Position numbers and translations under genes: made by a program. The notes beneath the pieces are model-generated. The model was not told where the DNA came from. It saw only the letters and a list, made by a program, of their open reading frames with translations, and searched no databases. Positions 1-64,000 of a DNA stretch of 64,000 bases are shown piece after piece. How positions within the stretch are numbered: position 1 is the stretch's first letter; the number at the start of each line of letters is the position of its first letter. Origin of the DNA: a virus; the IMG/VR virus record IMGVR_UViG_3300036670_000256, positions 1-64,000 of that record; one strand, 5' to 3'.

Positions 1-1
1 T

Positions 2-145
2 CCAATAAACGATTTGGAAGAACACGAGGAATTTTCAACTTGCAAATGCTGTCCAAGTTTAATAATTGAAAACGGAGAAATGATAATACTTCACAATTCA
101 TTTGATAAGCGTGAGATAATAGAACTTCTTTTTGAAAACGATTAG
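2..145 (+). CDS. C-terminal fragment of an unknown phage protein (cut by window edge)
   Basis: An open frame enters from the left edge and ends at TAG (143-145). The visible 47 residues contain a compact cysteine cluster (STCKCCP) followed by a hydrophobic strand and an HNSFDKRE stretch, which looks like the end of a small metal-binding or structural tail. The start lies outside the window, so no function is proposed. It runs rightward like the gene at 216, so the two may form the end of the rightward arm of a circular map. Confidence 0.6.
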   Translation, partial: PINDLEEHEEFSTCKCCPSLIIENGEMIILHNSFDKREIIELLFEND

Positions 146-215
146 TAACAATGTTTGCTAACTTGTATATATACGCAACAGTATTTATAAAACACTAATT
201 TTTAAACAAAAAACA

Positions 216-755
216 ATGCAAAAATTATATTTCATTAAAAATAAAGAAGGTAAATATGTTTCTCAAGACCAAAAAAAAGAATTGGTAAAAACTGAAAATA
301 TTTTAAACGCAAAAGCTTTTAGCGATTTTTTAAAAGCAGATTTTTTATGTGCTACTTTGGAAGATAAAACTTTTGAGGTAGTTCAACTTGAAGAAGAAGA
401 TTTTATGAATTTGATAGCTGTATTTACAGCCCAGGCAATTATATCTTGTGACGTAAACAGACAATTTTTTGAACAAGTAAATTATAATTTACCTACAATA
501 AGCAAGGCAAATAAAGAACTTAAAAAACGTCTTGATGCTGCGTCTTCTCAATTAAAAAGTATCAACCCATTCTTTAATCAAATTGAAGAAATTGCTGAAG
601 ATGCTTTGTACGATAATCTTTCAAATTATGAATCTGTTATTCGAAGATTGTCAATAATAGGAATGGCATCGTTTGCAGAAATCGATGCTATTTTAGAAGT
701 GTATGAAAAATCTCCAAAAGCAATTTTAGGAATAGTAAAAAAGTATAAGTCTTAA
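216..755 (+). CDS. Hypothetical helical protein, 179 aa
   Basis: The start ATG follows an A-rich leader (AAACAAAAAACA), the usual start context in this genome. The protein is soluble-looking with no signal peptide or membrane segment. Its second half (about residues 95-179) is rich in helix-forming residues and charged pairs. I do not recognise a family. Its stop at 755 nearly touches the stop of the convergent leftward gene at 757, with no terminator between them. It is probably the last gene of the rightward arm. Confidence 0.75.
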   Translation: MQKLYFIKNKEGKYVSQDQKKELVKTENILNAKAFSDFLKADFLCATLEDKTFEVVQLEEEDFMNLIAVFTAQAIISCDVNRQFFEQVNYNLPTISKANKELKKRLDAASSQLKSINPFFNQIEEIAEDALYDNLSNYESVIRRLSIIGMASFAEIDAILEVYEKSPKAILGIVKKYKS

Positions 756-756
756 T

Positions 757-1032
757 TTATTCTTTAAAACCTTGTCCATGTTGAGATAATAATTCAATTT
801 CTTTTATTTCAAAGTATTGATCTTTACCTAGCTTTGTTTCATAAAGCGCTTTTCTAAAAATTTCTTTTTCACAAATTTTTGCAATTTGCTTTTTTGTAAA
901 TCCTTTTACTAAAATATTTTTTAGCAAAATTTCTCCTATCAATTTTTGATTTACACCGATTTTTTCTTTTTTTAAAAGAACTATGTTAGCTAAATAGATA
1001 GGAACTGTAATATTTATTTTAATTGTTTCCAT
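757..1032 (-). CDS. Small hypothetical protein, possible ribbon-helix-helix type
   Basis: I take the ATG at 1032 (METIKINITVP...) because a TATATTTG promoter box ends only four bases upstream, which makes any earlier start unlikely. The 91-residue product begins with a short strand (IKINITVP) followed by helices, the arrangement seen in ribbon-helix-helix DNA-binding proteins, but the match is weak and no family is certain. The gene stands alone between the vRNAP terminator and a convergent rightward gene. Its promoter carries the 13-base palindrome-like element shared with other leftward promoters, so it may be co-regulated with the accessory block at 42-46 kb. Confidence 0.7.
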   Translation of the reverse strand: METIKINITVPIYLANIVLLKKEKIGVNQKLIGEILLKNILVKGFTKKQIAKICEKEIFRKALYETKLGKDQYFEIKEIELLSQHGQGFKE

Positions 1033-1036
1033 GGTA

Positions 1037-1063
1037 CAAATATACAAACATGAAATAATTTCT
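1037..1063 (-). promoter_or_regulatory. Leftward promoter with palindromic element and near-leaderless start
   Basis: On the minus strand the box TATATTTG (1044-1037) matches the Bacteroidota -7 consensus TAnnTTTG. Just upstream lies AGAAATTATTTCA (1063-1051), a version of the TGAARTWAYTTCA element seen at 44221 and 46451, here separated from the box by six bases rather than two. The ATG at 1032 lies four bases after the box, so the transcript should be leaderless or nearly so. Confidence 0.6.
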
Positions 1064-1066
1064 ATT

Positions 1067-1102
1067 AAAAAAGCCTAACAAATTTAATTGTTAGGCTTTT
1101 AA
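1067..1102 (-). terminator. Intrinsic terminator of the virion RNA polymerase operon
   Basis: A perfect 13-bp stem (arms 1069-1081 and 1088-1100, core AAGCCTAACAA / TTGTTAGGCTT) with a six-base loop is followed on the minus strand by a T-run. It lies 47 bases after the stop of the giant leftward gene, so it ends that operon. Confidence 0.9.
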
Positions 1103-1148
1103 TTAATTAATCATGGCAGATTAATAGTAGAAAATTCAAAGATACAAT

Positions 1149-4100
1149 TTATCTTACAACAGTATCAATCATTTTTAAAGAAGCTGGAGTAAATTTATTT
1201 AGTAATTTTTCTAGACTAAAAGGATTAGAATCTGTAACAAATTTATCTACTTGTCTAACATCTGCAAATTGATTTACTGCAATTAAACCAGATATTAAAC
1301 CAAACCCAGAAAGAGCTTTATCTAATTGTCTACGCTTGTAGTCAGGCAAGTCTTTTCTGTACTTCATAAAAGTTTTAGGACTCCATTCTCCGTTCATACC
1401 TTTTTGAATGGTTTGTATTAAAGATGTGTAAGTTCCGATTGTTTCTTTTCCATAAATATCAATATCGTCTTTTCCAAAATTACGATAAATCATTGTTGGA
1501 ATATATCGACTAAACTGCATCATCATTCTACCCCAACTGTACATCTGTATCATTCTTTGGTCAGTAGCGGAATAACCTTTTCCATGTGAAAGTTTAATTT
1601 CATTTTCCATTTCTGTTAGTTTTGCTTTGTTTATAGTTTTATCAATTCTAGCATCTTCCCATTGTTCTTCATTTAGCATACCTAAAAAATGGACACCTTG
1701 AATCCATTTCTCACTCCAGGTCATAGGAAACAAAGCAAGACTGGTAAACATTTTTTCCATGCTGCTTTTGTCTTCAATTTTTACATCATCAAAAACATTG
1801 ATGTCCATGTATCCTGCTTTTTTCATTATGGCTATAGATTCTTTTACTCCTTTAAAAGGATCGGTAATATCAAATTTACCATCTTTCCCTAGCCAAAATC
1901 TTTTTTCTCCTTTAGCCCAATTTTTTCCTCCTTGGTTTAGCACGTTATTGTATTTACCTACAAGAACATTCCCAATGGCATATACTCCGCCTCCTATTGC
2001 TAAACCTTTATAACCAAGCCAATATATTAAACTTCCCTTGGTTATATAATCAACAACGTTATCGCTTGATACTCCTACAGCTTCTAAGCTTTTTAAATTA
2101 GGAATTGTTTGTTGTTTTTTTCCCGCCAAAAAATATTGTTTCCAAATTTTATCTACATAAGCTGCAGCGTTTGGATTACTATCGCGTTCTGCTTGCGCCA
2201 TTATTCCATCTACTACAGGAACCATTGATTTGAAACCTTCAAATATTCCGTTACCATTATTAAAAATAGTTCCAGATGCATAGTCAATAAACGCTTTGTT
2301 TAAATCCATTGAAGGCATATCTGACGAACTTACAGATCTACTTTTACTAAATCTGTCCACAAATATATCTCCAATCGCAGAACCTATTTCTACGTTACTT
2401 GCTCTTAATGGAGAACCATCTTCATTTACACCTTTACGCTGTAACGAAATAGCTTTCTTTTTTAATTTATAAAATTCTGCAGCTTTAGATTTGTTTGTTT
2501 TAGAATAAGTATTGTACCAATCTTTTACTTCTTTAAACAAAACTCCTTCTGCTTTTTCTCCAGTTATTGGATTAGTAGCGTTTATATAAACATCGTTGAT
2601 TTTTTCGTTTAAAGTTTTTGAATTTAATAAAAGTCCTAGCATACCTCTACTAGAATACACTTCCATCATTTCTGGTGCTGTATGCGGTATATAATCTGTT
2701 CTAGATTTTTTACCTTCTTTTACTGAAAAAGGTTCAAGTTCCTTAGATATTTTTCTAGTTACGTCGTAAAAATCTTTTTGAGCTTTTGAAATAATACCAG
2801 ATTTAAAATCTTTTTCTATTTGTTCTTCTGATTTGTACTTCATATTTTGAATTACTGTGCCATTTGCAGTAGTAACACTTTCTTTAATAATTAATGGTCC
2901 ATACAATTTATCATAAAAAGCTGTTTTGTTTCCAAACAAACTATTTTTAATTTTTTTTAAAATATCAACTAGGTTATTACTACTGTTTGAGTAGCCAAAT
3001 TGCTCTTTGTATAAAGCATCTGTAGCTTGATTGATTTCTTTTGCTATTTTAGATTTTTCTTCGATATAGCTTTTGTATTTAGTTTCCATATTTCTAACTA
3101 AACTTTGAATAGCTGGATGATCCGAAGGAACGTTATTTGATAGCAACCATTTTTGAATCATGCTAATATCTTTTCCGTTTGCAGTTTTTCCGGTAAGTTT
3201 ACTTTGGTCGATAGCTTCTCTATTTGCTATTTCTAAAACTACATTTTTAAGAACTTTAGCGTAAGCTATTTTATCTCTCCAACCCAATCCAACACCGCCA
3301 TCGTCGTCTGAAAGTTTACCTTCTGTCATATACAGATTTAGCAAACTTTCTTTTGACATAGATTTTAGTTTTTGTTCATTGTATTTTAAAGCTAATTTAT
3401 CTGCTTTTTGCTTTTCTTCAAGATATCTATTAAATTTAGACTCTTTAGTTATTTCATCAAAATTAGCATCATAATCCATTACTTTATCAAATTGATTACG
3501 ATCCATTGTTTCTGAGAACCTCCAGTAATTGTCTTCTCTTTTTTCTAATCCAAAATCTTCTTTGTTATTGTTTTTTTTTTTTAAACTTTCTTCAAGGTCG
3601 TTAAAAAACTCAATATCTTCTTGACTATCTGTTGTAGAATCTGGACCAGGATTAGTAACATTTTGATTTTTAATTGTAATGTAATCTAATGGTTTATTAA
3701 AATTTTGAGTAATAGGCATTCCATTACTCATTCTAGACATAGCCAAATCTAAAAGGTCATTATAGCTTTTGCTGTCTTGAGCGTTTTTTAATTCTGATTT
3801 AGTAAATCCATTGAACTTGTAAATTTTACCATCTGACTTGAAAAAAACCGGTTCACCTTTTTTAATTTTATTATAGAGAATTTTATTTTCCTTATATAGA
3901 TTGTTATTCAAAACAATTTTACCAGCGCTGTTTTTTGAAAATATACCATCATGTGTTAAAAACAATTCAGGATTATTTTTTACTAAAAAAGTTTCTAAGG
4001 TTTTTAGTTGGTCTTGAGAATAAGCAATAGGAACATCTGATTTTTCAGAAACTTTGTTTTTAAATTCTGAATTGAATAAAGTAAACATTGAAAGATTTCC

Positions 4101-7100
4101 TTTCCAACCATTTTTCATTAAATCGTAAATCATCAAATCTTGCTGTAATTCTCCTGGTAATCTTGAAAATTCATTTAGTATTTGTTTTCTAGATTGAGAA
4201 TCCATCATATCATTAAAAAAAGCATTGTTTATAGAAACGTATTTATTGTTTCCAGCTAAACTATAATTTAATCCTTTTGACAATAGCATGTTTGTATTGA
4301 AATTATTATTGCCATTTTCGTCAACCATTTTAACTTGTTCTGAAATGTAATTCTGTAATCTATCAAAAATGTTTTTAGGATTTTTTTTGTTGGTATTTCC
4401 AGATATTGTAGCAGTTAATGAATCATAATATTCTCTTGATACTAAATTATTTAAATTTAATATTTGAGAAGAATGAAACAAATCCATAGCTTGTTTAATA
4501 GTATTGTGATCGGCTTTACTTAGCTTTTTGCCAGTACTATCTATAATATTGTTATACACGTTTTCTAATGCACTACTAAAAGTAGGATCGATTTTTTTCT
4601 GAACTTCTTGGTTTTTTTCTAAAACACTAACGTAGTTTTGAATTAAAGGACTGTTTTTATATGCTGCAGGAAATTTTAAAACAGAATTATCGTTTTGATT
4701 GTTTACAGTTAAATTAAATTCTTTTAGCAATCCGTTTATTTCAAATGGATTTACAGTCATTGTATTGTGAATAGATAAAATACCTTCAATAGATTTCATT
4801 TCATTATTAGTAATGTTATTTGAAACTAGCAACAGATTGTAAATCGATTGATTTGAGCCATCAATATCTTTAGTGTTTACATTTACATCACTTCCTTTTT
4901 TAAGGCCGTATTTTTTCTCTATTTCGTCAAAAATTTTAATGCTTTCTTCTCCTTTGAAAACACTTGAGTTTGTTTCTTTAGAATTTGAGAACATTTTTAC
5001 TATTGGATGATTTAAAATCAAACCAACTTTATTTAAGTCATAACCTAAATTGGTTAATAACATAGCTGTATTTATTGTGTTTTTGTTAATACCTAGCTTG
5101 TTGGCAAAACCATACTTTGAGTTATCTAAGATTATATTAAAAAGCTTTGCAGAAGCAATAGTTAAACTTTTTTCTTTTGAATCTGAAAACTTATTTACAG
5201 TTTGGTCATCAATAGTAATTGGACTATTTAGCTCTACTTCGTAATTAGAAAACAATCTTAAGTTACTATGTAGATTAGCCGCAATACCAACGTTACTTTT
5301 ACTTATCAAAGTATCATCAAATGCAATTTGCTTTCCTCTTGATGAACCTGGTAGTATTTTTTCTTGTTGTTTTTTACCGTAAATTTTTTCAATTTCTACA
5401 ATAGCTTTTTCAGCATCTTCTTTAAAATCAATAGGCTCCATTAATTCTTTTTGGGTGCTTTCAGTTAAATAGTGTTTTTCCATTTTATTCATAACACTAT
5501 TCCAGCCAAACATTCCTTTTCCTTTATGTTGGACAAAGATTTGGTCACCATCATTATCAGAACCTACAATCTCTTTAAATTTATTTGGTAACTGAATGTT
5601 GTTACCTTCTTCTTCAGCAAAATCAATTACTTCAAAGAAACCGGTTGTTTGAGGTCCGTGAGAAGGAATACGAGTTCCCATTATAGAATCTCCTTCAACA
5701 TAATATCCAATATGTTCATTATCGTTACCAAAAACTTTTCCATAACCAACGCCAAGCTCTTTAGATTTTTCTCTAGCAAACTTTTCTGTAGCTTGTAAAT
5801 TTTTGTTTACATAATACTCTCTCCTACGTAAAGATTGGTCTTTTGTTCCGTAACCAAGTATCATATCTTTTGGCAAAACAACTTCTCCTTTAGAATAAGT
5901 TCCGTCAGAATTTTTGTTGTAAAAAGCCAAATCGCTGGTACCAGAAGTTGCATTTAAATCAGAACTTGTAGCATATTGTTTTCTATAAGTAGATGGTTTT
6001 TCTCTTAAAATGTTTCCTGGTGTATTTAATTTTAAACCATTCTTTTTGATATAATTTGCAAAGGTATTTTTAACAAGTTCGCGAACTCCCGGAACAGATA
6101 ATTTTAAACCATCTTTAAAAATTAAATCTGATTGTACTTGATCTATTTGATTTAAGTCTACAAGAGATTTAAAAAATTTCATTATTTGTTCTTGATTTCC
6201 GTTATTTATAATATTAAAACCTTTTTCAATTTGCTTAGAAGAAAGATTTTTTATATCATTTAAAATATCTTCTATCGCAGCTAAGTTTCCGTTTACGGAC
6301 GCGTTGGTAGTTAATGATTTTACAAATTGCACTCCCAAGTTTGCGGTATCTTTATCAATATCCATTACTTGTTGTACGCCAAAATTAGAGCCATCTAATC
6401 CAGTAAATTGTTCGTCTTTATCGTAGTAATATGTTTTATCTAATATTGCCTCAGCTTCTGCAAAATTATTATTGTCATACATTGAATTTAAAGAATCATA
6501 ACTCATTACTTTAGAATCGTAATGCGCTGGCATATTTGCAACGTTTTTGTTTGCAGAATAAGGCACAACAATATTCATATATGTTGGCGTTCCTGAAAGT
6601 AAGTTATGATCAGCTCTTTGATTATTTTGTTCTTCCCATTTTAATTTACGCATTTTTAGTAAGTCGTAAACTCCTCTAAGATCTGGATTTTTAGCAACCT
6701 CAGCTTTATTTAAAATTGTAGCGTATCCTTTATTGTAAACATTTTGATCTTTAAAATTTTCATTGTTTTTTTCAATTCCGGTATGCAATAATTTGTAACC
6801 ATTTCTTAAAGGCATTACAGTTCCACCTGCAGACATAATACGTGCAGCATCTTCTTCTAAGATGTAGAATCCAGCATCTGTAACAGTAAATCCATCTTTT
6901 TTAATATCGTCAACGTATATAGCTTCTAGTGAAACACTAGGAAAACTAAACATTGGCGACAATCCTGATTTAGATCTTTTTAAAGACTCATTCTCATTCT
7001 TTTCATTTTTAAATAAAAACGAAGGAAAAAATACTTCTTTAAAGTTTGTGTCATTTACAATTTGATTTAATTCAAAATTAGCGACGGCCATTAAACCATC

Positions 7101-10100
7101 TTTGTTTAATGATTTAGTCATTTTGCCATTAGCGTCTGTAAAGAATTTTCTCATTTGAGGATCTCTTGCAAAAACGGCAGAGTTTGATTCTATAAAAGCT
7201 TTTTGGTCTTTAATTGATTCTTCAATTGCTTTTTTAAATTCTTCAAACTTCATTTCCATACCAAGCTGTTTGTGGGTATTGAAAATGTTGCTTAGTAATT
7301 GCTTGTCGTTAAAAACAATTTTTTTGTTTTCAAATGAAATAATTTCTTCAGTATCTATTTTTGGAACTTCCATTAAGTAAGTTCTACTAGAGTCAGAGAA
7401 ACGGCCCGTATCCATCAAATAACTTCCTTTTGATGCTGACTTATTAAACATCATAAAATCGTTCAATCTATGGTCGCCAGAATCAGAATTTTTAAGTATT
7501 ACAGATTTGTTGTTGTTTTGATTTAAAATACCATCGTATTGTACCAAATCAATATCGCCACCTTTTGAAATTTTATCATATAAAAAGTTTAGTAATTGAT
7601 TAGCGTATTTACCTTTTTTTAAATTACCAGACTTGTGAGAATACTTATTTAAAAAATCTTTTTTATCCATACGCGCAGCATCTTCTTTCATTTTCTTAGT
7701 ATTTCTAGTAAGAAAATTATCAATTATTTTCACCGGAGTTTGATTTCCTTCTGCGTTAAATACGTTATAGTCTGCAGTAAACTTTCTATTTTCGTTTACT
7801 ATAGCTTTTATAAAAGTTCGAATACCTGATTTGAATTTTTCATTTTTATTTCCTAAATCAAATACTGGTTTGTTGTCAACCAAACCATTAAATAAACCAT
7901 TTTTAGAACGAACAAAAGCAATTATAGTATTTGTTAATGGATAGCTTTTTCCGTTAATGTTTATTTTGTTTGCAGCTAACATTTCTTTTCTGTTTATTTT
8001 ACTGCCAGATAAGAAATTAAAAACATTATCAATGTCTTGTTTGGTAAATTGACCATTGTATATGTTTTCTGCAGAAGACAGCATATTTCTGTAATTTTCA
8101 TTACCATTAAATTTGTCTTTAAACATTTGGTCTACTTTGTTTTCGCTTGAAGTAAGTTCCTTTTCACTTAAATTAGTTTCTAGTTTTACTTGTCCGTTTT
8201 TGTCTACAAATGTTTTTATTGAAGTTACATCTGATTGGTTTTTAGCCAACCAGTGCAAAGATTGTAAAACAACTAATTTATCAGAATCTCTTTTTTTGTC
8301 TAAAAACAAATTGAATTTTTTAAGATCTCCATCTTTAGCTTCTTGAAGTCTTCTAATAAAATCTGCAGAACTATCACTTGTTTCAGCAAGTTTTGTCAAT
8401 TTGTATTTTAATACTTGAGCATCTAAAAACTCTATTTTATTTAAGTTTGTGTTTAGCTCTCTAGCTTTTAAAGTTTTAGCTTTATTGTAAAACTCACTAA
8501 ATGTTTTTATAATGCCAGACATTTTATTTATGTACTGTAATCTATCAGTATTAAATATTTCATCAAACATTAAATTTTCTAAATCATTTTCTCCATTTTC
8601 TTCGTCTATGATTTGTTCAAATAAAGTTTCTTTTTTGTCGTTTCTTCTTGCTTCTTTTTGACGCTTAACTTCTTCTTGAATTGTGTTTTTTTGTTTTTCA
8701 ATCAATTCATTTATAGCTTCATTTTTTTGAGTAATAGCTAAGTCTTCTGCAATACTTCTACTTTCTCTAACTACCAATGAAGTTTCTTTTCCTTTTATTT
8801 CAGTTTCAAAAGCATTTAAAATAGTGTTTAAATCAGAACTATAAATTTGTTTATCTGCATCAGATAAAGTTTGTTGAAATTCTTTTCTTGCTGCAATTCC
8901 AGTAGTATCTTCTGCAAGTTTTTTAACTTTTTGCCACCACTTTTTAGCGTAAACTTGTCTTTTACGTTCTGAACTAAGAACACCTTCGTTTGATGAATTT
9001 TCTTTTTCTTTAAAAAAGTTTGTGTATTTATCAGAAAGAGGACCTTCTAAAGTAGCTGCAAAAATTTCGTCTAATAAAATCTCTTGTTCTTCAATTGGAA
9101 TTTTTATTAAATTTCCTTTTTGAACTTGTAAATCAAACCATTTGTTTCTTACGTCTTCGCTGTAAGAATTCCATTTATTACCAAAAATTCTTTTTTTAGT
9201 CAATTTCTCTCCTGTTTCAGGATTTTGATATTGAATCATGTCAGAATAAAGATTAGTAATCTTTTCAACTAAAGCTTCATTTTTTAAAGCAAAATTTAAA
9301 AGGCTTTTTGTTTCTGGCGAATTAGGAGTTAGCGCATAAAAAATATGTGCTACTTCGTGCATCATTGTTGTTCCCTGGTTCCAAGTTTTTTCGTTAATGT
9401 ATATTTGAGAAGCCACAGTCAAACCTAAAGCTCTAGTACCTAAAGTTGCTTCCATGTCCATTATTCTATAAACGTTTGCATTGGCATCAGGAAAAATCTG
9501 TTGCAAAGCATGTGACATTTCTATAGATTGTGAAAATTGTAATAACTGATTGTCTGCAGAAGTATCTACATATTCTTCTTTAAATCTATTAAGACCAAAT
9601 TTAAAACTTTTAGCTTTGTTTTTTCCTCTAGCTAATATTTTTCCACTTTTTTTAATTAGATTTTGTTTTTCAATTTTTTCGACAATTTTATTTATAAATT
9701 CTCTTTTTTCTCTAGCATCTGAAAATTCATCTGGCGCTTGATCTTTGTCAAAAACTTGTTTAAAATCAGGAATAATTTCATCATCAGTATTATCTTCAGT
9801 ATCTAAGTTTTGATCTTCGGAAAGTTGACGAATAAGTTCTTTATCTTCATCGCTTAAGTTTTCGTTTTCTTCTTGTTTAATTTTTACTAAAGCATCAATT
9901 TCTTTTTTATTTTCTTCGTAAAAAACTTTAACGTCTCCTTTTGGTTCTACACCTGCAGCAATAGATTCAGCAGTTTCATCAATTGCTTTTTCATTTTTTG
10001 CATTTGTAGTTTTTGCTTCTGGCTTTTTATTTGATGTAAACTTGACTTTTTTACCAGTAGCTTTATCAGTAATGTTACCATCTTTTGAAACTAATACAGT

Positions 10101-12746
10101 TCCTAAAGATTTAAATGGAACTGCATTTTTTTGAAATTCTGCAACTTTAGCTAAAGCTTCATTTTTGTCTTTGGTCCAGTTAACTTGTCCGTCACTATCT
10201 ACATCAACGTATTCAGTATTGCCATCTTTATCAGTAGCAATAACTGTCATTCCTTTTGTTTTATCTTCCGCTGTACTATAAACTAATGTGCTAGGAGTTT
10301 CTATTTCGTAATCAATAGATACAGAACCATCTGTACTTGTATTTAAACTTTGACCAAAAACTTTTCTATCTATACCATCAATGTTTATTATATCATCTGT
10401 ATTAGCATTTCTAAGTTCATCTAAAGGATCTACACTAGTTTGATCTTGTTTGTTTATTCCTAAAACTTCTGAAATAGTACTACCAATTCCTTGAATTTTA
10501 TTCCATACTTGATTTCCAAGTTTACTTAAAGTTTTTGCTTTTAATTTAGCTTTTTCTAACTGATTTCTGATTTCTTCTTCCGAACGTGATTCTTGTTCTT
10601 CAGTAGTTTCAAAAGATTCTTTTTCTGTGTAAATTGGATTTCCTTGTGGATCAATAGTTACATCATAAGAAATTGGATTTGCTTTTTTTCCAATCAATAA
10701 GTTTTTTTGATTTTCTTTAGTTTTACCAATCATATTAGCTAATGGAGTAACTTTAGATTTATAAGTTTCTACCTCTTTTTTGATAGCTGTAGCTAAATCA
10801 TTTTCATCGTCAATTGTAGCTTTTAATACATCTACGTTTTTATTAAAAATTTCAGTTTCTTCATCAACTTTAGTTTGTAAATGATCTTCTTCCATAAAAT
10901 TAACTATGTAAGCTTTTTTACCATTTATTTTTAAATCTTTAATTGCATTTTGTTGAGTAGATGCTTTATCATAAATGGCACCATACTTATCAAAATCTTC
11001 TTCAGTAATTATTCCTTGATCCTTAAGTCCTTTAGCAAAATCTACAAATTGCTCTCCTTTACCTTCAAACACAAGTTCTGCCATTTGCGCTCTAATATGA
11101 TAATCTTGAGTAGCTTTTTCGTCTGTTCCTTTTTCTTGAAACTTACTTAAACTTTCTGATCTACTTTCAAATTTTTGAGCTATATCAGCTTGTTTATTTA
11201 CTAATGTTTTTAAGTTAAAAGCACCACCGGCCATTGCTCCCATTGCAGCAGAAATAACTCTAGTAGCTTCTGAATCTTTTGAAGTGTAAAAATCCATAAA
11301 CCCACCATCAAAAATTCCAAGAACTCCTTGACTAGTATCGTAATTTTCAGTTGCTGGTCCTTGATATCCTTCTAAGCTACCATGAACATCAGCATAGCCT
11401 TTCATTTTAGACCATTCTTCGTATGTTTCTTGAACGCTTTCTTCTAATCCCTCAAAAGCCATTTTACCTCCAATAGTTGCTAATTTTTTAAACACTGGAG
11501 AAATTGAATTTACAGCTAACGCAGAACCTTTTTTTGCTAAATTTTTTGCAGCTAATTTACCGCCAAGAGTTTTTAGCATACCACCACCTTTTCCGAAAGT
11601 CAATCCCCAAGATAAAATATCAGCGGCAAAATATTGTGAATTATTTAAAAAAGTTCCGGCTGCCATTTGTCCTAATTCTTCTTCCGAAAACATTGGTATT
11701 TCTTTTCCGTTTTCGTCAAGTACTACATTTCCATTTGCATCTGTTTGAGAAACTCCTTTGTAAGTGTTGTAAACTTCTCCAGCATTAGCCAAAGAAACGC
11801 GTAAATTACTTATCAAACCTCCAGCTGTTCCTTCAACCATTTCTCCAAAGGTTTTTGTTAAAGTACCTCTATCAGTCATTACTCTACCCAATAAACCTTT
11901 TGCTTTTCCAACTTCGTTAATCCCTTCTGCACCACGAAATGCTCCGGATGTAGTTGCTCTAAGTTCTCCACGCAAAGCACTAGTTGCTGCTTTTTCTCCA
12001 ACAGCTTCTCCTGCAGCAATAGCACCCGCACGTTTTGCACCAGCTTCTATAGTTCCTTTTAAAGCTCCCTTTAATCCAGACTGAACTAAGTTTTTTACAC
12101 CACCAGCGGCACCATAAGTAGCCGCAATTTCCATAAGTTGAGGTAAAAACCTACCACCATGAGTAGACCAAAATAAAGGATCGGTTAAAGTAGAAAGTTT
12201 AAACTCAGGATTTAATATTTCTTCTGGCGCCCAAGTAGTATTTTCTGCTTGCATTTGTTCGCCTTTTTCTTGTAATGCTTTAGAAACCCAGTTGCCTTCA
12301 TACATATCAAGATATCCACCTGTAAAAGCAGAACCAAGTACTTGAGCAATGTTTCCATAATCTCCAATCATTTGACCTAAACCAAACATCATATTGGTTT
12401 GAGTATTTTTAACAAAACCATCATTTACAACAGATGGCGTCCATTCTGATTTGTCTTTTTCAGCAATATTAGATTCTTGAGCGGCCATGCTTGTAAGAGG
12501 ATCAAAACGTTCTGCATTACGGTCGTTTAATTCTTCTGCTTTTTGCGTTGGATCACCGGACATTTCTCTAGATAAATCAGGAATTATTTCTTGATTTTTT
12601 CTTTTGACTTCGTTTTGTGCAAAAGTTTCATTTAACCTTTGAGCATCGTTTTTTTCTTCTTCCGGAACAACACCTATTTGTTCTGGATTTTCTCTAAGAC
12701 TTCTTTCTTGTTTAAGCTTTTGGAATAATTGATTTATATCTGGCAT
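1149..12746 (-). CDS. Giant virion-packaged RNA polymerase with zincin protease-like domain
   Basis: This 3865-residue protein is the crAss-like virion RNA polymerase polyprotein, expected to be packaged in the particle and injected to transcribe early genes. The catalytic Mg-binding loop is visible as GSDNDGDQ with D2397, D2399 and D2401, the DxDGD signature of the single-chain YonO/crAss polymerases. Upstream lies a zinc protease-like site HEVAH (residues 1130-1134) with a plausible third ligand in LDEIFA (E1227), so the chain may process itself or neighbours. Residues about 210-430 are Gly/Ala-rich and amphipathic, like the membrane-crossing parts of internal virion proteins. I start at ATG 12746, just after the stop of the preceding gene; an upstream non-ATG start would overlap that gene. 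It is the last gene of the 22905-1149 operon. The polymerase call is firm; activity of the protease site is inferred. Confidence 0.9.
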   Translation of the reverse strand: MPDINQLFQKLKQERSLRENPEQIGVVPEEEKNDAQRLNETFAQNEVKRKNQEIIPDLSREMSGDPTQKAEELNDRNAERFDPLTSMAAQESNIAEKDKSEWTPSVVNDGFVKNTQTNMMFGLGQMIGDYGNIAQVLGSAFTGGYLDMYEGNWVSKALQEKGEQMQAENTTWAPEEILNPEFKLSTLTDPLFWSTHGGRFLPQLMEIAATYGAAGGVKNLVQSGLKGALKGTIEAGAKRAGAIAAGEAVGEKAATSALRGELRATTSGAFRGAEGINEVGKAKGLLGRVMTDRGTLTKTFGEMVEGTAGGLISNLRVSLANAGEVYNTYKGVSQTDANGNVVLDENGKEIPMFSEEELGQMAAGTFLNNSQYFAADILSWGLTFGKGGGMLKTLGGKLAAKNLAKKGSALAVNSISPVFKKLATIGGKMAFEGLEESVQETYEEWSKMKGYADVHGSLEGYQGPATENYDTSQGVLGIFDGGFMDFYTSKDSEATRVISAAMGAMAGGAFNLKTLVNKQADIAQKFESRSESLSKFQEKGTDEKATQDYHIRAQMAELVFEGKGEQFVDFAKGLKDQGIITEEDFDKYGAIYDKASTQQNAIKDLKINGKKAYIVNFMEEDHLQTKVDEETEIFNKNVDVLKATIDDENDLATAIKKEVETYKSKVTPLANMIGKTKENQKNLLIGKKANPISYDVTIDPQGNPIYTEKESFETTEEQESRSEEEIRNQLEKAKLKAKTLSKLGNQVWNKIQGIGSTISEVLGINKQDQTSVDPLDELRNANTDDIINIDGIDRKVFGQSLNTSTDGSVSIDYEIETPSTLVYSTAEDKTKGMTVIATDKDGNTEYVDVDSDGQVNWTKDKNEALAKVAEFQKNAVPFKSLGTVLVSKDGNITDKATGKKVKFTSNKKPEAKTTNAKNEKAIDETAESIAAGVEPKGDVKVFYEENKKEIDALVKIKQEENENLSDEDKELIRQLSEDQNLDTEDNTDDEIIPDFKQVFDKDQAPDEFSDAREKREFINKIVEKIEKQNLIKKSGKILARGKNKAKSFKFGLNRFKEEYVDTSADNQLLQFSQSIEMSHALQQIFPDANANVYRIMDMEATLGTRALGLTVASQIYINEKTWNQGTTMMHEVAHIFYALTPNSPETKSLLNFALKNEALVEKITNLYSDMIQYQNPETGEKLTKKRIFGNKWNSYSEDVRNKWFDLQVQKGNLIKIPIEEQEILLDEIFAATLEGPLSDKYTNFFKEKENSSNEGVLSSERKRQVYAKKWWQKVKKLAEDTTGIAARKEFQQTLSDADKQIYSSDLNTILNAFETEIKGKETSLVVRESRSIAEDLAITQKNEAINELIEKQKNTIQEEVKRQKEARRNDKKETLFEQIIDEENGENDLENLMFDEIFNTDRLQYINKMSGIIKTFSEFYNKAKTLKARELNTNLNKIEFLDAQVLKYKLTKLAETSDSSADFIRRLQEAKDGDLKKFNLFLDKKRDSDKLVVLQSLHWLAKNQSDVTSIKTFVDKNGQVKLETNLSEKELTSSENKVDQMFKDKFNGNENYRNMLSSAENIYNGQFTKQDIDNVFNFLSGSKINRKEMLAANKININGKSYPLTNTIIAFVRSKNGLFNGLVDNKPVFDLGNKNEKFKSGIRTFIKAIVNENRKFTADYNVFNAEGNQTPVKIIDNFLTRNTKKMKEDAARMDKKDFLNKYSHKSGNLKKGKYANQLLNFLYDKISKGGDIDLVQYDGILNQNNNKSVILKNSDSGDHRLNDFMMFNKSASKGSYLMDTGRFSDSSRTYLMEVPKIDTEEIISFENKKIVFNDKQLLSNIFNTHKQLGMEMKFEEFKKAIEESIKDQKAFIESNSAVFARDPQMRKFFTDANGKMTKSLNKDGLMAVANFELNQIVNDTNFKEVFFPSFLFKNEKNENESLKRSKSGLSPMFSFPSVSLEAIYVDDIKKDGFTVTDAGFYILEEDAARIMSAGGTVMPLRNGYKLLHTGIEKNNENFKDQNVYNKGYATILNKAEVAKNPDLRGVYDLLKMRKLKWEEQNNQRADHNLLSGTPTYMNIVVPYSANKNVANMPAHYDSKVMSYDSLNSMYDNNNFAEAEAILDKTYYYDKDEQFTGLDGSNFGVQQVMDIDKDTANLGVQFVKSLTTNASVNGNLAAIEDILNDIKNLSSKQIEKGFNIINNGNQEQIMKFFKSLVDLNQIDQVQSDLIFKDGLKLSVPGVRELVKNTFANYIKKNGLKLNTPGNILREKPSTYRKQYATSSDLNATSGTSDLAFYNKNSDGTYSKGEVVLPKDMILGYGTKDQSLRRREYYVNKNLQATEKFAREKSKELGVGYGKVFGNDNEHIGYYVEGDSIMGTRIPSHGPQTTGFFEVIDFAEEEGNNIQLPNKFKEIVGSDNDGDQIFVQHKGKGMFGWNSVMNKMEKHYLTESTQKELMEPIDFKEDAEKAIVEIEKIYGKKQQEKILPGSSRGKQIAFDDTLISKSNVGIAANLHSNLRLFSNYEVELNSPITIDDQTVNKFSDSKEKSLTIASAKLFNIILDNSKYGFANKLGINKNTINTAMLLTNLGYDLNKVGLILNHPIVKMFSNSKETNSSVFKGEESIKIFDEIEKKYGLKKGSDVNVNTKDIDGSNQSIYNLLLVSNNITNNEMKSIEGILSIHNTMTVNPFEINGLLKEFNLTVNNQNDNSVLKFPAAYKNSPLIQNYVSVLEKNQEVQKKIDPTFSSALENVYNNIIDSTGKKLSKADHNTIKQAMDLFHSSQILNLNNLVSREYYDSLTATISGNTNKKNPKNIFDRLQNYISEQVKMVDENGNNNFNTNMLLSKGLNYSLAGNNKYVSINNAFFNDMMDSQSRKQILNEFSRLPGELQQDLMIYDLMKNGWKGNLSMFTLFNSEFKNKVSEKSDVPIAYSQDQLKTLETFLVKNNPELFLTHDGIFSKNSAGKIVLNNNLYKENKILYNKIKKGEPVFFKSDGKIYKFNGFTKSELKNAQDSKSYNDLLDLAMSRMSNGMPITQNFNKPLDYITIKNQNVTNPGPDSTTDSQEDIEFFNDLEESLKKKNNNKEDFGLEKREDNYWRFSETMDRNQFDKVMDYDANFDEITKESKFNRYLEEKQKADKLALKYNEQKLKSMSKESLLNLYMTEGKLSDDDGGVGLGWRDKIAYAKVLKNVVLEIANREAIDQSKLTGKTANGKDISMIQKWLLSNNVPSDHPAIQSLVRNMETKYKSYIEEKSKIAKEINQATDALYKEQFGYSNSSNNLVDILKKIKNSLFGNKTAFYDKLYGPLIIKESVTTANGTVIQNMKYKSEEQIEKDFKSGIISKAQKDFYDVTRKISKELEPFSVKEGKKSRTDYIPHTAPEMMEVYSSRGMLGLLLNSKTLNEKINDVYINATNPITGEKAEGVLFKEVKDWYNTYSKTNKSKAAEFYKLKKKAISLQRKGVNEDGSPLRASNVEIGSAIGDIFVDRFSKSRSVSSSDMPSMDLNKAFIDYASGTIFNNGNGIFEGFKSMVPVVDGIMAQAERDSNPNAAAYVDKIWKQYFLAGKKQQTIPNLKSLEAVGVSSDNVVDYITKGSLIYWLGYKGLAIGGGVYAIGNVLVGKYNNVLNQGGKNWAKGEKRFWLGKDGKFDITDPFKGVKESIAIMKKAGYMDINVFDDVKIEDKSSMEKMFTSLALFPMTWSEKWIQGVHFLGMLNEEQWEDARIDKTINKAKLTEMENEIKLSHGKGYSATDQRMIQMYSWGRMMMQFSRYIPTMIYRNFGKDDIDIYGKETIGTYTSLIQTIQKGMNGEWSPKTFMKYRKDLPDYKRRQLDKALSGFGLISGLIAVNQFADVRQVDKFVTDSNPFSLEKLLNKFTPASLKMIDTVVR

Positions 12747-12757
12747 AATTATTTTTA

Positions 12758-14734
12758 TTAATACATTTTGCTGTAAATTGCTAACCACTTTTCAGAAAAC
12801 CCTTTTTGTTGTTCTTCTGAATTTTCTAATATTTTTTGAATAATAGAAATATCTGAATATTGTTTGTCGTCATTTCTAAGTTGTTTAGAATAATCAGTGT
12901 TTCCTTCTAATTCTGCAGAACGCATGAATTGAGTAAAAGCTTGTTCTTTAGAACCATCTTCATATATGTTTGGATCTCCTTGACTTTGAGAGGCAGCCAA
13001 ATAAAATGATTTAACAAGGTTTGCTCTATTTCCACTATCTACATATTTTGGATTAGTAATGTAACTAGAATTTATTTCAGAACGAACATGAGAAGCTGCT
13101 TTTTTGTTTCCATTAATAATTTGTTTGTATTGTTGAATTTCTTCTTGTTCAATATCAGTAATTGCTTTTGTGTCTGCAAATTCTCTTTTACGTTGGTCAC
13201 CAGTATTTAAAATATCTGTTTCATCATCTACGTTATTTGGATCATGATAAATTGCGTTACTTGCATTATCCCAACCTATATCGTGATAAAATATATGTCC
13301 TTCTGCGTCTTTTAAAACCATAACTCTTTTTGGTACAATTTGAGATTCACCTAAAAGTTCATTGTATTTTTCTTGTCTTTCATTATGAATGTTTTTGGTA
13401 GGATCTCCTTTCCAGTTTCCTTTAACATTATCCATCAATAAAAAGTCTTTGTTATTTTTATCAATACCACCACCCATCATAACAATAGAATCTACTGTTA
13501 AATCATATTTCTCTCCAAATACATCATCATCATCATTATCGGAAATTCTTTTACCAGAAGGATCAAAAAGCCTTGTTGATGCAGAAAGAGTTACACCTTT
13601 AATTACATTTCCTTCTACTGATTCTCCTAATGAAGCACCCCAGCTTTTAGCTGCTTGAGGAATGTTTAATTTAGTGTATCTAGCACCTCTAGGTTTGTAA
13701 CCATTAGCCCATAAATTACTTTTATCACCATCGTTTCCGTCAATAAAATCATCTGTAGGAACGTCGTAAACAGAACCTAAATATTGCGATGCTTGATCTC
13801 CTAATTGATCAAATACATTACTGTTCCATTCTGTAGCTTTTATTTTTTGAGGAAGTCTTGACATTATTTCTGTAAGTCCTGTAGAATGAAAAGCTTTATA
13901 GCCTTTAGAATTTGGTCCTAATTCTAATTGTTTTTCAGCAACTTCTTTTTCTTTTTTAGTAGCTGCTATTTTAGCAAGTCTATCTAAACTTTCTTGTTGA
14001 AACTTTCTGTAAGCTAAATCTCTTTGCCAATCAGAACCTCGTCCTTTGTATTGAGAATTAGTAAATGCAATTAAATCTTCTCTACTAGGATTTTGATTTT
14101 CAGGATAGGTCATTAAATAATTACCTAAAATTTTAGCGTAATTTTCTTTATTATAAAGAATATCTTCTGTTGGAATTTCTTCATCATAATCGTACTCACT
14201 AGCTGGAGGCATTTCAATTTCTGACATTTGTCCACTATATGTAACAATACCACCTTTGTTTTTTTCGTAGTCTTGTAAATTTGCTTTGTCTTTAGGATTT
14301 AGTAAATGACCAAAACCTTTCATTTGCATATCTACAATTCTGTCCATATTTTTTTTGTTGTCTAAATATTGACTAGATTCTTCTGAATTGGTGATGGCGC
14401 TTTTATAATCTGCCATTACTCTATGTCCACCATTTTCTAAAAACTTACCCATATTGCCGCCAAAAGTTTTGATATTTTCACGAATACCAACAGCCATATC
14501 TTTAGCTTTTCTATTTATTTTGTCTCGATCGGGCGCAAGTAAAGTATCAGAAAATTTAGAAACTTGTTCCATATAAGCTTGTTGCTTAAGTTGGTCTTGT
14601 TCGCTTTCTAATTTTTCTTTATCAAGTTGCTGCTGCATTACGCCAAGCATCCCAAGTTCTTCTTTTTGAGATTCTCTTTTTCTTCCGGTATCGTATAAAG
14701 CGGAATAACCCATTCCTATAGCCCAATCGTTCAT
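12758..14734 (-). CDS. Internal virion (cargo) protein, unknown, 658 aa
   Basis: I recognise no domain. The N-terminal 110 residues are highly charged and helical (QQQLDKEKLESEQDQLKQQ and similar), followed by a mixed region with many Asn and Asp residues around 330-450. Its place between the muralytic protein and the polymerase, with 11- and 10-base gaps, matches the large cargo proteins that crAss-like phages pack in capsid and tail and eject with the polymerase. A virion role is inferred from context only. Confidence 0.75.
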   Translation of the reverse strand: MNDWAIGMGYSALYDTGRKRESQKEELGMLGVMQQQLDKEKLESEQDQLKQQAYMEQVSKFSDTLLAPDRDKINRKAKDMAVGIRENIKTFGGNMGKFLENGGHRVMADYKSAITNSEESSQYLDNKKNMDRIVDMQMKGFGHLLNPKDKANLQDYEKNKGGIVTYSGQMSEIEMPPASEYDYDEEIPTEDILYNKENYAKILGNYLMTYPENQNPSREDLIAFTNSQYKGRGSDWQRDLAYRKFQQESLDRLAKIAATKKEKEVAEKQLELGPNSKGYKAFHSTGLTEIMSRLPQKIKATEWNSNVFDQLGDQASQYLGSVYDVPTDDFIDGNDGDKSNLWANGYKPRGARYTKLNIPQAAKSWGASLGESVEGNVIKGVTLSASTRLFDPSGKRISDNDDDDVFGEKYDLTVDSIVMMGGGIDKNNKDFLLMDNVKGNWKGDPTKNIHNERQEKYNELLGESQIVPKRVMVLKDAEGHIFYHDIGWDNASNAIYHDPNNVDDETDILNTGDQRKREFADTKAITDIEQEEIQQYKQIINGNKKAASHVRSEINSSYITNPKYVDSGNRANLVKSFYLAASQSQGDPNIYEDGSKEQAFTQFMRSAELEGNTDYSKQLRNDDKQYSDISIIQKILENSEEQQKGFSEKWLAIYSKMY

Positions 14735-14744
14735 ATTATTTTAT

Positions 14745-17570
14745 TTAATGTATTGTGGGAAATTTATAAGCCAATTGTCTAGTGTCTTCTTGAATTTTAC
14801 CAATAGTAGATTCTAAAATTTCATTATTATATTCTGAATTTAAAATTTCTTCTTCTGCTTTAAAATTAGTGTTTTCTAAAACAGTATTTGTACTTTTCAT
14901 TCTTTGCATTTCTGCTTGACTTTCTTCATTTATTTTTAAAGTTTCTTTATTAATATTTGCAATTCTTTCTTGAGCTGCAACAATTTCTGGATCTTTAGAA
15001 TTTAATCCATTAGTATTTGTAGTTGGAAAAGCTGTTTGAACGTTTGGATTAGTATTTACTAATGGAGGAATTACAGTTTGTGGTAAACCACTTTCAGTTT
15101 TTGTACTTTCAACCTCTACAATATCTCCGTTTTCGTTGGTTTTTGGAGCTTGAGGGAACAATAAACTTAAGTCTTTACTAGAAGATGCTTCTTGAAGTTT
15201 TGATTCGTCTAACGCAGTATTTATTTTATTGTCATATACATAGTCTATCAAATTTCTAGTAATTTCAGAACGCGCACCATGCTTGGCTGAAAATTCAGAC
15301 AACATATTTAATTGTTGTGGATTTAATGCTAATGCTTTTTTCTGAGTTTCCTTGTTTTTTGTAGTAACGGCTAAAGCTTCTGATTGTACTTTTTTCTGAT
15401 AAGATAAAGTACCGTAAGTATCTCCAAGTCCATTATCTTTAATAGCTGGATCGATATTGAACATTTTTAAATACATGTGACTTTTAAAAGCATGATTTAT
15501 ACTACCAGGTTTATTGTCTTTGTAATATTGCACATTATCTAATAATGATTTTATACTTCCAGCTACAAGCTCTCCACCGGCTCTTTTAGTAAGCATAGTA
15601 TCCTGATACTTTCGTTCGTTATTTGCAATATCTCTCCTAGAGTCAAACTCATTTATGTATTGCATTATTTGACCGTACTTAGCTAAATTTTCATTTTTGG
15701 CCGCAGCATCACCTAATGCGAGATTTATTAATCCTCCTTGTTTTTGTGCATCTAATCTACCTAAATTTCCAAGTACTGTATTTCTGTTACCACCAGAAGC
15801 TTTAGTTATTTGCTCAAGTCCACTTTGGTAAACTTCGCTAATCATAGTTTTAGCTTTAGCTTCTTCTTCAGGTCGTAATCCAATTTGAGATAGCTTTGCT
15901 AATTCGGCAGCGTAATTCCTTACAGCACCCGAAACTTGTTCGTCACGTAATGGAATGTCTTTATTTGCCATTTTACTACCAATAGCAATACCAGCTGCAG
16001 AACCTAAAACATCTGCAAAAGGAAAGTCGTTTTTGTAGTTATTTGGATCGTAAGTTTTTTGGTCCGGATCAAGTATTTCCTGATTCCAATTATCAGTAAA
16101 ATTACTTTCAGTTTCTTGTTTTCTGAATTCTTCTTGTAGTAGTTTTTTTTCTCTAACATCAATTTCAGATTGCTTAACTTCTTCTTCTTTTTTTACTGGA
16201 GTTTCTTCATTTGAAGTTTCTTCGTTTTCTTTAATAACAATTTCTTCTTCTTCAATATCCCAATCAGCAATTGGAATTATTTGATTTGATTCTGATTTTT
16301 TAACTTTTATATCTTTAGGTAAATCAATTAATTTTCCACTATAATTTTTACCTCCAGTTACTTTATTTAAAAGTATATTTTCATTATTTAAATCAATTTT
16401 CATGTCTTTACCTCGGTAAACATTTCCTTTGCTATCAAATTTAACAAGTTGAAAATTTTTATCTCCGGTAACATCTCTATACATTTCTTGGGTTTCTTTT
16501 AAATAATTATTTAAACTAAACTCTTTAAAACCTATTTCTTTTTGTTTTTTGTTCCATTCAATATTTCCTAAATCTTTTTGTTTACCATTAACACCATTAA
16601 AAGTTTCTGGTCTAGGAACAAACAAGCCTTCTTTTTTTAAATCTATTTCTAATTCTTTCTCGGTATCTTTTCCGAAATCTTGAACTGTATATTTACCTAA
16701 TCCAATTAATTTGTTTGATTTTTTTCCTGTTTTAACTTTAGTAGTAGGATCTAGTTCTTCTCCTTCTATTGTGCTAACTGAATAGTTACTTAGAGTTTCA
16801 AGTCTAAAATTTAAATCATTTCTTTTTGAATTTAATTTATTGTTTTCAAATTCATTATTTTCTGTAATAAATTCATTAAACATACCAGCTGGTTCTCCTT
16901 TTGGACCAACTTCAATTAAACCTTTTTTGTAATATTTTTTATTTAATTCTTGAATTTTTAAAGCTTGTAAACTTTCAGAACTATCATTGTTTAAAATACT
17001 TTCTTTTTCTTTTTTGTAATTTTTAAATTCTCCAAAAGCTTCTCCTCGGTCCCATTCTTTTTTTAATGGAGAAAGATTGTTTTTTTTCAATCCAGAATTA
17101 AATCGATTTACATATTCCGACATAGAAGGATTTACTTTTGTAGATTCTCTGTCTTGATTATTTACTACAAATTTATAAGCTGCCTTTGGTTCAAAATGAA
17201 CCATACCAGCAATAACATCATCTGTGTATTTAGTTTTTGGATTTGCTTTTTTTATAGCTTCTACTTGAGGTTTTACAAAGTTTTTAGCATAGTGTTCAAA
17301 GTATTCTTCTTGCAAAACTTTGTCATCTAAAAAGTCTTGATATGTAAGCATTTTTTTTCCTTTACTAGCGCCAAACTCTTGAATTCCTTTTACATTACTT
17401 GGAGTGTCTTTACTTTTCCACCAGTATTTTGGAACAAACTGATATTTACCTAATGCTTGTTTTGTTTTATCAGGAATACTGTCGTTAGTTTGATCATATC
17501 TAGAATTTTCAGAACCATCTAAACCAGCTCTAAAATTTCTTAACCATTTTTCGTAATCTATTTTTGGCAT
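14745..17570 (-). CDS. Internal virion protein with N-terminal transglycosylase-like domain
   Basis: Residues about 1-170 resemble a lytic transglycosylase or lysozyme-like domain: GKYQF (41-45), a candidate catalytic Glu in the SEN segment near residue 21, and AGMVHF (121-126), which occupies the position of the helix after the active-site cleft. Such domains open the peptidoglycan during DNA entry. The middle is charged and probably disordered (long Glu/Lys/Asn stretches, 430-530). Residues about 560-800 form a long helical region resembling internal core proteins of podoviruses. It lies in the tail-to-polymerase operon, so it is most likely ejected with the genome. The enzymatic call rests on motif resemblance. 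Confidence 0.75.
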   Translation of the reverse strand: MPKIDYEKWLRNFRAGLDGSENSRYDQTNDSIPDKTKQALGKYQFVPKYWWKSKDTPSNVKGIQEFGASKGKKMLTYQDFLDDKVLQEEYFEHYAKNFVKPQVEAIKKANPKTKYTDDVIAGMVHFEPKAAYKFVVNNQDRESTKVNPSMSEYVNRFNSGLKKNNLSPLKKEWDRGEAFGEFKNYKKEKESILNNDSSESLQALKIQELNKKYYKKGLIEVGPKGEPAGMFNEFITENNEFENNKLNSKRNDLNFRLETLSNYSVSTIEGEELDPTTKVKTGKKSNKLIGLGKYTVQDFGKDTEKELEIDLKKEGLFVPRPETFNGVNGKQKDLGNIEWNKKQKEIGFKEFSLNNYLKETQEMYRDVTGDKNFQLVKFDSKGNVYRGKDMKIDLNNENILLNKVTGGKNYSGKLIDLPKDIKVKKSESNQIIPIADWDIEEEEIVIKENEETSNEETPVKKEEEVKQSEIDVREKKLLQEEFRKQETESNFTDNWNQEILDPDQKTYDPNNYKNDFPFADVLGSAAGIAIGSKMANKDIPLRDEQVSGAVRNYAAELAKLSQIGLRPEEEAKAKTMISEVYQSGLEQITKASGGNRNTVLGNLGRLDAQKQGGLINLALGDAAAKNENLAKYGQIMQYINEFDSRRDIANNERKYQDTMLTKRAGGELVAGSIKSLLDNVQYYKDNKPGSINHAFKSHMYLKMFNIDPAIKDNGLGDTYGTLSYQKKVQSEALAVTTKNKETQKKALALNPQQLNMLSEFSAKHGARSEITRNLIDYVYDNKINTALDESKLQEASSSKDLSLLFPQAPKTNENGDIVEVESTKTESGLPQTVIPPLVNTNPNVQTAFPTTNTNGLNSKDPEIVAAQERIANINKETLKINEESQAEMQRMKSTNTVLENTNFKAEEEILNSEYNNEILESTIGKIQEDTRQLAYKFPTIH

Positions 17571-17581
17571 GATTTATTTTT

Positions 17582-18349
17582 TTAATTAAGATAATTTAAT
17601 TGATTTTTTCTAAGCTCGGTAAGATTAGCAATAGATTCTTCTCCATCTCTCATTCGTTGCTCTTGCTTTCTAACCGTTTCTCCTTTTAAAAGCATGTCTT
17701 CATACCTAGTTCTAACATCTCTACTGCGTTTTTTAGTATCGCCAATATAATCTACAACACCTATAGTTGCTCCAATTGCGCCTCCTACAGCTGCACCAAC
17801 TGGACCAGCAACAGACATTCCTGCTTTTGCACCGGACATTGTTAGGTTTAATCCATTCATTATTGATTCTCCTTCACTTTCAGAAGTTGACGATAAAGCG
17901 CCATAAGCACCTTTTCCAAACCCTAAAATTGATTCGGTTTCATTTTCTCCTTGAGTTCCTAAAAAATTACTTTTAGGCTCTTTTTCAATATTAGTATTAG
18001 GACCTGAACCAGCACCTTCTGAATAACCGCTATATGGATTATCTCTTTGGTCGTCAGTAAGATTAATTGTTCCATCTGAATTAGAAGTTACAGGTTCTGT
18101 ATTTGGTTTAGTTTTTTCTTTTCCGCTAAACATGTTTAAGACTTCTCCAAAAATATCTTTTTTAGGAGCTTTATCAGAAACTTTTATTTCTTCTTCTGCT
18201 TTTTGTCCTAAAGCTTTCATTTTTTCAAGTCCTTTTTGTTCCTCAATTTCTTGATCAAGGTCTGATAAAGATTTTCGACCTTTTTCTTCAAAGTTTTTGT
18301 AGTTGTTTTTAAGATCATCAAAACCACTCATAAAATCATATAAAGCCAT
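17582..18349 (-). CDS. Small internal virion protein with glycine-zipper segment
   Basis: The 255-residue protein has a charged helical N-terminus, a disordered Asn/Ser/Gly-rich middle, and a Gly/Ala-rich hydrophobic stretch around residues 165-200 (GPVGAAVGGAIGATIGVV), followed by a charged C-terminal helix. The glycine-zipper segment is typical of small internal or tail-tip virion proteins thought to insert into membranes during DNA ejection. It lies between the tail nozzle and the muralytic protein, with 11-base gaps on each side. A role in the ejected complex is inferred. Confidence 0.75.
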   Translation of the reverse strand: MALYDFMSGFDDLKNNYKNFEEKGRKSLSDLDQEIEEQKGLEKMKALGQKAEEEIKVSDKAPKKDIFGEVLNMFSGKEKTKPNTEPVTSNSDGTINLTDDQRDNPYSGYSEGAGSGPNTNIEKEPKSNFLGTQGENETESILGFGKGAYGALSSTSESEGESIMNGLNLTMSGAKAGMSVAGPVGAAVGGAIGATIGVVDYIGDTKKRSRDVRTRYEDMLLKGETVRKQEQRMRDGEESIANLTELRKNQLNYLN

Positions 18350-18360
18350 AATTTAATTTT

Positions 18361-21300
18361 TTATTGGTACGAATGTCGTACAAAGTTAATAAAAGAAAAC
18401 ACATCTACTTTTTTGTCATTTTTGCTTTCAATTTCAAATTCCATTGTAGCCCATTCTCCACGCAAATCATCCCAATCATTTCTGTTTTTATAAGGAACGT
18501 TGTGTTTGCCTTCTTGTATTTGATAACGATGGTGTAAATCGTCAATTACTCTAACTTGTCCTAAACTAGTTTTAATAGTTATTTTTTTAACAGGATAACT
18601 AATATTTATGTTTGCGGCCCAAGCTTTAAATATTTTTAGCATTTCTGGGTTTGGACTACATGTAACTAAAATTTTCATTATTTTTTGTTCTTCAAAGAAG
18701 TTCAAATAAATACCTTTATTTAATTCATGTAATTTATTGGCAAGTATTGGACTAACTAATTTTGGTGCATAAACTCCATCGTTCCATACAATATAAATAT
18801 CTTCGTTGTAATCAATAAATCCATTAAAAATCATTAGTTTTTCATTAAAAGAAATAGTGTAAGATTTTTCTTTTTCAGTTCTTAAACGAATATTTGTTTC
18901 TTTGTATTCATCGTCGTAATAACCTTCTGTATCTATAATTTTGTCGTTTTCAAAAAGTTCTCTCATTTTTAAATGAAGCTCTCTTTCAATAAAAAATGGT
19001 TGATTCATTTTTATCCATTCAATTCTTTTTTCATCAAAAAATGTAAATCCACTCATTTTACTTCCAGAAATCATTTCTATTACAGATCGTCTTATTGAAG
19101 TTCCGTAATCTGAAATAATCTGATGATTTGTAACTCCATCACCATTTCCTTGTTGCATTGATATTTCTCCTTGAGAAGTAGGTATCATTACGTTTTGATT
19201 AATTAATAATTTTGAACTTTGATGTTCTTGCATAACATATAAATCGTTTAGATGTTTTGCCAAATTATAACCAACTCCTTTATCGCGTTCTAATTCGTAA
19301 AAGTTATTTACTTTAAATTGTGACCATTTATCTACATAATCACCGTTTAATTTTGTTTCAGATACGGCAACAATATTACCCATGTTTGGATCGTCTCTAA
19401 ATTTAAAAGGTTGAGGTATGTAACTTCTAAGTGTGTTTTCTTGAAGATAAGCTTCGTTTAAAAATTCATTCCAAAGTTGTAACCAATCAAAAGGTTTTCC
19501 GTTTTTGTAAAAACTTTCATTGTGATTCCACTTTGACTCAACAGCAGTTTCTAAAACAACAGCATAACACCAGGCACCGTTTTTACGTTCTCCAACTTCT
19601 TGATTTTTTATACAATTTTCTGCATTATTTACAGAAAAACCACCTTCAACAGGATCGTTGTTATATTGGTTTTTGTTTCTAATGTACAAAGAAGAATAGG
19701 TATCTCCGTAAATTTTAAATACTTGAGTATTGTTTGTTTTTTTTAATACTGGTATTGTTTTACCTAATGGCACATATACGTTTTTAGAAAAGCTTAATTC
19801 AGTTCTCCCACCATAAACATTTTCTCTATTATTCATTACAATATTTATCAACCCATGAGTATCATAGGTTTTTAAATTAGCATTGTAAGGATCAACTATT
19901 TCAGGATTTACAGTTATAGGAATTTGACCTATAAACTCATTTGTGAAAATATTTTCGCTGCATTTTATTACAACTGTTTTAAACCCAGGAGAGTAATTTG
20001 TTGTATTAAATATTTCAGAACGCGCACCATTTTCTATACCACATTTAGAAGACCTTCTGCCAAAAGCAGAATAAAACCAAGCTTCTTTTTGCATAGTCAT
20101 AGCATTATTTGAAACTTCTTGACTTAAATTAAATTTAGATGCTGAAACTATTTCTCCGTAGTTTAATTCTTGAGCGTGATCAATTGGAATGCTATCATTT
20201 AGATATCCATTTCTTTCAAGAAAAACCGAAACGTTTATTGCGTAGCTTTTTCGATTATCTACTCCAGCATGTTCTGTTTTGTAAATTTTTCTACTAAAAG
20301 CAGGATATACTTCTCCGGTGCTTTGTCTTATTGAATTTCTAGAATGATCTGTATTTAATCTACCTACCCTACTAATTGAACCGTTGTTTAATTTTGTAGT
20401 AGAAACTTTATTATAGATTATATCTGGAGAATCAAAATAAATTAATTTTCTGCTTGTTGTAACTCGATTTTGCCACTCAACATTTTCAATACTATTTGGA
20501 TCTTCGTCAAACCTTTCTAAACCCTTTTTATCATAAGTTGGTCCACCATAATAAGGCAAACACCACTTGTTTGCAACTGGTTCTGGTATTTGAACATTTT
20601 CAGAATGTTTAAAACTATTTACTCTTTCCATTGGTGCTGAAATACCTTGACAAAGAATTGTTTTATTTTCTTCTTCTCGTTCTACATAGACTAATTGATA
20701 CATTGAAATTAGCTTTTGAACTTCACAATTTAAACGAACTTCTACTTTTAAAGTAGTTCGTTCTGCCATTAGTTTATCTCCAATTACTCTTGAGTTAGCG
20801 TATGTTTGATTAATGATTATTGCATTTCCAGCATCGTTAATATATTTTTTAGGTTCATTTAAAGCCGGAACCATAATATCACCTAATGGAATTACAAATA
20901 ATTGATATCCGTTTTTGTCAAATATTTGCAATCCTAAACGATAAATTTCTCCTTTTAAAAATCCTTTTTTTCCTGATGGAGCTTTAATATTTAATATTGG
21001 TTCTGCGGTAGGAAATTTAGCTGTAGCTTTTTGTAAAACTTCTTCTAATTCAGTTTCGTATGTCACTCTAATTCCGTTGCCTTGATTAAAACCTAAGCTT
21101 TCTGCGCCGTAAACTAAAGGACCATTAACGATTAAATTTACAAACTGAATATCTTCTTCGACAGCTTCTGTTACTTGTTCTGTAGAATACTCAAATTTAT
21201 AAAAATCCATATCTGTATTTACAGTTGAATCAATTGGCGAAAACAATAACTTGTTTTGAATTAACTCAATTTTTAAATTAGGAAAGTAGGATTGAAATAA

Positions 21301-22905
21301 AGGCGTTAGTTGAATGTTATTTAGCCAATTGTATACTTGTGTCAAATATTCATTATAAACCAAATTTGACGTTCCTATGGAGCTATTTATTATGTTTTCT
21401 CCAGTCTGAGTGTTTTTTATTTTAATTGTAAAATTTTCAAAAACTTGAATTGAAGTATATAGCTTTCTTTTTAAGAAAAACATTTTTGCATTATTGGTAA
21501 TGTCTATGTATCGATATTTCCAAGGTTTAGAATTTATTAAACAATTATGTGTTTCGCCATTTACATCCCATCCATGCAAAGTAAAAGATTTATTTAAAGT
21601 ACTTATTTCAGAAGGAATAGGTTTGTTTCTTAATCCTACAGCTACTAGCTTATTGTAAACAGAAGATATATCTGAACAATATTGCCAAGTATTTTGTCTT
21701 TCTAAAATTTTACTTAAACTTAAATCAGAATCAAATTCACTTTCATTTCCAAAGTGTTTAAAATCTACAATTAAATTTGCTTTTTTTGTACCTAAACTTC
21801 TAATTGCAGTTGGAGAACCTAAAGCTTCATACTCAATTGCAATACATTGAATTTCGCTAAAGTTTTTAAAGTTAACAACATTACATCTTATGCTAACTGA
21901 TCTATCTGTAATTTCTGATATGTCACCTCCTGAATAATTTAAACCATCAGTGTTTTCTAATATTTTTACGGTTTCTGAAAACGGACTAAATTCAGTTACT
22001 TGTCCATTGTCGGTAAATAATCTGTAAGCATAAAAAGTACTTCCGGCTTTTATTTGTCCATCATTATTTATTGATATAATTAATGGTTGAAGTAATACAG
22101 AAGACTGAAAATTACTTAGTTCTTCTGCGTTTCTGTTTAATAAATTTGTGTCTTTTAAATTAATTACTTTGAAAGAATTTAAATAATCTGTAAAATATAT
22201 TTTTTTAAAAAAATTATTTTCAAAAATTCCATGTGCGCAAATTTTTCCATTTAGCGGCCAATTAAGTAAACCACTCCAAATTAATCTATCAGTAATGTTT
22301 CCTTGATTGTCTTTTTTTAAAGAGTAAATTAAATCAATGTATACAGCGTTATTTTCAAACGATTGGTCTCCTTCTAACTGACAAACTTGAAAATTAGCAT
22401 TACTTAAAACTTCTTCGTAATATTCTGATAAATCTATTTCATCAGCCGGGTTTTCATCACACGAAAAAGGAATTTCAAATTCTAAAGGATTTTGTACTTG
22501 GCTATATATTGGCAACTCAAAAGTTGTAAATACTACATTAGGTTCTAAATCAATTGTTATACTATTTGTTGTTTCAGAAACTGAAAAAGAATTAGCTACT
22601 AAATTATTTACAGTTTGATAAGTTACTGTTGTGTTTCCTATACTTCCAATTGGTAAATTTCCTTTTACAAAAATTATAAGCTCGTCTTCAAAAGCCCAAT
22701 ATCCTAAGTATTTTACAATAGAATTATTTACGTAAACTTCTTTAGTTCCTTTTATGGATGAAAAAGAAATTGCTCCGTTGTGAGAGTAAAGTCTACCATT
22801 TTTAGAGTCTTGATAACTGTCTTTTGATTCTGCATGTTGGTCAAAATCTCCTTTTAAACCTTCGACAAAATGATGTAAATATTCGTAATTTTTATTATTT
22901 TCCAT
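18361..22905 (-). CDS. Tail nozzle / muzzle-like protein (crAss 'stabilization protein' family)
   Basis: This 1514-residue, beta-rich protein starts with HHFVEGLKGDFDQHAESKDSY and continues with NGRLYSHNG, the N-terminal signature of the tail nozzle or stabilization proteins of crAss-like and related podoviruses. These proteins form the tube that closes the tail end. I choose ATG 22905 because a promoter box TATCTTTG lies at 22931-22924, inside the longer TTG-initiated frame. It is the first gene of the operon that runs to the RNA polymerase, and follows the terminator of the lysis operon. Confidence 0.85.
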   Translation of the reverse strand: MENNKNYEYLHHFVEGLKGDFDQHAESKDSYQDSKNGRLYSHNGAISFSSIKGTKEVYVNNSIVKYLGYWAFEDELIIFVKGNLPIGSIGNTTVTYQTVNNLVANSFSVSETTNSITIDLEPNVVFTTFELPIYSQVQNPLEFEIPFSCDENPADEIDLSEYYEEVLSNANFQVCQLEGDQSFENNAVYIDLIYSLKKDNQGNITDRLIWSGLLNWPLNGKICAHGIFENNFFKKIYFTDYLNSFKVINLKDTNLLNRNAEELSNFQSSVLLQPLIISINNDGQIKAGSTFYAYRLFTDNGQVTEFSPFSETVKILENTDGLNYSGGDISEITDRSVSIRCNVVNFKNFSEIQCIAIEYEALGSPTAIRSLGTKKANLIVDFKHFGNESEFDSDLSLSKILERQNTWQYCSDISSVYNKLVAVGLRNKPIPSEISTLNKSFTLHGWDVNGETHNCLINSKPWKYRYIDITNNAKMFFLKRKLYTSIQVFENFTIKIKNTQTGENIINSSIGTSNLVYNEYLTQVYNWLNNIQLTPLFQSYFPNLKIELIQNKLLFSPIDSTVNTDMDFYKFEYSTEQVTEAVEEDIQFVNLIVNGPLVYGAESLGFNQGNGIRVTYETELEEVLQKATAKFPTAEPILNIKAPSGKKGFLKGEIYRLGLQIFDKNGYQLFVIPLGDIMVPALNEPKKYINDAGNAIIINQTYANSRVIGDKLMAERTTLKVEVRLNCEVQKLISMYQLVYVEREEENKTILCQGISAPMERVNSFKHSENVQIPEPVANKWCLPYYGGPTYDKKGLERFDEDPNSIENVEWQNRVTTSRKLIYFDSPDIIYNKVSTTKLNNGSISRVGRLNTDHSRNSIRQSTGEVYPAFSRKIYKTEHAGVDNRKSYAINVSVFLERNGYLNDSIPIDHAQELNYGEIVSASKFNLSQEVSNNAMTMQKEAWFYSAFGRRSSKCGIENGARSEIFNTTNYSPGFKTVVIKCSENIFTNEFIGQIPITVNPEIVDPYNANLKTYDTHGLINIVMNNRENVYGGRTELSFSKNVYVPLGKTIPVLKKTNNTQVFKIYGDTYSSLYIRNKNQYNNDPVEGGFSVNNAENCIKNQEVGERKNGAWCYAVVLETAVESKWNHNESFYKNGKPFDWLQLWNEFLNEAYLQENTLRSYIPQPFKFRDDPNMGNIVAVSETKLNGDYVDKWSQFKVNNFYELERDKGVGYNLAKHLNDLYVMQEHQSSKLLINQNVMIPTSQGEISMQQGNGDGVTNHQIISDYGTSIRRSVIEMISGSKMSGFTFFDEKRIEWIKMNQPFFIERELHLKMRELFENDKIIDTEGYYDDEYKETNIRLRTEKEKSYTISFNEKLMIFNGFIDYNEDIYIVWNDGVYAPKLVSPILANKLHELNKGIYLNFFEEQKIMKILVTCSPNPEMLKIFKAWAANINISYPVKKITIKTSLGQVRVIDDLHHRYQIQEGKHNVPYKNRNDWDDLRGEWATMEFEIESKNDKKVDVFSFINFVRHSYQ

Positions 22906-22923
22906 AGTGTAAAACTTATTTCT

Positions 22924-22931
22924 CAAAGATA
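22924..22931 (-). promoter_or_regulatory. Promoter box of the tail nozzle-RNA polymerase operon
   Basis: On the minus strand TATCTTTG matches TAnnTTTG, 18 bases before the ATG at 22905 and about 28 bases after the terminator hairpin of the previous operon. No clear -33 TTTG is present; the upstream DNA is a T-run. Confidence 0.6.
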
Positions 22932-22956
22932 ATTATTAATAAAAAAAAAGACTAAA

Positions 22957-22990
22957 CTAAAAAAGCGCACTATTTGTACGCTTTTTTTTT
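22957..22990 (-). terminator. Terminator after the lysis genes
   Basis: Arms AAAAAAGCG (22959-22967) and CGCTTTTTT (22979-22987) pair around an 11-base loop. On the minus strand the hairpin begins right after the TAA of the spanin-like gene and ends in a T-run. Because both flanks are A/T runs it may act in both directions. Confidence 0.85.
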
Positions 22991-23654
22991 ATTTTGTTAT
23001 GTAATATATTGTTATTCCTCCAGCTATAAAGTAAGCTAACTTGGATTGGTACCAGGGAACTTTTAACTGTACTTCATAAGAAAGTACTTCGTCGGTATTA
23101 ATATATGGATTTGTAAAAGTAATATCTGAATGATACGTATTTTTACCTAGGATCCATTTTCGTTTAAACCCATCTACTCTTTTGATTTCTGTCCAAGTAT
23201 TAAAAGGTTCTATTGTCAAACTATCTTGAGTAACAACGTATCCGAATTCATACCATTTAGAAAAATAAGCTCCGTTTCTTTTAAATTCTAAAACGCCTTC
23301 TGGAGTAATATCTTCTTTAGTAATTGGTTTATCAAAAGCAACTGTAGTTTTGGGTATTGTAGTAGTTGTTTTGATTTTTTGAATAGCAGTTACTTTTGAA
23401 AATTTACTGGCCATTTCTTTAATTTCAGCATCTTTTTTTATGATCTGTTCTTTAAGAACTGACTTTTCTATTTTTGCAATTTGACTACTTGTTACTAATT
23501 GATTGTTTTTTAGCTTATAAGTAGTTATCTGTGATGTTAAAGCGTTTTGAGTTGCTTTGTTTTCTCTGTTGGATTTACATTTATGTAAACTTAATAAAAG
23601 GATTATTATAAGTAATCCAATAATAGCTCTCCAAAATATTTTTTTACTTATCAT
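22989..23654 (-). CDS. Spanin-like lysis protein with N- and C-terminal membrane segments
   Basis: I start at ATG 23654 (MISKKIFWRAIIG...), one base after the endolysin stop; the longer non-ATG frame would overlap the endolysin. The 221-residue product has an N-terminal membrane anchor (about residues 8-23), a periplasmic coiled-coil region rich in Lys/Glu/Gln (about 25-85), a beta-type domain (about 100-195), and a second hydrophobic stretch at the very C-terminus (YFIAGGITIYYITK). Anchor plus coiled coil directly after an endolysin is the layout of an i-spanin (Rz-like) protein. The C-terminal membrane segment is not typical of lambda Rz. Confidence 0.7.
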   Translation of the reverse strand: MISKKIFWRAIIGLLIIILLLSLHKCKSNRENKATQNALTSQITTYKLKNNQLVTSSQIAKIEKSVLKEQIIKKDAEIKEMASKFSKVTAIQKIKTTTTIPKTTVAFDKPITKEDITPEGVLEFKRNGAYFSKWYEFGYVVTQDSLTIEPFNTWTEIKRVDGFKRKWILGKNTYHSDITFTNPYINTDEVLSYEVQLKVPWYQSKLAYFIAGGITIYYITK

Positions 23655-23655
23655 T

Positions 23656-24030
23656 TTACCAACGTGCTTTAGTTCCTCTGATATCATAATGAACAAATCC
23701 TTTATAGATACCAATTCCTCCTTGTTTCATTTTTCCTTCTGCAATTAAATTTTCAATTTCTTTTGCTAAATCTGAAGGTGTATAATTCCTTGCATTAATG
23801 TCTGCAGCTGAAGCTGTAAGATGTTGACTTAATTTTGCACCACCTACTTTTTTATTGTGAGAAATTGTTCTGTAACCACTTCCTGTAATCATTACTGATT
23901 CTTTAATGTGATCTCTAAGTATTTGCAAATTTTTTGCTACTTCTTTTACGTTTTTAATGTAAATTTCTGGAACAATAGTTCCATCATTACAATCAAATTC
24001 TTGTCTAGTAAAATTTTTAGTAAGTTTCAT
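23656..24030 (-). CDS. Endolysin, M15 family zinc carboxypeptidase (VanY/D-Ala-D-Ala type)
   Basis: The 124-residue protein has the complete Peptidase M15 signature: SGYRT (51-55), the zinc ligands in SQHLTASAAD (H70, D77), and the C-terminal VHYD (H114, D116). These enzymes cut peptide crosslinks in peptidoglycan. Its length fits the compact single-domain phage endolysins, and no signal peptide is seen, so it would need a holin to reach the wall. It overlaps the preceding membrane-protein gene by four bases and is followed one base later by the spanin-like gene, forming a lysis cassette. Confidence 0.9.
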   Translation of the reverse strand: MKLTKNFTRQEFDCNDGTIVPEIYIKNVKEVAKNLQILRDHIKESVMITGSGYRTISHNKKVGGAKLSQHLTASAADINARNYTPSDLAKEIENLIAEGKMKQGGIGIYKGFVHYDIRGTKARW

Positions 24031-24431
24031 TTTTGAATTTTTGTTAGTTTATATTCGGTAAATAAATAAATAATTTCAAAAAACATAAAAAGTCTTATTA
24101 CGTTTCCAAGATCCCATAAAGATTTTGATATTGGACTGTAGTTAATTTTTTTAGCATTTATAAAAAAATCAAAAACTTCATTAGATGATGCTAAAGCATA
24201 AATTGCAGAAACAATAATTACCGATTTTAATGGTAAATACTTGTAAGTGTAAATAGAAAGCATCAGAGAAACAACAAAACAAACAGCGCTAATAGCGCTC
24301 ATTATAGCAGAATTAGTATGCCTACTAATAAACCAATAGGTTGTTATTAATAAAATTATAGAAATTACAGAAAGTGCTTTTTTCATTTTCATTTTATTTT
24401 CTAGGCTAATTTTAATTGTTTTCATTTTCAT
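24027..24431 (-). CDS. Four-helix membrane protein, holin candidate
   Basis: The product has a basic N-terminus and about four hydrophobic segments (around residues 18-36, 42-60, 68-84 and 110-126). Several ATGs are possible: 24431 and 24425 overlap the upstream gene, while 24392 follows the upstream stop by 20 bases with an A-rich leader. It overlaps the endolysin start by four bases, so a holin or holin-regulator role is likely by position. I cannot name a family. Confidence 0.7.
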   Translation of the reverse strand: MKMKTIKISLENKMKMKKALSVISIILLITTYWFISRHTNSAIMSAISAVCFVVSLMLSIYTYKYLPLKSVIIVSAIYALASSNEVFDFFINAKKINYSPISKSLWDLGNVIRLFMFFEIIYLFTEYKLTKIQK

Positions 24432-24822
24432 CTTTATTTTTATTTGTTGTTATATGATTATTAACTTTAGTTTTTATCACTTCCCACAAAAATACTGGTG
24501 CATTTTTGTATATAAGAACTAAAAGTATTTCGCTTATCATTGCAGAAAGTATAACAAAAACAGACCTCCAGGTTATGTAATTAAAATTAGTCATACTTTC
24601 GAATGTCAAATAACCTGCAGTAAAGGAAAAAAAGAATATGAAAAAACTTCTTTTAATATCAATTTCTTGTTTTAAAACAACTTTTCTAATTCCTATTTGT
24701 GTCATTGTTCCTATTAAAATCCAAACAAAAAAAGCAATAATTTTTACTACATTTTCTTTTGTAGTTAATTCGTCTAACGCTATTACTCCCGTTAAGACTA
24801 AAAGTATATATATTTTATTCAT
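24412..24822 (-). CDS. Four-helix membrane protein, probable holin
   Basis: ATG 24822 is preferred over an in-frame TTG one codon earlier. The 136 residues contain about four membrane segments (near 4-18, 28-45, 57-75 and 85-104) and end in a hydrophilic charged tail (TTNKNKDENENN), a common holin feature. It is the first gene of the lysis cassette, before a second membrane protein, an M15 endolysin and a spanin-like protein. Which of the two membrane proteins makes the lethal hole cannot be decided from sequence. Confidence 0.75.
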   Translation of the reverse strand: MNKIYILLVLTGVIALDELTTKENVVKIIAFFVWILIGTMTQIGIRKVVLKQEIDIKRSFFIFFFSFTAGYLTFESMTNFNYITWRSVFVILSAMISEILLVLIYKNAPVFLWEVIKTKVNNHITTNKNKDENENN

Positions 24823-24944
24823 CAATGTTTATATTATTTTATGTGGCTTTTACATTATTGCAAATTATATTCTAATTTTTTTTTTCAAATTTATCAAAAC
24901 AATATTGTTCAAAAAAATAATTTTTGACATTTCTATTTTAGCGG

Positions 24945-26804
24945 TTATGGTAATTTGATGTATTTTATGTCTACAATATCATAATATTGTAAATCAAATT
25001 CAATATACATGTTTTCAGTTAATACTAGCGAACTGAATTGTGGCACATTTTGTAAGGCATTGTCGTGATAAAAAACCATTGTTCCGTTAATATATCGAAA
25101 TTCATGTAAAACAGAAGTACTTATGTAGTTGACTAAAAAAGCCATAGTTACAGGTAATGCTCCGTTTACATAATACCTTCCTCCTGTTCCAGTACCATCT
25201 CTGAATATAGTAGTAAAAACTTTAGCTGCACTATCACTAAAATTTCTTAAAGTAAAAGTATCAATTCCAGGATAAGTAGTAGTTTTTACGCCTAATGGAC
25301 TTGTTTTTAATCTAAATCTTATACTAAAATTAGATGTGTAATCCACAGGAATATTATACTTGGCACCAATTCTTAAACCAAATGTTGTTAGTTTTATTTC
25401 ACCATTATCAGATAAATTAGGCGTACCTCTTATAACAGTCCAATCAAGTTGTGTTGGAATATAAACAACACCTAAATTAATAGGTAAAATCCCACTAAAA
25501 ACAACTGTTGTACCGTTACTTATAGTAATATCTACGTTTTCTTCTAATGGGCTTGTGGTAACAGATAAAATTAATTTACCTTGATTAACGAACTCAACCG
25601 AATTAATTACTTGATTTTTTATTGTTACCACTGTAGCTGGTGTAAAAAAAGAACCATTAATAGTTAATTGCGCTGTGTTACTTGGTAGCAAAGATGTTGG
25701 TACTAAATTTTGTAAACTTGGTTTTGGATAAACACTTAATGAATTTGAAATTTTCATAAAGTATAATCCATTTTTTATGAATTTAATTCTTATTTCGTTA
25801 ACGTCTGAACCTTTGTAAGTTCCTACAATATTTAAAAGCCATGCCGCTGGAAAAGTTGGTATAAAATTACCTGTTATATACAAAACAATTTCTTGTGTGT
25901 TTTTTCCGGTTGCTGGTAAGTTTCTTTCTGTAAATGTTGTATTGCTAGTCAATACTAAATTATACGTGTCTTGTAACCAATCAATCTGGTAATTTCCCGA
26001 TACAGTCGTGTCTACAAAATTTTCTAGCGCTGTATCTGGCAAACCAATATTACCTATCCACAAGCATTTTTCATTATTTGCTGAAAGATTTGGTATAATT
26101 GTATTTGCTAAAGAAGAATCAATTTGTCCATTAACCTTTATTTGACAAGAGTTTAATTGAAACAATTCTTTCTGTAAAAATACACTTGAATCAAAATTAG
26201 TTAAAATTGCACCCGTTGGTAATGATAAATTTGCATTAACAAAAAATCTATTTAAGAATGTTGTAGTAAGTCCTTTTTTAAATAAAGTTCCGGTACTTGC
26301 AAATCCAAATAGATTTGATGAAATAATTTTAAACCCATTCCAAGCGCCTTCAAAGATTAAACCATCTTGTACTCCGTAAAAACCAATATCATCTGCTGTG
26401 CCTTGTCTATATCCATCAATTTTACCTAAAGAAACATTACTTTGAAAGTTTACGCTTTTAAAACTTACTTCAAAATTATTAGTTTCATCTTTTAAGTTAA
26501 AAGTTTTAGATCCAATTCCTGTGTTAGAAATCTCAAGTCCAATTAGAGTTAAATTTCCAGAACCTCCAACTGGCGATTTAAATATAGTTGCATTGGCTTC
26601 TGTTGTTTTTATTTTTGTAATATTAAATCCTGCACCTACAAGAGTAAGTCCTCCAGCTGGAACAATAATGTCTTTAATTTCTTCAGTAGTATCGATATAA
26701 TATCTTCTATTGGAAACTAAAACTTTATTTTGAATATCGCTAGCTGATTTTACGATAATATCTATAGTTTTAGAACTTGAACTTATTGAATTTTGTAGTG
26801 GCAT
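24945..26804 (-). CDS. Tail fibre / receptor-binding protein with beta-helix, IPT-like and lectin-like parts
   Basis: Residues about 1-250 read as a right-handed beta-helix of the pectate-lyase-like type (repeated strand turns such as GGLTLVGAGFNITKIKT and LTLIGLEISNTG). About 345-430 resembles an IPT/TIG immunoglobulin-like domain (the LVPTSLLPSNTAQLTINGS segment). About 440-619 looks like a concanavalin-type beta-sandwich (FSIRFRLKTSP, IEFDLQYYDI). This order, with a C-terminal carbohydrate-binding-like domain, fits a fibre that recognises a surface glycan. It is the last of four fibre-region genes before the lysis cassette. Confidence 0.75.
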   Translation of the reverse strand: MPLQNSISSSSKTIDIIVKSASDIQNKVLVSNRRYYIDTTEEIKDIIVPAGGLTLVGAGFNITKIKTTEANATIFKSPVGGSGNLTLIGLEISNTGIGSKTFNLKDETNNFEVSFKSVNFQSNVSLGKIDGYRQGTADDIGFYGVQDGLIFEGAWNGFKIISSNLFGFASTGTLFKKGLTTTFLNRFFVNANLSLPTGAILTNFDSSVFLQKELFQLNSCQIKVNGQIDSSLANTIIPNLSANNEKCLWIGNIGLPDTALENFVDTTVSGNYQIDWLQDTYNLVLTSNTTFTERNLPATGKNTQEIVLYITGNFIPTFPAAWLLNIVGTYKGSDVNEIRIKFIKNGLYFMKISNSLSVYPKPSLQNLVPTSLLPSNTAQLTINGSFFTPATVVTIKNQVINSVEFVNQGKLILSVTTSPLEENVDITISNGTTVVFSGILPINLGVVYIPTQLDWTVIRGTPNLSDNGEIKLTTFGLRIGAKYNIPVDYTSNFSIRFRLKTSPLGVKTTTYPGIDTFTLRNFSDSAAKVFTTIFRDGTGTGGRYYVNGALPVTMAFLVNYISTSVLHEFRYINGTMVFYHDNALQNVPQFSSLVLTENMYIEFDLQYYDIVDIKYIKLP

Positions 26805-26811
26805 ATTTTCT

Positions 26812-27435
26812 TTATCTTATAGTTGTTACTAAAAAAGTACCTGTTGTGCTTATTAATCTTATTGTATTTAAGATTGCTTCTGTTACTTCTACATTAAAAT
26901 TTTGGCCTTCTGCTAAAACTATTAATGTACCTCCAAAATTAAAAGTAAACGTTCCGGTTACTGACAATATAGAAATAGCATGTATTGTACCAGGATCAAA
27001 TGTTAAAGGAAAACCAGTTGTTGTATTGTAATTAGAAACAAAATTATAAGTTCTTCTTAACGCTAATAAAGCTTCGTTTTGGTCGGAAGTTAAACCTCCA
27101 ACTGCTGCATTAGGAATTGTTTGAAAATTATTTACTCCATTTGATAAATACAAATGTACTTCTCCTGAATTTACATAAATTCTTCTTATGCTTGATGGAT
27201 TGTTTTGTATTCTAGTTTTTTGAGAAAAATTAGATATTAATGTAACATTAACTTCTAAAAATTCTGAATTACCATCATCATCATATATTGTAATAGAAGT
27301 ATTTGATTTGTTTGGAACTACTGCCATAACAAGATGAACAAAATCATTTGAAATTTCTTCGTCTTGTTTTAATACAACAAAGCCTTTGTGTAAAGCTTGT
27401 GCTTCTTTAAGTTCTTCTTGTGTTGTGATATTCAT
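26812..27435 (-). CDS. Fibre-associated virion protein, unknown, 207 aa
   Basis: The protein is beta-rich with hydroxylated and Asn-rich strands. A short segment near residue 110 (GLTSDQNEALLALR) resembles the trimerising helical linkers found in tail fibres. The C-terminal half (about 145-207) consists of short repeating strands. It lies eight bases upstream of the beta-helix fibre and ten bases downstream of another beta-rich gene, so a fibre or base component is likely. No family is recognised. Confidence 0.7.
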   Translation of the reverse strand: MNITTQEELKEAQALHKGFVVLKQDEEISNDFVHLVMAVVPNKSNTSITIYDDDGNSEFLEVNVTLISNFSQKTRIQNNPSSIRRIYVNSGEVHLYLSNGVNNFQTIPNAAVGGLTSDQNEALLALRRTYNFVSNYNTTTGFPLTFDPGTIHAISILSVTGTFTFNFGGTLIVLAEGQNFNVEVTEAILNTIRLISTTGTFLVTTIR

Positions 27436-27445
27436 TTTAATTTAA

Positions 27446-28402
27446 TTAAAAGTTAATGTTAATTACATATTCATTAGTTAAAGAAACCAATAAAGAATCT
27501 CCGTTTATTTCTTGAATTGTTATTGTTGCTGTTCCGTTTATAGGCAAATCAATGTTTTTAAAACTAGCTGTAAATTCTAGCTCTGCAATGCCTTTATTAG
27601 ACAAAGGTATGTTGATTATCGTATCTCCATTTTGTTGTGTTTCTACAACTCCACCGTTATAAGATAATCTGACAATATTATTTGTATTAGTAGGAAAAGC
27701 ACTGGCATTTAAATTTACATTCATTTTTACTTTTGCTATTCCATTTACATGTCCTTCTTTTAATAAAATAGAACTTGATATACCATGAAAGCCATGTAAA
27801 GAAATGTCTGCACTAGATAATTCTCCAGTAAACAAATGTTCTAAATAAGCTAAAGAATCTTTGTTTACAGTAACAAAATAAATTGTTGTTGAATAAGTTA
27901 ATATGTTACCAACTTGGAAATATAATTTTTGATAAGGATAACCTCCTCCGGCCAAAGCTTTAAAAATTAAACTTGGCAAATCATATTGCATTATAACCTG
28001 GTTTGGAAAAACAACAGTTCCAAAAAAATTAAATTCTCCTACATTGTTGGTGTAAGAAATTATTTTTATTCTATCAACAGCTGCGTTGTAATTTATTAGT
28101 TCTTCAAAGTTTTTTAATTCATCTGTAGACATCAAAACAATTTCATTTGAACTTTCTGGATTTATTGTTTTGTCTGGAGGAAAATTTACAGTAATTAAAC
28201 CGCTATTACTATTTATAGGACCGTTTGTTACATCGTATTTTATCTGATCGTAAGGTTCACCTAAATGATTTGGATTTAATTTTTCAGTAGTTAAAACATC
28301 TGATTCGTCATACCAAATTCCAATAACGGCAAGAGCGCCATTTACTTTTGTAATCGCTCTTTGTCCAAGTTCTAAAATTCTAAAGTTTGTAAATACAGGC
28401 AT
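27446..28402 (-). CDS. Fibre-region structural protein, unknown, 318 aa
   Basis: The whole chain is beta-rich, with Ile/Val/Thr strands and little helix. The C-terminal third (FTASFKNIDLPINGTATITI) has the look of an immunoglobulin-like fold. It has no signal peptide. It lies between a collagen-motif fibre gene and a smaller fibre-associated gene, with 10-12-base gaps. A role in the adsorption apparatus is inferred from context. Confidence 0.7.
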   Translation of the reverse strand: MPVFTNFRILELGQRAITKVNGALAVIGIWYDESDVLTTEKLNPNHLGEPYDQIKYDVTNGPINSNSGLITVNFPPDKTINPESSNEIVLMSTDELKNFEELINYNAAVDRIKIISYTNNVGEFNFFGTVVFPNQVIMQYDLPSLIFKALAGGGYPYQKLYFQVGNILTYSTTIYFVTVNKDSLAYLEHLFTGELSSADISLHGFHGISSSILLKEGHVNGIAKVKMNVNLNASAFPTNTNNIVRLSYNGGVVETQQNGDTIINIPLSNKGIAELEFTASFKNIDLPINGTATITIQEINGDSLLVSLTNEYVININF

Positions 28403-28414
28403 TTTTTATTTGAT

Positions 28415-29599
28415 TTATAGTGCGCCAAGGTATGGAGCTCTATTTGCTGTATCTGTGACAGCTATTGTAAATTCAATTTCATTACTCTGAATGCCTAAGA
28501 AATTAATTGCTCGATATCTAAACGTTGCTATATAATTTCCTCCAAGTCCGCTGTTATCAATTTTGTTTATCCACAATTTAAACGCACCACTTAACATTTG
28601 ATTAAATGTAATTATTTTATTTGTTTGAAAAGCCATTGCATTTAAACCTAGTTCACCATTTTCCTGATTACTGAACTCACTATTAAACAATAATTGAGTA
28701 ATAATAATTTCAGTCATTTGGTTTGAAGTTTGATTTAAAAGACCTTCAAGTAATGTTGCTTTTGTAAATATGTAAGTCGAAACAGCAGCGCTATTTGAAG
28801 AATCATAAGTAATTTCAATACGTTTTTTAGGTACGTAAAAAGAAGTGTTTGGAGCGTCAATACTAGTAAATCTAACTATGTACAAAATAACGTCTATATC
28901 TGTAAAAGAACCTTCTAGGTTTTGAAAATTAGTTAAGATTAAACTATTTCCATTTTCTGCGTAAGAATAAGTATCAACTACATTGTTTTCAATAAGTTCT
29001 TTAGGACTTAGAGTTAACGGAAAGTTGGTGTTTCCACCAGGCTTTAAAGGATAAGAAAATGTTTCTGAAATATATCTTTTTACATTAAAGTTGTGTTGTA
29101 ATATTCCTCCGCTTGTTAGTATTTGTTGTTTTGTAAAAACAAATATTCTTTCTTGTATTGCTAAATTTGCATTTTGATCTATTAGCACTTGAGCGGTGTT
29201 GCCCGGAGGTCCAACTAAGCTTAAAAGCCATTGGTTTAAAGTTCCTGTGTAACCGTTTATTTGAGCTAGTTGAAATAGATTTAAAGGAACTCCACCAAAC
29301 TCAATAAAATTAAAACTCAATCCTGAATAATTTGTATTATCGTAAGTTGAACCAGTAGGATAAACAAAATTTGTAGGTAATAATTTTACTGTTCCAACAG
29401 GCAAAACATCTGTCCATTGATAATGTTTTTTTGTTTCATGACAAAAAACCACCATGCCTCTATAATATCTGTAAGCATTTACATTTTGCTCTCCTAAATT
29501 TATTAGTTCTGCAATTGTATTTGCCATTGATTTTGCATCTAAAGGTGCTTGTCCTTCTACCTGATAAGATTGTGCAACACTAGCGAAATTACTGTCCAT
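28415..29599 (-). CDS. Tail or head fibre protein with collagen-like linker
   Basis: I start at ATG 29599 (MDSNFASVAQSYQ...), which overlaps the upstream gene by 11 bases; the longer frame needs a non-ATG start. The N-terminus (QAPLDAKSMANTIAELINLG, then YRGMVVFCHETKKHYQW) is the conserved attachment segment of fibre proteins in crAss-like and related phages. GYTGTLNQWLLSLVGPPG (116-133) is the typical fibre linker that leads into a trimeric stem. The rest is beta-rich. It probably anchors the fibre complex; whether to tail or head is not clear. Confidence 0.75.
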   Translation of the reverse strand: MDSNFASVAQSYQVEGQAPLDAKSMANTIAELINLGEQNVNAYRYYRGMVVFCHETKKHYQWTDVLPVGTVKLLPTNFVYPTGSTYDNTNYSGLSFNFIEFGGVPLNLFQLAQINGYTGTLNQWLLSLVGPPGNTAQVLIDQNANLAIQERIFVFTKQQILTSGGILQHNFNVKRYISETFSYPLKPGGNTNFPLTLSPKELIENNVVDTYSYAENGNSLILTNFQNLEGSFTDIDVILYIVRFTSIDAPNTSFYVPKKRIEITYDSSNSAAVSTYIFTKATLLEGLLNQTSNQMTEIIITQLLFNSEFSNQENGELGLNAMAFQTNKIITFNQMLSGAFKLWINKIDNSGLGGNYIATFRYRAINFLGIQSNEIEFTIAVTDTANRAPYLGAL

Positions 29600-30590
29600 T
29601 ATAATTGAATTTAAAAAAGATTGAACTTGTTGTTTTGTATTCCTTTGATACAAAAATAACTTTTCTTTTTGTAACATCGTAAAAGTAAAAAAGTGAACTA
29701 TTCATTGACATATTTAAAAGATCAAATATTTCAATAGAATTTGGTCCAACATTTTCTATGCAAAAACCAATCTGACCAACGTATGGAAAAGAAAAAGTAT
29801 ATCCTCCAATTGCTTGTTGTAAAGTTATTTGTTCTTTTGTCGCCAAAAATGCATCTGTAATTTCAGAAACATCATCTATTTTCTCGTTAACATTAGGCAT
29901 TTGCCAAAACCATAATTTATTTTCCATAGTTGTTTCGTCGCTTATTGAAGTTATACAATCACAAGATTTACAATAATCTTGTGCAAAAAATTTATCATAT
30001 TCGGAAAGGTGTATACCGGCAAGTTGTCTCATTTTTACTAAACTTTCCATACTAGGAAAGAAGTCAGAACCTGATGAATATCCGCAAAGATTTTCCCACT
30101 CTGTTTTGTATTCTCTACGTAATTGTTGTGAACCTTCTCCCATAAATACTTTTGGAGAATACAATTTAAAAACAATGTATGCAACTACAGCTGCAGCGTG
30201 ATTGTATGTTGTTATTGGATTACCATCACCATCACATTGTAAACCCCAATAAGTAAAAGTAATTTTTGTTCTTTCTACTTTGTCACACATAATAATATGT
30301 GAAATATTTTCAATATAATGACCTTGACAAATACCATCATGGCAGCAACCAACTTTGTCTATCATTACAAAATCAGAAGGTTTTTTTATTTTTTTGCCAT
30401 CAAAGTTTCCGTTACCTACATGAAAAACCATTTTTTTATTTACAAAAAAACCAGCATACGGATTTATTTCTCTTTCGGCCTGAGCTATTAATAATCTAAT
30501 AGTAGGATATTGATTTCTCAAATTTTCAATACCGGTTTCTTGTTTTACATCTTCAATTATTTGAGAGAAGCTATATAATCCTGAATTCAT
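29589..30590 (-). CDS. Connector/ring protein, T7 gp11-like adaptor
   Basis: The N-terminal 75 residues (FSQIIEDVKQETGIENLRN, then LIAQAEREINPYAG) resemble the helical core of head-tail adaptor proteins of the T7 gp11 type, followed by a beta region. There are nine or so cysteines, including CKSCDC near residue 210, uncommon in this class and possibly a metal site. It is the last of the ring-protein genes and overlaps the fibre gene start. In crAss-like phages several such ring proteins stack under the portal. Confidence 0.7.
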   Translation of the reverse strand: MNSGLYSFSQIIEDVKQETGIENLRNQYPTIRLLIAQAEREINPYAGFFVNKKMVFHVGNGNFDGKKIKKPSDFVMIDKVGCCHDGICQGHYIENISHIIMCDKVERTKITFTYWGLQCDGDGNPITTYNHAAAVVAYIVFKLYSPKVFMGEGSQQLRREYKTEWENLCGYSSGSDFFPSMESLVKMRQLAGIHLSEYDKFFAQDYCKSCDCITSISDETTMENKLWFWQMPNVNEKIDDVSEITDAFLATKEQITLQQAIGGYTFSFPYVGQIGFCIENVGPNSIEIFDLLNMSMNSSLFYFYDVTKRKVIFVSKEYKTTSSIFFKFNYNGQ

Positions 30591-30594
30591 ATTT

Positions 30595-31041
30595 TTAGTT
30601 TTTAATAGTTATACTGCAATGCTGTTGGTGTACTAAATTATTAACTGTAAGTAAATCGTCAACGTTTTTACTTTGTTTCCATTCGTTTTCTATTACAGGT
30701 AATCTGTTTGAAGAACCGGTTAGCTTTTTAATTTTCATAGCATATTCAAATCTAAACGAAGGTCGATTATACCAAAATAAACCTATAGATTGAGAGGTTT
30801 TTATTAATTCGTTTTGAGTGTTTTTTTTCCAATTTTTTTTAATCCAATTTCCACATTTGTTTAATCGAATATTACCTCCAAATAAAAAGTACAAAGGTTT
30901 ATTTAAAAAATAAACATCATAAAAATAAATGGTTAAGAATTTTAATAATATTTTCTTGTATAGACCAATGTTTATTTTATGATGTTTATTTTTTGAATAT
31001 TCTTTATAAAAATATGATATTCTTATACTTTCTCTATCCAT
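30595..31041 (-). CDS. Basic virion-region protein, unknown, 148 aa
   Basis: The product is strongly basic and aromatic, with no signal or membrane segment I trust. A stretch near residues 48-70 (PLYFLFGGNIRLNKCGNW) looks like a conserved core. It sits inside the ring-protein cluster, overlapping the upstream gene by eight bases, so it probably acts in head or tail assembly, or on DNA given its charge. No family is recognised. Confidence 0.65.
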   Translation of the reverse strand: MDRESIRISYFYKEYSKNKHHKINIGLYKKILLKFLTIYFYDVYFLNKPLYFLFGGNIRLNKCGNWIKKNWKKNTQNELIKTSQSIGLFWYNRPSFRFEYAMKIKKLTGSSNRLPVIENEWKQSKNVDDLLTVNNLVHQQHCSITIKN

Positions 31042-31765
31042 CTAATTCTTGTTCTGTTTTCTGATTTATACTGTCGTTTCTGCTATTCGAAATTTCATCT
31101 GATTTTGCTTGTGCCATAATTCCAAATTCTTTTCTTAAAAGCTGAGAAGTTAATTCTTCTAATTTTTCTGCAGGAAATGGATAAATATCGTTTTCCCAAT
31201 CGTATCCTGGTTGATCGCTAGGATTTACTAAAACTCCAAAAAAGTCAACTGTTATTTTTTTTGTTTTAGATTCAGAATTTTGTATTTGTTGTTCGTTAAG
31301 TTCTTCTAAAATACTATCAATTAAAATAGCATTTTCACCTTCTCCATTTAAACAAATGTCTTTTATGCCAGGATAAATACTCAAAGTGTTTTGCTCTGTT
31401 TTTGCTTGAACTAATTTTTTTCCAAAAGGATTTCTTTTACTTAAATTAAATTGTTCTGAAGTTACAATTGGTATTGAAATTCCATTTTTTTCTAAATAAA
31501 AACCATAGTCTTTTGTAAATCTTACTGTTTTTGGTATTTGATTTTTAAATCCTATTCCAACGTTTCCTAATAGTTCTAATGGTATTTTTTGAAAAACTTC
31601 ATCGTTTACAATAACTCCATCTTTATAGTATTTTCTCATGCAATCCAAACGATAAATATTAATGTAGTTTCTCATTAATCTTTCTGTCGTTGGTTCATCG
31701 TTATTGTGTTCGGCATTTCTAACCGTATTTAATAAACTATAAACTATTTCAATTTCTGTTTTCAT
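31034..31765 (-). CDS. Ring/tail structural protein, unknown, 243 aa
   Basis: The N-terminus is helical (about residues 1-40), the middle is beta-rich (residues 60-150), and the C-terminus is polar and probably disordered. It shares a base with the stop of the upstream gene at 31765 and overlaps the downstream one, showing tight translational coupling. Position between the capsid genes and the gp11-like adaptor fits one of the crAss-like ring proteins. The assignment is by context. Confidence 0.65.
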   Translation of the reverse strand: MKTEIEIVYSLLNTVRNAEHNNDEPTTERLMRNYINIYRLDCMRKYYKDGVIVNDEVFQKIPLELLGNVGIGFKNQIPKTVRFTKDYGFYLEKNGISIPIVTSEQFNLSKRNPFGKKLVQAKTEQNTLSIYPGIKDICLNGEGENAILIDSILEELNEQQIQNSESKTKKITVDFFGVLVNPSDQPGYDWENDIYPFPAEKLEELTSQLLRKEFGIMAQAKSDEISNSRNDSINQKTEQELDG

Positions 31766-32436
31766 TATTTATTTCTTTTACCAAATGAATCTGCAAATTG
31801 GAAATTAGCAACTGCATCTGAATCTCCTGTACTAAATCGTAAAGCGTTTGCTGTTTTTAAAAGAATTTTTTCAATAGACATATCTGGTAAATCCACTATT
31901 CTTTCAGTTAAATCATTTATGTCGCCAAAAGTTGGTTTTTTGATGTAAGCAATGAGTGCCTTTGAATAAACTACACTTGCGTCACCTACATTTACCTTAA
32001 ACACATTTGAGTGTCTAAAAACGCTTGGATAGTCGTGGTTTGATTTTCGGAAAGGATCTCTTTCGTAAGAAAACTTTTGACCTTCTTTTTGAATGTCAAC
32101 TTTTTTTGCTCTTTGCTCTAAACGATTTGTTTTGGTATCTAAAAACAATGGAACCAGACTGACTAATCTAAGATAGTCGTCTGGCTCTATGCATGTCCAT
32201 AGATACGGATAAATAGAATCTTGTACTAAGTTGAAGTTTTTTTCAACTAATAAAGGTTTTATATCATCGGAAATTTCTTGAGTAGCTTCTAAAACTATCG
32301 TGTTTTCTCTAATGAAATCTAAAGTAGTTGTAATGAATCTGTTTAGTTTTATTGGTAAAGGAAAATAATCACTTCCCATTTTATCTAAAAGTTCATCTAA
32401 ATATCTGTCGCAAAAATCTAAGTCGTATCTAGCCAT
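31765..32436 (-). CDS. Head-tail connector/ring protein, 223 aa
   Basis: A helical N-terminus (YDLDFCDRYLDELLDKMG) leads into a mixed alpha-beta body. The layout fits a connector or tail-completion ring protein. It follows the 268-residue gene by ten bases and shares its stop-start junction with the next gene. No catalytic motif is seen; the role is inferred from gene order. Confidence 0.65.
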   Translation of the reverse strand: MARYDLDFCDRYLDELLDKMGSDYFPLPIKLNRFITTTLDFIRENTIVLEATQEISDDIKPLLVEKNFNLVQDSIYPYLWTCIEPDDYLRLVSLVPLFLDTKTNRLEQRAKKVDIQKEGQKFSYERDPFRKSNHDYPSVFRHSNVFKVNVGDASVVYSKALIAYIKKPTFGDINDLTERIVDLPDMSIEKILLKTANALRFSTGDSDAVANFQFADSFGKRNK

Positions 32437-32446
32437 TGTTTTTAAT

Positions 32447-33253
32447 TTACATCATTACTTTTGTAAAATTATCTTTCACATCTTTTTGATGCTGCAGATA
32501 AAGTTCTTTGTTTTCATCATAATAATTTATGATGTGATCAATACTAGCACCAACTGGTCTATCACCAATTTTATAAATACCACCGATATCCACAATTCTT
32601 TCCATATTGATTAATTCTCTAATATAGAATTTCATTTCAGTTTCGTTGATGTTATTAATGGCATCAGTAAACAATTTAATGTTTTTAACTTCTCTTTGAA
32701 TAAACATATCAATAGACTCTTTCAAGATGATTTTATATCTTTTTTCGTCTAAAATATTGTTTCTATAAACTATGCCAAAACTAGAGCATAACCAAATAAG
32801 TTTTTCTTTTGAAATTGACTTTTCAGTAGAAAACAAAACGGCACGAGCTTCAATAAGTTTGATTTTAACATCGTAATTGTCCGTTTGAACTTTATCCATG
32901 TTAGTAATCATAAACTTTGATTTAGGACTTTTAATTCTTAGATCAACAAGTTTTTTATGGTCTGCATCACTCATTCCTCCAATTCTTACATCAGGATGTT
33001 GAATAAACACTTGAACATTGTGATGATCTAAAACGCTTTCGTCTGGTCTTAAACCTACACTTACTTTTGAAATTAATAAAGAATCTACGTCTCCGGCTTC
33101 TGTTTTGAATAGCATTTTACTTTCTGGTCCTTTACCAAAAGGTACAAATGCGTTGATGTTAGTTAAAGTAAATTTTTTAGCATCACGATTTACCGCGAAT
33201 TTAAATCTACCAATTGTACTAACACTTAAATTTCCGAGATTTACATTTTTCAT
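32447..33253 (-). CDS. Virion structural protein downstream of the capsid gene, 268 aa
   Basis: The N-terminal part is beta-rich (VSTIGRFKFAVNRDAKKFTL), and the C-terminal part is helical with many charged residues (about 155-268). It is the first gene after the capsid terminator, so it is expressed either by read-through or from its own promoter in the A/T stretch at 33254-33285. Candidates are an auxiliary capsid or a ring protein; the sequence alone does not decide. Confidence 0.65.
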   Translation of the reverse strand: MKNVNLGNLSVSTIGRFKFAVNRDAKKFTLTNINAFVPFGKGPESKMLFKTEAGDVDSLLISKVSVGLRPDESVLDHHNVQVFIQHPDVRIGGMSDADHKKLVDLRIKSPKSKFMITNMDKVQTDNYDVKIKLIEARAVLFSTEKSISKEKLIWLCSSFGIVYRNNILDEKRYKIILKESIDMFIQREVKNIKLFTDAINNINETEMKFYIRELINMERIVDIGGIYKIGDRPVGASIDHIINYYDENKELYLQHQKDVKDNFTKVMM

Positions 33254-33280
33254 TTTTATATAAAATTTAATTAATATTCT

Positions 33281-33320
33281 AAAAAAAAAGCAAGCGAAAT
33301 TGTTCCGCTTGCTTTATTTA
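33281..33320 (-). terminator. Strong terminator after the major capsid gene
   Basis: A perfect 10-bp stem AAAGCAAGCG (33287-33296) / CGCTTGCTTT (33306-33315) with a nine-base loop is followed on the minus strand by nine T residues. It lies 18 bases after the capsid stop and would give high capsid mRNA relative to the ring genes. Confidence 0.9.
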
Positions 33321-33333
33321 ATCTTTATTCAAA

Positions 33334-35040
33334 TTATCGGATTGTTGGAAATCCTGAAAGCCCAGCATTACCAGCTAAAGCACCTCCAGCATATCTTCCA
33401 TCTCCGCGAATAACAGCACAAGTATCTTCTACGTAGCATATTGGGAACAATTCTGCTAAGTAGTGACAGAAACCTCCATCAAAACCTGAACTAGCAAACA
33501 TTGATCCGTCTCTTGCTGGATCAAGTGAGTGCATACCATCAACATATTTTTTCTTAAAGAAACGACCTTGACCTCTAGAGAATAACTCAAAGTTAGAAAC
33601 TCCTTCGAATGGCGTAACGTTTAAGATATACATGTTACCTGAACCAACTAATCCACCAGAACGATTATTTAAACCAGGGTGAGAGAACAATTCATCTTTC
33701 ATGAACATGTACTCATTTCCTTTGTAGTAGTATGATTCTACTTCAAATCCTAATTTAACTTTTTCACCACCGGTAATGTTTTGAACAATGTTTGTATTAT
33801 GAACTGCAGAAATAGAAGCACCGTTAGATACATTCCATCCTAATAGTTTTTTCATTGCTGTATCCCAATTGTGATAAGCTAAATCATCACCTAAGACTAC
33901 AAATTGATTTCCCGTAGAACCTGCTGGAGAATTACCCGCTAAAACGTTTCCAACTGACTCTAACAAGTGAGGACTGAAACCAGTATTTACATCGTAAGAT
34001 AAATCAATAGTATCTTTAATTTGACGTACCCAACCATCAGAAGTTCTTGGAGCAACAATACCAGCTTCTGGGTTCATGTGTGCAGATGTCAATAAATTTT
34101 TACCACTATTCTCAAACCATTGGTGAGTAGATGGATCCATTGAACTTACAGAAAAACGACAAGCCAATTCTAATGCAATTGCAAAGTTTTGATCGGCTAA
34201 CCATTCTTGTTCGTACTGCCACATGTTAGATTCATTTTTATGACCTTGCATAGCGCCTGATGCTGATGCTGGATTTGCCCAAATTACTTTTCTTTGGTCT
34301 AATGCATTTCCTGTAAATGAAAGTGTGTAACGTGAAATAAATGAATAAAAGATTTTCCAGTATGACTGGTCATATCTTTGGTAACCTCTCATAGAACCTT
34401 CTCCGTAGTAGTTACCACCTTCCATTAATACTTCATCTTCTGTTAAACCAGCTTCATCCCAATCATTAGGCTGTCCAATTACTTTGAAATCTAATATAAA
34501 ATGATCTCCGGTAATTGATTCTCTAATTCTTTGGATGTAAAGCAAAGTACCTAAACCGCCATTTAAAACAACAGAATCTTGAGGATTAAATTTATCTCCA
34601 TAAATTCCTTCTGCCGGGTTATGCTTAATAGCAAATGAACCAATCATGTCTGTTTGAACATTAGAAGAAGTTGCTGTACCACTGTAAGTAACTCCAGCTA
34701 CTAAAGTCATGTCTGGTTTTGGGTTTGTTTCGTCAAAAAATTGACCCATAACACAAGCATTCATTGAAAAAGCAGGCTTAATGTTTAATGCTCTAAATTT
34801 TACACGATACGCGTTGTCGTGGACTTCTTTGTCCGCGCTTGGTCTCTTAATCCAACCGGCTTTTGTTCCACCATCAACACGACCTGTATGAAACAGAAAC
34901 GATGTGAATTTAGTGTAACGCTCAAATCGGCTAATTACTTTGTTGTGAACCGCAAAATCTTTATTCATTTGCGATGTTAAAGACAATTCCTCAGTGTGCA
35001 TTTGAGGATTGAATGTTTCGGATGTACCTTTAAATAACAT
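33334..35040 (-). CDS. Major capsid protein, crAss-like HK97 fold
   Basis: The 568-residue sequence matches the crAss-like major capsid protein pattern: an N-terminal MLFKGTSETFNPQMHTEEL segment, a conserved central region with YQRYDQSYWKIFYSFISRY, and a C-terminus with FELFSRGQGRFFKKKYVDG. In this family the fold is HK97. Base composition is less A/T-rich than in its neighbours, consistent with high expression. It sits between the scaffold-like gene and the ring genes and has its own strong terminator. Confidence 0.9.
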   Translation of the reverse strand: MLFKGTSETFNPQMHTEELSLTSQMNKDFAVHNKVISRFERYTKFTSFLFHTGRVDGGTKAGWIKRPSADKEVHDNAYRVKFRALNIKPAFSMNACVMGQFFDETNPKPDMTLVAGVTYSGTATSSNVQTDMIGSFAIKHNPAEGIYGDKFNPQDSVVLNGGLGTLLYIQRIRESITGDHFILDFKVIGQPNDWDEAGLTEDEVLMEGGNYYGEGSMRGYQRYDQSYWKIFYSFISRYTLSFTGNALDQRKVIWANPASASGAMQGHKNESNMWQYEQEWLADQNFAIALELACRFSVSSMDPSTHQWFENSGKNLLTSAHMNPEAGIVAPRTSDGWVRQIKDTIDLSYDVNTGFSPHLLESVGNVLAGNSPAGSTGNQFVVLGDDLAYHNWDTAMKKLLGWNVSNGASISAVHNTNIVQNITGGEKVKLGFEVESYYYKGNEYMFMKDELFSHPGLNNRSGGLVGSGNMYILNVTPFEGVSNFELFSRGQGRFFKKKYVDGMHSLDPARDGSMFASSGFDGGFCHYLAELFPICYVEDTCAVIRGDGRYAGGALAGNAGLSGFPTIR

Positions 35041-35107
35041 TACTTTTGTGTTTGTGATTAAACTTCTTTTAATTTTGTTAATACAGAAAAAATGTTTTTA
35101 GAAGAAT

Positions 35108-35127
35108 TCTTTTGACCTGTCAAAAGA
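35108..35127. promoter_or_regulatory. Perfect inverted repeat upstream of the capsid gene
   Basis: TCTTTTGAC / GTCAAAAGA are perfect 9-bp arms separated by CT. It lies 68 bases upstream of the capsid ATG. With only a two-base centre it is more likely a protein-binding site than an RNA hairpin. A second perfect palindrome lies at 35156-35169. Confidence 0.5.
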
Positions 35128-35155
35128 CAATTACTAAATAAGTTTCCAAATACCC

Positions 35156-35169
35156 AACGACATGTCGTT
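35156..35169. promoter_or_regulatory. 14-bp perfect palindrome at the scaffold gene stop
   Basis: AACGACATGTCGTT is a perfect palindrome that overlaps the first bases of the stop codon of the scaffold-like gene. It contains no start of a plausible ORF. It may be a binding site acting on capsid transcription together with the inverted repeat at 35108. Confidence 0.35.
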
Positions 35170-36292
35170 ATAAGTATTCTTTCACTAATCCAGCTGTTCT
35201 TCTATCTTTCATGTCTTCTTCTTTAACAACTGGCATGTTCCACGCAGATCTACCACTTTTTAATCCTCCTTGTCCTTTCGATGAATCAATATTCATTGCA
35301 TTTTGAAGAGGTGATTTTGTTGCATTTTTGTTGTCGCCAGCTATCGCGTCAACTGCAGCTTTTACTCCTTCTCCATAAGTAGGCCCACCGAATTTCCCTA
35401 TAAGTTCTTCTCGGTATTCATAATAAGTCGCGAACTCCGCAACAAGGCTTGGATCACTGTTGATAGTCTTAGAGAATTCTCCACTTCTAACTTTGTCATA
35501 AATTTTTTGAGCGCGTTCTGAATCTACCTGTAAACCCAGAATTCCGCTTTTCATAATTTCTTTTAGAGAGTCTTGAACTTTTAAACGATTGCCAGTTATT
35601 TTTTCTTTTTCAGATTTTTCTTTATCTGAAATGATTGTGTTTTTTTTGTTTTCGTTTTCAGTTACTAAATCTTTTAAATCTCTACGAACTGTATCCGCAA
35701 ATAATTTTCTTAAAGTAGAGCTGTCTTCGTATTCTGTGTATTCTACTTCTAAATCAATATCAAATTCTTCACTACCAATCATGTTTCCTTTTCCGGCAGC
35801 TTGATACGTTCTAGCTAAATCACTTTTTAATTTTTCTCTAACAATAACTTCATCGTTTTGTTTTAAAAAAGTGTTTGCTTCGCTTAGAAAACTATCAATT
35901 CTTTTTAAATCTTCTTGTTGAACTTTACTTAAATCAACTGTTTCTTTTTTTGAAACATCAAATCCTTTTTCTTTCAAACGAGCGATTAATTTTTCTTCGT
36001 CTTCGTCGTTTTCTTTTTCTTTGTTTTCAAAATTTTCTTTATCAATATCTTCATCAGAAAATCTAAATTCTTCATTTGAATTTTCTTTTTTAGCTTCGTC
36101 AATTTTTTGCTCTTGAAAGTTCTCTGTTTTTTCTACAGCCTCATTAGCGTTAAAATCATTGTTAAAACTTATGGGAATAAAATCTCCATCGTCTTCTGTT
36201 TGTAATTCAATTCCGTTTGCACCAAAGATGTCGTTTGAATTGTTGTCTTCTTGGGATATAAATGTATCTCCGGTATTTTCGTCTCCTAACAT
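35168..36292 (-). CDS. Capsid scaffold-like acidic protein, 374 aa
   Basis: The protein is very acidic in its first 130 residues (long Asp/Glu/Asn runs such as KENDEDEEKLIARLKEKG), followed by helical, coiled-coil-prone sequence and a basic C-terminus. Position between portal and major capsid protein, length and composition fit a scaffolding protein that organises procapsid assembly. No protease motif is visible. A TATTTTTG promoter box lies at 36330-36323. Confidence 0.7.
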   Translation of the reverse strand: MLGDENTGDTFISQEDNNSNDIFGANGIELQTEDDGDFIPISFNNDFNANEAVEKTENFQEQKIDEAKKENSNEEFRFSDEDIDKENFENKEKENDEDEEKLIARLKEKGFDVSKKETVDLSKVQQEDLKRIDSFLSEANTFLKQNDEVIVREKLKSDLARTYQAAGKGNMIGSEEFDIDLEVEYTEYEDSSTLRKLFADTVRRDLKDLVTENENKKNTIISDKEKSEKEKITGNRLKVQDSLKEIMKSGILGLQVDSERAQKIYDKVRSGEFSKTINSDPSLVAEFATYYEYREELIGKFGGPTYGEGVKAAVDAIAGDNKNATKSPLQNAMNIDSSKGQGGLKSGRSAWNMPVVKEEDMKDRRTAGLVKEYL

Positions 36293-36322
36293 AAATTTTG
36301 TTTTAAGTGATTAAATGTTTTA

Positions 36323-36330
36323 CAAAAATA
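36323..36330 (-). promoter_or_regulatory. Promoter box before the scaffold-capsid genes
   Basis: TATTTTTG on the minus strand matches TAnnTTTG and lies 30 bases before the scaffold ATG, in an A/T-only gap. It could boost scaffold and capsid transcription. No -33 TTTG is clear. Confidence 0.45.
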
Positions 36331-36338
36331 AATTATTA

Positions 36339-38525
36339 TTATTTATTATCCGTTTTGTTCATTTCTGCGTTTTTAATTGTCATTTCTTTTTCAATATCAG
36401 CCATCTTTCTAAGATTTTGACCTCGTTCTTTTAATGCAGATTCATCTGCTTTATTGTTGGCATAAATTTTTGCAACATCAATATTATTTTGCAAACGTTC
36501 TCTGTCAAGTGCATCAACTTCTTCTTGACGTTTTACTTCTGCTTGTGCTGCTGCTTGTGCTTGTTCTTGAGCAAGTTTATTGTTTTCTTGTTTCATTTTC
36601 TCTAAAGCTTCAAGTCCTTTATCTAAAATTGATTCTGCTTCAGTAGAACTATCTGCATTGTGAATTTTAATTAAATCTCGGAAAGCTTGTTGAGAACCAA
36701 CGTTTGCAAAAGCATTATCAGCCATTGTATCAACACGTTTTTTTCTTTCGTATTCTTGTCGGTTATCTCCAATATAAACTCCCATATCGTCCATAAAGAA
36801 TTCAGGCATTACTTCTAAAAACTTTTGTTGATTGTCGCCGCCAAAATAAGAGAATACTTGATTTTCTTCGTAAACATGTTTTCCTTTTAAAACAATTCTT
36901 TCTTGTAATGTATCAACAAACGTATCGAAAATTCCATATATTTCTTCTAGTCTATCAGATGATCTACTTTCAGAAATTTCAGCTACAGTAGCTTTTTGAT
37001 AGGGATTTTCTTGTGATGCTTTTACTCCAGTAATTTTAGTTGCTAAATCTTCAATTAAACCTAAAAGTTGTAGTAGTTCCGAACTTCTACCTTTTTGAGA
37101 AACGTTTACAGAAGACGCGTAAGGCGCGCTACGTTTATCTTTAGAATTTATAATTTGCATTCTATCTCTTTTCAAAAAGAAATTTACTTTTTCTAAAGCT
37201 CTATCTGGACCAAGTGCAGCCCATTCTTTTGGTATGTTTGATAAATCGTAAACCATTACATTACCATCAACTTGTCTAGCATTCATTCTCAATTCATATA
37301 GAATTTCTGATGCAAAATCTTGTAGGTAAACTAATTTTTTAGCAATAGATCTAACCTCTCCAATACCTACGTTGTTATCGTCTATAACACCAACTACAGG
37401 TAAAAATCTTTTTTTAGGATTTCCAATTGTTTGCATTTGTTTATCTAGAGAACCCCAAGACAAAGTAACTTCTGGACCAACCATTGTAATGTGACGTACA
37501 TCATCAATTTCCAAAGTTTTAATGGTATCGTTTCCTTTTGCTTTATCGTCTTCTTTTAGAATTTTATATTCTTCTTTTCCAGTAGTTTTATTTGTGATTA
37601 CTTTAAATCTTCTTTTAATTCTAGAAACCCACATCATAGAAGTAACTCTAATTCTAAATAAATTTTCGCTGTTTTTAAACCAACTAATGTCTGATGATTG
37701 TGATGGAGTAGAGGAATAACTTTGAATTATTTTTTTGTCTTTTTCAGTAATGTTATCAAACGTATTGAAAATTTCATTTATCGTAGAATATTTATCGTAG
37801 GTAAAATACTGTAAATCTTTTTGAACTTGTTCATGTGGATTTTGGTCATAATCACAATCTAAAGTATGAGGAACAAAAAAAGAAGGATGTCCATCTTTTT
37901 CATCTAAGTAAGTGTGAACTCTACCAGCAATACAGAAAAACCGAAGCATTTCATATATTTTTTCTTTTTCTTTTTTAACTAAAAGAACCTGGTACAAAAT
38001 ATCTTCTGCAATTTCTTCCGATACTGTTCTGAAATCTTTACCAAAAAATTCGTCAATGTTTTCTTTAACTTCTATTTCAGGATTTGGAGATTCTGGAACC
38101 ATACCTAATTCCGGTTGCATTTCTTTATTTGTATCTCTAAGTAATTTTTCTAAAACCATATCGATTTTAGCATCTAGTTTTTTGATTACTGCCTTTTCAT
38201 TATTTACAAGGCATTTTCTTTTTAAAGGTCTTCTTCTGTATTGAGATACAATTTCTTCTATTTGATTTTCAATTAAAGGATAAACGTAATATTGCGGACC
38301 AAAGTTTTGGCCGCAACGTTCAGTAATCATAGCTTTTACTTTTTTCTCTCCTTCTGGAGTAAGCTTTGCAGAATAAGCATAAAACAAATCGTTTATTTCT
38401 TTTTTTCTGCTTATAAAATCTGAGGAACTAGCGTAAGATAAATAACCTAAAATATGACTTTTATGCCATTCAATATCTTTTTGTTTTTCACTTATTCTCT
38501 GGTCTGGAAAGTTATAAATACTCAT
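36339..38525 (-). CDS. Portal protein
   Basis: The 728-residue protein has the crAss-like portal pattern: a helical N-terminus with YVYPLIENQIEEIVSQYRRRP, a central wing and stem with KKLVYLQDFASEILYELR, and a C-terminal Gln/Ala/Glu-rich helical barrel (about 640-728). It forms the dodecameric ring through which DNA is packed and released. It follows the terminase, with a four-base overlap with the small Cys-rich gene. Confidence 0.88.
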   Translation of the reverse strand: MSIYNFPDQRISEKQKDIEWHKSHILGYLSYASSSDFISRKKEINDLFYAYSAKLTPEGEKKVKAMITERCGQNFGPQYYVYPLIENQIEEIVSQYRRRPLKRKCLVNNEKAVIKKLDAKIDMVLEKLLRDTNKEMQPELGMVPESPNPEIEVKENIDEFFGKDFRTVSEEIAEDILYQVLLVKKEKEKIYEMLRFFCIAGRVHTYLDEKDGHPSFFVPHTLDCDYDQNPHEQVQKDLQYFTYDKYSTINEIFNTFDNITEKDKKIIQSYSSTPSQSSDISWFKNSENLFRIRVTSMMWVSRIKRRFKVITNKTTGKEEYKILKEDDKAKGNDTIKTLEIDDVRHITMVGPEVTLSWGSLDKQMQTIGNPKKRFLPVVGVIDDNNVGIGEVRSIAKKLVYLQDFASEILYELRMNARQVDGNVMVYDLSNIPKEWAALGPDRALEKVNFFLKRDRMQIINSKDKRSAPYASSVNVSQKGRSSELLQLLGLIEDLATKITGVKASQENPYQKATVAEISESRSSDRLEEIYGIFDTFVDTLQERIVLKGKHVYEENQVFSYFGGDNQQKFLEVMPEFFMDDMGVYIGDNRQEYERKKRVDTMADNAFANVGSQQAFRDLIKIHNADSSTEAESILDKGLEALEKMKQENNKLAQEQAQAAAQAEVKRQEEVDALDRERLQNNIDVAKIYANNKADESALKERGQNLRKMADIEKEMTIKNAEMNKTDNK

Positions 38526-38812
38526 AAGATAGTTATGTTATGTTGTTTTTTAAATTCGTTCCAAGTCATTTCTTGCATGAAGTTTGGAAATATTTTTTCG
38601 TGATTACAAGATGTAGGTTCTGCTAAAACATCATTTGGATTACATTTGCAAAAATTACATTTTTTTTGAGCAATACAGCTTTTACAAATATACGCTCTAA
38701 ATCTAATTTGTTCTATTTGTGTTTTTTTAAAAGGTCTGTTAGGATAGTCGTTTTTTACTTTTTCAAAAAAATCAACAAACTCTTTGTCTTCTAAGTTTAA
38801 TATTAAATTCAT
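38522..38812 (-). CDS. Cys-rich small protein between terminase and portal
   Basis: The 96 residues contain C43, C46, C52, C55, C57, C69 and H71, a likely zinc-binding knuckle (CKSC...CNFCKC). The gene overlaps both the terminase stop and the portal start by four bases, so it is translationally coupled to packaging genes. It may act as an assembly or packaging accessory, but nothing more specific can be said. Confidence 0.75.
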   Translation of the reverse strand: MNLILNLEDKEFVDFFEKVKNDYPNRPFKKTQIEQIRFRAYICKSCIAQKKCNFCKCNPNDVLAEPTSCNHEKIFPNFMQEMTWNEFKKQHNITIL

Positions 38813-41049
38813 CGGTCTTGCATTCTTTTTTTCTCTTGCAGAAATATGTTATAAATAGTTGGATCAACTCCTAAAAATTTTACTTCTTTTTCAAATTCGC
38901 TTTGTCTTTTTAGAATATCAGTTTTTTTATTTACTTTGACATCAATATATTCCTTGTACTCTTGAGGGTTTAAATCTCTTTCTGGATGAAATACTTGTAT
39001 TGGAGAATAATCATCATCGTAAACGTTATTCCTTAATTTACCATCTGTATCGACGTAATAACTTCCTAAAGTTTTATCGTAATTATACATGCTTATTTCA
39101 GAAGAACCAACTTCAATATCTTCTGTTATTTCGTCAAAAATATCCATTCTGTGTAATAAGCAAATACCTAAAGTCATAGCTATATCCGTATTGCCATCGC
39201 CAAATTTAATTAGATCTAGAATTACATTTTCAAAATTACATTTGAAAATGTTTTCTTTTACTTCTGATTTCAACATTTTAACTAGAACAGGTTTTACTTG
39301 TCCAGTCATTTTTACACCATCTTTGTTTTTGTGATTAGTAGTTCCGGCTTCTTCAATATCTGGTCTACCTTTAATATATTTATAAGCTTTAACATCGTAG
39401 AAGTATCTTAAAATATGAAATTTTGTATACTCAAATAATATTTCTAAATCCCAATAAACAGCAAATTTTACAGCATTTTCATAAAATACATCATCATCAA
39501 AAGAACCATCGCCGCGCTCGTGTAATACTCCTACCGGTTTATTAAATTCTCTAGTTGGTCCTGAAAAACAACGATACGCCATTACGCAACCAGAAGATAC
39601 TTGGTTTGTGTTTTTCTTGTCGTCGTCAACTTCTTCATCGTAACTATCACAACCGCCAATATCGGGTTTGTAAGATAAGTGTAGAACCGATTGATTAATT
39701 GGTGATGCATCTTTCCAAACAGTTCCGTTTTCTTTGTCTTCTACAAATTTTACTTTTACGTTATGTGCAATTCTAATTTTAGTTTTTTCTTTTGTGTTTT
39801 TACATCGTTGAAGTAATCGAATAACTTCTTCCGTATCTACCCATTCTAATCTTCCTTGCAATACTGGTTCGTCAAATTGACCTAAACTAATTTCTTTTAA
39901 TTGAAAGTTAAGTTTTGCTAAGTCTAAAATTCCACCTTTAGTTTTTAAGAAAACCTCAGCCGGTATCATTGGATAAGATTGAATATGTTTGATGTAAGTA
40001 TCTTTAGCTTTAGAGGCTCTTTTTCTTTCTTCTAAAATATATTTTTTGGCAACTTCGCGATCTGTAACTCCCGTTTCATGGTTAAAAAATGAAATTACTT
40101 TTCCTGTTTTTTCGTCAGGAATTCCATCACCAGGATAATAATAATTTGCAGGAATAAATACTGGTTTCAAATTATAAGCTTCATGGTTATCCCACATTTC
40201 TTTGAAACCTTTTGCACCTTTGTCGATTTCTCCACCGGTTCCGTATACCATTGGAACACCAAACTGATTATGTCCATCGCGAAAACATGGTTCTGTTGCT
40301 TTGTAAGATGCTGTTGAATTTTCAAACAATCCCATTTCCTCAAAATACATTTTGGAATAAGAACCTCCTTCAAAAGCGGAACTATCAGCAAACATGGTTT
40401 TGATTCTCAATAAAGATTGAATACCACATTCTTTAGTTTGCTTGTTAATTAAATTTTTATAGCCTTGTTTTAATTCCTTATCGTTTTTTAAAATATTACC
40501 ATTGTAATAAGCTGGATGCACATTTTCAAGTGAGAATTTTAATTTATCATAAAACTCCTGAGCTTTATCTTCTTTACCAGCACATAATCCAATTAAATTA
40601 TGTTGAAAAAATGTCATTTCATAATTTGCATCCAGTACATTTATTTCTGACAAACCTACACGTCGAGGTTTTGTAATAATCATTCCGTAGCCATGATTTT
40701 CAGCGCCTTCCATTTCTAAAAACAACCAATGATCTAAATCTCTATAAAATGGATTTATTGGCCTTTTTCTTTTTCCGCCTTTTGGCATACCAAGTATTTT
40801 GCAGAAGTTTAAATAATAAAAGTGCTTTCCTGTTATTCTAGGCATTCCTTTTGGTTGATATCCTTTGTAGCAATAGTAATCCATTTCATGCCAAAAATCA
40901 TCGTAAGCTAAAGTACCTGGATTAAGTTCCGTAGATAATTTTTTAATTCTTTCGTTGAATAATATTGGTTGATACAATTTAGGATTCCAGCCTGATTTTT
41001 TGCTTAGTCTAAAAATGTCTGGAATTTCTATGTTAGGGAATTGAGCCAT
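38809..41049 (-). CDS. terL: Terminase large subunit
   Basis: This 746-residue packaging motor has the crAss-like terminase layout. The ATPase part shows the Walker-A-like TKPRRVGLSE (126-135) and a Walker B with catalytic Glu in KMYFEEMG (233-240). The C-terminal nuclease begins at GGCDSYDE, with D468 as the expected first metal ligand. It pumps DNA into the procapsid and cuts concatemers. It heads the head-gene operon and follows a terminator at 41061-41094. Confidence 0.9.
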   Translation of the reverse strand: MAQFPNIEIPDIFRLSKKSGWNPKLYQPILFNERIKKLSTELNPGTLAYDDFWHEMDYYCYKGYQPKGMPRITGKHFYYLNFCKILGMPKGGKRKRPINPFYRDLDHWLFLEMEGAENHGYGMIITKPRRVGLSEINVLDANYEMTFFQHNLIGLCAGKEDKAQEFYDKLKFSLENVHPAYYNGNILKNDKELKQGYKNLINKQTKECGIQSLLRIKTMFADSSAFEGGSYSKMYFEEMGLFENSTASYKATEPCFRDGHNQFGVPMVYGTGGEIDKGAKGFKEMWDNHEAYNLKPVFIPANYYYPGDGIPDEKTGKVISFFNHETGVTDREVAKKYILEERKRASKAKDTYIKHIQSYPMIPAEVFLKTKGGILDLAKLNFQLKEISLGQFDEPVLQGRLEWVDTEEVIRLLQRCKNTKEKTKIRIAHNVKVKFVEDKENGTVWKDASPINQSVLHLSYKPDIGGCDSYDEEVDDDKKNTNQVSSGCVMAYRCFSGPTREFNKPVGVLHERGDGSFDDDVFYENAVKFAVYWDLEILFEYTKFHILRYFYDVKAYKYIKGRPDIEEAGTTNHKNKDGVKMTGQVKPVLVKMLKSEVKENIFKCNFENVILDLIKFGDGNTDIAMTLGICLLHRMDIFDEITEDIEVGSSEISMYNYDKTLGSYYVDTDGKLRNNVYDDDYSPIQVFHPERDLNPQEYKEYIDVKVNKKTDILKRQSEFEKEVKFLGVDPTIYNIFLQEKKRMQDR

Positions 41050-41059
41050 ATATAAATTT

Positions 41060-41096
41060 AAAAAGAGTATTTACAAATTTATAAATACTCTTTTGA
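41060..41096 (-). terminator. Terminator before the terminase gene
   Basis: Arms AAAAGAGTATTTA (41061-41073) and TAAATACTCTTTT (41082-41094) pair perfectly over an eight-base loop, with a T-run on the minus strand. It ends the 42490-41118 operon just upstream of the terminase. The loop reads TAAATTTG on the minus strand, a possible promoter box for the terminase inside the terminator. Confidence 0.85.
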
Positions 41097-41117
41097 TTTT
41101 TGTTTTACAAGAAAAAA

Positions 41118-41522
41118 TTATTTTTCTGCAGTAATTTCAGCAAATGCTTTTGCGAAACTGTTAACCTTGTTTTTCAAAGAATTGATTTTTTGGTCTGTCA
41201 ATCTTCTCTTTACCATTTCGCTACTTAATTGTTTTTTTAAAAAAGAATTTCCTTCTTTACTTTTAAGAATGAAATCCACTTCTTTTGAAGTCAAATCTTT
41301 GGCTTCTCCCAATGGAGTAGTTTCTTTTAAAGATTGAATTTCTTTGTCTTTTGATAAAGTAATGTCTTTTAAAGATTGAATTTCTTCGTCTTTTTTGTTG
41401 CAAAATTCCAACATAGTAACGATTTGTTCTTTAGTAAGATTTGTACCATCTTCTGCTCTTTCAATAAAATCTGTTTGCGCCAATTTATCTAATAATTCGG
41501 CTTTTGGAAGTTCAATCATCAT
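41118..41522 (-). CDS. Small coiled-coil protein with internal repeat, 134 aa
   Basis: The product is charged and helical. Two 14-residue units are repeated in tandem (KDEEIQSLKDITLS and KDKEIQSLKETTPL), consistent with a coiled coil. It is the last gene before the terminase, a position where some phages carry the small terminase subunit, but I see no DNA-binding motif and do not claim that. Two adjacent ATGs (41522, 41519) are possible. Confidence 0.65.
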   Translation of the reverse strand: MMIELPKAELLDKLAQTDFIERAEDGTNLTKEQIVTMLEFCNKKDEEIQSLKDITLSKDKEIQSLKETTPLGEAKDLTSKEVDFILKSKEGNSFLKKQLSSEMVKRRLTDQKINSLKNKVNSFAKAFAEITAEK

Positions 41523-41538
41523 AATGTAATTATTTTAG

Positions 41539-42138
41539 TTAAAAATTGTTTAATCCTAATTTATTAGGGTTTTCTAAGTCTTCTCCGTGGTTAACAAATT
41601 TACTATTTTTTTTGCTTAGTATTTCATTTTCAATTCTTGACAATTCGTAACCACTATTTGTAATCGCTTTTTCAACAATTTTTTTCTTTTCAAATTTACT
41701 ATTGAATTTCTGTATAGCTTCTTCGTGTTTGTTTATTTGATTTGATAATCTAGATATTTCAGTATCGTCTTCAACTTGATTTGCTTCTGATATCTTTTTT
41801 AATAATCTGGTTTTAATTTCTGCATTAATTCGTTCCAGCTGCAGATCATTATTAAATTGCAATTCTAAATATTTTTCTATTGCATTTTGAACTAAAGGTT
41901 CTGTTTCTTTTAAAGCACTTCGCTTTGTGTAAACTTCTTCTACAGCTCTAGCAAACCTATCTGCTCTATCGTAGTAAGCAAATATTGATAAATAATCGCA
42001 ACTCAAAGCTACAACAGTCATTGCATTAATTCCTTTTTTTGAGAAAAGTTCTCGAAATGCTTTTATAGCTTTCCAACCGGAATTAGATGGAGAATCATCA
42101 ATCAAACCAGTTTCTTGATTTATCTGAATTAAATACAT
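41539..42138 (-). CDS. Helical protein of the pre-packaging operon, 199 aa
   Basis: The N-terminal 70 residues look globular (GLIDDSPSNSGWKAIKAFRELF), and residues about 85-175 form a long helix with coiled-coil features. It has 16-base spacing to the next gene and is one base from the stop-start junction of the previous one. A small terminase or virion role is possible by position; no motif supports either. Confidence 0.65.
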   Translation of the reverse strand: MYLIQINQETGLIDDSPSNSGWKAIKAFRELFSKKGINAMTVVALSCDYLSIFAYYDRADRFARAVEEVYTKRSALKETEPLVQNAIEKYLELQFNNDLQLERINAEIKTRLLKKISEANQVEDDTEISRLSNQINKHEEAIQKFNSKFEKKKIVEKAITNSGYELSRIENEILSKKNSKFVNHGEDLENPNKLGLNNF

Positions 42139-42139
42139 T

Positions 42140-42490
42140 TTAAAGTCTTTGAGGTTCGTTTAGGTAAGACAATTTTTTAGATTGGTATTCGTCTAAAAGA
42201 TTTTTAAATTGTCTGTACGTAAACCATAAGTTATATTGTTCCGATATAATTTCGTGCTTTTCTTCTTTACCTAAATTTGGGTAAATGTCAGTTAGTAAAT
42301 CGTAAAGGAATCCAACCTTGTAATTTTTTTTATGCTTTTTAGCATCTATTAAAATTTTATTGTAATCGTTTGGAATCTTAAAAACACATAGTCCGTTTTT
42401 TAAATTTTCGTATAAATATTTTTTATGCTCCAAAGAATCTGGCGCACTAGGTAGCTTTATAGTACATTCGAATTTTTCTATTAAAATCAT
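42140..42490 (-). CDS. Hypothetical protein, 116 aa
   Basis: I start at ATG 42490 because a TATCTTTG promoter box lies at 42515-42508 and the longer frame would need a GTG inside the upstream terminator. The product is basic with many Lys/Tyr residues and no recognised domain. It is the first gene of a three-gene operon ending at the terminator before the terminase. Confidence 0.65.
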   Translation of the reverse strand: MILIEKFECTIKLPSAPDSLEHKKYLYENLKNGLCVFKIPNDYNKILIDAKKHKKNYKVGFLYDLLTDIYPNLGKEEKHEIISEQYNLWFTYRQFKNLLDEYQSKKLSYLNEPQRL

Positions 42491-42507
42491 TGCTTTGTAA
42501 TTTTTAA

Positions 42508-42530
42508 CAAAGATAGTAGAAAAAATTTCA
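42508..42530 (-). promoter_or_regulatory. Promoter with TGAA-TTTC element in the spacer
   Basis: On the minus strand TGAAATTTTTTCT (42530-42518) is followed by two bases and then TATCTTTG (42515-42508). The same order and two-base spacing occur at the promoters near 44211 and 46441. The expected -33 position falls in the T-run of the terminator at 42533-42562. Confidence 0.55.
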
Positions 42531-42532
42531 AC

Positions 42533-42562
42533 TAAAAAAAGCACCCTTTTGAGGTGCTTTAA
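42533..42562 (-). terminator. Terminator downstream of the accessory block
   Basis: AAAGCACC (42538-42545) and GGTGCTTT (42553-42560) form an 8-bp stem with a seven-base loop, followed by a T-run on the minus strand. It ends the operon running from 46436 and immediately precedes the promoter at 42508-42530. Confidence 0.85.
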
Positions 42563-42624
42563 TTAGGATAAAATGTAGAAAAAAATTGTAAAGTAAAAAA
42601 TAGTAGTCAGGCAAATATATACTT

Positions 42625-42867
42625 TTATTCTACTTCTTCATAATTTACTGTTGAATTTTTTACTAGATTTTCTGATATCCAACCGCCTTTTGATTTTGAT
42701 TTAAATATTTCGCCAAACTTTGTTTTTGAAACAGGAAAGTAATCATAAGTTTTTTTAGCAAATTCTATTCGCATTACTCCCGTTTTGTTTTCTTCATCAT
42801 ATTCCCAACCAACTTTGTTTACGTTAGATGAATGTACGTTATACATTTTTCCTTTAAATTCACTCAT
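42625..42867 (-). CDS. KTSC domain protein
   Basis: The 80 residues match the KTSC domain pattern: VHSSNVNKVGWEYDEE, then the hydrophobic MRIEFAKKTYDYFPV and the terminal GGWISENLV. In this family the domain is small and of unknown biochemical function; it is often found in phages and next to nucleic-acid enzymes. It overlaps the degenerate DHH protein by four bases, so the two are made together. Confidence 0.8.
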   Translation of the reverse strand: MSEFKGKMYNVHSSNVNKVGWEYDEENKTGVMRIEFAKKTYDYFPVSKTKFGEIFKSKSKGGWISENLVKNSTVNYEEVE

Positions 42868-43973
42868 GATTTTTCTGTTTTAGTTTCTATAAAAATTGGC
42901 ATTGACTTCATCTGTGATAATAATAATTTAATATCTTTTGTTGAAAAATCAAAATTCTTAGGTAATTGATCTATATCTAAAGTTATAACATTACCAACCA
43001 CAATTCCTTTTTTGGTAATCTGCAGCTGTTCTAATTTTAAATTAAATCTAGAGAAGTTTTTATTTCCAGTTCCTCCAAATTCTTTAGCAATTTTTAATAC
43101 ATCTACTTCCGGTTTTGTAGTGTATAAATTTATGGACCAACAACATGTTTTTGAATTGTAGAAATACATAAACACAAGGTCGTGTATGCTTTCAAAAAAG
43201 AAATTTTCGTAAGCTATAAAGTCTAGCTTATTTGAATTAATAGCTATTGCTTTTAAATCATTAAAATCAAATTCTACTGAACTTGATTTTATCAATAAAT
43301 CGTATTGCTTTTTTTGGTATTCTAACACATAACTACCAATACTTTTTATACTCTCAATATCGATGTTTTTTTCCCAATCATCTATATCAACTAATATATT
43401 ATGTATTTGTTCTGGAGTAGATTTACTACTCATAAACCAGTACATAGGCATTACTTCTTTTACCCAATCTTTATCCTTAATTATTTTGGTTTCTTCCGTA
43501 TGTCTTAAGGTAGAATATTGTCCAATACAACTTACAATATCTCTAGCATTTTTGCCAAGCTTCTGAGCGTAAAAATTAATCGCTATCTCACAAGATGATA
43601 GCGTTTCGGAATAATAATAAACCATATTCATTTTGGTAACTTCAAAGCATTTAATATAACTATTCAAGCTTTTTTCTCTCACTTCATATTCATTCAACTC
43701 ACAATATGATATTAAATCTTCAAAGTTTCCTATAAAATTATCTATCCAAATAAATTCTAAAGAACCTAATCCTAAAGTTTTCATTCTTTCCATTGGTAAA
43801 GAGGTTCCTACCATTACTGTCACTTTGCCTTTGTACTTCCTGGTATCTAAATCTTCTTCAAAACATAAAGGTTTTAGTTTTAAAGTATCCCCATATTGTT
43901 TTTGATGCGAATACAATACTGCTGCAGCTGTTATACTGTCTAAAATTTCTAAGTTGTAAATACAAAAATCCAT
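42864..43973 (-). CDS. Degenerate DHH/DHHA1-type phosphoesterase-like protein
   Basis: The architecture resembles DHH phosphoesterases such as oligoribonucleases and c-di-AMP hydrolases: an N-terminal DSITAAAVLYS (equivalent of the metal-binding DxDGxxSA motif), a segment FIWIDNF where the DHH triad is expected, and a C-terminal GGTGNKNFSRF, close to the GGGGHxxAAG substrate-binding motif of DHHA1. The expected His residues and some Asp residues are missing, so it is probably not a canonical hydrolase and may bind a nucleotide. It lies in the counter-defence-like block and overlaps a KTSC gene. Confidence 0.65.
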   Translation of the reverse strand: MDFCIYNLEILDSITAAAVLYSHQKQYGDTLKLKPLCFEEDLDTRKYKGKVTVMVGTSLPMERMKTLGLGSLEFIWIDNFIGNFEDLISYCELNEYEVREKSLNSYIKCFEVTKMNMVYYYSETLSSCEIAINFYAQKLGKNARDIVSCIGQYSTLRHTEETKIIKDKDWVKEVMPMYWFMSSKSTPEQIHNILVDIDDWEKNIDIESIKSIGSYVLEYQKKQYDLLIKSSSVEFDFNDLKAIAINSNKLDFIAYENFFFESIHDLVFMYFYNSKTCCWSINLYTTKPEVDVLKIAKEFGGTGNKNFSRFNLKLEQLQITKKGIVVGNVITLDIDQLPKNFDFSTKDIKLLLSQMKSMPIFIETKTEKS

Positions 43974-44195
43974 TTATTGCTTTTTATTAGTTTTGGAATC
44001 AATTATTTCTTTTATTATTAAACATTCTAAATATAATTCTTCTTCTTCATAACTAGCAAGTAAAAATTTTAAATTGATAATATCTCCCTTTGATAATTGA
44101 TCTTTAAACGAATCGTATTCTGTAAATGTTTCTGTAAATCTTTCTGCAGATAAAGTTTCTTGAAAAATTAAATCTATTTTTTCTAAAATTGCCAT
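43974..44195 (-). CDS. Small acidic protein, 73 aa
   Basis: ATG 44195 is chosen because a TATTTTTG promoter box lies at 44218-44211, only 15 bases upstream, while the longer frame begins inside the promoter. The protein is acidic and helical (LASYEEEELYLECLIIKEII). It stops one base before the DHH-like gene. No family is recognised. Confidence 0.65.
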   Translation of the reverse strand: MAILEKIDLIFQETLSAERFTETFTEYDSFKDQLSKGDIINLKFLLASYEEEELYLECLIIKEIIDSKTNKKQ

Positions 44196-44210
44196 GTTAA
44201 TTGTTTTTAA

Positions 44211-44243
44211 CAAAAATACATGAAATAACTTCAACTATGCAAA
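44211..44243 (-). promoter_or_regulatory. Promoter with palindromic operator-like element
   Basis: Minus strand: TTTG (44243-44240), 21-base spacer, TATTTTTG (44218-44211). The spacer contains TGAAGTTATTTCA (44233-44221), an inverted repeat two bases from the box. The 15-base core CATGAAATAACTTCA recurs at the promoter near 46441. It drives the 44195-42625 operon. Confidence 0.65.
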
Positions 44244-44308
44244 TTTACCAAAAAAAATAGGAACTATTTCTAATTCCTAATTTTCCGAATAATTATTAAC
44301 CAAAATAT

Positions 44309-44599
44309 TTATCTGCATTCAAACCAATCATCCGATAACATGTCTTCCGGATTTGGTATCCAACCTTCAGTAGTTACGCCATTGCAATTACACCGAAAAT
44401 GTGGAGTTCTAGTTATTGTATTAAAATCACCTCTCTGAAATAAGTTTTCATCAATGTAGTCTAGTTTGCTTCCATTCGAAATATCAGTAGAATAATTTCC
44501 CTGAATCAAACTAATGATTTTATTGTGAGCATTTATTCTAGCCACTTCTTTGTTTTGTTTTAATAACTCTAAAGCAACACTAAAATTGAAATTTCTCAT
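44309..44599 (-). CDS. Tad2-like (DUF2829) protein, candidate anti-Thoeris sponge
   Basis: The 96-residue sequence follows the DUF2829 layout: NFSVALELLKQNKEVARIN at the start, the mid segment with RTPHFRC, and the C-terminal GWIPNPEDMLSDDWFE (W80, P82, D86, W92). The characterised member Tad2 binds and sequesters the cyclic ADP-ribose isomers made by Thoeris TIR proteins, and some homologues also bind CBASS-type cyclic dinucleotides. It is transcribed from its own TATCTTTG box, and lies 60 bases from a GroES-like gene. The family call is good; the bound ligand is inferred. Confidence 0.72.
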   Translation of the reverse strand: MRNFNFSVALELLKQNKEVARINAHNKIISLIQGNYSTDISNGSKLDYIDENLFQRGDFNTITRTPHFRCNCNGVTTEGWIPNPEDMLSDDWFECR

Positions 44600-44613
44600 T
44601 TTATTTGTTTTTA

Positions 44614-44621
44614 CAAAGATA
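44614..44621 (-). promoter_or_regulatory. Promoter box of the Tad2-like gene
   Basis: TATCTTTG on the minus strand, 14 bases before the ATG at 44599 and directly abutting the T-run of the terminator at 44621-44655. Confidence 0.55.
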
Positions 44622-44655
44622 AAAAAAAAGCGAGAATATTAATTTCTCGCTTTTA
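44621..44655 (-). terminator. Terminator after the GroES-like gene
   Basis: Perfect 10-bp stem AAAGCGAGAA (44627-44636) / TTCTCGCTTT (44644-44653) with a seven-base loop and a T-run on the minus strand. It ends the operon 46436-44659. Confidence 0.9.
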
Positions 44656-44658
44656 ATT

Positions 44659-44976
44659 TTAAACTTCTTCTTCTCGTACTAATTCCAAAATTTCATCTTC
44701 TCGTAAAGAACATAAAGCTTCGGTTAGTCCTTCATTATTAAAATTTTGAGAACCAAACACCGTTCCCGCGTGAGGTATGTGAGAAATTAAATCTCCTATT
44801 TTTACCCAATCAATACTTGTTCCTACCGCCAAAACTGTACCTCTTGATAACAATTTCTTCTCGTCTTTCTTTTCGATAATTCCAGATTTGTTTTCTTCAT
44901 ACAAACCCGAATCTTTTTCAACGTAAACTCTCAAAATAATTTTATTTGGCGCGCATCCTACTGTCTTCTTTTTCAT
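44659..44976 (-). CDS. GroES-like co-chaperonin
   Basis: The 105-residue protein has the GroES beta-barrel pattern: PNKIILRVYVEKD at the start, a mobile-loop-like insertion with ENKSGII, then SRGTVLAVG, VKIGDLI and the terminal EALCSLREDEILELV. Phage co-chaperonins such as T4 Gp31 replace host GroES on GroEL to fold a large capsid protein. It sits between the Acb2-like and Tad2-like genes and ends at a strong terminator. The sequence is divergent from host GroES, as in other phage versions. Confidence 0.8.
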   Translation of the reverse strand: MKKKTVGCAPNKIILRVYVEKDSGLYEENKSGIIEKKDEKKLLSRGTVLAVGTSIDWVKIGDLISHIPHAGTVFGSQNFNNEGLTEALCSLREDEILELVREEEV

Positions 44977-44992
44977 AATCTAATATTAAATG

Positions 44993-45217
44993 TTATACAA
45001 ATAAACTCTTAACTGCATACATGCAGCTTGTTTCTAATTGGGTTTGTGCTAATGATATTTCTCTACCATTTTGACCGTTGTTCATAGTTTCTAATTTGTC
45101 AAACAAATTAGCATAGTCTTGTTTCAATTCTTCAATCTCTGGCTTTGCAGATGGATTGAAATTTCTTTGAACTCTTAATTCTCCTTTCGATACTGGTCTT
45201 TCGATTTTTCCACTCAT
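44993..45217 (-). CDS. Acb2-like small protein, candidate anti-CBASS sponge
   Basis: The 74-residue protein matches the phage Acb2 family (DUF7681-type) layout: RVQRNFNPSAKPEIEELKQ in the first half and the C-terminal helix REISLAQTQLETSCMYAVK. Family members form small helical multimers that bind cyclic di- and trinucleotides and so block CBASS signalling. It has a GroES-like gene on one side (17 bases) and a DEDDh nuclease on the other (four bases). Function is inferred from family resemblance; the sequence is short. Confidence 0.7.
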   Translation of the reverse strand: MSGKIERPVSKGELRVQRNFNPSAKPEIEELKQDYANLFDKLETMNNGQNGREISLAQTQLETSCMYAVKSLFV

Positions 45218-45220
45218 AAT

Positions 45221-46081
45221 TTATAGTTTATTTAAAAATTTATACAATTCTAAATTCCATTTTGCATCCGATAACGCATGATGCTCGTTTGATTTTTTTG
45301 GAAATAAAATATTATTTTTCTTTATTGATTCTACCGTTACTTTTGGCATCCCTTCCTTAAGATTTGTAGAATCATTTATCTTCATAATTTTCTGATCTAA
45401 CATCTGCTTTAAATCTTTACAATACATCGGAAAACCATTTGGCAAATTTATCATTTTTCCAAACAACCAACAAAACACTACCCAATCATAATCACCAAAA
45501 TATGCGTAGAAATCTATCTCTCCCTTGAAATTAGCAATTATCTTTCTAGTGGTTTCTATCTGATGCTTATTCTCATCATAACCCACAATTGCAAATTCAT
45601 AAACAAATTCCTTTACCAATTCTGAAATCTGCTTGTTGGTCTTTCCATACCGTTCAATAAACGAACTCAAACTATGAATCGTAAATAAATCATCATGCAA
45701 TCCAGAATCTAATTCTTTCTTGAATTCCTCAGCCTCTCTATTACTCAACATAATCGTATCGCAATCTGAAAATAAAAATAACTGCTTCCAAATTGGATAT
45801 AATACATTATCGCGAATCCAATAAATCTTTAATGGAGGACAACCAGCTCGAATTTTCTCAGGACTTAATTCCTCTAAATCAAATCTATTCCAAGCTTCTT
45901 TTAAATTGAAATCTTTTGATACCTCATAAAACTCTCGGCCATCCTCAGAAACAATACCAATCGATATTAAATCAATTGTAGCCTTTGGTTTACCAATAAT
46001 CCAATTGCCTAAACGACCTTTCAATATTAAACTACGCTCCGGAACTCCTTCTAAAAATTCCGTGTCTAAAAAATATTTCAT
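45221..46081 (-). CDS. DEDDh 3'-5' exonuclease
   Basis: The three exonuclease motifs are visible: DTE (D6, E8), the FGDYDW segment (D197 or D199) and HHALSDAKWN (H267, D272), an H-x4-D site of the DEDDh class. The spacing between motifs I and II is long (about 190 residues), suggesting an inserted domain at about 60-165. Such enzymes remove nucleotides from RNA or DNA 3' ends. It is in the accessory operon before the Acb2-like gene, so nucleotide or RNA turnover is likely. Confidence 0.8.
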   Translation of the reverse strand: MKYFLDTEFLEGVPERSLILKGRLGNWIIGKPKATIDLISIGIVSEDGREFYEVSKDFNLKEAWNRFDLEELSPEKIRAGCPPLKIYWIRDNVLYPIWKQLFLFSDCDTIMLSNREAEEFKKELDSGLHDDLFTIHSLSSFIERYGKTNKQISELVKEFVYEFAIVGYDENKHQIETTRKIIANFKGEIDFYAYFGDYDWVVFCWLFGKMINLPNGFPMYCKDLKQMLDQKIMKINDSTNLKEGMPKVTVESIKKNNILFPKKSNEHHALSDAKWNLELYKFLNKL

Positions 46082-46082
46082 A

Positions 46083-46436
46083 TTATTCCTCTTTTTTAAT
46101 TCCTATTGGAAAATCATTAAACGCATTCTTACCATAATTATCCCCACCAGTTCCAAATATTATCGGAATATTTTTAATTCCTAAATCCCTTTTAGGAAAA
46201 GCAGCTTCCCAAGCTTTCTTAAAATCATCACGATTTAATTCCATCGGAATTTTTAACAAAGGATTTAAACCACTAAACGAACTACCATTAACCCTTTTTT
46301 CCATATCTCTATTCATTTTTTCCGTTAACGCATCTTCATCCGTATGCTTAAACCATAAGCTTTTAAGATCGCTAAATCCCTTAACGTTTTTAAAACAATC
46401 AGAGTCTTCACCACAAGCACTAAATAAATTATCCAT
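46083..46436 (-). CDS. Hypothetical protein, 117 aa, first gene of accessory operon
   Basis: The product has a Cys-containing N-terminus (SACGEDSDCFKNVKG) and a C-terminal GTGGDNYGKNAFNDFPIG segment; no family is recognised. It is the first gene of the 46436-44659 operon, starting four bases after the TATATTTG box, so it may be translated from a leaderless message. It is one base from the nuclease gene. Confidence 0.65.
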   Translation of the reverse strand: MDNLFSACGEDSDCFKNVKGFSDLKSLWFKHTDEDALTEKMNRDMEKRVNGSSFSGLNPLLKIPMELNRDDFKKAWEAAFPKRDLGIKNIPIIFGTGGDNYGKNAFNDFPIGIKKEE

Positions 46437-46440
46437 GATA

Positions 46441-46472
46441 CAAATATAGATGAAGTTATTTCATGTACCAAT
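46441..46472 (-). promoter_or_regulatory. Leftward promoter with palindrome, near-leaderless
   Basis: Minus strand: ATTG (46472-46469), 20-base spacer, TATATTTG (46448-46441). The spacer holds TGAAATAACTTCA (46463-46451), two bases from the box. The ATG at 46436 begins four bases downstream of the box. Confidence 0.65.
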
Positions 46473-46544
46473 TTTTGAACAAAAAAAATTCTCACACGAA
46501 GTTATTGCAACAACCAAAAAAAAATAAAAAAAATATTTGCGCGG

Positions 46545-46608
46545 GTGTATCCACTAAACAACCCCGTCTCGGAAATGAATTTCCCCGACGGGGTACTAGT
46601 GCGATAAA
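46545..46608 (+). other. Long imperfect hairpin and micro-ORF in the leader of the small-gene operon
   Basis: Nested pairs CACTA/TAGTG (46552-46556 with 46597-46601), CCCCGTC/GACGGGG (46562-46568 with 46587-46593) and GGAAA/TTTCC (46571-46575 with 46580-46584, TGAA loop) build a long stem. It has no following T-run, so it is not an ordinary terminator. A 10-codon frame (46575-46607, MNFPDGVLVR) starts in the loop region and ends at a TAA followed by ACCACAAAAA. It could be an RNA leader, a small RNA or a protein-binding cruciform. Confidence 0.5.
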
Positions 46609-46670
46609 CCACAAAAAGAGAGTCCGAATGACTCAACAACATATTTATTAATCCATTAAAACAAATCAAA

Positions 46671-46919
46671 ATGGAAAATTCTAAAGCGTTAAACGCAACC
46701 AAAAGAGTAGCAGTATCAGTATTAGCAACAGCACATTACATGGCTACACAATTCGCAGACAGCTGTATAACAGCGGAACACAAAATAGTAGGCGGCGACC
46801 TAAAAGAAGTATCAGATGCTAGACAACTAGCAACCTTCCAACGTCAATCCGACTTCGCACAAAAGATCAAGGCTATCAAAGATAGATCTCAAAACAACTT
46901 AACACCTAAAACAGTATAA
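46671..46919 (+). CDS. Small helical protein A of the GC-rich operon, 82 aa
   Basis: No known family. The product is helical. It shares a spaced pattern with the 122-residue protein at 47514: H-x8-D-x5-AE-x2-I and a later K-[IL]-x-AIKD, so the two may be old duplicates. Its DNA is richer in G+C and C-ending codons than neighbouring genes. It is the first gene of a six-gene rightward operon, 63 bases after the hairpin element. Confidence 0.7.
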   Translation: MENSKALNATKRVAVSVLATAHYMATQFADSCITAEHKIVGGDLKEVSDARQLATFQRQSDFAQKIKAIKDRSQNNLTPKTV

Positions 46920-46971
46920 TAACGAAACAGAAAACAATTAAAAATGTCCAAGTAATGCTTGGCTAAAACTC

Positions 46972-47340
46972 ATGAAACAGACAGCTGTATTCGTGCTTAT
47001 ATGCGCGGTAGGAATTGGCATTGGCGGTCACTTAGCCAGTGCCTTATTCTTCGGAATCATTACGTTAGTAGGCCTTATAGCCTTAGTAGAAAACATACCA
47101 ATAATTAAATGGTTTGTCTACAAAACTAACAACTTCATTGACGTCATGCTATTCATCCTTGCGGTGATAGCTACTGTCAAAATGGGAGTAACTATAACTG
47201 CAGCATTAACTGTTGCCGGTCTTGGTTACACCATGTGCTACGCACCTTACGTTCGACGTAAGAAAAAAGAAAACCGCGAGGTCCACTCGCAAAACAAGGT
47301 AGTCAACGAAATACTATCTAAAAATAAAATTAATTATTAA
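46972..47340 (+). CDS. Small membrane protein of the GC-rich operon, 122 aa
   Basis: Three to four hydrophobic segments (about residues 4-38, 42-50, 58-72 and 74-90) precede a basic cytoplasmic-looking tail (YVRRKKKENREVHSQN). It has no signal peptidase site. The line 46981-47040 is 50% G+C, far above the roughly 27-30% of late genes. Together with two further short membrane proteins in the operon it suggests action at the host envelope. Confidence 0.7.
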   Translation: MKQTAVFVLICAVGIGIGGHLASALFFGIITLVGLIALVENIPIIKWFVYKTNNFIDVMLFILAVIATVKMGVTITAALTVAGLGYTMCYAPYVRRKKKENREVHSQNKVVNEILSKNKINY

Positions 47341-47355
47341 ATACAATAAATAACC

Positions 47356-47502
47356 ATGGAAAAATTCATCGAACTACTAGCATTCATTACTGTATGCGTA
47401 ATCAAAATCATGACCTTCGCTATCTGCATACCTCTAGCTATCTGGATGGTTGCAAGCCAAGGTCTTAAAGAATTAACTAATTCAAATAATAATAATAAAT
47501 AA
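47356..47502 (+). CDS. 48-residue single-span membrane protein
   Basis: ATG 47356 follows an A-rich leader. The 48 residues include a hydrophobic stretch of about 28 residues (LLAFITVCVIKIMTFAICIP) and an Asn-run tail (SNNNNK). It is part of the small-gene operon, 15 bases after the previous stop. Function unknown. Confidence 0.65.
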   Translation: MEKFIELLAFITVCVIKIMTFAICIPLAIWMVASQGLKELTNSNNNNK

Positions 47503-47513
47503 ATAACTCGATT

Positions 47514-47882
47514 ATGAAAATTAAAATGATCCTTAGAAAAGCTGGAAATGTAGTAGTAAACTCAACATGTTCCACAATTGGCGCTTTACATTTTGTAACA
47601 GACACAGCAAGTGACATCTTGCTACACGCCGAAGCGTGCATCATGCACCGCGTATATGGCGAAGACAAAGACGAATGTAAATTACGTCGATGTATTCAAA
47701 CGTCAGTTTATCAAGGCCACGTTCTTGATAAGCTTGACGCTATCAAAGATTTGAAAAATCAGGTAGCCAACAAGCTACCTTTCAAATCTAAAGAAGAATC
47801 GGAAGTTAATGAACTTCCACCTTTAGTTGTCGTAGACACAAAGTCCTACGACGAAATGATGTCTAACCTTAAACAAGCTTAA
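47514..47882 (+). CDS. Small helical protein B of the GC-rich operon, 122 aa
   Basis: This is the possible duplicate of the protein at 46671: both show LH or AH, then D eight residues on, then an AE pair, then I, with a shared KLDAIKD/KIKAIKD core. It adds an N-terminal extension and an acidic C-terminal tail (EESEVNELPPLVVVDTKS). The pattern suggests a helical bundle. Function unknown. Confidence 0.7.
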   Translation: MKIKMILRKAGNVVVNSTCSTIGALHFVTDTASDILLHAEACIMHRVYGEDKDECKLRRCIQTSVYQGHVLDKLDAIKDLKNQVANKLPFKSKEESEVNELPPLVVVDTKSYDEMMSNLKQA

Positions 47883-47884
47883 TC

Positions 47885-48040
47885 ATGGCAAATCTTAGAA
47901 GAAGAAAACGTTTCAATAGATACGTTAAATTGTTATCAGAAATCTATAACAGAGAGTATCGCGAAGTAATGCGCTATTGGGTAAAAGCCAATGGCGACAT
48001 TGAACAAGTTCGCGTAGCTCTCAACCTAACAGCTAAATAA
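47885..48040 (+). CDS. 51-residue basic protein
   Basis: The product is very basic, starting MANLRRRKRFNRYVKLL, with Arg/Tyr-rich helix and no membrane segment. It starts two bases after the stop of the previous gene. Charge and size fit a nucleic-acid-binding or host-takeover peptide, but this is inference. Confidence 0.6.
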   Translation: MANLRRRKRFNRYVKLLSEIYNREYREVMRYWVKANGDIEQVRVALNLTAK

Positions 48041-48042
48041 TT

Positions 48043-48177
48043 ATGAGAGAATTTTTTCGAGAAATCTTTAAAGTATTCAAAGAAAACTTTAGAGAAGATC
48101 CTATTGGATCATTAGCTGACATTGCAATATGCGTAGGCATTGCTGCAACTTTAGCATGGTTAGTAGTATATCTATAA
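48043..48177 (+). CDS. 44-residue single-span membrane protein
   Basis: A charged N-terminus (MREFFREIFKVFKENFRED) precedes one membrane helix (about residues 22-43) that ends the chain. It starts two bases after the previous stop and closes the small-gene cluster. Directly after its stop is the ACCACAAAAACAAAT motif. Confidence 0.6.
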   Translation: MREFFREIFKVFKENFREDPIGSLADIAICVGIAATLAWLVVYL

Positions 48178-48248
48178 ACCACAAAAACAAATCTTAATTT
48201 AAATCCTGATCTGATTGCAAGGACTTTAAAAACGTGCTACCATTTATT

Positions 48249-48854
48249 ATGAGCACTTCAATTGTAACTTACAACACTCCAGAAGCAGTAGTTAAAATCT
48301 CAAACATTTCTCTTAATCCTAAAGACCGTAAGGCAACACTTGTGTTGGCTACTAAAGAAAAAGGAAAACGGAAATTTATTGAAGAAGAAATTATTGTATC
48401 TCTTACAGCTGAGGTATACCATTGGTTTACCCAACTTAAAGACGATGTTGTAAAAGAAGTAGCTGACAATCCACAAGGGTTTGTCTACACAAAAACCGGA
48501 ACTAAATCTACTACCTTTCAAAGATATTTGAAAAGATTAGGTATCGAATTTGCTCCTGGTGTTTTACAAACTATGTCGTTTGAATCAGATAACAAATCTG
48601 AATCTTACGCTGATAATCCGTTTAGAATTATCAGATATACTAATGGATCTAACAGTATCACATTGGTAAATGTACCTAGTAAAAAAACTGTCGAAAAGGT
48701 TGACTTATCCACCGGAGAAGTTAAATCATCATACTATCAAAAGTATGGTAAATTGAATAACGGTCAAAACGTGAAGGCTTTCATTATGCCTAAAATGTAC
48801 AGACGTCTTGTTATTCAAACAACTAGAGTCATTGTGGAATACGTTAACTCTTAA
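48249..48854 (+). CDS. Hypothetical protein, 201 aa
   Basis: I use ATG 48249 (MSTSIVTYNTPEAV...) because the longer frame starts at GTG. The product is alpha-beta, soluble and basic. No family is recognised. It ends in a convergent overlap with the winged-helix gene (stop codons share bases 48852-48853), and the rightward transcript should continue across that gene until the terminator at 49293. Confidence 0.65.
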   Translation: MSTSIVTYNTPEAVVKISNISLNPKDRKATLVLATKEKGKRKFIEEEIIVSLTAEVYHWFTQLKDDVVKEVADNPQGFVYTKTGTKSTTFQRYLKRLGIEFAPGVLQTMSFESDNKSESYADNPFRIIRYTNGSNSITLVNVPSKKTVEKVDLSTGEVKSSYYQKYGKLNNGQNVKAFIMPKMYRRLVIQTTRVIVEYVNS

Positions 48855-49300
48855 TGTACTTCCGCTTGACTTTCTGCGTATTCAACCTGGTTCGTATGAA
48901 GCATTTCATTCTTGAAATCTTTGTACTGTAAATCAGTCATGTTGAGTATGTAATAATAACTTACAAGGTACGTGTGCTTACTAGTAGACGTATCTTTGTA
49001 AATTATTTCTAAATCCAAAAGCTCTTTGATTCCTTGGTAGAACTTGTTCTTACTTATAATTTTGTCCTTGACTAATTCATTCTGTATAATCTCAAGTCGT
49101 TGAGACTCCTTGTAGTCTTTACCAACTTTCAACTCCGCTAGGATGTAGTTGTAAATACATAGCCCTGAATAGGTCATTTTTGACATCATGTCTTTAGTTA
49201 AATAGACTCTTGGCATAGCTTTTAATTTTTTATTTAAGTGTAAATTATTGTACATTTGTCTATATATATTCATAAAGGTTGTCAAGTCTTTTAAGGTCAT
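48851..49300 (-). CDS. Winged-helix DNA-binding protein (regulator or replication initiator-like)
   Basis: Residues about 30-115 have a winged-helix pattern: YSGLCIYNYILAELKV, then the likely recognition helix SKNKFYQGIKELLDLEII and a wing around KHTYLVSYY. Similar folds occur in plasmid RepA/RepL-type initiators and in repressors. It is the only leftward gene within the rightward arm, read from its own promoter with a palindromic spacer at 49352-49364. Its ATG lies inside a hairpin that ends rightward transcripts. Later Met codons (49273, 49216) are alternative starts. The exact role is not decided. Confidence 0.65.
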   Translation of the reverse strand: MTLKDLTTFMNIYRQMYNNLHLNKKLKAMPRVYLTKDMMSKMTYSGLCIYNYILAELKVGKDYKESQRLEIIQNELVKDKIISKNKFYQGIKELLDLEIIYKDTSTSKHTYLVSYYYILNMTDLQYKDFKNEMLHTNQVEYAESQAEVH

Positions 49301-49329
49301 ATCTACTACTAATAGATATGGCCTTTTTT
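49293..49329 (+). terminator. Rightward terminator overlapping the start of the winged-helix gene
   Basis: AAGGTCATATCTA (49293-49305) pairs with TAGATATGGCCTT (49313-49325), 13 bp with one G-T pair and a seven-base loop, followed by a T-run on the plus strand. It would stop rightward transcription from the 46671-48854 operon. On the minus strand the same stem includes the ATG of the winged-helix gene. Confidence 0.75.
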
Positions 49330-49336
49330 ATTTCTA

Positions 49337-49367
49337 CAAACTTAATTATTTCACATATTATGTGCAA
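49337..49367 (-). promoter_or_regulatory. Promoter and operator of the winged-helix gene
   Basis: Minus strand: TTGC (49367-49364), 19-base spacer, TAAGTTTG (49344-49337), a close match to the host consensus. CACATATTATGTG (49352-49364), arms CACAT and ATGTG, fills part of the spacer and is a likely operator, possibly for autoregulation. Confidence 0.6.
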
Positions 49368-49696
49368 GAATTAACGTGTTTAATTTAACACAATATGGGA
49401 ATAAACTGTAATATACTAGTATTTAGTGTTTTATAATGTAACATATTATGGTAAAGAATATTTTTTAACGAATCCTTGTTAAGTACTATGTTTACTGGTG
49501 CTAACAAAGGTTTTAATTAAAAAAAAAGCAAATGCAGTTGCTATATAGAATCATATTATAATAACGTTGGTCACTTACGTGACTATAATAATAACTATAG
49601 TAGATAACCTTGCCTTGCTCACTGACCACTCCTTCGTCGTGTTCATTACAAGGCTTTGTGATAGACTTGTTGGTATTGTTATTATGGTATTATGAC
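49352..49696. other. Gene-free A+T-rich region with inverted repeats; candidate origin or control region
   Basis: No convincing gene lies between 49300 and 49697. Inverted repeats are CACATATTATGTG (49352-49364), GTGTTTAATTTAACAC (49376-49391), ATACTAGTAT (49413-49422), GTCACTTACGTGAC (49570-49583) and GCCTTG/CAAGGC (49612-49617 with 49649-49654). Density of repeats, low G+C and the switch of strand on both sides fit an origin or regulatory hub. No DnaA-like repeat series or tRNA is seen. Confidence 0.45.
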
Positions 49697-49855
49697 ATGA
49701 GTAGACAATTAATATTGGTGTTGATATGGTATATAGTAGTTATTTACAGTTATTATAATTATGTAGATAATATGTTGATAGTTTATATCATTGGCATTTA
49801 TGGTTATGAAGAATTTTTTGGTATTAGGTTTTTAACAATTAAGTTTATATTATGA
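49697..49855 (+). CDS. Possible 52-residue membrane protein
   Basis: The frame from ATG 49697 gives a hydrophobic, Tyr/Ile-rich peptide with one or two membrane spans (LILVLIWYIVVIYSYY). Its TGA overlaps the ATG of the next gene (ATGA), a coupling common in this genome. A longer frame from 49610 is not favoured because it starts inside a repeat. A/T-rich DNA can mimic hydrophobic peptides, so this is tentative. Confidence 0.4.
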   Translation: MSRQLILVLIWYIVVIYSYYNYVDNMLIVYIIGIYGYEEFFGIRFLTIKFIL

Positions 49856-50142
49856 AAAAAGTATTTTTATTATGGCGTTGTGATGTTAATATATCTAGGG
49901 ATAGTTATAGATTAATATACGTTGGTGAGAGTTTTGTAGAAGACATATCTTTTGGCAGAACTATGATGTTGGAGAAGATTATTGATGAGGCTAGACGTTA
50001 TAGTTTAGGTTCTATAGATGGAGAGATGGATTATTTAGATTTACTTCAATTGAGGGATTTAAAGCAAACACAGGATAGGCAGGAGAATTATGTAATAGAA
50101 ATGTTGGAAGTTGGGAAGATTTTAGAGAAAGTAATTAATTAA
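49852..50142 (+). CDS. Hypothetical protein, 96 aa
   Basis: The product is mixed alpha-beta, with a hydrophobic first strand (KKVFLLWRCDV) and an acidic helical C-terminal half. No family is recognised. Codon use changes here to more G-ending codons than in the late genes. It opens a small three-gene rightward set (49852-50697). Confidence 0.65.
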   Translation: MKKVFLLWRCDVNISRDSYRLIYVGESFVEDISFGRTMMLEKIIDEARRYSLGSIDGEMDYLDLLQLRDLKQTQDRQENYVIEMLEVGKILEKVIN

Positions 50143-50158
50143 ATAAATAAATAGTATT

Positions 50159-50467
50159 ATGTCAGAAGTAAAATTTAGTTTAGAGAATTTGCAATTGAAT
50201 AAATTGGTTAAGAGCTTAGAAGACTGTAAGAAGTCTTGTAATGTTTTAACTATAGATAATGCAATAGTGTTAGTTGTTAATCATTTTAGTGATTTGTACG
50301 GTAATGAGTTGGTGTTAAAGAAGAAAGCTTTGTCGGATTACAACAAGAAGTATAGACAAGATAATTTGGCTAAGATAAAACAGAAAGATCGTGATTATTA
50401 TCTTTCTAATTGTGGTGTCATATTGGATAAAAGACGAGAGGAATATAAATCTAAAAAGAAAAAGTAA
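50159..50467 (+). CDS. Hypothetical basic protein, 102 aa
   Basis: The N-terminal 60 residues are helical; the C-terminus is basic (ALSDYNKKYRQDNLAKIKQ, ending KSKKKK), as in nucleic-acid-binding tails. Its last base is shared with the ATG of the next gene. No family is recognised. Confidence 0.6.
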   Translation: MSEVKFSLENLQLNKLVKSLEDCKKSCNVLTIDNAIVLVVNHFSDLYGNELVLKKKALSDYNKKYRQDNLAKIKQKDRDYYLSNCGVILDKRREEYKSKKKK

Positions 50468-50697
50468 TGAGTATACGAATTGACAGAGAATTATTAATTA
50501 TGGCATCAGTACGTGCTTATGATTTACTTCATAAAGAAGGGATAATTAAGAAAGGTGAGATTGGTGTTATATTAATAACTACAGATTTGGATAAGAATAG
50601 TATATTAGAACATGGTGTTGTGAATTATTCTAGTACTATGCAACCTAGTGAAACGATAAAAGCTTTGAAGCAAATCATTAGACAGCTTGAAGATTAG
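50467..50697 (+). CDS. Hypothetical protein, 76 aa
   Basis: The product is alpha-beta with a likely core VRAYDLLHKEGIIKKG followed by strand IGVILITTDL. It overlaps the previous gene by one base and is the last of its set; the promoter for the 290-residue gene begins nine bases after its stop. Function unknown. Confidence 0.6.
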   Translation: MSIRIDRELLIMASVRAYDLLHKEGIIKKGEIGVILITTDLDKNSILEHGVVNYSSTMQPSETIKALKQIIRQLED

Positions 50698-50705
50698 CTA
50701 ACATA

Positions 50706-50734
50706 TTTGTTTTATTTTTTAATGGTTATTTTTG
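50706..50734 (+). promoter_or_regulatory. Promoter of the 290-residue gene
   Basis: TTTG (50706-50709), 17-base spacer, TATTTTTG (50727-50734). The ATG at 50771 lies 36 bases downstream. With the terminator at 51664 this gives a single-gene transcription unit. Confidence 0.55.
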
Positions 50735-50770
50735 TATTAAATAATATTAACAATTAAAAATGAAAACATT

Positions 50771-51643
50771 ATGGGTGTAATTTCTGCAAAAGGTCCTAAT
50801 CCAAGAGTAACTGATCCTTTGGATCCACGTTATACGGACCTAAGTAATTTTAACAAAAGGTTTGATATGGCAAATCTTATTGGAGAAGGTGATGTGTTTG
50901 CTGGCGCTGGTTATTCTAAAATAGAATCAGGAAGTAAGTTTGGAACAACTGTAAGAGATATCAAAATCAACGACCATGTTGTAATTGGTAACAGAACAGG
51001 TAGAATTTTAGAGGTATTTTCCGTAGGTGATCAAGTTGTTGGAGTAACTGTTTACGAAGACATGCGTTATTTGCCAAAAGATTACCGTTTAAATCCAGAA
51101 GCTTATGGTTACAATGCTGATGGTAGAGGTAGAACTATTACTTATTGTTTAAGAAACGATTTAGACATAAGTGAAACAGATTTACTTTGGAATGGTGCAA
51201 AGGTAAATTTGTATCAAGGTAGTATGATGATTCTTCCATCAACAACATCTAATCCTAAAACTTGGAGTAAAATTCAACAAGTTGTATCTGATATTAGCAA
51301 TGTAGAGAATGAAATTTACTACACTACTTTGAAATCTAGAACAGGTTCTTCTCCAGAGGAAACCAATTTTTATGGTGTTAGTACACTTCAAGCAGATATT
51401 CTTTTTTCTAACGGAGTAGAAAATTCTTTGGTTTTAATTTATGGTTCTACTAACAAGACTGTAACCAAAGTTCAAACTTTAATTAGACAGATACCAAATG
51501 GTGGTGCTTTAGTTACTGAATTTGACAACTCTGGTTACGATGGTGTAAGCGGCAGAAAGATTAAATTTGATTATTACTTAAATGACGTTTTGACTAGCTT
51601 ACCATTTGATGTTAAATTTGATCTGATAGTAGATTTTGAGTAA
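50771..51643 (+). CDS. Beta-rich protein in a single-gene unit, 290 aa
   Basis: No known family. The protein starts with a Pro/Asp-rich arm (GPNPRVTDPLDPRYTDLS) and continues as beta-type sequence with few Cys and no membrane segment, more like a virion or adhesin-type protein than an enzyme. It has its own promoter and terminator inside the replication and accessory arm, which suggests high or separately timed expression. A virion decoration protein is one possibility; the sequence does not prove it. Confidence 0.7.
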   Translation: MGVISAKGPNPRVTDPLDPRYTDLSNFNKRFDMANLIGEGDVFAGAGYSKIESGSKFGTTVRDIKINDHVVIGNRTGRILEVFSVGDQVVGVTVYEDMRYLPKDYRLNPEAYGYNADGRGRTITYCLRNDLDISETDLLWNGAKVNLYQGSMMILPSTTSNPKTWSKIQQVVSDISNVENEIYYTTLKSRTGSSPEETNFYGVSTLQADILFSNGVENSLVLIYGSTNKTVTKVQTLIRQIPNGGALVTEFDNSGYDGVSGRKIKFDYYLNDVLTSLPFDVKFDLIVDFE

Positions 51644-51663
51644 ACCACAAAATCAAATTAATT

Positions 51664-51692
51664 AAAAGCGTGCCGATTGGTACGCTTTTTTT
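51664..51692 (+). terminator. Terminator after the 290-residue gene
   Basis: AAAGCGTGCC pairs with GGTACGCTTT (10 bp, one G-T) around GATT, followed by a T-run. It ends the single-gene unit. Confidence 0.88.
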
Positions 51693-51817
51693 ATGCCTAG
51701 TTTTTAATAAAACACTTTTAGAAACAAAGAATACAATTAAATAATTATTAACGCTTAAAACGGCTTAAAACAAAAAAGCCAAAACAAAAGAATTTTTAAT
51801 CTTATAAAATAGAAATT

Positions 51818-52258
51818 ATGTTAAACACAAAATTAGATTTGATTACTTTAAGAAAAGAAAAGTCTGAATTTAATAGAATTAAACTTACTTCACCAGAAGT
51901 TACGGCCGAGTATATTCGTCAATTTTATTCTGATGATATTGAAATATTTGAAAGTATGTTTATTTTAATGGTAAATAACAGCAATACAACCATTGGTTAT
52001 GCTAAAATAAGTCAAGGTGGTATTACTGGAACCGTTGTAGATATTAGAATCATTTGCAAATATGCAATTGATTGTTTAGCTACCGGAATTGTGATTTGTC
52101 ACAATCATCCTTCAGGAATTATGGTTCCTAGTGCTCAAGATTTACAAATAACAAAAAGGCTAATTTTAGCATTAAAAACTTTAGATGTAATTCTTTTAGA
52201 TCATATTATTTTATGTTCAGAAGATTACTACTCTATGAAAGATAGAGGAGATATATAA
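51818..52258 (+). CDS. RadC-like JAB/MPN metalloprotein
   Basis: The JAMM-type motif is clear: HNHPSG (95-100) followed by D108 in SAQDLQIT, with LLDHIIL and YYSMKDRG downstream, as in the RadC family. The N-terminal HhH domain of full RadC is absent, and the 146-residue length fits the short mobile-element type. The family's function is not well established; in phages and islands it is often near restriction or anti-restriction genes. Its stop is shared with the next ATG. Confidence 0.85.
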   Translation: MLNTKLDLITLRKEKSEFNRIKLTSPEVTAEYIRQFYSDDIEIFESMFILMVNNSNTTIGYAKISQGGITGTVVDIRIICKYAIDCLATGIVICHNHPSGIMVPSAQDLQITKRLILALKTLDVILLDHIILCSEDYYSMKDRGDI

Positions 52259-52464
52259 TGGCTTATTCATATTGGATGTACAAAAGAAAACGTGTTGAAA
52301 TAATATCGAGATATACTCACACTTTTCTAATTCGGTTTGTAGATAATAGTTTGCCAGATGCATCTGTTTCTCGCGACTCTTTACTTCGAATTAAGGTTAA
52401 GGATAAAGAACCTCAACCACAAAAAAAAATTAATAACAATAATCAAACAAATTTAGAATTATGA
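52258..52464 (+). CDS. Hypothetical basic protein, 68 aa
   Basis: The N-terminal 50 residues form a small beta-type domain (VEIISRYTHTFLIRFVD) and the tail is Gln/Asn-rich. It overlaps the RadC-like stop and the next start (TAATGG and ATGA junctions), so it belongs to the same operon. No family is recognised. Confidence 0.6.
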   Translation: MAYSYWMYKRKRVEIISRYTHTFLIRFVDNSLPDASVSRDSLLRIKVKDKEPQPQKKINNNNQTNLEL

Positions 52465-52934
52465 AAAATTTAAAACAAGAAGTAGATGGAATGAAATTGT
52501 ATCAAATTGTAGAAGTAATGGTAGAATCTTTAAAAAACCCGGTAATCAAAGTTGATATGAATTACTTCGGAACTGTACAAGATCAAGTTTGTTACGGTTG
52601 TGCTGCTACTAATGCAGTTTGCAAAATAGCTGATGCAAAATACGGTTTTAAAAACATTTCAAGATGTGAGTTAAGATCTAAATTTTTGAAAGTAGATTAT
52701 GATTATTTGTCTTTTTTTGAAACAGCAATAGATAATTTAAGAATAGGAAACATAATGTCTTTTTATTCCAACATTTGCAGAGCTAAGGAAATCACTGTTG
52801 AAGAAAATACTTACAAATTTTTAGCTGACATTTACTTGAACATTCATTTGAAAAAATTGAGAAATGATTATGGAGAAAAAGACTTAGATGGTTATGTATT
52901 TCTTGCAGAAGTATTAAAAAAAATGAATTATTAA
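52461..52934 (+). CDS. Hypothetical protein with Cys cluster, 157 aa
   Basis: A conserved-looking centre DQVCYGCAATNAVCKIADA (about residues 48-66) and three later Cys residues may bind metal or form a compact fold; the rest is helical. I do not recognise a named family. Its ATG overlaps the previous stop region, and a 17-base gap separates it from the next gene. Confidence 0.6.
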   Translation: MKNLKQEVDGMKLYQIVEVMVESLKNPVIKVDMNYFGTVQDQVCYGCAATNAVCKIADAKYGFKNISRCELRSKFLKVDYDYLSFFETAIDNLRIGNIMSFYSNICRAKEITVEENTYKFLADIYLNIHLKKLRNDYGEKDLDGYVFLAEVLKKMNY

Positions 52935-52951
52935 TAATTAAATAAACTAAA

Positions 52952-53383
52952 ATGAAAAAAACAATTCACGTTATTGTGCAAAGCACATCGAAAGAAATGA
53001 GCGTTCAAGGCTTATTACAAATTTTTACTAAAGAAGTAACAGAAAATTTTATTGAAAACTTTTCTATTCAATCTGTAGTAGATATTTATACAGATGGTTT
53101 AACAAAGGATTTTAAGAATTTAGTGTTTGACCAAAATGTAAAATACCGATTGAATCTTAATGATTTAATTAGTTACGAACCGTTCATTGGAAAAACAGTT
53201 CAAGAAATCTTGTCGGAACTTAATCCGTATTTAGATTTTATTGATAAAAAATTGAATCAGGAGTGTGATATTTATGATGGTGTTGCTATGCAACCATTAC
53301 TTGAAGTATCTGATTTACTTCAATACGAAAGCACAAAAGGATTTTATTTAGTAACAGTTAAAATAAATTACAATGGGAATTAG
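52952..53383 (+). CDS. Hypothetical protein, 143 aa
   Basis: The product is alpha-beta and acidic, starting with a strand (KKTIHVIVQS). No motif is recognised. It overlaps the next start by 11 bases in another frame, in a run of closely packed small genes upstream of the helicase-methyltransferase. Confidence 0.6.
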   Translation: MKKTIHVIVQSTSKEMSVQGLLQIFTKEVTENFIENFSIQSVVDIYTDGLTKDFKNLVFDQNVKYRLNLNDLISYEPFIGKTVQEILSELNPYLDFIDKKLNQECDIYDGVAMQPLLEVSDLLQYESTKGFYLVTVKINYNGN

Positions 53384-53654
53384 ATATAAAATATTCTGGT
53401 GTAAGACCAGTAGTCCTAGAGGTTATTACGATGAGATAAAAGATTTTAACGATGAGAAACATTTCGATAATTATATTGCTTACCAGGGCAGAAATGAAAT
53501 GTATAAAAAAGTGGTTAGCTACGAAAAAGTTTATTCTGAATCTTTAACTCATAGTATAAACGATGTGAAAAAAGCTTTTGAAACAACCAAAGGAAAAGAC
53601 TTCAATAATTTTGAAGAATGGTATGAAGATTATTTTAAAAAAACTTTAAATTAG
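53373..53654 (+). CDS. Hypothetical protein, 93 aa
   Basis: The product is rich in Tyr, Lys and Asp, and is probably helical in its second half (DVKKAFETTKGKDFNNFEEW). No family is recognised. It lies five bases before the next start. Confidence 0.55.
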   Translation: MGIRYKIFWCKTSSPRGYYDEIKDFNDEKHFDNYIAYQGRNEMYKKVVSYEKVYSESLTHSINDVKKAFETTKGKDFNNFEEWYEDYFKKTLN

Positions 53655-53659
53655 AAGTT

Positions 53660-53944
53660 ATGAAAAGAATTAAATTTAAACATTGGGATTGCAAAATTGT
53701 TTTAACTAAGTACAAAAACAATGGCAGAACTTGCATACAATTAGTCAACAATGGCGAACTTGTATTAGTAGCTACAACAAATTTAGAAGATATTGGTTTA
53801 AGCGTACAAGAAGTTATTATTAAAAATTATTCCGAGAATAAAGGGATATATGAAGTACTTCTTGAGAACGATATTATAGGACCTGTTAAAAGATTTGTTG
53901 AAAATGGATTTGTTAAATTTTACATTTGTGATTTAAAAATATAA
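53660..53944 (+). CDS. Hypothetical beta-rich protein, 94 aa
   Basis: Short alternating strands (KHWDCKIVLTKYKNNGRTCI) suggest a small beta barrel. It ends two bases before the helicase-methyltransferase start, so it may be a partner of that enzyme. No family is recognised. Confidence 0.55.
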   Translation: MKRIKFKHWDCKIVLTKYKNNGRTCIQLVNNGELVLVATTNLEDIGLSVQEVIIKNYSENKGIYEVLLENDIIGPVKRFVENGFVKFYICDLKI

Positions 53945-53946
53945 AT

Positions 53947-56493
53947 ATGAAAAAAGTATTATACAATCCGTTTCAATTATTAATCAACTTTGACGTAATT
54001 GAGAAAGATTTATTTTTACTTGGAGATTTGCATAACATTAAATCGATGTTACCAAAATTATTTGAAACTCAACAAGAAGACGTTGCAGCTGCAGAGAATC
54101 GTTTTAAAGAAGGTAAAGGTTATCTTTTTACAAATGGAACTGGCACTGGCAAAACATACGTCGGTCTTGGTATTGCATTTAGGTTTTACACTAACAACAA
54201 AAAGAACATTATTATTGTTGTTCCTACAGATGAAAAATCTAAAGATTGGGTTGAAGATGGTTTGAACATTGGTTTGAGTATATACAAACTTCAAGGAATA
54301 CACGATGCTGGACATGAAATAACTGTTACTACTTATGCTAACTTTTATCAGAATGAAGCGATTAATAAGGTGAAATGGGATTTAGTTATTTATGACGAAT
54401 CACATTACTTAGGTCAAAATGCAAATGGCGTTGAAAATAGTTATTTGCAAAAACATAAGAACATTGCCAATCTTCCTTCTGCAGCAAGGTCTAAAGCGTT
54501 TGAACATAACGGAGTTTACGAAGATTATTATTGTGAAGATAGTGGTCTTGTAAAACAAAAGGTAAACAAAGAATTGTACGACAAAGTTTACAACGAATAC
54601 ATTGAAAGTACTAAAGTAGTTTTTCTTTCTGCTACGCCATTCGCGTACCATAAATCAATTAAGTATGCAGATGGAGCATTGTTTGAAATCAATGAAAAAA
54701 TAATTCCGGATAAAGACACTTTTACATCATACAATGATGGTGGTGCTTGGGAAAATTTCATGATGGATAACTTTGGTTACAGAATGAAGTACAATAAACT
54801 TACCATACCAGAAACAGGTGTGGACCAAAATTTATTAGAAAGAAGTTTCTTTGAAAGTTTTAAAGACAGAGGAGTAATGTCAACTAGACAATTAGAACTT
54901 GAGCAAGATTACTCAAGAGAATTTATAATAGTTGATTCTGAAATTGGAAAGTTTATTGATGATGGGTTAAATTTATTTCACGATACTGATTTTTCTAAAA
55001 GATATCCTAAGTTAAGTGAGTTTCATAAGAGAAAACTTAATTATTTGTTTATTAATCAATTGCTAGAATGTATTAAAGCAAAAGATATAAATGAAAGAAT
55101 TAAGCAACATCTTTATTTGAATAGAAAAGTTGTAGTGTTTCATAATTATAATAACGCAAACATTACACATCCTTTTCAATTTCAAGTAAGAGAATTAATT
55201 TCTACTGATGAAGAATTTCATAAACATTCTGATGCTTTAAGAATTGAGATTTTAAAGTTTAAAGAAGAATATTCTCATTATTGGAATTTAGATTTGTCTG
55301 GTTTGTCTAACATTAGAAAAACTATCAAACAATGTTTTCCTGAAGCTAGAGAGTTTAACGGAACTGTCAGCAAAAAACTTAGAAGTAAATTTATAAAAGA
55401 ATTTAATTCTGATTTTTCTATGATTGATATTATTTTAGTTCAAGTAAAAGCTGGACAAGAAGGTATTTCTTTACACGATAAAACAGGAATGCACCAAAGA
55501 GTTTTAATTAATTTAGGACTTCCTACAGCTCCGACTCAAGCTATTCAAACAGAAGGTAGAATTTACAGACAAGGTTTAAAAAGCAATGCAATTTACGAGT
55601 ATGCCACAGTGCAAACTAGTACAGAAAGAATTGCTTTTGCTACAAAAATTGCTGAACGTTCTAAGACTGCTGAAAATTTGGCTATGGGTAATTTGGCTAG
55701 AGATTTAGAAACAGCTTTTAAAGAAGGCTATGCAAATGCCAATGAAAACGAGCCAAACTTAGAACAAGGTGTTGGAGGTAAAGAATCTGATCGTTTCTTA
55801 TTTACAATTAATGAGTATGAAAAAACAAAAACATTTTATTGGAAAAGAAGAAAACGTAATTCTAAAACTAAAGCAAGAGAAGGTGTTGATTATTTTGCTA
55901 CTCCTGAACCTTTAGGTTTTAAAATGGTAGAATGGTTAAAGCTTGAACCTAACCATAGATGCTTAGAACCATCTGCAGGTCATGGTGCTATTGCTAGATT
56001 TTTACCAAGCGATTGTGTTAATGATTTTATAGAACCTAGTTTTGAACTTAGTTCACAAATTGCTATTAATGCAACGGGAACTGTTATTAATAGTACTTTT
56101 GAAGATCATCACATAATTAATAAATATGAAGCAATTGTGATGAATCCTCCTTTTGGTTCTGGTGGTAGACTTGCTATGGAACATATTGCAAAAGCGTGCA
56201 AACATTTATCTACAGCACAAGGTGCTAAAGTAATTGCAATAATTCCTAACGGTTCTTCAATGCAAAAAAGACTTGATGAATTTTTTGCAGACGAAAAGAA
56301 TAGAATGTTTCATTTAACTGGACAGATATACTTACCATCTGTTTTATTTGAAAGAGCCGGAACAAACGTTTCATGTAGAATTATTAGAATAGAAACAGCT
56401 AGAAGTTTACGTTCTGAATACAATGAAATTGAACTTTACGATTGTGCAACAATCGATGAATTCTTTGATAGAATAGAACATTTAGATTTTTAA
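53947..56493 (+). CDS. SNF2-type helicase fused to N6-adenine methyltransferase-like domain
   Basis: The first 600 residues are a superfamily 2 helicase: Walker A TNGTGTGKTY (62-71), DESH (150-153), the SATPFAY motif III and the motif VI-type segment TEGRIYRQGL. Residues about 640-848 are a class I methyltransferase: the SAM-binding LEPSAGHGAI (starting near 673) and the catalytic NPPF (733-736) of N6-adenine or N4-cytosine enzymes. Helicase-methyltransferase fusions include the P1 antirestriction protein DarB. It may modify or remodel phage DNA to avoid restriction, or act in replication. The domains are clear; the role is inferred. Confidence 0.85.
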   Translation: MKKVLYNPFQLLINFDVIEKDLFLLGDLHNIKSMLPKLFETQQEDVAAAENRFKEGKGYLFTNGTGTGKTYVGLGIAFRFYTNNKKNIIIVVPTDEKSKDWVEDGLNIGLSIYKLQGIHDAGHEITVTTYANFYQNEAINKVKWDLVIYDESHYLGQNANGVENSYLQKHKNIANLPSAARSKAFEHNGVYEDYYCEDSGLVKQKVNKELYDKVYNEYIESTKVVFLSATPFAYHKSIKYADGALFEINEKIIPDKDTFTSYNDGGAWENFMMDNFGYRMKYNKLTIPETGVDQNLLERSFFESFKDRGVMSTRQLELEQDYSREFIIVDSEIGKFIDDGLNLFHDTDFSKRYPKLSEFHKRKLNYLFINQLLECIKAKDINERIKQHLYLNRKVVVFHNYNNANITHPFQFQVRELISTDEEFHKHSDALRIEILKFKEEYSHYWNLDLSGLSNIRKTIKQCFPEAREFNGTVSKKLRSKFIKEFNSDFSMIDIILVQVKAGQEGISLHDKTGMHQRVLINLGLPTAPTQAIQTEGRIYRQGLKSNAIYEYATVQTSTERIAFATKIAERSKTAENLAMGNLARDLETAFKEGYANANENEPNLEQGVGGKESDRFLFTINEYEKTKTFYWKRRKRNSKTKAREGVDYFATPEPLGFKMVEWLKLEPNHRCLEPSAGHGAIARFLPSDCVNDFIEPSFELSSQIAINATGTVINSTFEDHHIINKYEAIVMNPPFGSGGRLAMEHIAKACKHLSTAQGAKVIAIIPNGSSMQKRLDEFFADEKNRMFHLTGQIYLPSVLFERAGTNVSCRIIRIETARSLRSEYNEIELYDCATIDEFFDRIEHLDF

Positions 56494-56496
56494 ATT

Positions 56497-57006
56497 ATGA
56501 AAACAAATATTGTAATAATTATGATGTTGATATCATTATCAGCAGCATCACAAAACTTTAGATTTAGCGAAAAGCAAGAGTTTAATGTTTCTTTTGCGGT
56601 AGAACCTTACTCAAGTTTTAAAGAAGAATCTTTGAATTTTACTGCAGAAGTAGAATACGAATCTGGTTCTTTTTATATTAAAGCTGGAAGTCAAGTTTTA
56701 ACGGGATTGCAAGGAGGTTATATTGATTTGGCTGGAGGTGTAGGACTTAGTTTTACTAGTGGTTATTTTGAAAGAATGAGATATACTGCTGGAATTAGAG
56801 CTGGTTTTATTAAGAGAGGATATACAAATAATGATCCTCAAACATATCCTCTTTTCGGTCAAGAAGTTTCTACTGTCTATAATTTTGATAGTGGGTTTTT
56901 TGTAGGTCTTAGATTAACAAATGATTTAAGAACTGACTTTTTGTATTCTGGTGCCGAACCAGAATACCAACTTAACGGAAGCATTAAATTTGGTAAAAGA
57001 TTTTAA
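56497..57006 (+). CDS. Secreted outer-membrane beta-barrel-like protein
   Basis: Residues 1-18 form a signal peptide (MKTNIVIIMMLISLSAAS) with likely cleavage before Gln19, a typical Bacteroidota site. The mature 151 residues alternate polar and hydrophobic or aromatic residues in strands, and the chain ends in Phe (IKFGKRF), the C-terminal mark of beta-barrel outer membrane proteins. A phage-coded small porin-like protein may change the host surface, for example in superinfection exclusion. It starts three bases after the helicase-methyltransferase gene. Confidence 0.72.
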   Translation: MKTNIVIIMMLISLSAASQNFRFSEKQEFNVSFAVEPYSSFKEESLNFTAEVEYESGSFYIKAGSQVLTGLQGGYIDLAGGVGLSFTSGYFERMRYTAGIRAGFIKRGYTNNDPQTYPLFGQEVSTVYNFDSGFFVGLRLTNDLRTDFLYSGAEPEYQLNGSIKFGKRF

Positions 57007-57008
57007 TT

Positions 57009-57170
57009 ATGAATAGATACACATTTACAATAAAACATGATAACAGTTCTCAAGAATTAACTGTTTACGCAAAAAATTTACATTCTGCAATCGAGCAAAT
57101 TAAAAATGCAGAAGGTTGTCCAGAAAATGCAATTAGTAGAATTGAAACCAATAAAAAAAAACAGTTATGA
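57009..57170 (+). CDS. Small hypothetical protein, 53 aa
   Basis: ATG 57009 gives a 53-residue acidic-to-basic peptide with strand-helix character (RYTFTIKHDNSSQELTVYAK). Its TGA overlaps the ATG of the next gene (ATGA). It starts two bases after the outer-membrane-like gene. No function is proposed. Confidence 0.6.
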   Translation: MNRYTFTIKHDNSSQELTVYAKNLHSAIEQIKNAEGCPENAISRIETNKKKQL

Positions 57171-57358
57171 GCGATTATAAAGATGCAAAAGAAGTTTTAT
57201 TAGAAACTGCAAAAAGAGTCAAGAGAAAATTTCCTGATGATTTACCAATGATTATGATGACAATAAATGATGAAGCGGATAGTTTGTGTAAATTATATAA
57301 TTTATCCGAACACTTAAGACATTTACTTGCCTTGTACGCTTGCAAGCTACATCCATAA
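57167..57358 (+). CDS. Small helical protein, 63 aa
   Basis: The product is entirely helical in character (AKEVLLETAKRVKRKF, then LSEHLRHLLALYACKL). It is the last gene of the 51818-57358 operon; a motif ACCACAAAAACAAAT and a terminator follow its stop. Function unknown. Confidence 0.65.
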   Translation: MSDYKDAKEVLLETAKRVKRKFPDDLPMIMMTINDEADSLCKLYNLSEHLRHLLALYACKLHP

Positions 57359-57388
57359 CCACAAAAACAAATTATTTTATTTACTAAT

Positions 57389-57415
57389 CAACCCGCCATA
57401 GTGCGGGTTTAATTT
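57389..57415 (+). terminator. Terminator after the helicase-methyltransferase operon
   Basis: ACCCGC (57391-57396) and GCGGGT (57403-57408) form a short G+C-rich stem with loop CATAGT, followed by TTTAATTTTATTT. The motif ACCACAAAAACAAAT lies just upstream. Confidence 0.8.
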
Positions 57416-57422
57416 TATTTAT

Positions 57423-57890
57423 ATGGATTATTGTAACATAGGTGCAATTGGATTTGCACAATTCGGAACTGATGAATATTATTTAAAAAAAACAATTGAA
57501 AAAAAAGTATTGGAAGAATTTATAAAACAAGATGAATTCAAAATACCAGAAGAATTTGAAGGCATGTGTTTTTATATTGTAAAATCATTTCCATACGAAG
57601 GAGATAGTTACAACGAATTATGTTTAGCATATCACGAAAATGTAACAGACTCTTGGTCTATTGCTCATGATGATTTGTATGAAGCTACCGATTTTGATAA
57701 CCATGAAGACGAAGATTATTTTTCTACTTCTTATTCTAGATTTTGGGAATTTGTAAACAAATCCGAAACAATAGATTTAGAAACTGACGAACTTATGATG
57801 CAATGTAAAAAACTATACAGCATGAAAGTAATTCACAAAAAAAACGACAATAACGACGAAGAAGATAATATTAATTTAAAAGCAATTTAA
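57423..57890 (+). CDS. Hypothetical acidic protein, 155 aa
   Basis: The protein is acidic, alpha-beta, with a C-terminal polar tail (KKNDNNDEEDNINLKAI). No family is recognised. It is the first gene of the next operon and starts eight bases after the terminator. It is two bases from the next gene. Confidence 0.6.
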   Translation: MDYCNIGAIGFAQFGTDEYYLKKTIEKKVLEEFIKQDEFKIPEEFEGMCFYIVKSFPYEGDSYNELCLAYHENVTDSWSIAHDDLYEATDFDNHEDEDYFSTSYSRFWEFVNKSETIDLETDELMMQCKKLYSMKVIHKKNDNNDEEDNINLKAI

Positions 57891-57892
57891 TT

Positions 57893-58270
57893 ATGGGCTG
57901 GACATCATTTAATTACAGAAAAGCAACACATTCGGGTTTTAATAAACTTACAGCTGCAGATTTTATTACATCAGAATTTAGCAACTATGGTTGTGCAATG
58001 GCGCAATTACATAAAGATAGAGATCAACACGAACTCTATATGATTTTGAGAAGTGCAAACGGAACTCCATTTATTTGTGTTTGTCTTGTTTCTATCAAGG
58101 ACGATGAAATTTATTTTAAAGAAATGAGTGAATCTGAAGGACCATGTTATCACAATTGTCCTAAAGAATTTTTTAAATTTGTTTCTGTTCCTGATAGCGA
58201 ATTTGCTAAAGAATGGAGAGATGAATGTATTAAACAAAATATTGTTTTAGATCAAATTAATTTCAATTAA
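57893..58270 (+). CDS. Hypothetical 'MGWTS' protein, 125 aa
   Basis: The N-terminal MGWTSFNY followed by a helix (KLTAADFITSEFSNYG), and the ESEGPCYHNCPKEFF segment resemble a small conserved protein class found on Bacteroidota mobile elements and phages; its function is not known to me. The Cys/His cluster may bind metal. It lies two bases after the previous gene. Confidence 0.6.
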   Translation: MGWTSFNYRKATHSGFNKLTAADFITSEFSNYGCAMAQLHKDRDQHELYMILRSANGTPFICVCLVSIKDDEIYFKEMSESEGPCYHNCPKEFFKFVSVPDSEFAKEWRDECIKQNIVLDQINFN

Positions 58271-58305
58271 TTTAGCAAAATTATTAATTTTAAATAGTAG
58301 AAAAA

Positions 58306-58674
58306 ATGAATTTAGAAGATGTTAATTATTTTTATCCTCAACAAGAAATTGAGGATTGGCAAAGATTAGGAACTCCATTATCACAAGAATTACTTGATGA
58401 TGATCTTTGTTTTGTTAAGCTTTCAGATGATGGTATAAGATTGATTTGTTCAAAGCAAAATGCTTTTGCAAATATATTTTATATTGTTTTGATTTACAAT
58501 AGTAATTATTCAGATGTAAAAGCATTGAATCCTGGAGAAGTTTATGAAGCTTCGGATTCTGTTGTAAATCTTTCTTTTTATAATAATGACGGAAACATTA
58601 TTTTAAAATTTGGTTGTTTGTTTGTAACCTTCACCAATATTGAATATGTGCTATCCGTTTTAAATGAAAGATAA
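58306..58674 (+). CDS. Hypothetical protein, 122 aa
   Basis: The product is acidic and alpha-beta with a hydrophobic strand (ANIFYIVLIYNSN). No known motif is seen. Its stop lies directly against the start of the DnaB helicase gene, so it could be a replication partner such as a loader, but no AAA+ motif is present. Confidence 0.6.
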   Translation: MNLEDVNYFYPQQEIEDWQRLGTPLSQELLDDDLCFVKLSDDGIRLICSKQNAFANIFYIVLIYNSNYSDVKALNPGEVYEASDSVVNLSFYNNDGNIILKFGCLFVTFTNIEYVLSVLNER

Positions 58675-60099
58675 ATGAATTATGATTTTAAGCAAAGAGA
58701 TAAAATAGAAAATTCAATTTTAGGTTGTATTATATCAGATATTAGAAATCCCGTTTTTGAGGGAAATCCAAAAGCTCTTTTCGAAAAGCATTATTTTTTA
58801 GAACCCACTTACTTTAGAACTAAATTTAATCAAGATTTGTTTGGTACATTCCTTACTTTATGGGATAAACAGATTGAGATTGATTTGACTACAGTATGTA
58901 GTTATTGTCCTCCAGAGTACAAGATTGGTAATTCGTTTAATAGTTTTCAAATGAACTGCATTACTTTAACTCAGAACATAAGTTCCGCTTATCATATTGA
59001 AAATTACATAATGCTTTTAAAGCAATATGTTTTGATGGATTTTTGGAATAAAAAATCTTCTGAAATACTTGATAACTATTGGGATGAGCGCGACGTAATT
59101 GATGTGGGTAAAAACATTGTTGATGCATATACTATGTTGTATTCTGAATTTAATAAAATAGGTAGCAATAGTACGGGTTTACAAAGTAAAAAAGAACAGC
59201 TTTTGTCTAAGCATCAGAAGGTTCAAAACGGAGAAGTGATTACGGTTCCTATACCAATTTTTGATATACAAATAGCGACTGGAGGTTGGCAACCATCAGA
59301 ACTTACTATCATTGGCGCAAGACCGGGTATGGGTAAAACAACTGTTGCTTTAATTTTAGCAAAATATGCTTCGTTTGATTATAAAGTTCCTGGTATTTTT
59401 ATTTCATTAGAAATGAGTAAATACAGTTTGATGAATAGAATCATATCAGAACAAACCGGATTAGATTACAATGACATTAAGAATTTGAAGATTACCAAAG
59501 AAGAATTAAATTTAGTTATTCAATGGTATGATTATTTTGAGAACACTTCAGATTTAAAGATTTTTGATGTCAATGATTGTAGAACTCTTACAGATATAGT
59601 TTCTAAAATCGATTTATTGAAACCTAAATTTGTTTTTATAGATTACTTACAATTGATTAAACTCGACAAAACAATTAATAAAAATGGGAACAGAGAACAA
59701 GAAGTTGGTGAAATTTCAAGAAACTTAAAACTTGCTGCACTTACTTACGATATTCCTATTATAGCTTTGTCGCAGCTTTCTAGAAAATGTGAAGATAGAC
59801 CAGGTAAAAAACCGATGCTTTCTGATTTAAGAGAATCTGGTAGTTTAGAACAAGATGCTGATAATGTTTCTTTCTTTTTTAGAGAGGCGTATTATAAAGA
59901 AAAAGAAGGCCAAACAGTACCTAGTATAGAAAAAGGTAATTTGCTTTGGATTTGGGCTAAGGGTAGAGAAACAGTTACAGACAATTATGAATGTAATGTG
60001 AATTTTACCAAGTACACAATTACTAACGGGTTTTTGTATCATGGAATTGACGATCAAGATGAAATATTAAATCTTCCGCCACCTCCTCCAAAAACATAA
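58675..60099 (+). CDS. dnaB: Replicative DNA helicase, DnaB family
   Basis: The 474-residue protein has the DnaB core: Walker A GARPGMGKTT (214-223), Walker B FVFIDYLQLI, the SQLSRKCEDRPGKKPMLSDL motif and the arginine-finger region near RESGSLEQDADNV. The N-terminal 150 residues resemble the small DnaB N-domain. It unwinds DNA at the fork. The end is a proline run (PPPPPKT). It is the last gene before a terminator; SSB and IHF-like genes follow. Confidence 0.9.
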   Translation: MNYDFKQRDKIENSILGCIISDIRNPVFEGNPKALFEKHYFLEPTYFRTKFNQDLFGTFLTLWDKQIEIDLTTVCSYCPPEYKIGNSFNSFQMNCITLTQNISSAYHIENYIMLLKQYVLMDFWNKKSSEILDNYWDERDVIDVGKNIVDAYTMLYSEFNKIGSNSTGLQSKKEQLLSKHQKVQNGEVITVPIPIFDIQIATGGWQPSELTIIGARPGMGKTTVALILAKYASFDYKVPGIFISLEMSKYSLMNRIISEQTGLDYNDIKNLKITKEELNLVIQWYDYFENTSDLKIFDVNDCRTLTDIVSKIDLLKPKFVFIDYLQLIKLDKTINKNGNREQEVGEISRNLKLAALTYDIPIIALSQLSRKCEDRPGKKPMLSDLRESGSLEQDADNVSFFFREAYYKEKEGQTVPSIEKGNLLWIWAKGRETVTDNYECNVNFTKYTITNGFLYHGIDDQDEILNLPPPPPKT

Positions 60100-60117
60100 C
60101 CACAAAAAAAAATAAAC

Positions 60118-60150
60118 AGCGCACTTGAAATTTTTTCAGGTGCGTTTTGT
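60118..60150 (+). terminator. Terminator after dnaB
   Basis: CGCACTTGAA (60120-60129) pairs with TTCAGGTGCG (60135-60144), 10 bp with one G-T pair, loop of five, followed by TTTTGTTT. It lies just upstream of the promoter at 60152. The motif ACCACAAAAAA follows the dnaB stop. Confidence 0.85.
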
Positions 60151-60151
60151 T

Positions 60152-60159
60152 TATATTTG
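60152..60159 (+). promoter_or_regulatory. Promoter box for the IHF-like/SSB operon
   Basis: TATATTTG followed by TACC, the same 12 bases as at the 1032 gene promoter. It lies directly after the dnaB terminator and 31 bases before the start at 60191. Confidence 0.55.
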
Positions 60160-60190
60160 TACCATAATTACAAACATTTAAAATTAAAAT

Positions 60191-60472
60191 ATGGATACAA
60201 GTGATATTATAAAAGAATGTCATATTCTTTTAAAAAAAGAAAACCTTTCAGACAATCTGAAAGACAGCAAAAAAATGTTCTACATATTTCGTGATGTTAT
60301 TACTTCAAACATTGCTAATGGTAAAAAAGTAGAAATTTTAAATTTGGGAATTTTTACAAGCATTTACCGATTGTGCATTGATCCTTCAGATTTACAAAAA
60401 GAAAAAGTTCAAAGATGGATAATTAAGTTTTCATCTTCGGTTTCTTTAAGAAGAAGAATCAATGGCAAATAA
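60191..60472 (+). CDS. IHF/HU-like DNA-binding protein, subunit 1
   Basis: The 93-residue product has an HU/IHF-like layout: N-terminal helices, then ANGKKVEILNLGIFTSIYR, which matches the first strand pair with the NLGIF turn, and a basic C-terminal helix (VSLRRRINGK). In crAss-like phages two such genes are adjacent, and together they should bend DNA for replication or packaging. It overlaps the next gene by 11 bases. Confidence 0.75.
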   Translation: MDTSDIIKECHILLKKENLSDNLKDSKKMFYIFRDVITSNIANGKKVEILNLGIFTSIYRLCIDPSDLQKEKVQRWIIKFSSSVSLRRRINGK

Positions 60473-60815
60473 AGTAACTAGTAGGAATGTTGGAATAATT
60501 AGAAAAAAGGTTCTTTCAATAGCAGGTAAAAATATTTCTAAAGAGAAATACCTTGCGTTAATTGAAGACCAAGTTTTTAACGACTCAGATTTTAAAAGAC
60601 AAATTTTAGAAACTTCTATAAAGCTAAAATTAGATTATGATTTAGTAGACAATGTTATTAAAGATTTCATTTATACTGCATGTGATTTATTAGTAAAAGT
60701 CAAAAAGATTTCTAGAAGAATTAGTATAATCGGTTTTTTTTATATCGATATACTTGAAGTAAAATACAATGTAAATTCAGTTTACAATAAGAAAAATCAT
60801 AGTAAAAACAATTAA
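60462..60815 (+). CDS. IHF/HU-like DNA-binding protein, subunit 2
   Basis: The 117-residue protein has two N-terminal helices followed by a long helix (VDNVIKDFIYTACDLLVKV) and RISIIGFFYIDI, the position of the first beta strand of HU/IHF. The arm region is short. It overlaps the first IHF-like gene, as in other crAss-like genomes, so the pair may form a heterodimer. The basic C-terminus (NKKNHSKNN) fits DNA contact. Confidence 0.7.
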   Translation: MANKVTSRNVGIIRKKVLSIAGKNISKEKYLALIEDQVFNDSDFKRQILETSIKLKLDYDLVDNVIKDFIYTACDLLVKVKKISRRISIIGFFYIDILEVKYNVNSVYNKKNHSKNN

Positions 60816-60825
60816 ATTTTTAAAA

Positions 60826-61929
60826 ATGGAATCAAACAATTTCACAGCGCCTCAAGGGCAAATGCAAAGTTCTTTTACAGCTCCCGAAAGTAATGGAGGA
60901 AAAGAAAAACGTTCGGATATACAATTGTTACCTCCTGGTCCAAACTCAGGTGTAATATTTTGTGTTGTAGATTTAGGAACTCACATGGAATCTTTCGGAA
61001 ATCAAGAACCTAAAAAGACCAGAAAAATTAAAATTGGTTACGAACATCCTCAATTAAAACAATTGTTTTATGAAGAAGATACAGAAATTCGAAGTAGTTC
61101 TACATGGACAGAAGGTACTTATGCAGTAAACGAAAAGTCTAATTTAAGAAAACTTATTGAAGCTGTTTTAGGCAAAAAGATTTCTGATCAAGAAGCTTAC
61201 AATTTTGATTTAAGTAAATTAATTGGAAGTAAAGTTTTGGTAAACGTTTCACACGTTCAAGGTAAAAAAGATCCTAGTAAATCTTATGAAAAGGTTTTAG
61301 GTGTTATGCACCATGGACAAATGCCATTGCCAGCAAATTTTAATCCAATGTCGGACCAACAATTGTTTTCAATAGACAAGAATGGCGATAATTTTACAAC
61401 TCAAAATTTTGCTACTTTGTTGCCTTTTCTTAAAAAGAAAATAATGGCTTCAGAAGAAGCAATCGCACATGCTAGACGTGGAGGAAAATTTGCTCATATT
61501 GATAATAGTGCTAGTGCAACAAATGCACAACAGACTAATAATTATAATAACCAGCAACAAAGTCAACCGCAAAATTCTGGTCAAAACAACGGACAAAACT
61601 TTCCTCCTCAACAAGGTAATGGAATTAGAAAATTTGTATTAACAGATAATTCTTATACTTTGGAATCGTGGAAATCTGCGGGTTGGAATGAAGAAACTTT
61701 AGTTCAAAATGGCAAAGGACATTTTGTAGAACCTACTCCGCCAAGCGCTCCGCAAGGACCACCAAGTCCTCAAAACTTACCTCAAGGACCACCAAGTCCA
61801 CAAGGTCCACCTCAGATGCAACAACAGCAGAGTAATAACGTTGCTCAGCCTAATCAAAATTCTGGTTTCCAATCAAATAGTGGTTTTAATTCAAATTCAA
61901 ATGAAGAAGATGATGATATGCCTTTCTAA
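60826..61929 (+). CDS. ssb: Single-stranded DNA-binding protein
   Basis: The first 210 residues form the DNA-binding part (LLPPGPNSGVIFCVVDLGTH, then a KTRKIKIGYEHP segment). A Gln/Asn-rich linker (about 225-265), a conserved-looking WKSAGWNEETL motif, a proline-rich repeat (QGPPSPQ units, about 305-330) and the acidic tip EEDDDMPF follow. The terminal DDDMPF is the classic SSB tip that recruits replication and repair enzymes. It covers ssDNA at the fork and precedes a small gene and an SF1 helicase. Confidence 0.82.
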   Translation: MESNNFTAPQGQMQSSFTAPESNGGKEKRSDIQLLPPGPNSGVIFCVVDLGTHMESFGNQEPKKTRKIKIGYEHPQLKQLFYEEDTEIRSSSTWTEGTYAVNEKSNLRKLIEAVLGKKISDQEAYNFDLSKLIGSKVLVNVSHVQGKKDPSKSYEKVLGVMHHGQMPLPANFNPMSDQQLFSIDKNGDNFTTQNFATLLPFLKKKIMASEEAIAHARRGGKFAHIDNSASATNAQQTNNYNNQQQSQPQNSGQNNGQNFPPQQGNGIRKFVLTDNSYTLESWKSAGWNEETLVQNGKGHFVEPTPPSAPQGPPSPQNLPQGPPSPQGPPQMQQQQSNNVAQPNQNSGFQSNSGFNSNSNEEDDDMPF

Positions 61930-62331
61930 ATGAAAGATTATTTGATGAAATTTCAAGAAGATGGTACAGTTACTTTCTTTGATGAAAAAGACAGAGTGTC
62001 CTACGGGACACTCTTATCTTCAATAAAGAATTCAAGCGATAGATTTATTATGACAATTTCAGTTTATCAAAAAGAGGGAATTTCTCAAAAACAGAAAAAG
62101 TTATTTAAAGTCTTGATTAATTTAATCGCTAGCGAATCTGGTAACGATGTTGATACAATAGAGGAAACTTTATTAAATTCTTTTAGAAAAGGAATCCGCA
62201 GTTTGGAAGACTTTAACCATAAAGATTTTAGTGATTTTTTAGAATGGTCAGTTTTATTCTGCCAAGAATTTTTTGATGTCAATATTCAAATAAATGATAA
62301 TTATAATTTTGAAGTAAAAAAAATTAAATAA
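61930..62331 (+). CDS. Hypothetical replication-region protein, 133 aa
   Basis: The N-terminal 40 residues are strand-like; the rest is helical (QKKLFKVLINLIASESG, FSDFLEWSVLFCQEFFDV). The pattern distantly recalls phage recombination accessory proteins such as NinB, but I am not confident. It is abutting the SSB stop and the next start, consistent with a role at the fork. Confidence 0.6.
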   Translation: MKDYLMKFQEDGTVTFFDEKDRVSYGTLLSSIKNSSDRFIMTISVYQKEGISQKQKKLFKVLINLIASESGNDVDTIEETLLNSFRKGIRSLEDFNHKDFSDFLEWSVLFCQEFFDVNIQINDNYNFEVKKIK

Positions 62332-62577
62332 ATGTATATATACACAGTAATAATTACTTTTTGTAAAATAGGTGCTATATGGTCAAGAAACATAATAGTT
62401 AGAAAAAGTTTTCAATCAGGTTCTAGCATCTTTTTGATGTTAGCATTAATTGAAAGTAAAAACAATAAAAACACAACAGAACGATATGAACGAAAACAAA
62501 ATAGAAAAGTTCACGCCAAGTCAGATAGAAGCGTTGAAACTTCTGGAGGCTTTTCTTTTAAGTCCACGCTCGAATAA
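62332..62577 (+). CDS. Possible small protein overlapping the SF1 helicase gene
   Basis: An ATG directly after the previous stop opens an 81-codon frame whose last 92 bases overlap the helicase gene in another frame. The non-overlapped 50 residues are hydrophobic (YIYTVIITFCKIGAIW). It would fill the 154-base gap before the helicase start, but the overlapped half shows helicase codon use in the other frame. Weak call. Confidence 0.35.
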   Translation: MYIYTVIITFCKIGAIWSRNIIVRKSFQSGSSIFLMLALIESKNNKNTTERYERKQNRKVHAKSDRSVETSGGFSFKSTLE

Positions 62578-63922
62578 AATACAAGACAGAGTTTTTGTTT
62601 TAAAAGGAATGGCTGGAACAGGCAAAACTACAATTATCAGATATGCTTTAGAACTTCTTTTGGAAAAAGATAGAGCTAATATTGATAAATATTCTGAAAC
62701 AGATATATTTAATACTCCAAAGGTAATAGGCGTAACTATGTCACATAAGGCAAAAAACGTACTTTCCAACTCTTTACATGTTGTAAAAACTTTTGCGTCT
62801 TATTTTGGGCTAAAACAACAATATGCAGAAGATGGTTCAATTTCTTTTAAAAAAGATGATTGGCTTTCTAGAGATGCAGATTGTAATACTGCCGTTGAAG
62901 TAGTAGTTCACGATGAATGTTCCATGTACGATGAAGAAATGGATAAAATGGTAGAAACAGATACTCACCCATATTGTAAAATTATTTACATGGGTGATCC
63001 TGGTCAACTACCACCTATAAGTACAAAAGGAGATTTGGATAGTCCAATATTTTCTAAGTACAAAAACAATTTCGAATTGAAGGAACGCTGCAGACAAGAA
63101 AAAGGAAATCCAATTGTTGAATTATCGGACTTTATTTATCATGAAATATTTAGAGATTTTGACGAAAACAATGATAATAGATTAAGTACTGTTTTGTCGC
63201 ACATTAAGAAAACTAATTTGATTGATAATAAAGGTTATGAAACTATTACTTACAATGAGTTTTTAAAGCATTACAAAGAAAATACTAAAGATTATTTTCA
63301 ATCTAAAGTAATTGCTTATCGTCGAGATCGAGTAGAATTTTTTAACGAAACAATTAGAAAATTTGTGCATCAAAATCCTAACAAGAAATTTATTGATAAT
63401 GAATTGTTTTACATGAATTCTTCTTTTCAAAACAAAATTAAAGGAGACAAACATCCAAAATACATTTGTTTTAATTCAGACGAATATCAAATACTTTCTG
63501 TAAAAGAAGCTGTAATTGATGAAATTGATGTTTACCTTTTGTATATCGATACAAAAGGTCATAAGCATTTAGAATCAATACAATCACCTTACGTTCCAGT
63601 AGTTTCTGAAAAAGGAATAGTAGCTTTTAAAAAAGCTGCAAATGCTAGAAAGTATTATGCAACGAATGCTTATGGTTCCAAAAAAGGACAAGCATGGAAA
63701 TATTACTATGATTACATAGGTCAATTCGGCGACGTAGCTTATGCTTATTGTTATACCGGACACAAAGCTCAAGGTTCTGGTTTTGATTTTGTTTACATTG
63801 ATGTAAACGATATTATAACAGTTGGTCCAATTTCTAACAAAAGAAAATTACAAGCTATTTATACTGCCTTAACTAGAGCAAAAATTAGAGCAACTTTTTT
63901 AAAATCAAATAACAATGAGTAA
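62486..63922 (+). CDS. RecD/Dda-like SF1B DNA helicase
   Basis: From ATG 62486 the 478-residue helicase shows Walker A GMAGTGKTT (41-49), a Walker B HDECSMYD, motif III GDPGQLPPIS, and a C-terminal YCYTGHKAQGSGFD with the UvrD_C-like fold, then TALTRAK. This is the Dda/RecD class of 5'-3' helicases that act in phage replication and recombination. The earlier ATG at 62450 is less likely because of the upstream gene. Its stop overlaps the next start. Confidence 0.87.
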   Translation: MNENKIEKFTPSQIEALKLLEAFLLSPRSNKIQDRVFVLKGMAGTGKTTIIRYALELLLEKDRANIDKYSETDIFNTPKVIGVTMSHKAKNVLSNSLHVVKTFASYFGLKQQYAEDGSISFKKDDWLSRDADCNTAVEVVVHDECSMYDEEMDKMVETDTHPYCKIIYMGDPGQLPPISTKGDLDSPIFSKYKNNFELKERCRQEKGNPIVELSDFIYHEIFRDFDENNDNRLSTVLSHIKKTNLIDNKGYETITYNEFLKHYKENTKDYFQSKVIAYRRDRVEFFNETIRKFVHQNPNKKFIDNELFYMNSSFQNKIKGDKHPKYICFNSDEYQILSVKEAVIDEIDVYLLYIDTKGHKHLESIQSPYVPVVSEKGIVAFKKAANARKYYATNAYGSKKGQAWKYYYDYIGQFGDVAYAYCYTGHKAQGSGFDFVYIDVNDIITVGPISNKRKLQAIYTALTRAKIRATFLKSNNNE

Positions 63923-64000
63923 ACTAGATGGTAAACCAGAGATTGCAATCGTAAAAACGATTGAGCAAGAGAAAAGATTTGAAATGACATTTAAAATGAT
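63915..64000 (+). CDS. N-terminal fragment of the next gene (cut by window edge)
   Basis: ATG 63915 overlaps the helicase stop by eight bases, and the frame stays open to the window end (28 complete codons; MSKLDGKPEIAIVKTIEQ). It lies in the replication operon. The part seen is too short to identify. Confidence 0.55.
   Translation, partial: MSKLDGKPEIAIVKTIEQEKRFEMTFKM

Follow-up and report, generated by a model that had tools for sequence, protein, structure and literature searches.

Does the short open reading frame at 44993 to 45217 encode a protein of the Acb2 kind, and does it form, together with the Tad2-like gene nearby, one short block of two sponges with different ligands? A sequence-only reading of this DNA had proposed both. 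The window, i.e. the whole stretch of 64,000 nucleotides that was analysed, belongs to a virus record of 73.6 kb (GC 30%). The terminase of this record shows a distant relationship (about 25%) to crAss-like phages, and a genome-collection scan gave a single relative of the Acb2-like gene, located next to an integrase in a MAG from Bacteroidetes. The source is probably a tailed phage with a Bacteroidota host. The following features, all on the minus strand and ordered from upstream to downstream, are relevant:

46441 to 46448, minus strand: TATATTTG, a Bacteroidota-type -7 box (pattern TAnnTTTG) just upstream of the 117-aa first gene
46083 to 46436, minus strand: 117-aa protein with no Pfam family, first gene of a probable transcription unit (ORF list)
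45221 to 46081, minus strand: DEDD-type 3'-5' exonuclease, RNase AS-like (PF16473, 27.4 bits; PHROG 2259, E=4.8e-42)
44993 to 45217, minus strand: Acb2/Tad1-hairpin protein, a putative cyclic-oligonucleotide sponge (74 aa, ATG start, PF24729)
44659 to 44976, minus strand: GroES/Cpn10-like small protein, 105 aa, a weak assignment (PHROG 3188, co-chaperonin GroES, E=1.8e-5)
44626 to 44654, minus strand: terminator-like hairpin (11 pairs and a T run), 3' of the GroES-like gene and 5' of the Tad2-like one
44614 to 44621, minus strand: TATCTTTG, a -7-box-like TAnnTTTG site ahead of the start codon of the Tad2-like gene (pattern search)
44309 to 44599, minus strand: divergent Tad2-like protein, 96 aa, without GWNGxGM (PF11195 and predicted fold)

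According to the list of open reading frames with translations, the Acb2-like frame holds both FNPS and REISLAQTQLETSCMYAVK. Relatives of its product were found in 20 viral contigs at 60-70% identity, and a second scan of viral contigs with A1, the alignment of the window protein and its relatives (21 members), returned the same 20 contigs. Nucleotide identity to these relatives was 0.67, 0.81 and 0.49 at codon positions 1, 2 and 3, respectively. Thus, because relatives occur in 20 contigs and the codon pattern is one of purifying selection, this is a real coding sequence. The proposed Acb2-like identity was borne out by the family search, where PF24729 (Acb2_Tad1_hairpin) matched the protein with E=4.8e-9 and 36.7 bits, above the curated Pfam cut-off of 27. 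For comparison, T4 Acb2 and PaMx33 Acb2 scored 71 and 66 bits. In a profile-profile comparison with Acb2 of the T4/PaMx33 type the C-terminal helix was aligned (E=1.5e-4, probability 52%). An NCBIfam search gave no Acb2 assignment, and PHROGs returned weak, unnamed families only. It could be argued that the resemblance arose by chance and that the protein lies outside PF24729, as small helical proteins are prone to spurious matches and the Foldseek search (see below) was weak, while single-sequence phmmer against the PDB produced spurious matches only. However, PF24729 was above its cut-off in 21 of 21 members of A1 and matched none of 14 control genomes, which in effect refutes a chance origin; we give it practically no weight. 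The protein is an ordinary new addition to a known family.

The predicted helix layout agrees with this assignment. The AlphaFold2 model (mean pLDDT 86) contains one short and two long helices (residues 11-19, 26-45 and 51-73), which is the layout of the published Acb2 protomer (PMC12043709). As the model is all-helical over 74 aa, there is no N-terminal beta domain of the kind found in Tad1 (PMC12043709). Among 350,542 PDB chains, Foldseek placed T4 Vs.4 (7uq2, with cGAMP) at ranks 1 and 3 and Acb2 8h2j at rank 6; the E-values of these Acb2 matches (3.1-9.5, with TM 0.41-0.44) are not significant alone, as can be expected since the hairpin is small. In BFVD, a collection of predicted viral structures, the best matches were Acb2/Tad1 hairpin proteins with probability 1.00. 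With respect to the sequence-only reading, a family match is therefore present and the predicted fold is not an unrelated one.

Given that the hairpin is common to Tad1 and that PF24729 spans both proteins, the gene could also be a remnant of Tad1, reduced to its hairpin, or a decaying gene with little function. Its 74 aa, compared to about 88-94 aa for characterised Acb2, and the long branch (0.92) of the window row within the clade tree would fit such an origin. However, the reading frame is intact and has the same length as in the 20 relatives, and the codon-position identities point to purifying selection. Additionally, the A1 profile recovered the Acb2 entries 8ixz and 8h2j among PDB sequences, albeit weakly (E=1.2), and no Tad1 chain among solved-structure matches up to E=10. 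We thus regard a remnant or decaying gene as very improbable.

Important insight can be gained from the residues of the ligand pocket. Firstly, K32, invariant across the clade, aligns in the same Pfam register with T4 Lys23 and PaMx33 Lys26, which we take to be the pocket lysine of Acb2. R52 and T59 are likewise invariant within the clade, at positions that presumably contact the trinucleotide in PaMx33 Acb2, for whose K26 and R67 roles are likewise presumed. Secondly, F73, again invariant across the clade, aligns with T4 Phe82, a position at which PaMx33 Acb2 has alanine. In T4 Acb2, both Tyr8 and Phe82 are required for ligand binding or function, and Phe82 stacks on the ligand, its mutation abolishing function (PMC12657218). 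Thirdly, the match to PF24729 begins at profile position 8 in the window protein, whereas in T4 and PaMx33 Acb2 it begins at position 1, where both carry GY(K/R). This segment, which holds the tyrosine that contacts the ligand, is therefore missing; indeed, the window protein contains no GY, and no residue lines up in register with T4 Tyr8. As a replacement for this tyrosine, F20 from FNPS is only a candidate.

The FNPS segment had been put forward, along with a C-terminal pattern, as a match to phage Acb2 proteins, and with regard to FNPS the earlier proposal is not supported for the characterised ones. It is part of an N-terminal block, GExRVQRxFNPSAN, that is strongly conserved in the subfamily and absent from the characterised Acb2 of T4 and PaMx33, and it marks a separate subfamily of PF24729. 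No binding, oligomer or other biochemical study of this subfamily was found in the accessible literature. To judge from these residues, the protein belongs to PF24729 but is not established as an Acb2 in the strict sense, and its ligand range may differ. Both the conserved block and the missing tyrosine motif would also agree with a hairpin fold that performs another job, e.g. as a regulator, as a small virion-assembly or chaperonin-associated protein, or as a binder of a different nucleotide, but the retained lysine and the retained C-terminal phenylalanine, the latter a ligand contact, speak against it. The gene neighbourhood bears on the same question and is taken up below.

In the case of the Tad2-like gene, the previously estimated distance of about 400 bases proved accurate, as the gap is 393 bases and both genes lie on the same strand. 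PF11195 matched its product with E=1.9e-9 and 38.4 bits (cut-off 25). The AF2 model is only moderately confident (pLDDT 67); it matched SptTad2, SPO1 Tad2 and ModTad2 with probability 1.00 (best E=8e-4), and the top 23 PDB matches were all Tad2 or AcrIIA7. Because AcrIIA7 has the same fold, an anti-Thoeris role does not follow from the fold by itself. Used alone as a query, the window protein found no viral relative, and a profile dominated by the Tad2 proteins of related phages had the His-ADPR-binding ModTad2 as its best match. These relatives keep GWNGxGM near the N-terminus (alignment A7), and the window copy has lost it through a two-residue deletion and substitutions. Since this motif is missing, the ligand of the window protein may differ from that of its relatives or may be lost. 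Typical Tad2 ligands are gcADPR, His-ADPR or cyclic dinucleotides. It should be added that the ligand ranges of Tad2 and Acb2 overlap (PMC12043709). The idea of two sponges with different ligands is consequently weakened on the Tad2-like side and is unproven.

Further genes of the window were annotated. Downstream of the Tad2-like gene, a 369-aa DHH phosphoesterase-like protein is encoded at 42864-43973 on the minus strand (PHROG 4771, E=9.3e-10); the usual DHH motif is not apparent in its N-terminal segment, so that it may presumably be inactive. It is followed by a KTSC-domain protein at 42625-42867, minus strand (PF13619, 26.6 bits, cut-off 25). On the plus strand, a RadC-like JAB domain protein lies at 51818-52258 (PF04002, E=8.3e-35), and an 848-aa helicase/methyltransferase at 53947-56493 shares about 40% identity with DarB-like antirestriction proteins from phages of Pseudomonas and Serratia. 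By this similarity, the latter is another putative counter-defence gene on the same genome.

With regard to the proposed block, the local gene order on the minus strand runs from the 117-aa gene through the exonuclease, the Acb2-like and the GroES-like gene to the Tad2-like gene. The first four are tightly packed and would constitute a single unit; only 3 bases separate the end of the exonuclease from the start codon of the Acb2-like gene. With the RNase_AS profile this exonuclease gave E=1.3e-23, below the equivalog cut-off. RNase AS-like exonucleases were seen near acb2 in five loci (the window, L055, L057, L063 and L102), and a functional link between the two genes is possible. The GroES-like protein, encoded between the Acb2-like and Tad2-like genes, reached 16.8 bits with PF00166, below the cut-off of 21.1, and no GroEL partner was found in the virus record of the window. 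Co-transcription of the Acb2-like and Tad2-like genes is doubtful, because the terminator-like hairpin and the TAnnTTTG box lie in between, although neither element is proven. Terminator-like sites numbered 6 in this region compared to 1.7 expected. Single TAnnTTTG sites are weak evidence, given that 148 were observed in the window and 118 expected, and promoter calls are tentative since the full Bacteroides promoter, TTTG-N18-22-TAnnTTTG, is not significantly enriched (11 compared to 6.2 expected). The two genes are thus probably not co-transcribed and belong to two predicted transcription units. Of the proposed short block, the closeness stands.

The recurrence of the pair was determined in 72 viral records with the Acb2-like family, including the window (73 loci for neighbour counts). 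Tad2 was above the Pfam cut-off in 10 of these 72 records, and in all ten it was on the same strand and less than 1 kb from the Acb2-like gene, with gaps of -7 to 718 bases. Under random placement each single case would have a probability of 0.01 to 0.14, and the ten cases are not independent, as the proteins of G068, G069 and G071 are almost the same. The pairs nevertheless come from several lineages and show both gene orders, and the Acb2 tree requires at least 3 to 4 label changes, at least three of them forced by well-supported branches. In an eleventh record, G029, an Acb2-like gene below the threshold adjoins Tad2. In 62 of the 72 records Tad2 is not in the record, though many of these are fragments. 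Altogether, the recurrent pairing suggests a shared anti-immunity gene cluster, or anti-signalling cassette.

The position occupied by Tad2 can also be taken by another gene. In L091, L096 and L114, an RyR-domain gene (PF02026) lies directly downstream of the Acb2-like gene, in the Tad2 slot, and L118 (1820-2437) has a single ORF in which RyR is joined to Tad2. Single-linkage clustering had assigned Tad2 to L058, L091, L096 and L114; these are actually RyR-domain proteins that were joined via the L118 fusion. The window's own record contains no RyR-domain gene (PF02026). A 2026 preprint reported phage RyR-domain proteins (RyDEP) as anti-Thoeris and as degrading or sequestering cyclic ADP-ribose signals (PMC13232231). 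Because these genes occupy the Tad2 slot, they lend independent support to a counter-defence neighbourhood.

Two other neighbours were frequent. GroES/Cpn10-like genes were on the same strand and at most 3 kb from the Acb2-like gene in 17 of 73 loci (L059, L084-L086, L088, L090, L097, L098, L100, L101, L104, L106, L107, L109-L111 and L116), with GroEL-like genes in range in 8. A small protein with the pattern 'RKKPVxIEA ... GDYIIKGxxGEFYPCKPxIFExTY', for which a scan of one copy gave no Pfam family, neighbours the Acb2-like gene in 13 of 73 loci (L061-L063, L084-L086, L088, L100, L101, L110-L112 and L125).

For the FNPS subfamily, the frequency of GroES/GroEL-like neighbours adds to the case for another job. 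However, linkage to two anti-Thoeris families, Tad2 and RyR-domain genes, points to counter-defence, and another job appears unlikely to us overall. We consider it likely that the gene, carried by a tailed phage, encodes a stand-alone hairpin protein of the Acb2/Tad1 family, and that this protein sequesters cyclic oligonucleotides. The protein would most likely oligomerise as Acb2 does, presumably into a hexamer like that of characterised Acb2, which binds 3',3'-cGAMP and cA3, and this oligomer would hold cyclic di- and/or trinucleotide alarm signals without degrading them. With the signal bound, effectors of the CBASS type, or the cA3-dependent effectors of type III CRISPR, would stay inactive, and the phage would be protected against CBASS. 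The gene would act within a short neighbourhood of counter-defence genes, in which the other gene with a sponge fold, the Tad2-like one, is probably transcribed separately.

The Acb2-Tad2-RyR neighbourhood is a more interesting result than a new family member. We are slightly inclined to see in it a recurrent, repeatedly reassembled 'anti-nucleotide-signal' cassette of environmental and Bacteroidota phages, in which a cyclic-oligonucleotide sponge is paired with antagonists of ADP-ribose signals and the small genes still without a name that share these slots would probably be antagonists as well. No earlier description of it was found in the papers that could be searched. Single phages are known to block several nucleotide alarms, such as T4 with Acb1 and Acb2 and SPO1 with Tad2 and Acb4 (PMC11722364). 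If the physical pairing of Acb2-type and Tad2-type genes is recurrent, the neighbourhood becomes a practical guide to new counter-defence genes, as illustrated by the RyR-domain proteins, with an anti-Thoeris role reported in 2026 (PMC13232231), found in the same slot as Tad2 beside acb2. Moreover, the widespread FNPS subfamily would test whether loss of the Acb2 tyrosine alters the ligand range, e.g. so as not to set off Panoptes, a system that penalises phages for sequestering its guard nucleotide (PMC12657218).

Compared with known systems, the window protein has PF24729 in common with Acb2 of Pseudomonas phage PaMx33/PaP2 (p26; 8h2j, 8ixz) and with T4 Vs.4 (7uq2). All are small, stand-alone proteins without the Tad1 beta domain, and the model of the window protein has the same short N-terminal helix and two long helices, although identity in the alignment is only 19%. 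The lysine is common to all three, the C-terminal phenylalanine is common with T4, and PaMx33 shares the R and T found in the C-terminal helix. In contrast, the window protein is without the GY(K/R) of T4 and PaMx33 Acb2 and has the subfamily block GExRVQRxFNPSA, absent from both. Flavobacterium phages (e.g. FCV-1 and FCL-2) carry proteins that also belong to the FNPS subfamily (38% identity across residues 12-74, with a shorter N-terminus) and are annotated as hypothetical; unlike in the window, Tad2 was found in neither of the Flavobacterium phage records G040 and G041. Tad1, from a Clostridium botulinum prophage and others, shares the family of its C-terminal hairpin domain with the window protein, from which the N-terminal beta-sheet domain of Tad1 (PMC12043709) is absent. 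The window Tad2-like protein has PF11195, the predicted fold and a conserved C-terminal W..D.L..DW pattern in common with Tad2 (SPO1 8smf/8smg, SptTad2 8wjd and ModTad2 9eib), and differs from its own relatives by the missing GWNGxGM. Finally, RyR-domain proteins of the RyDEP type (PMC13232231) occur in related phages either beside acb2 (L091, L096, L114) or fused to Tad2 (L118).
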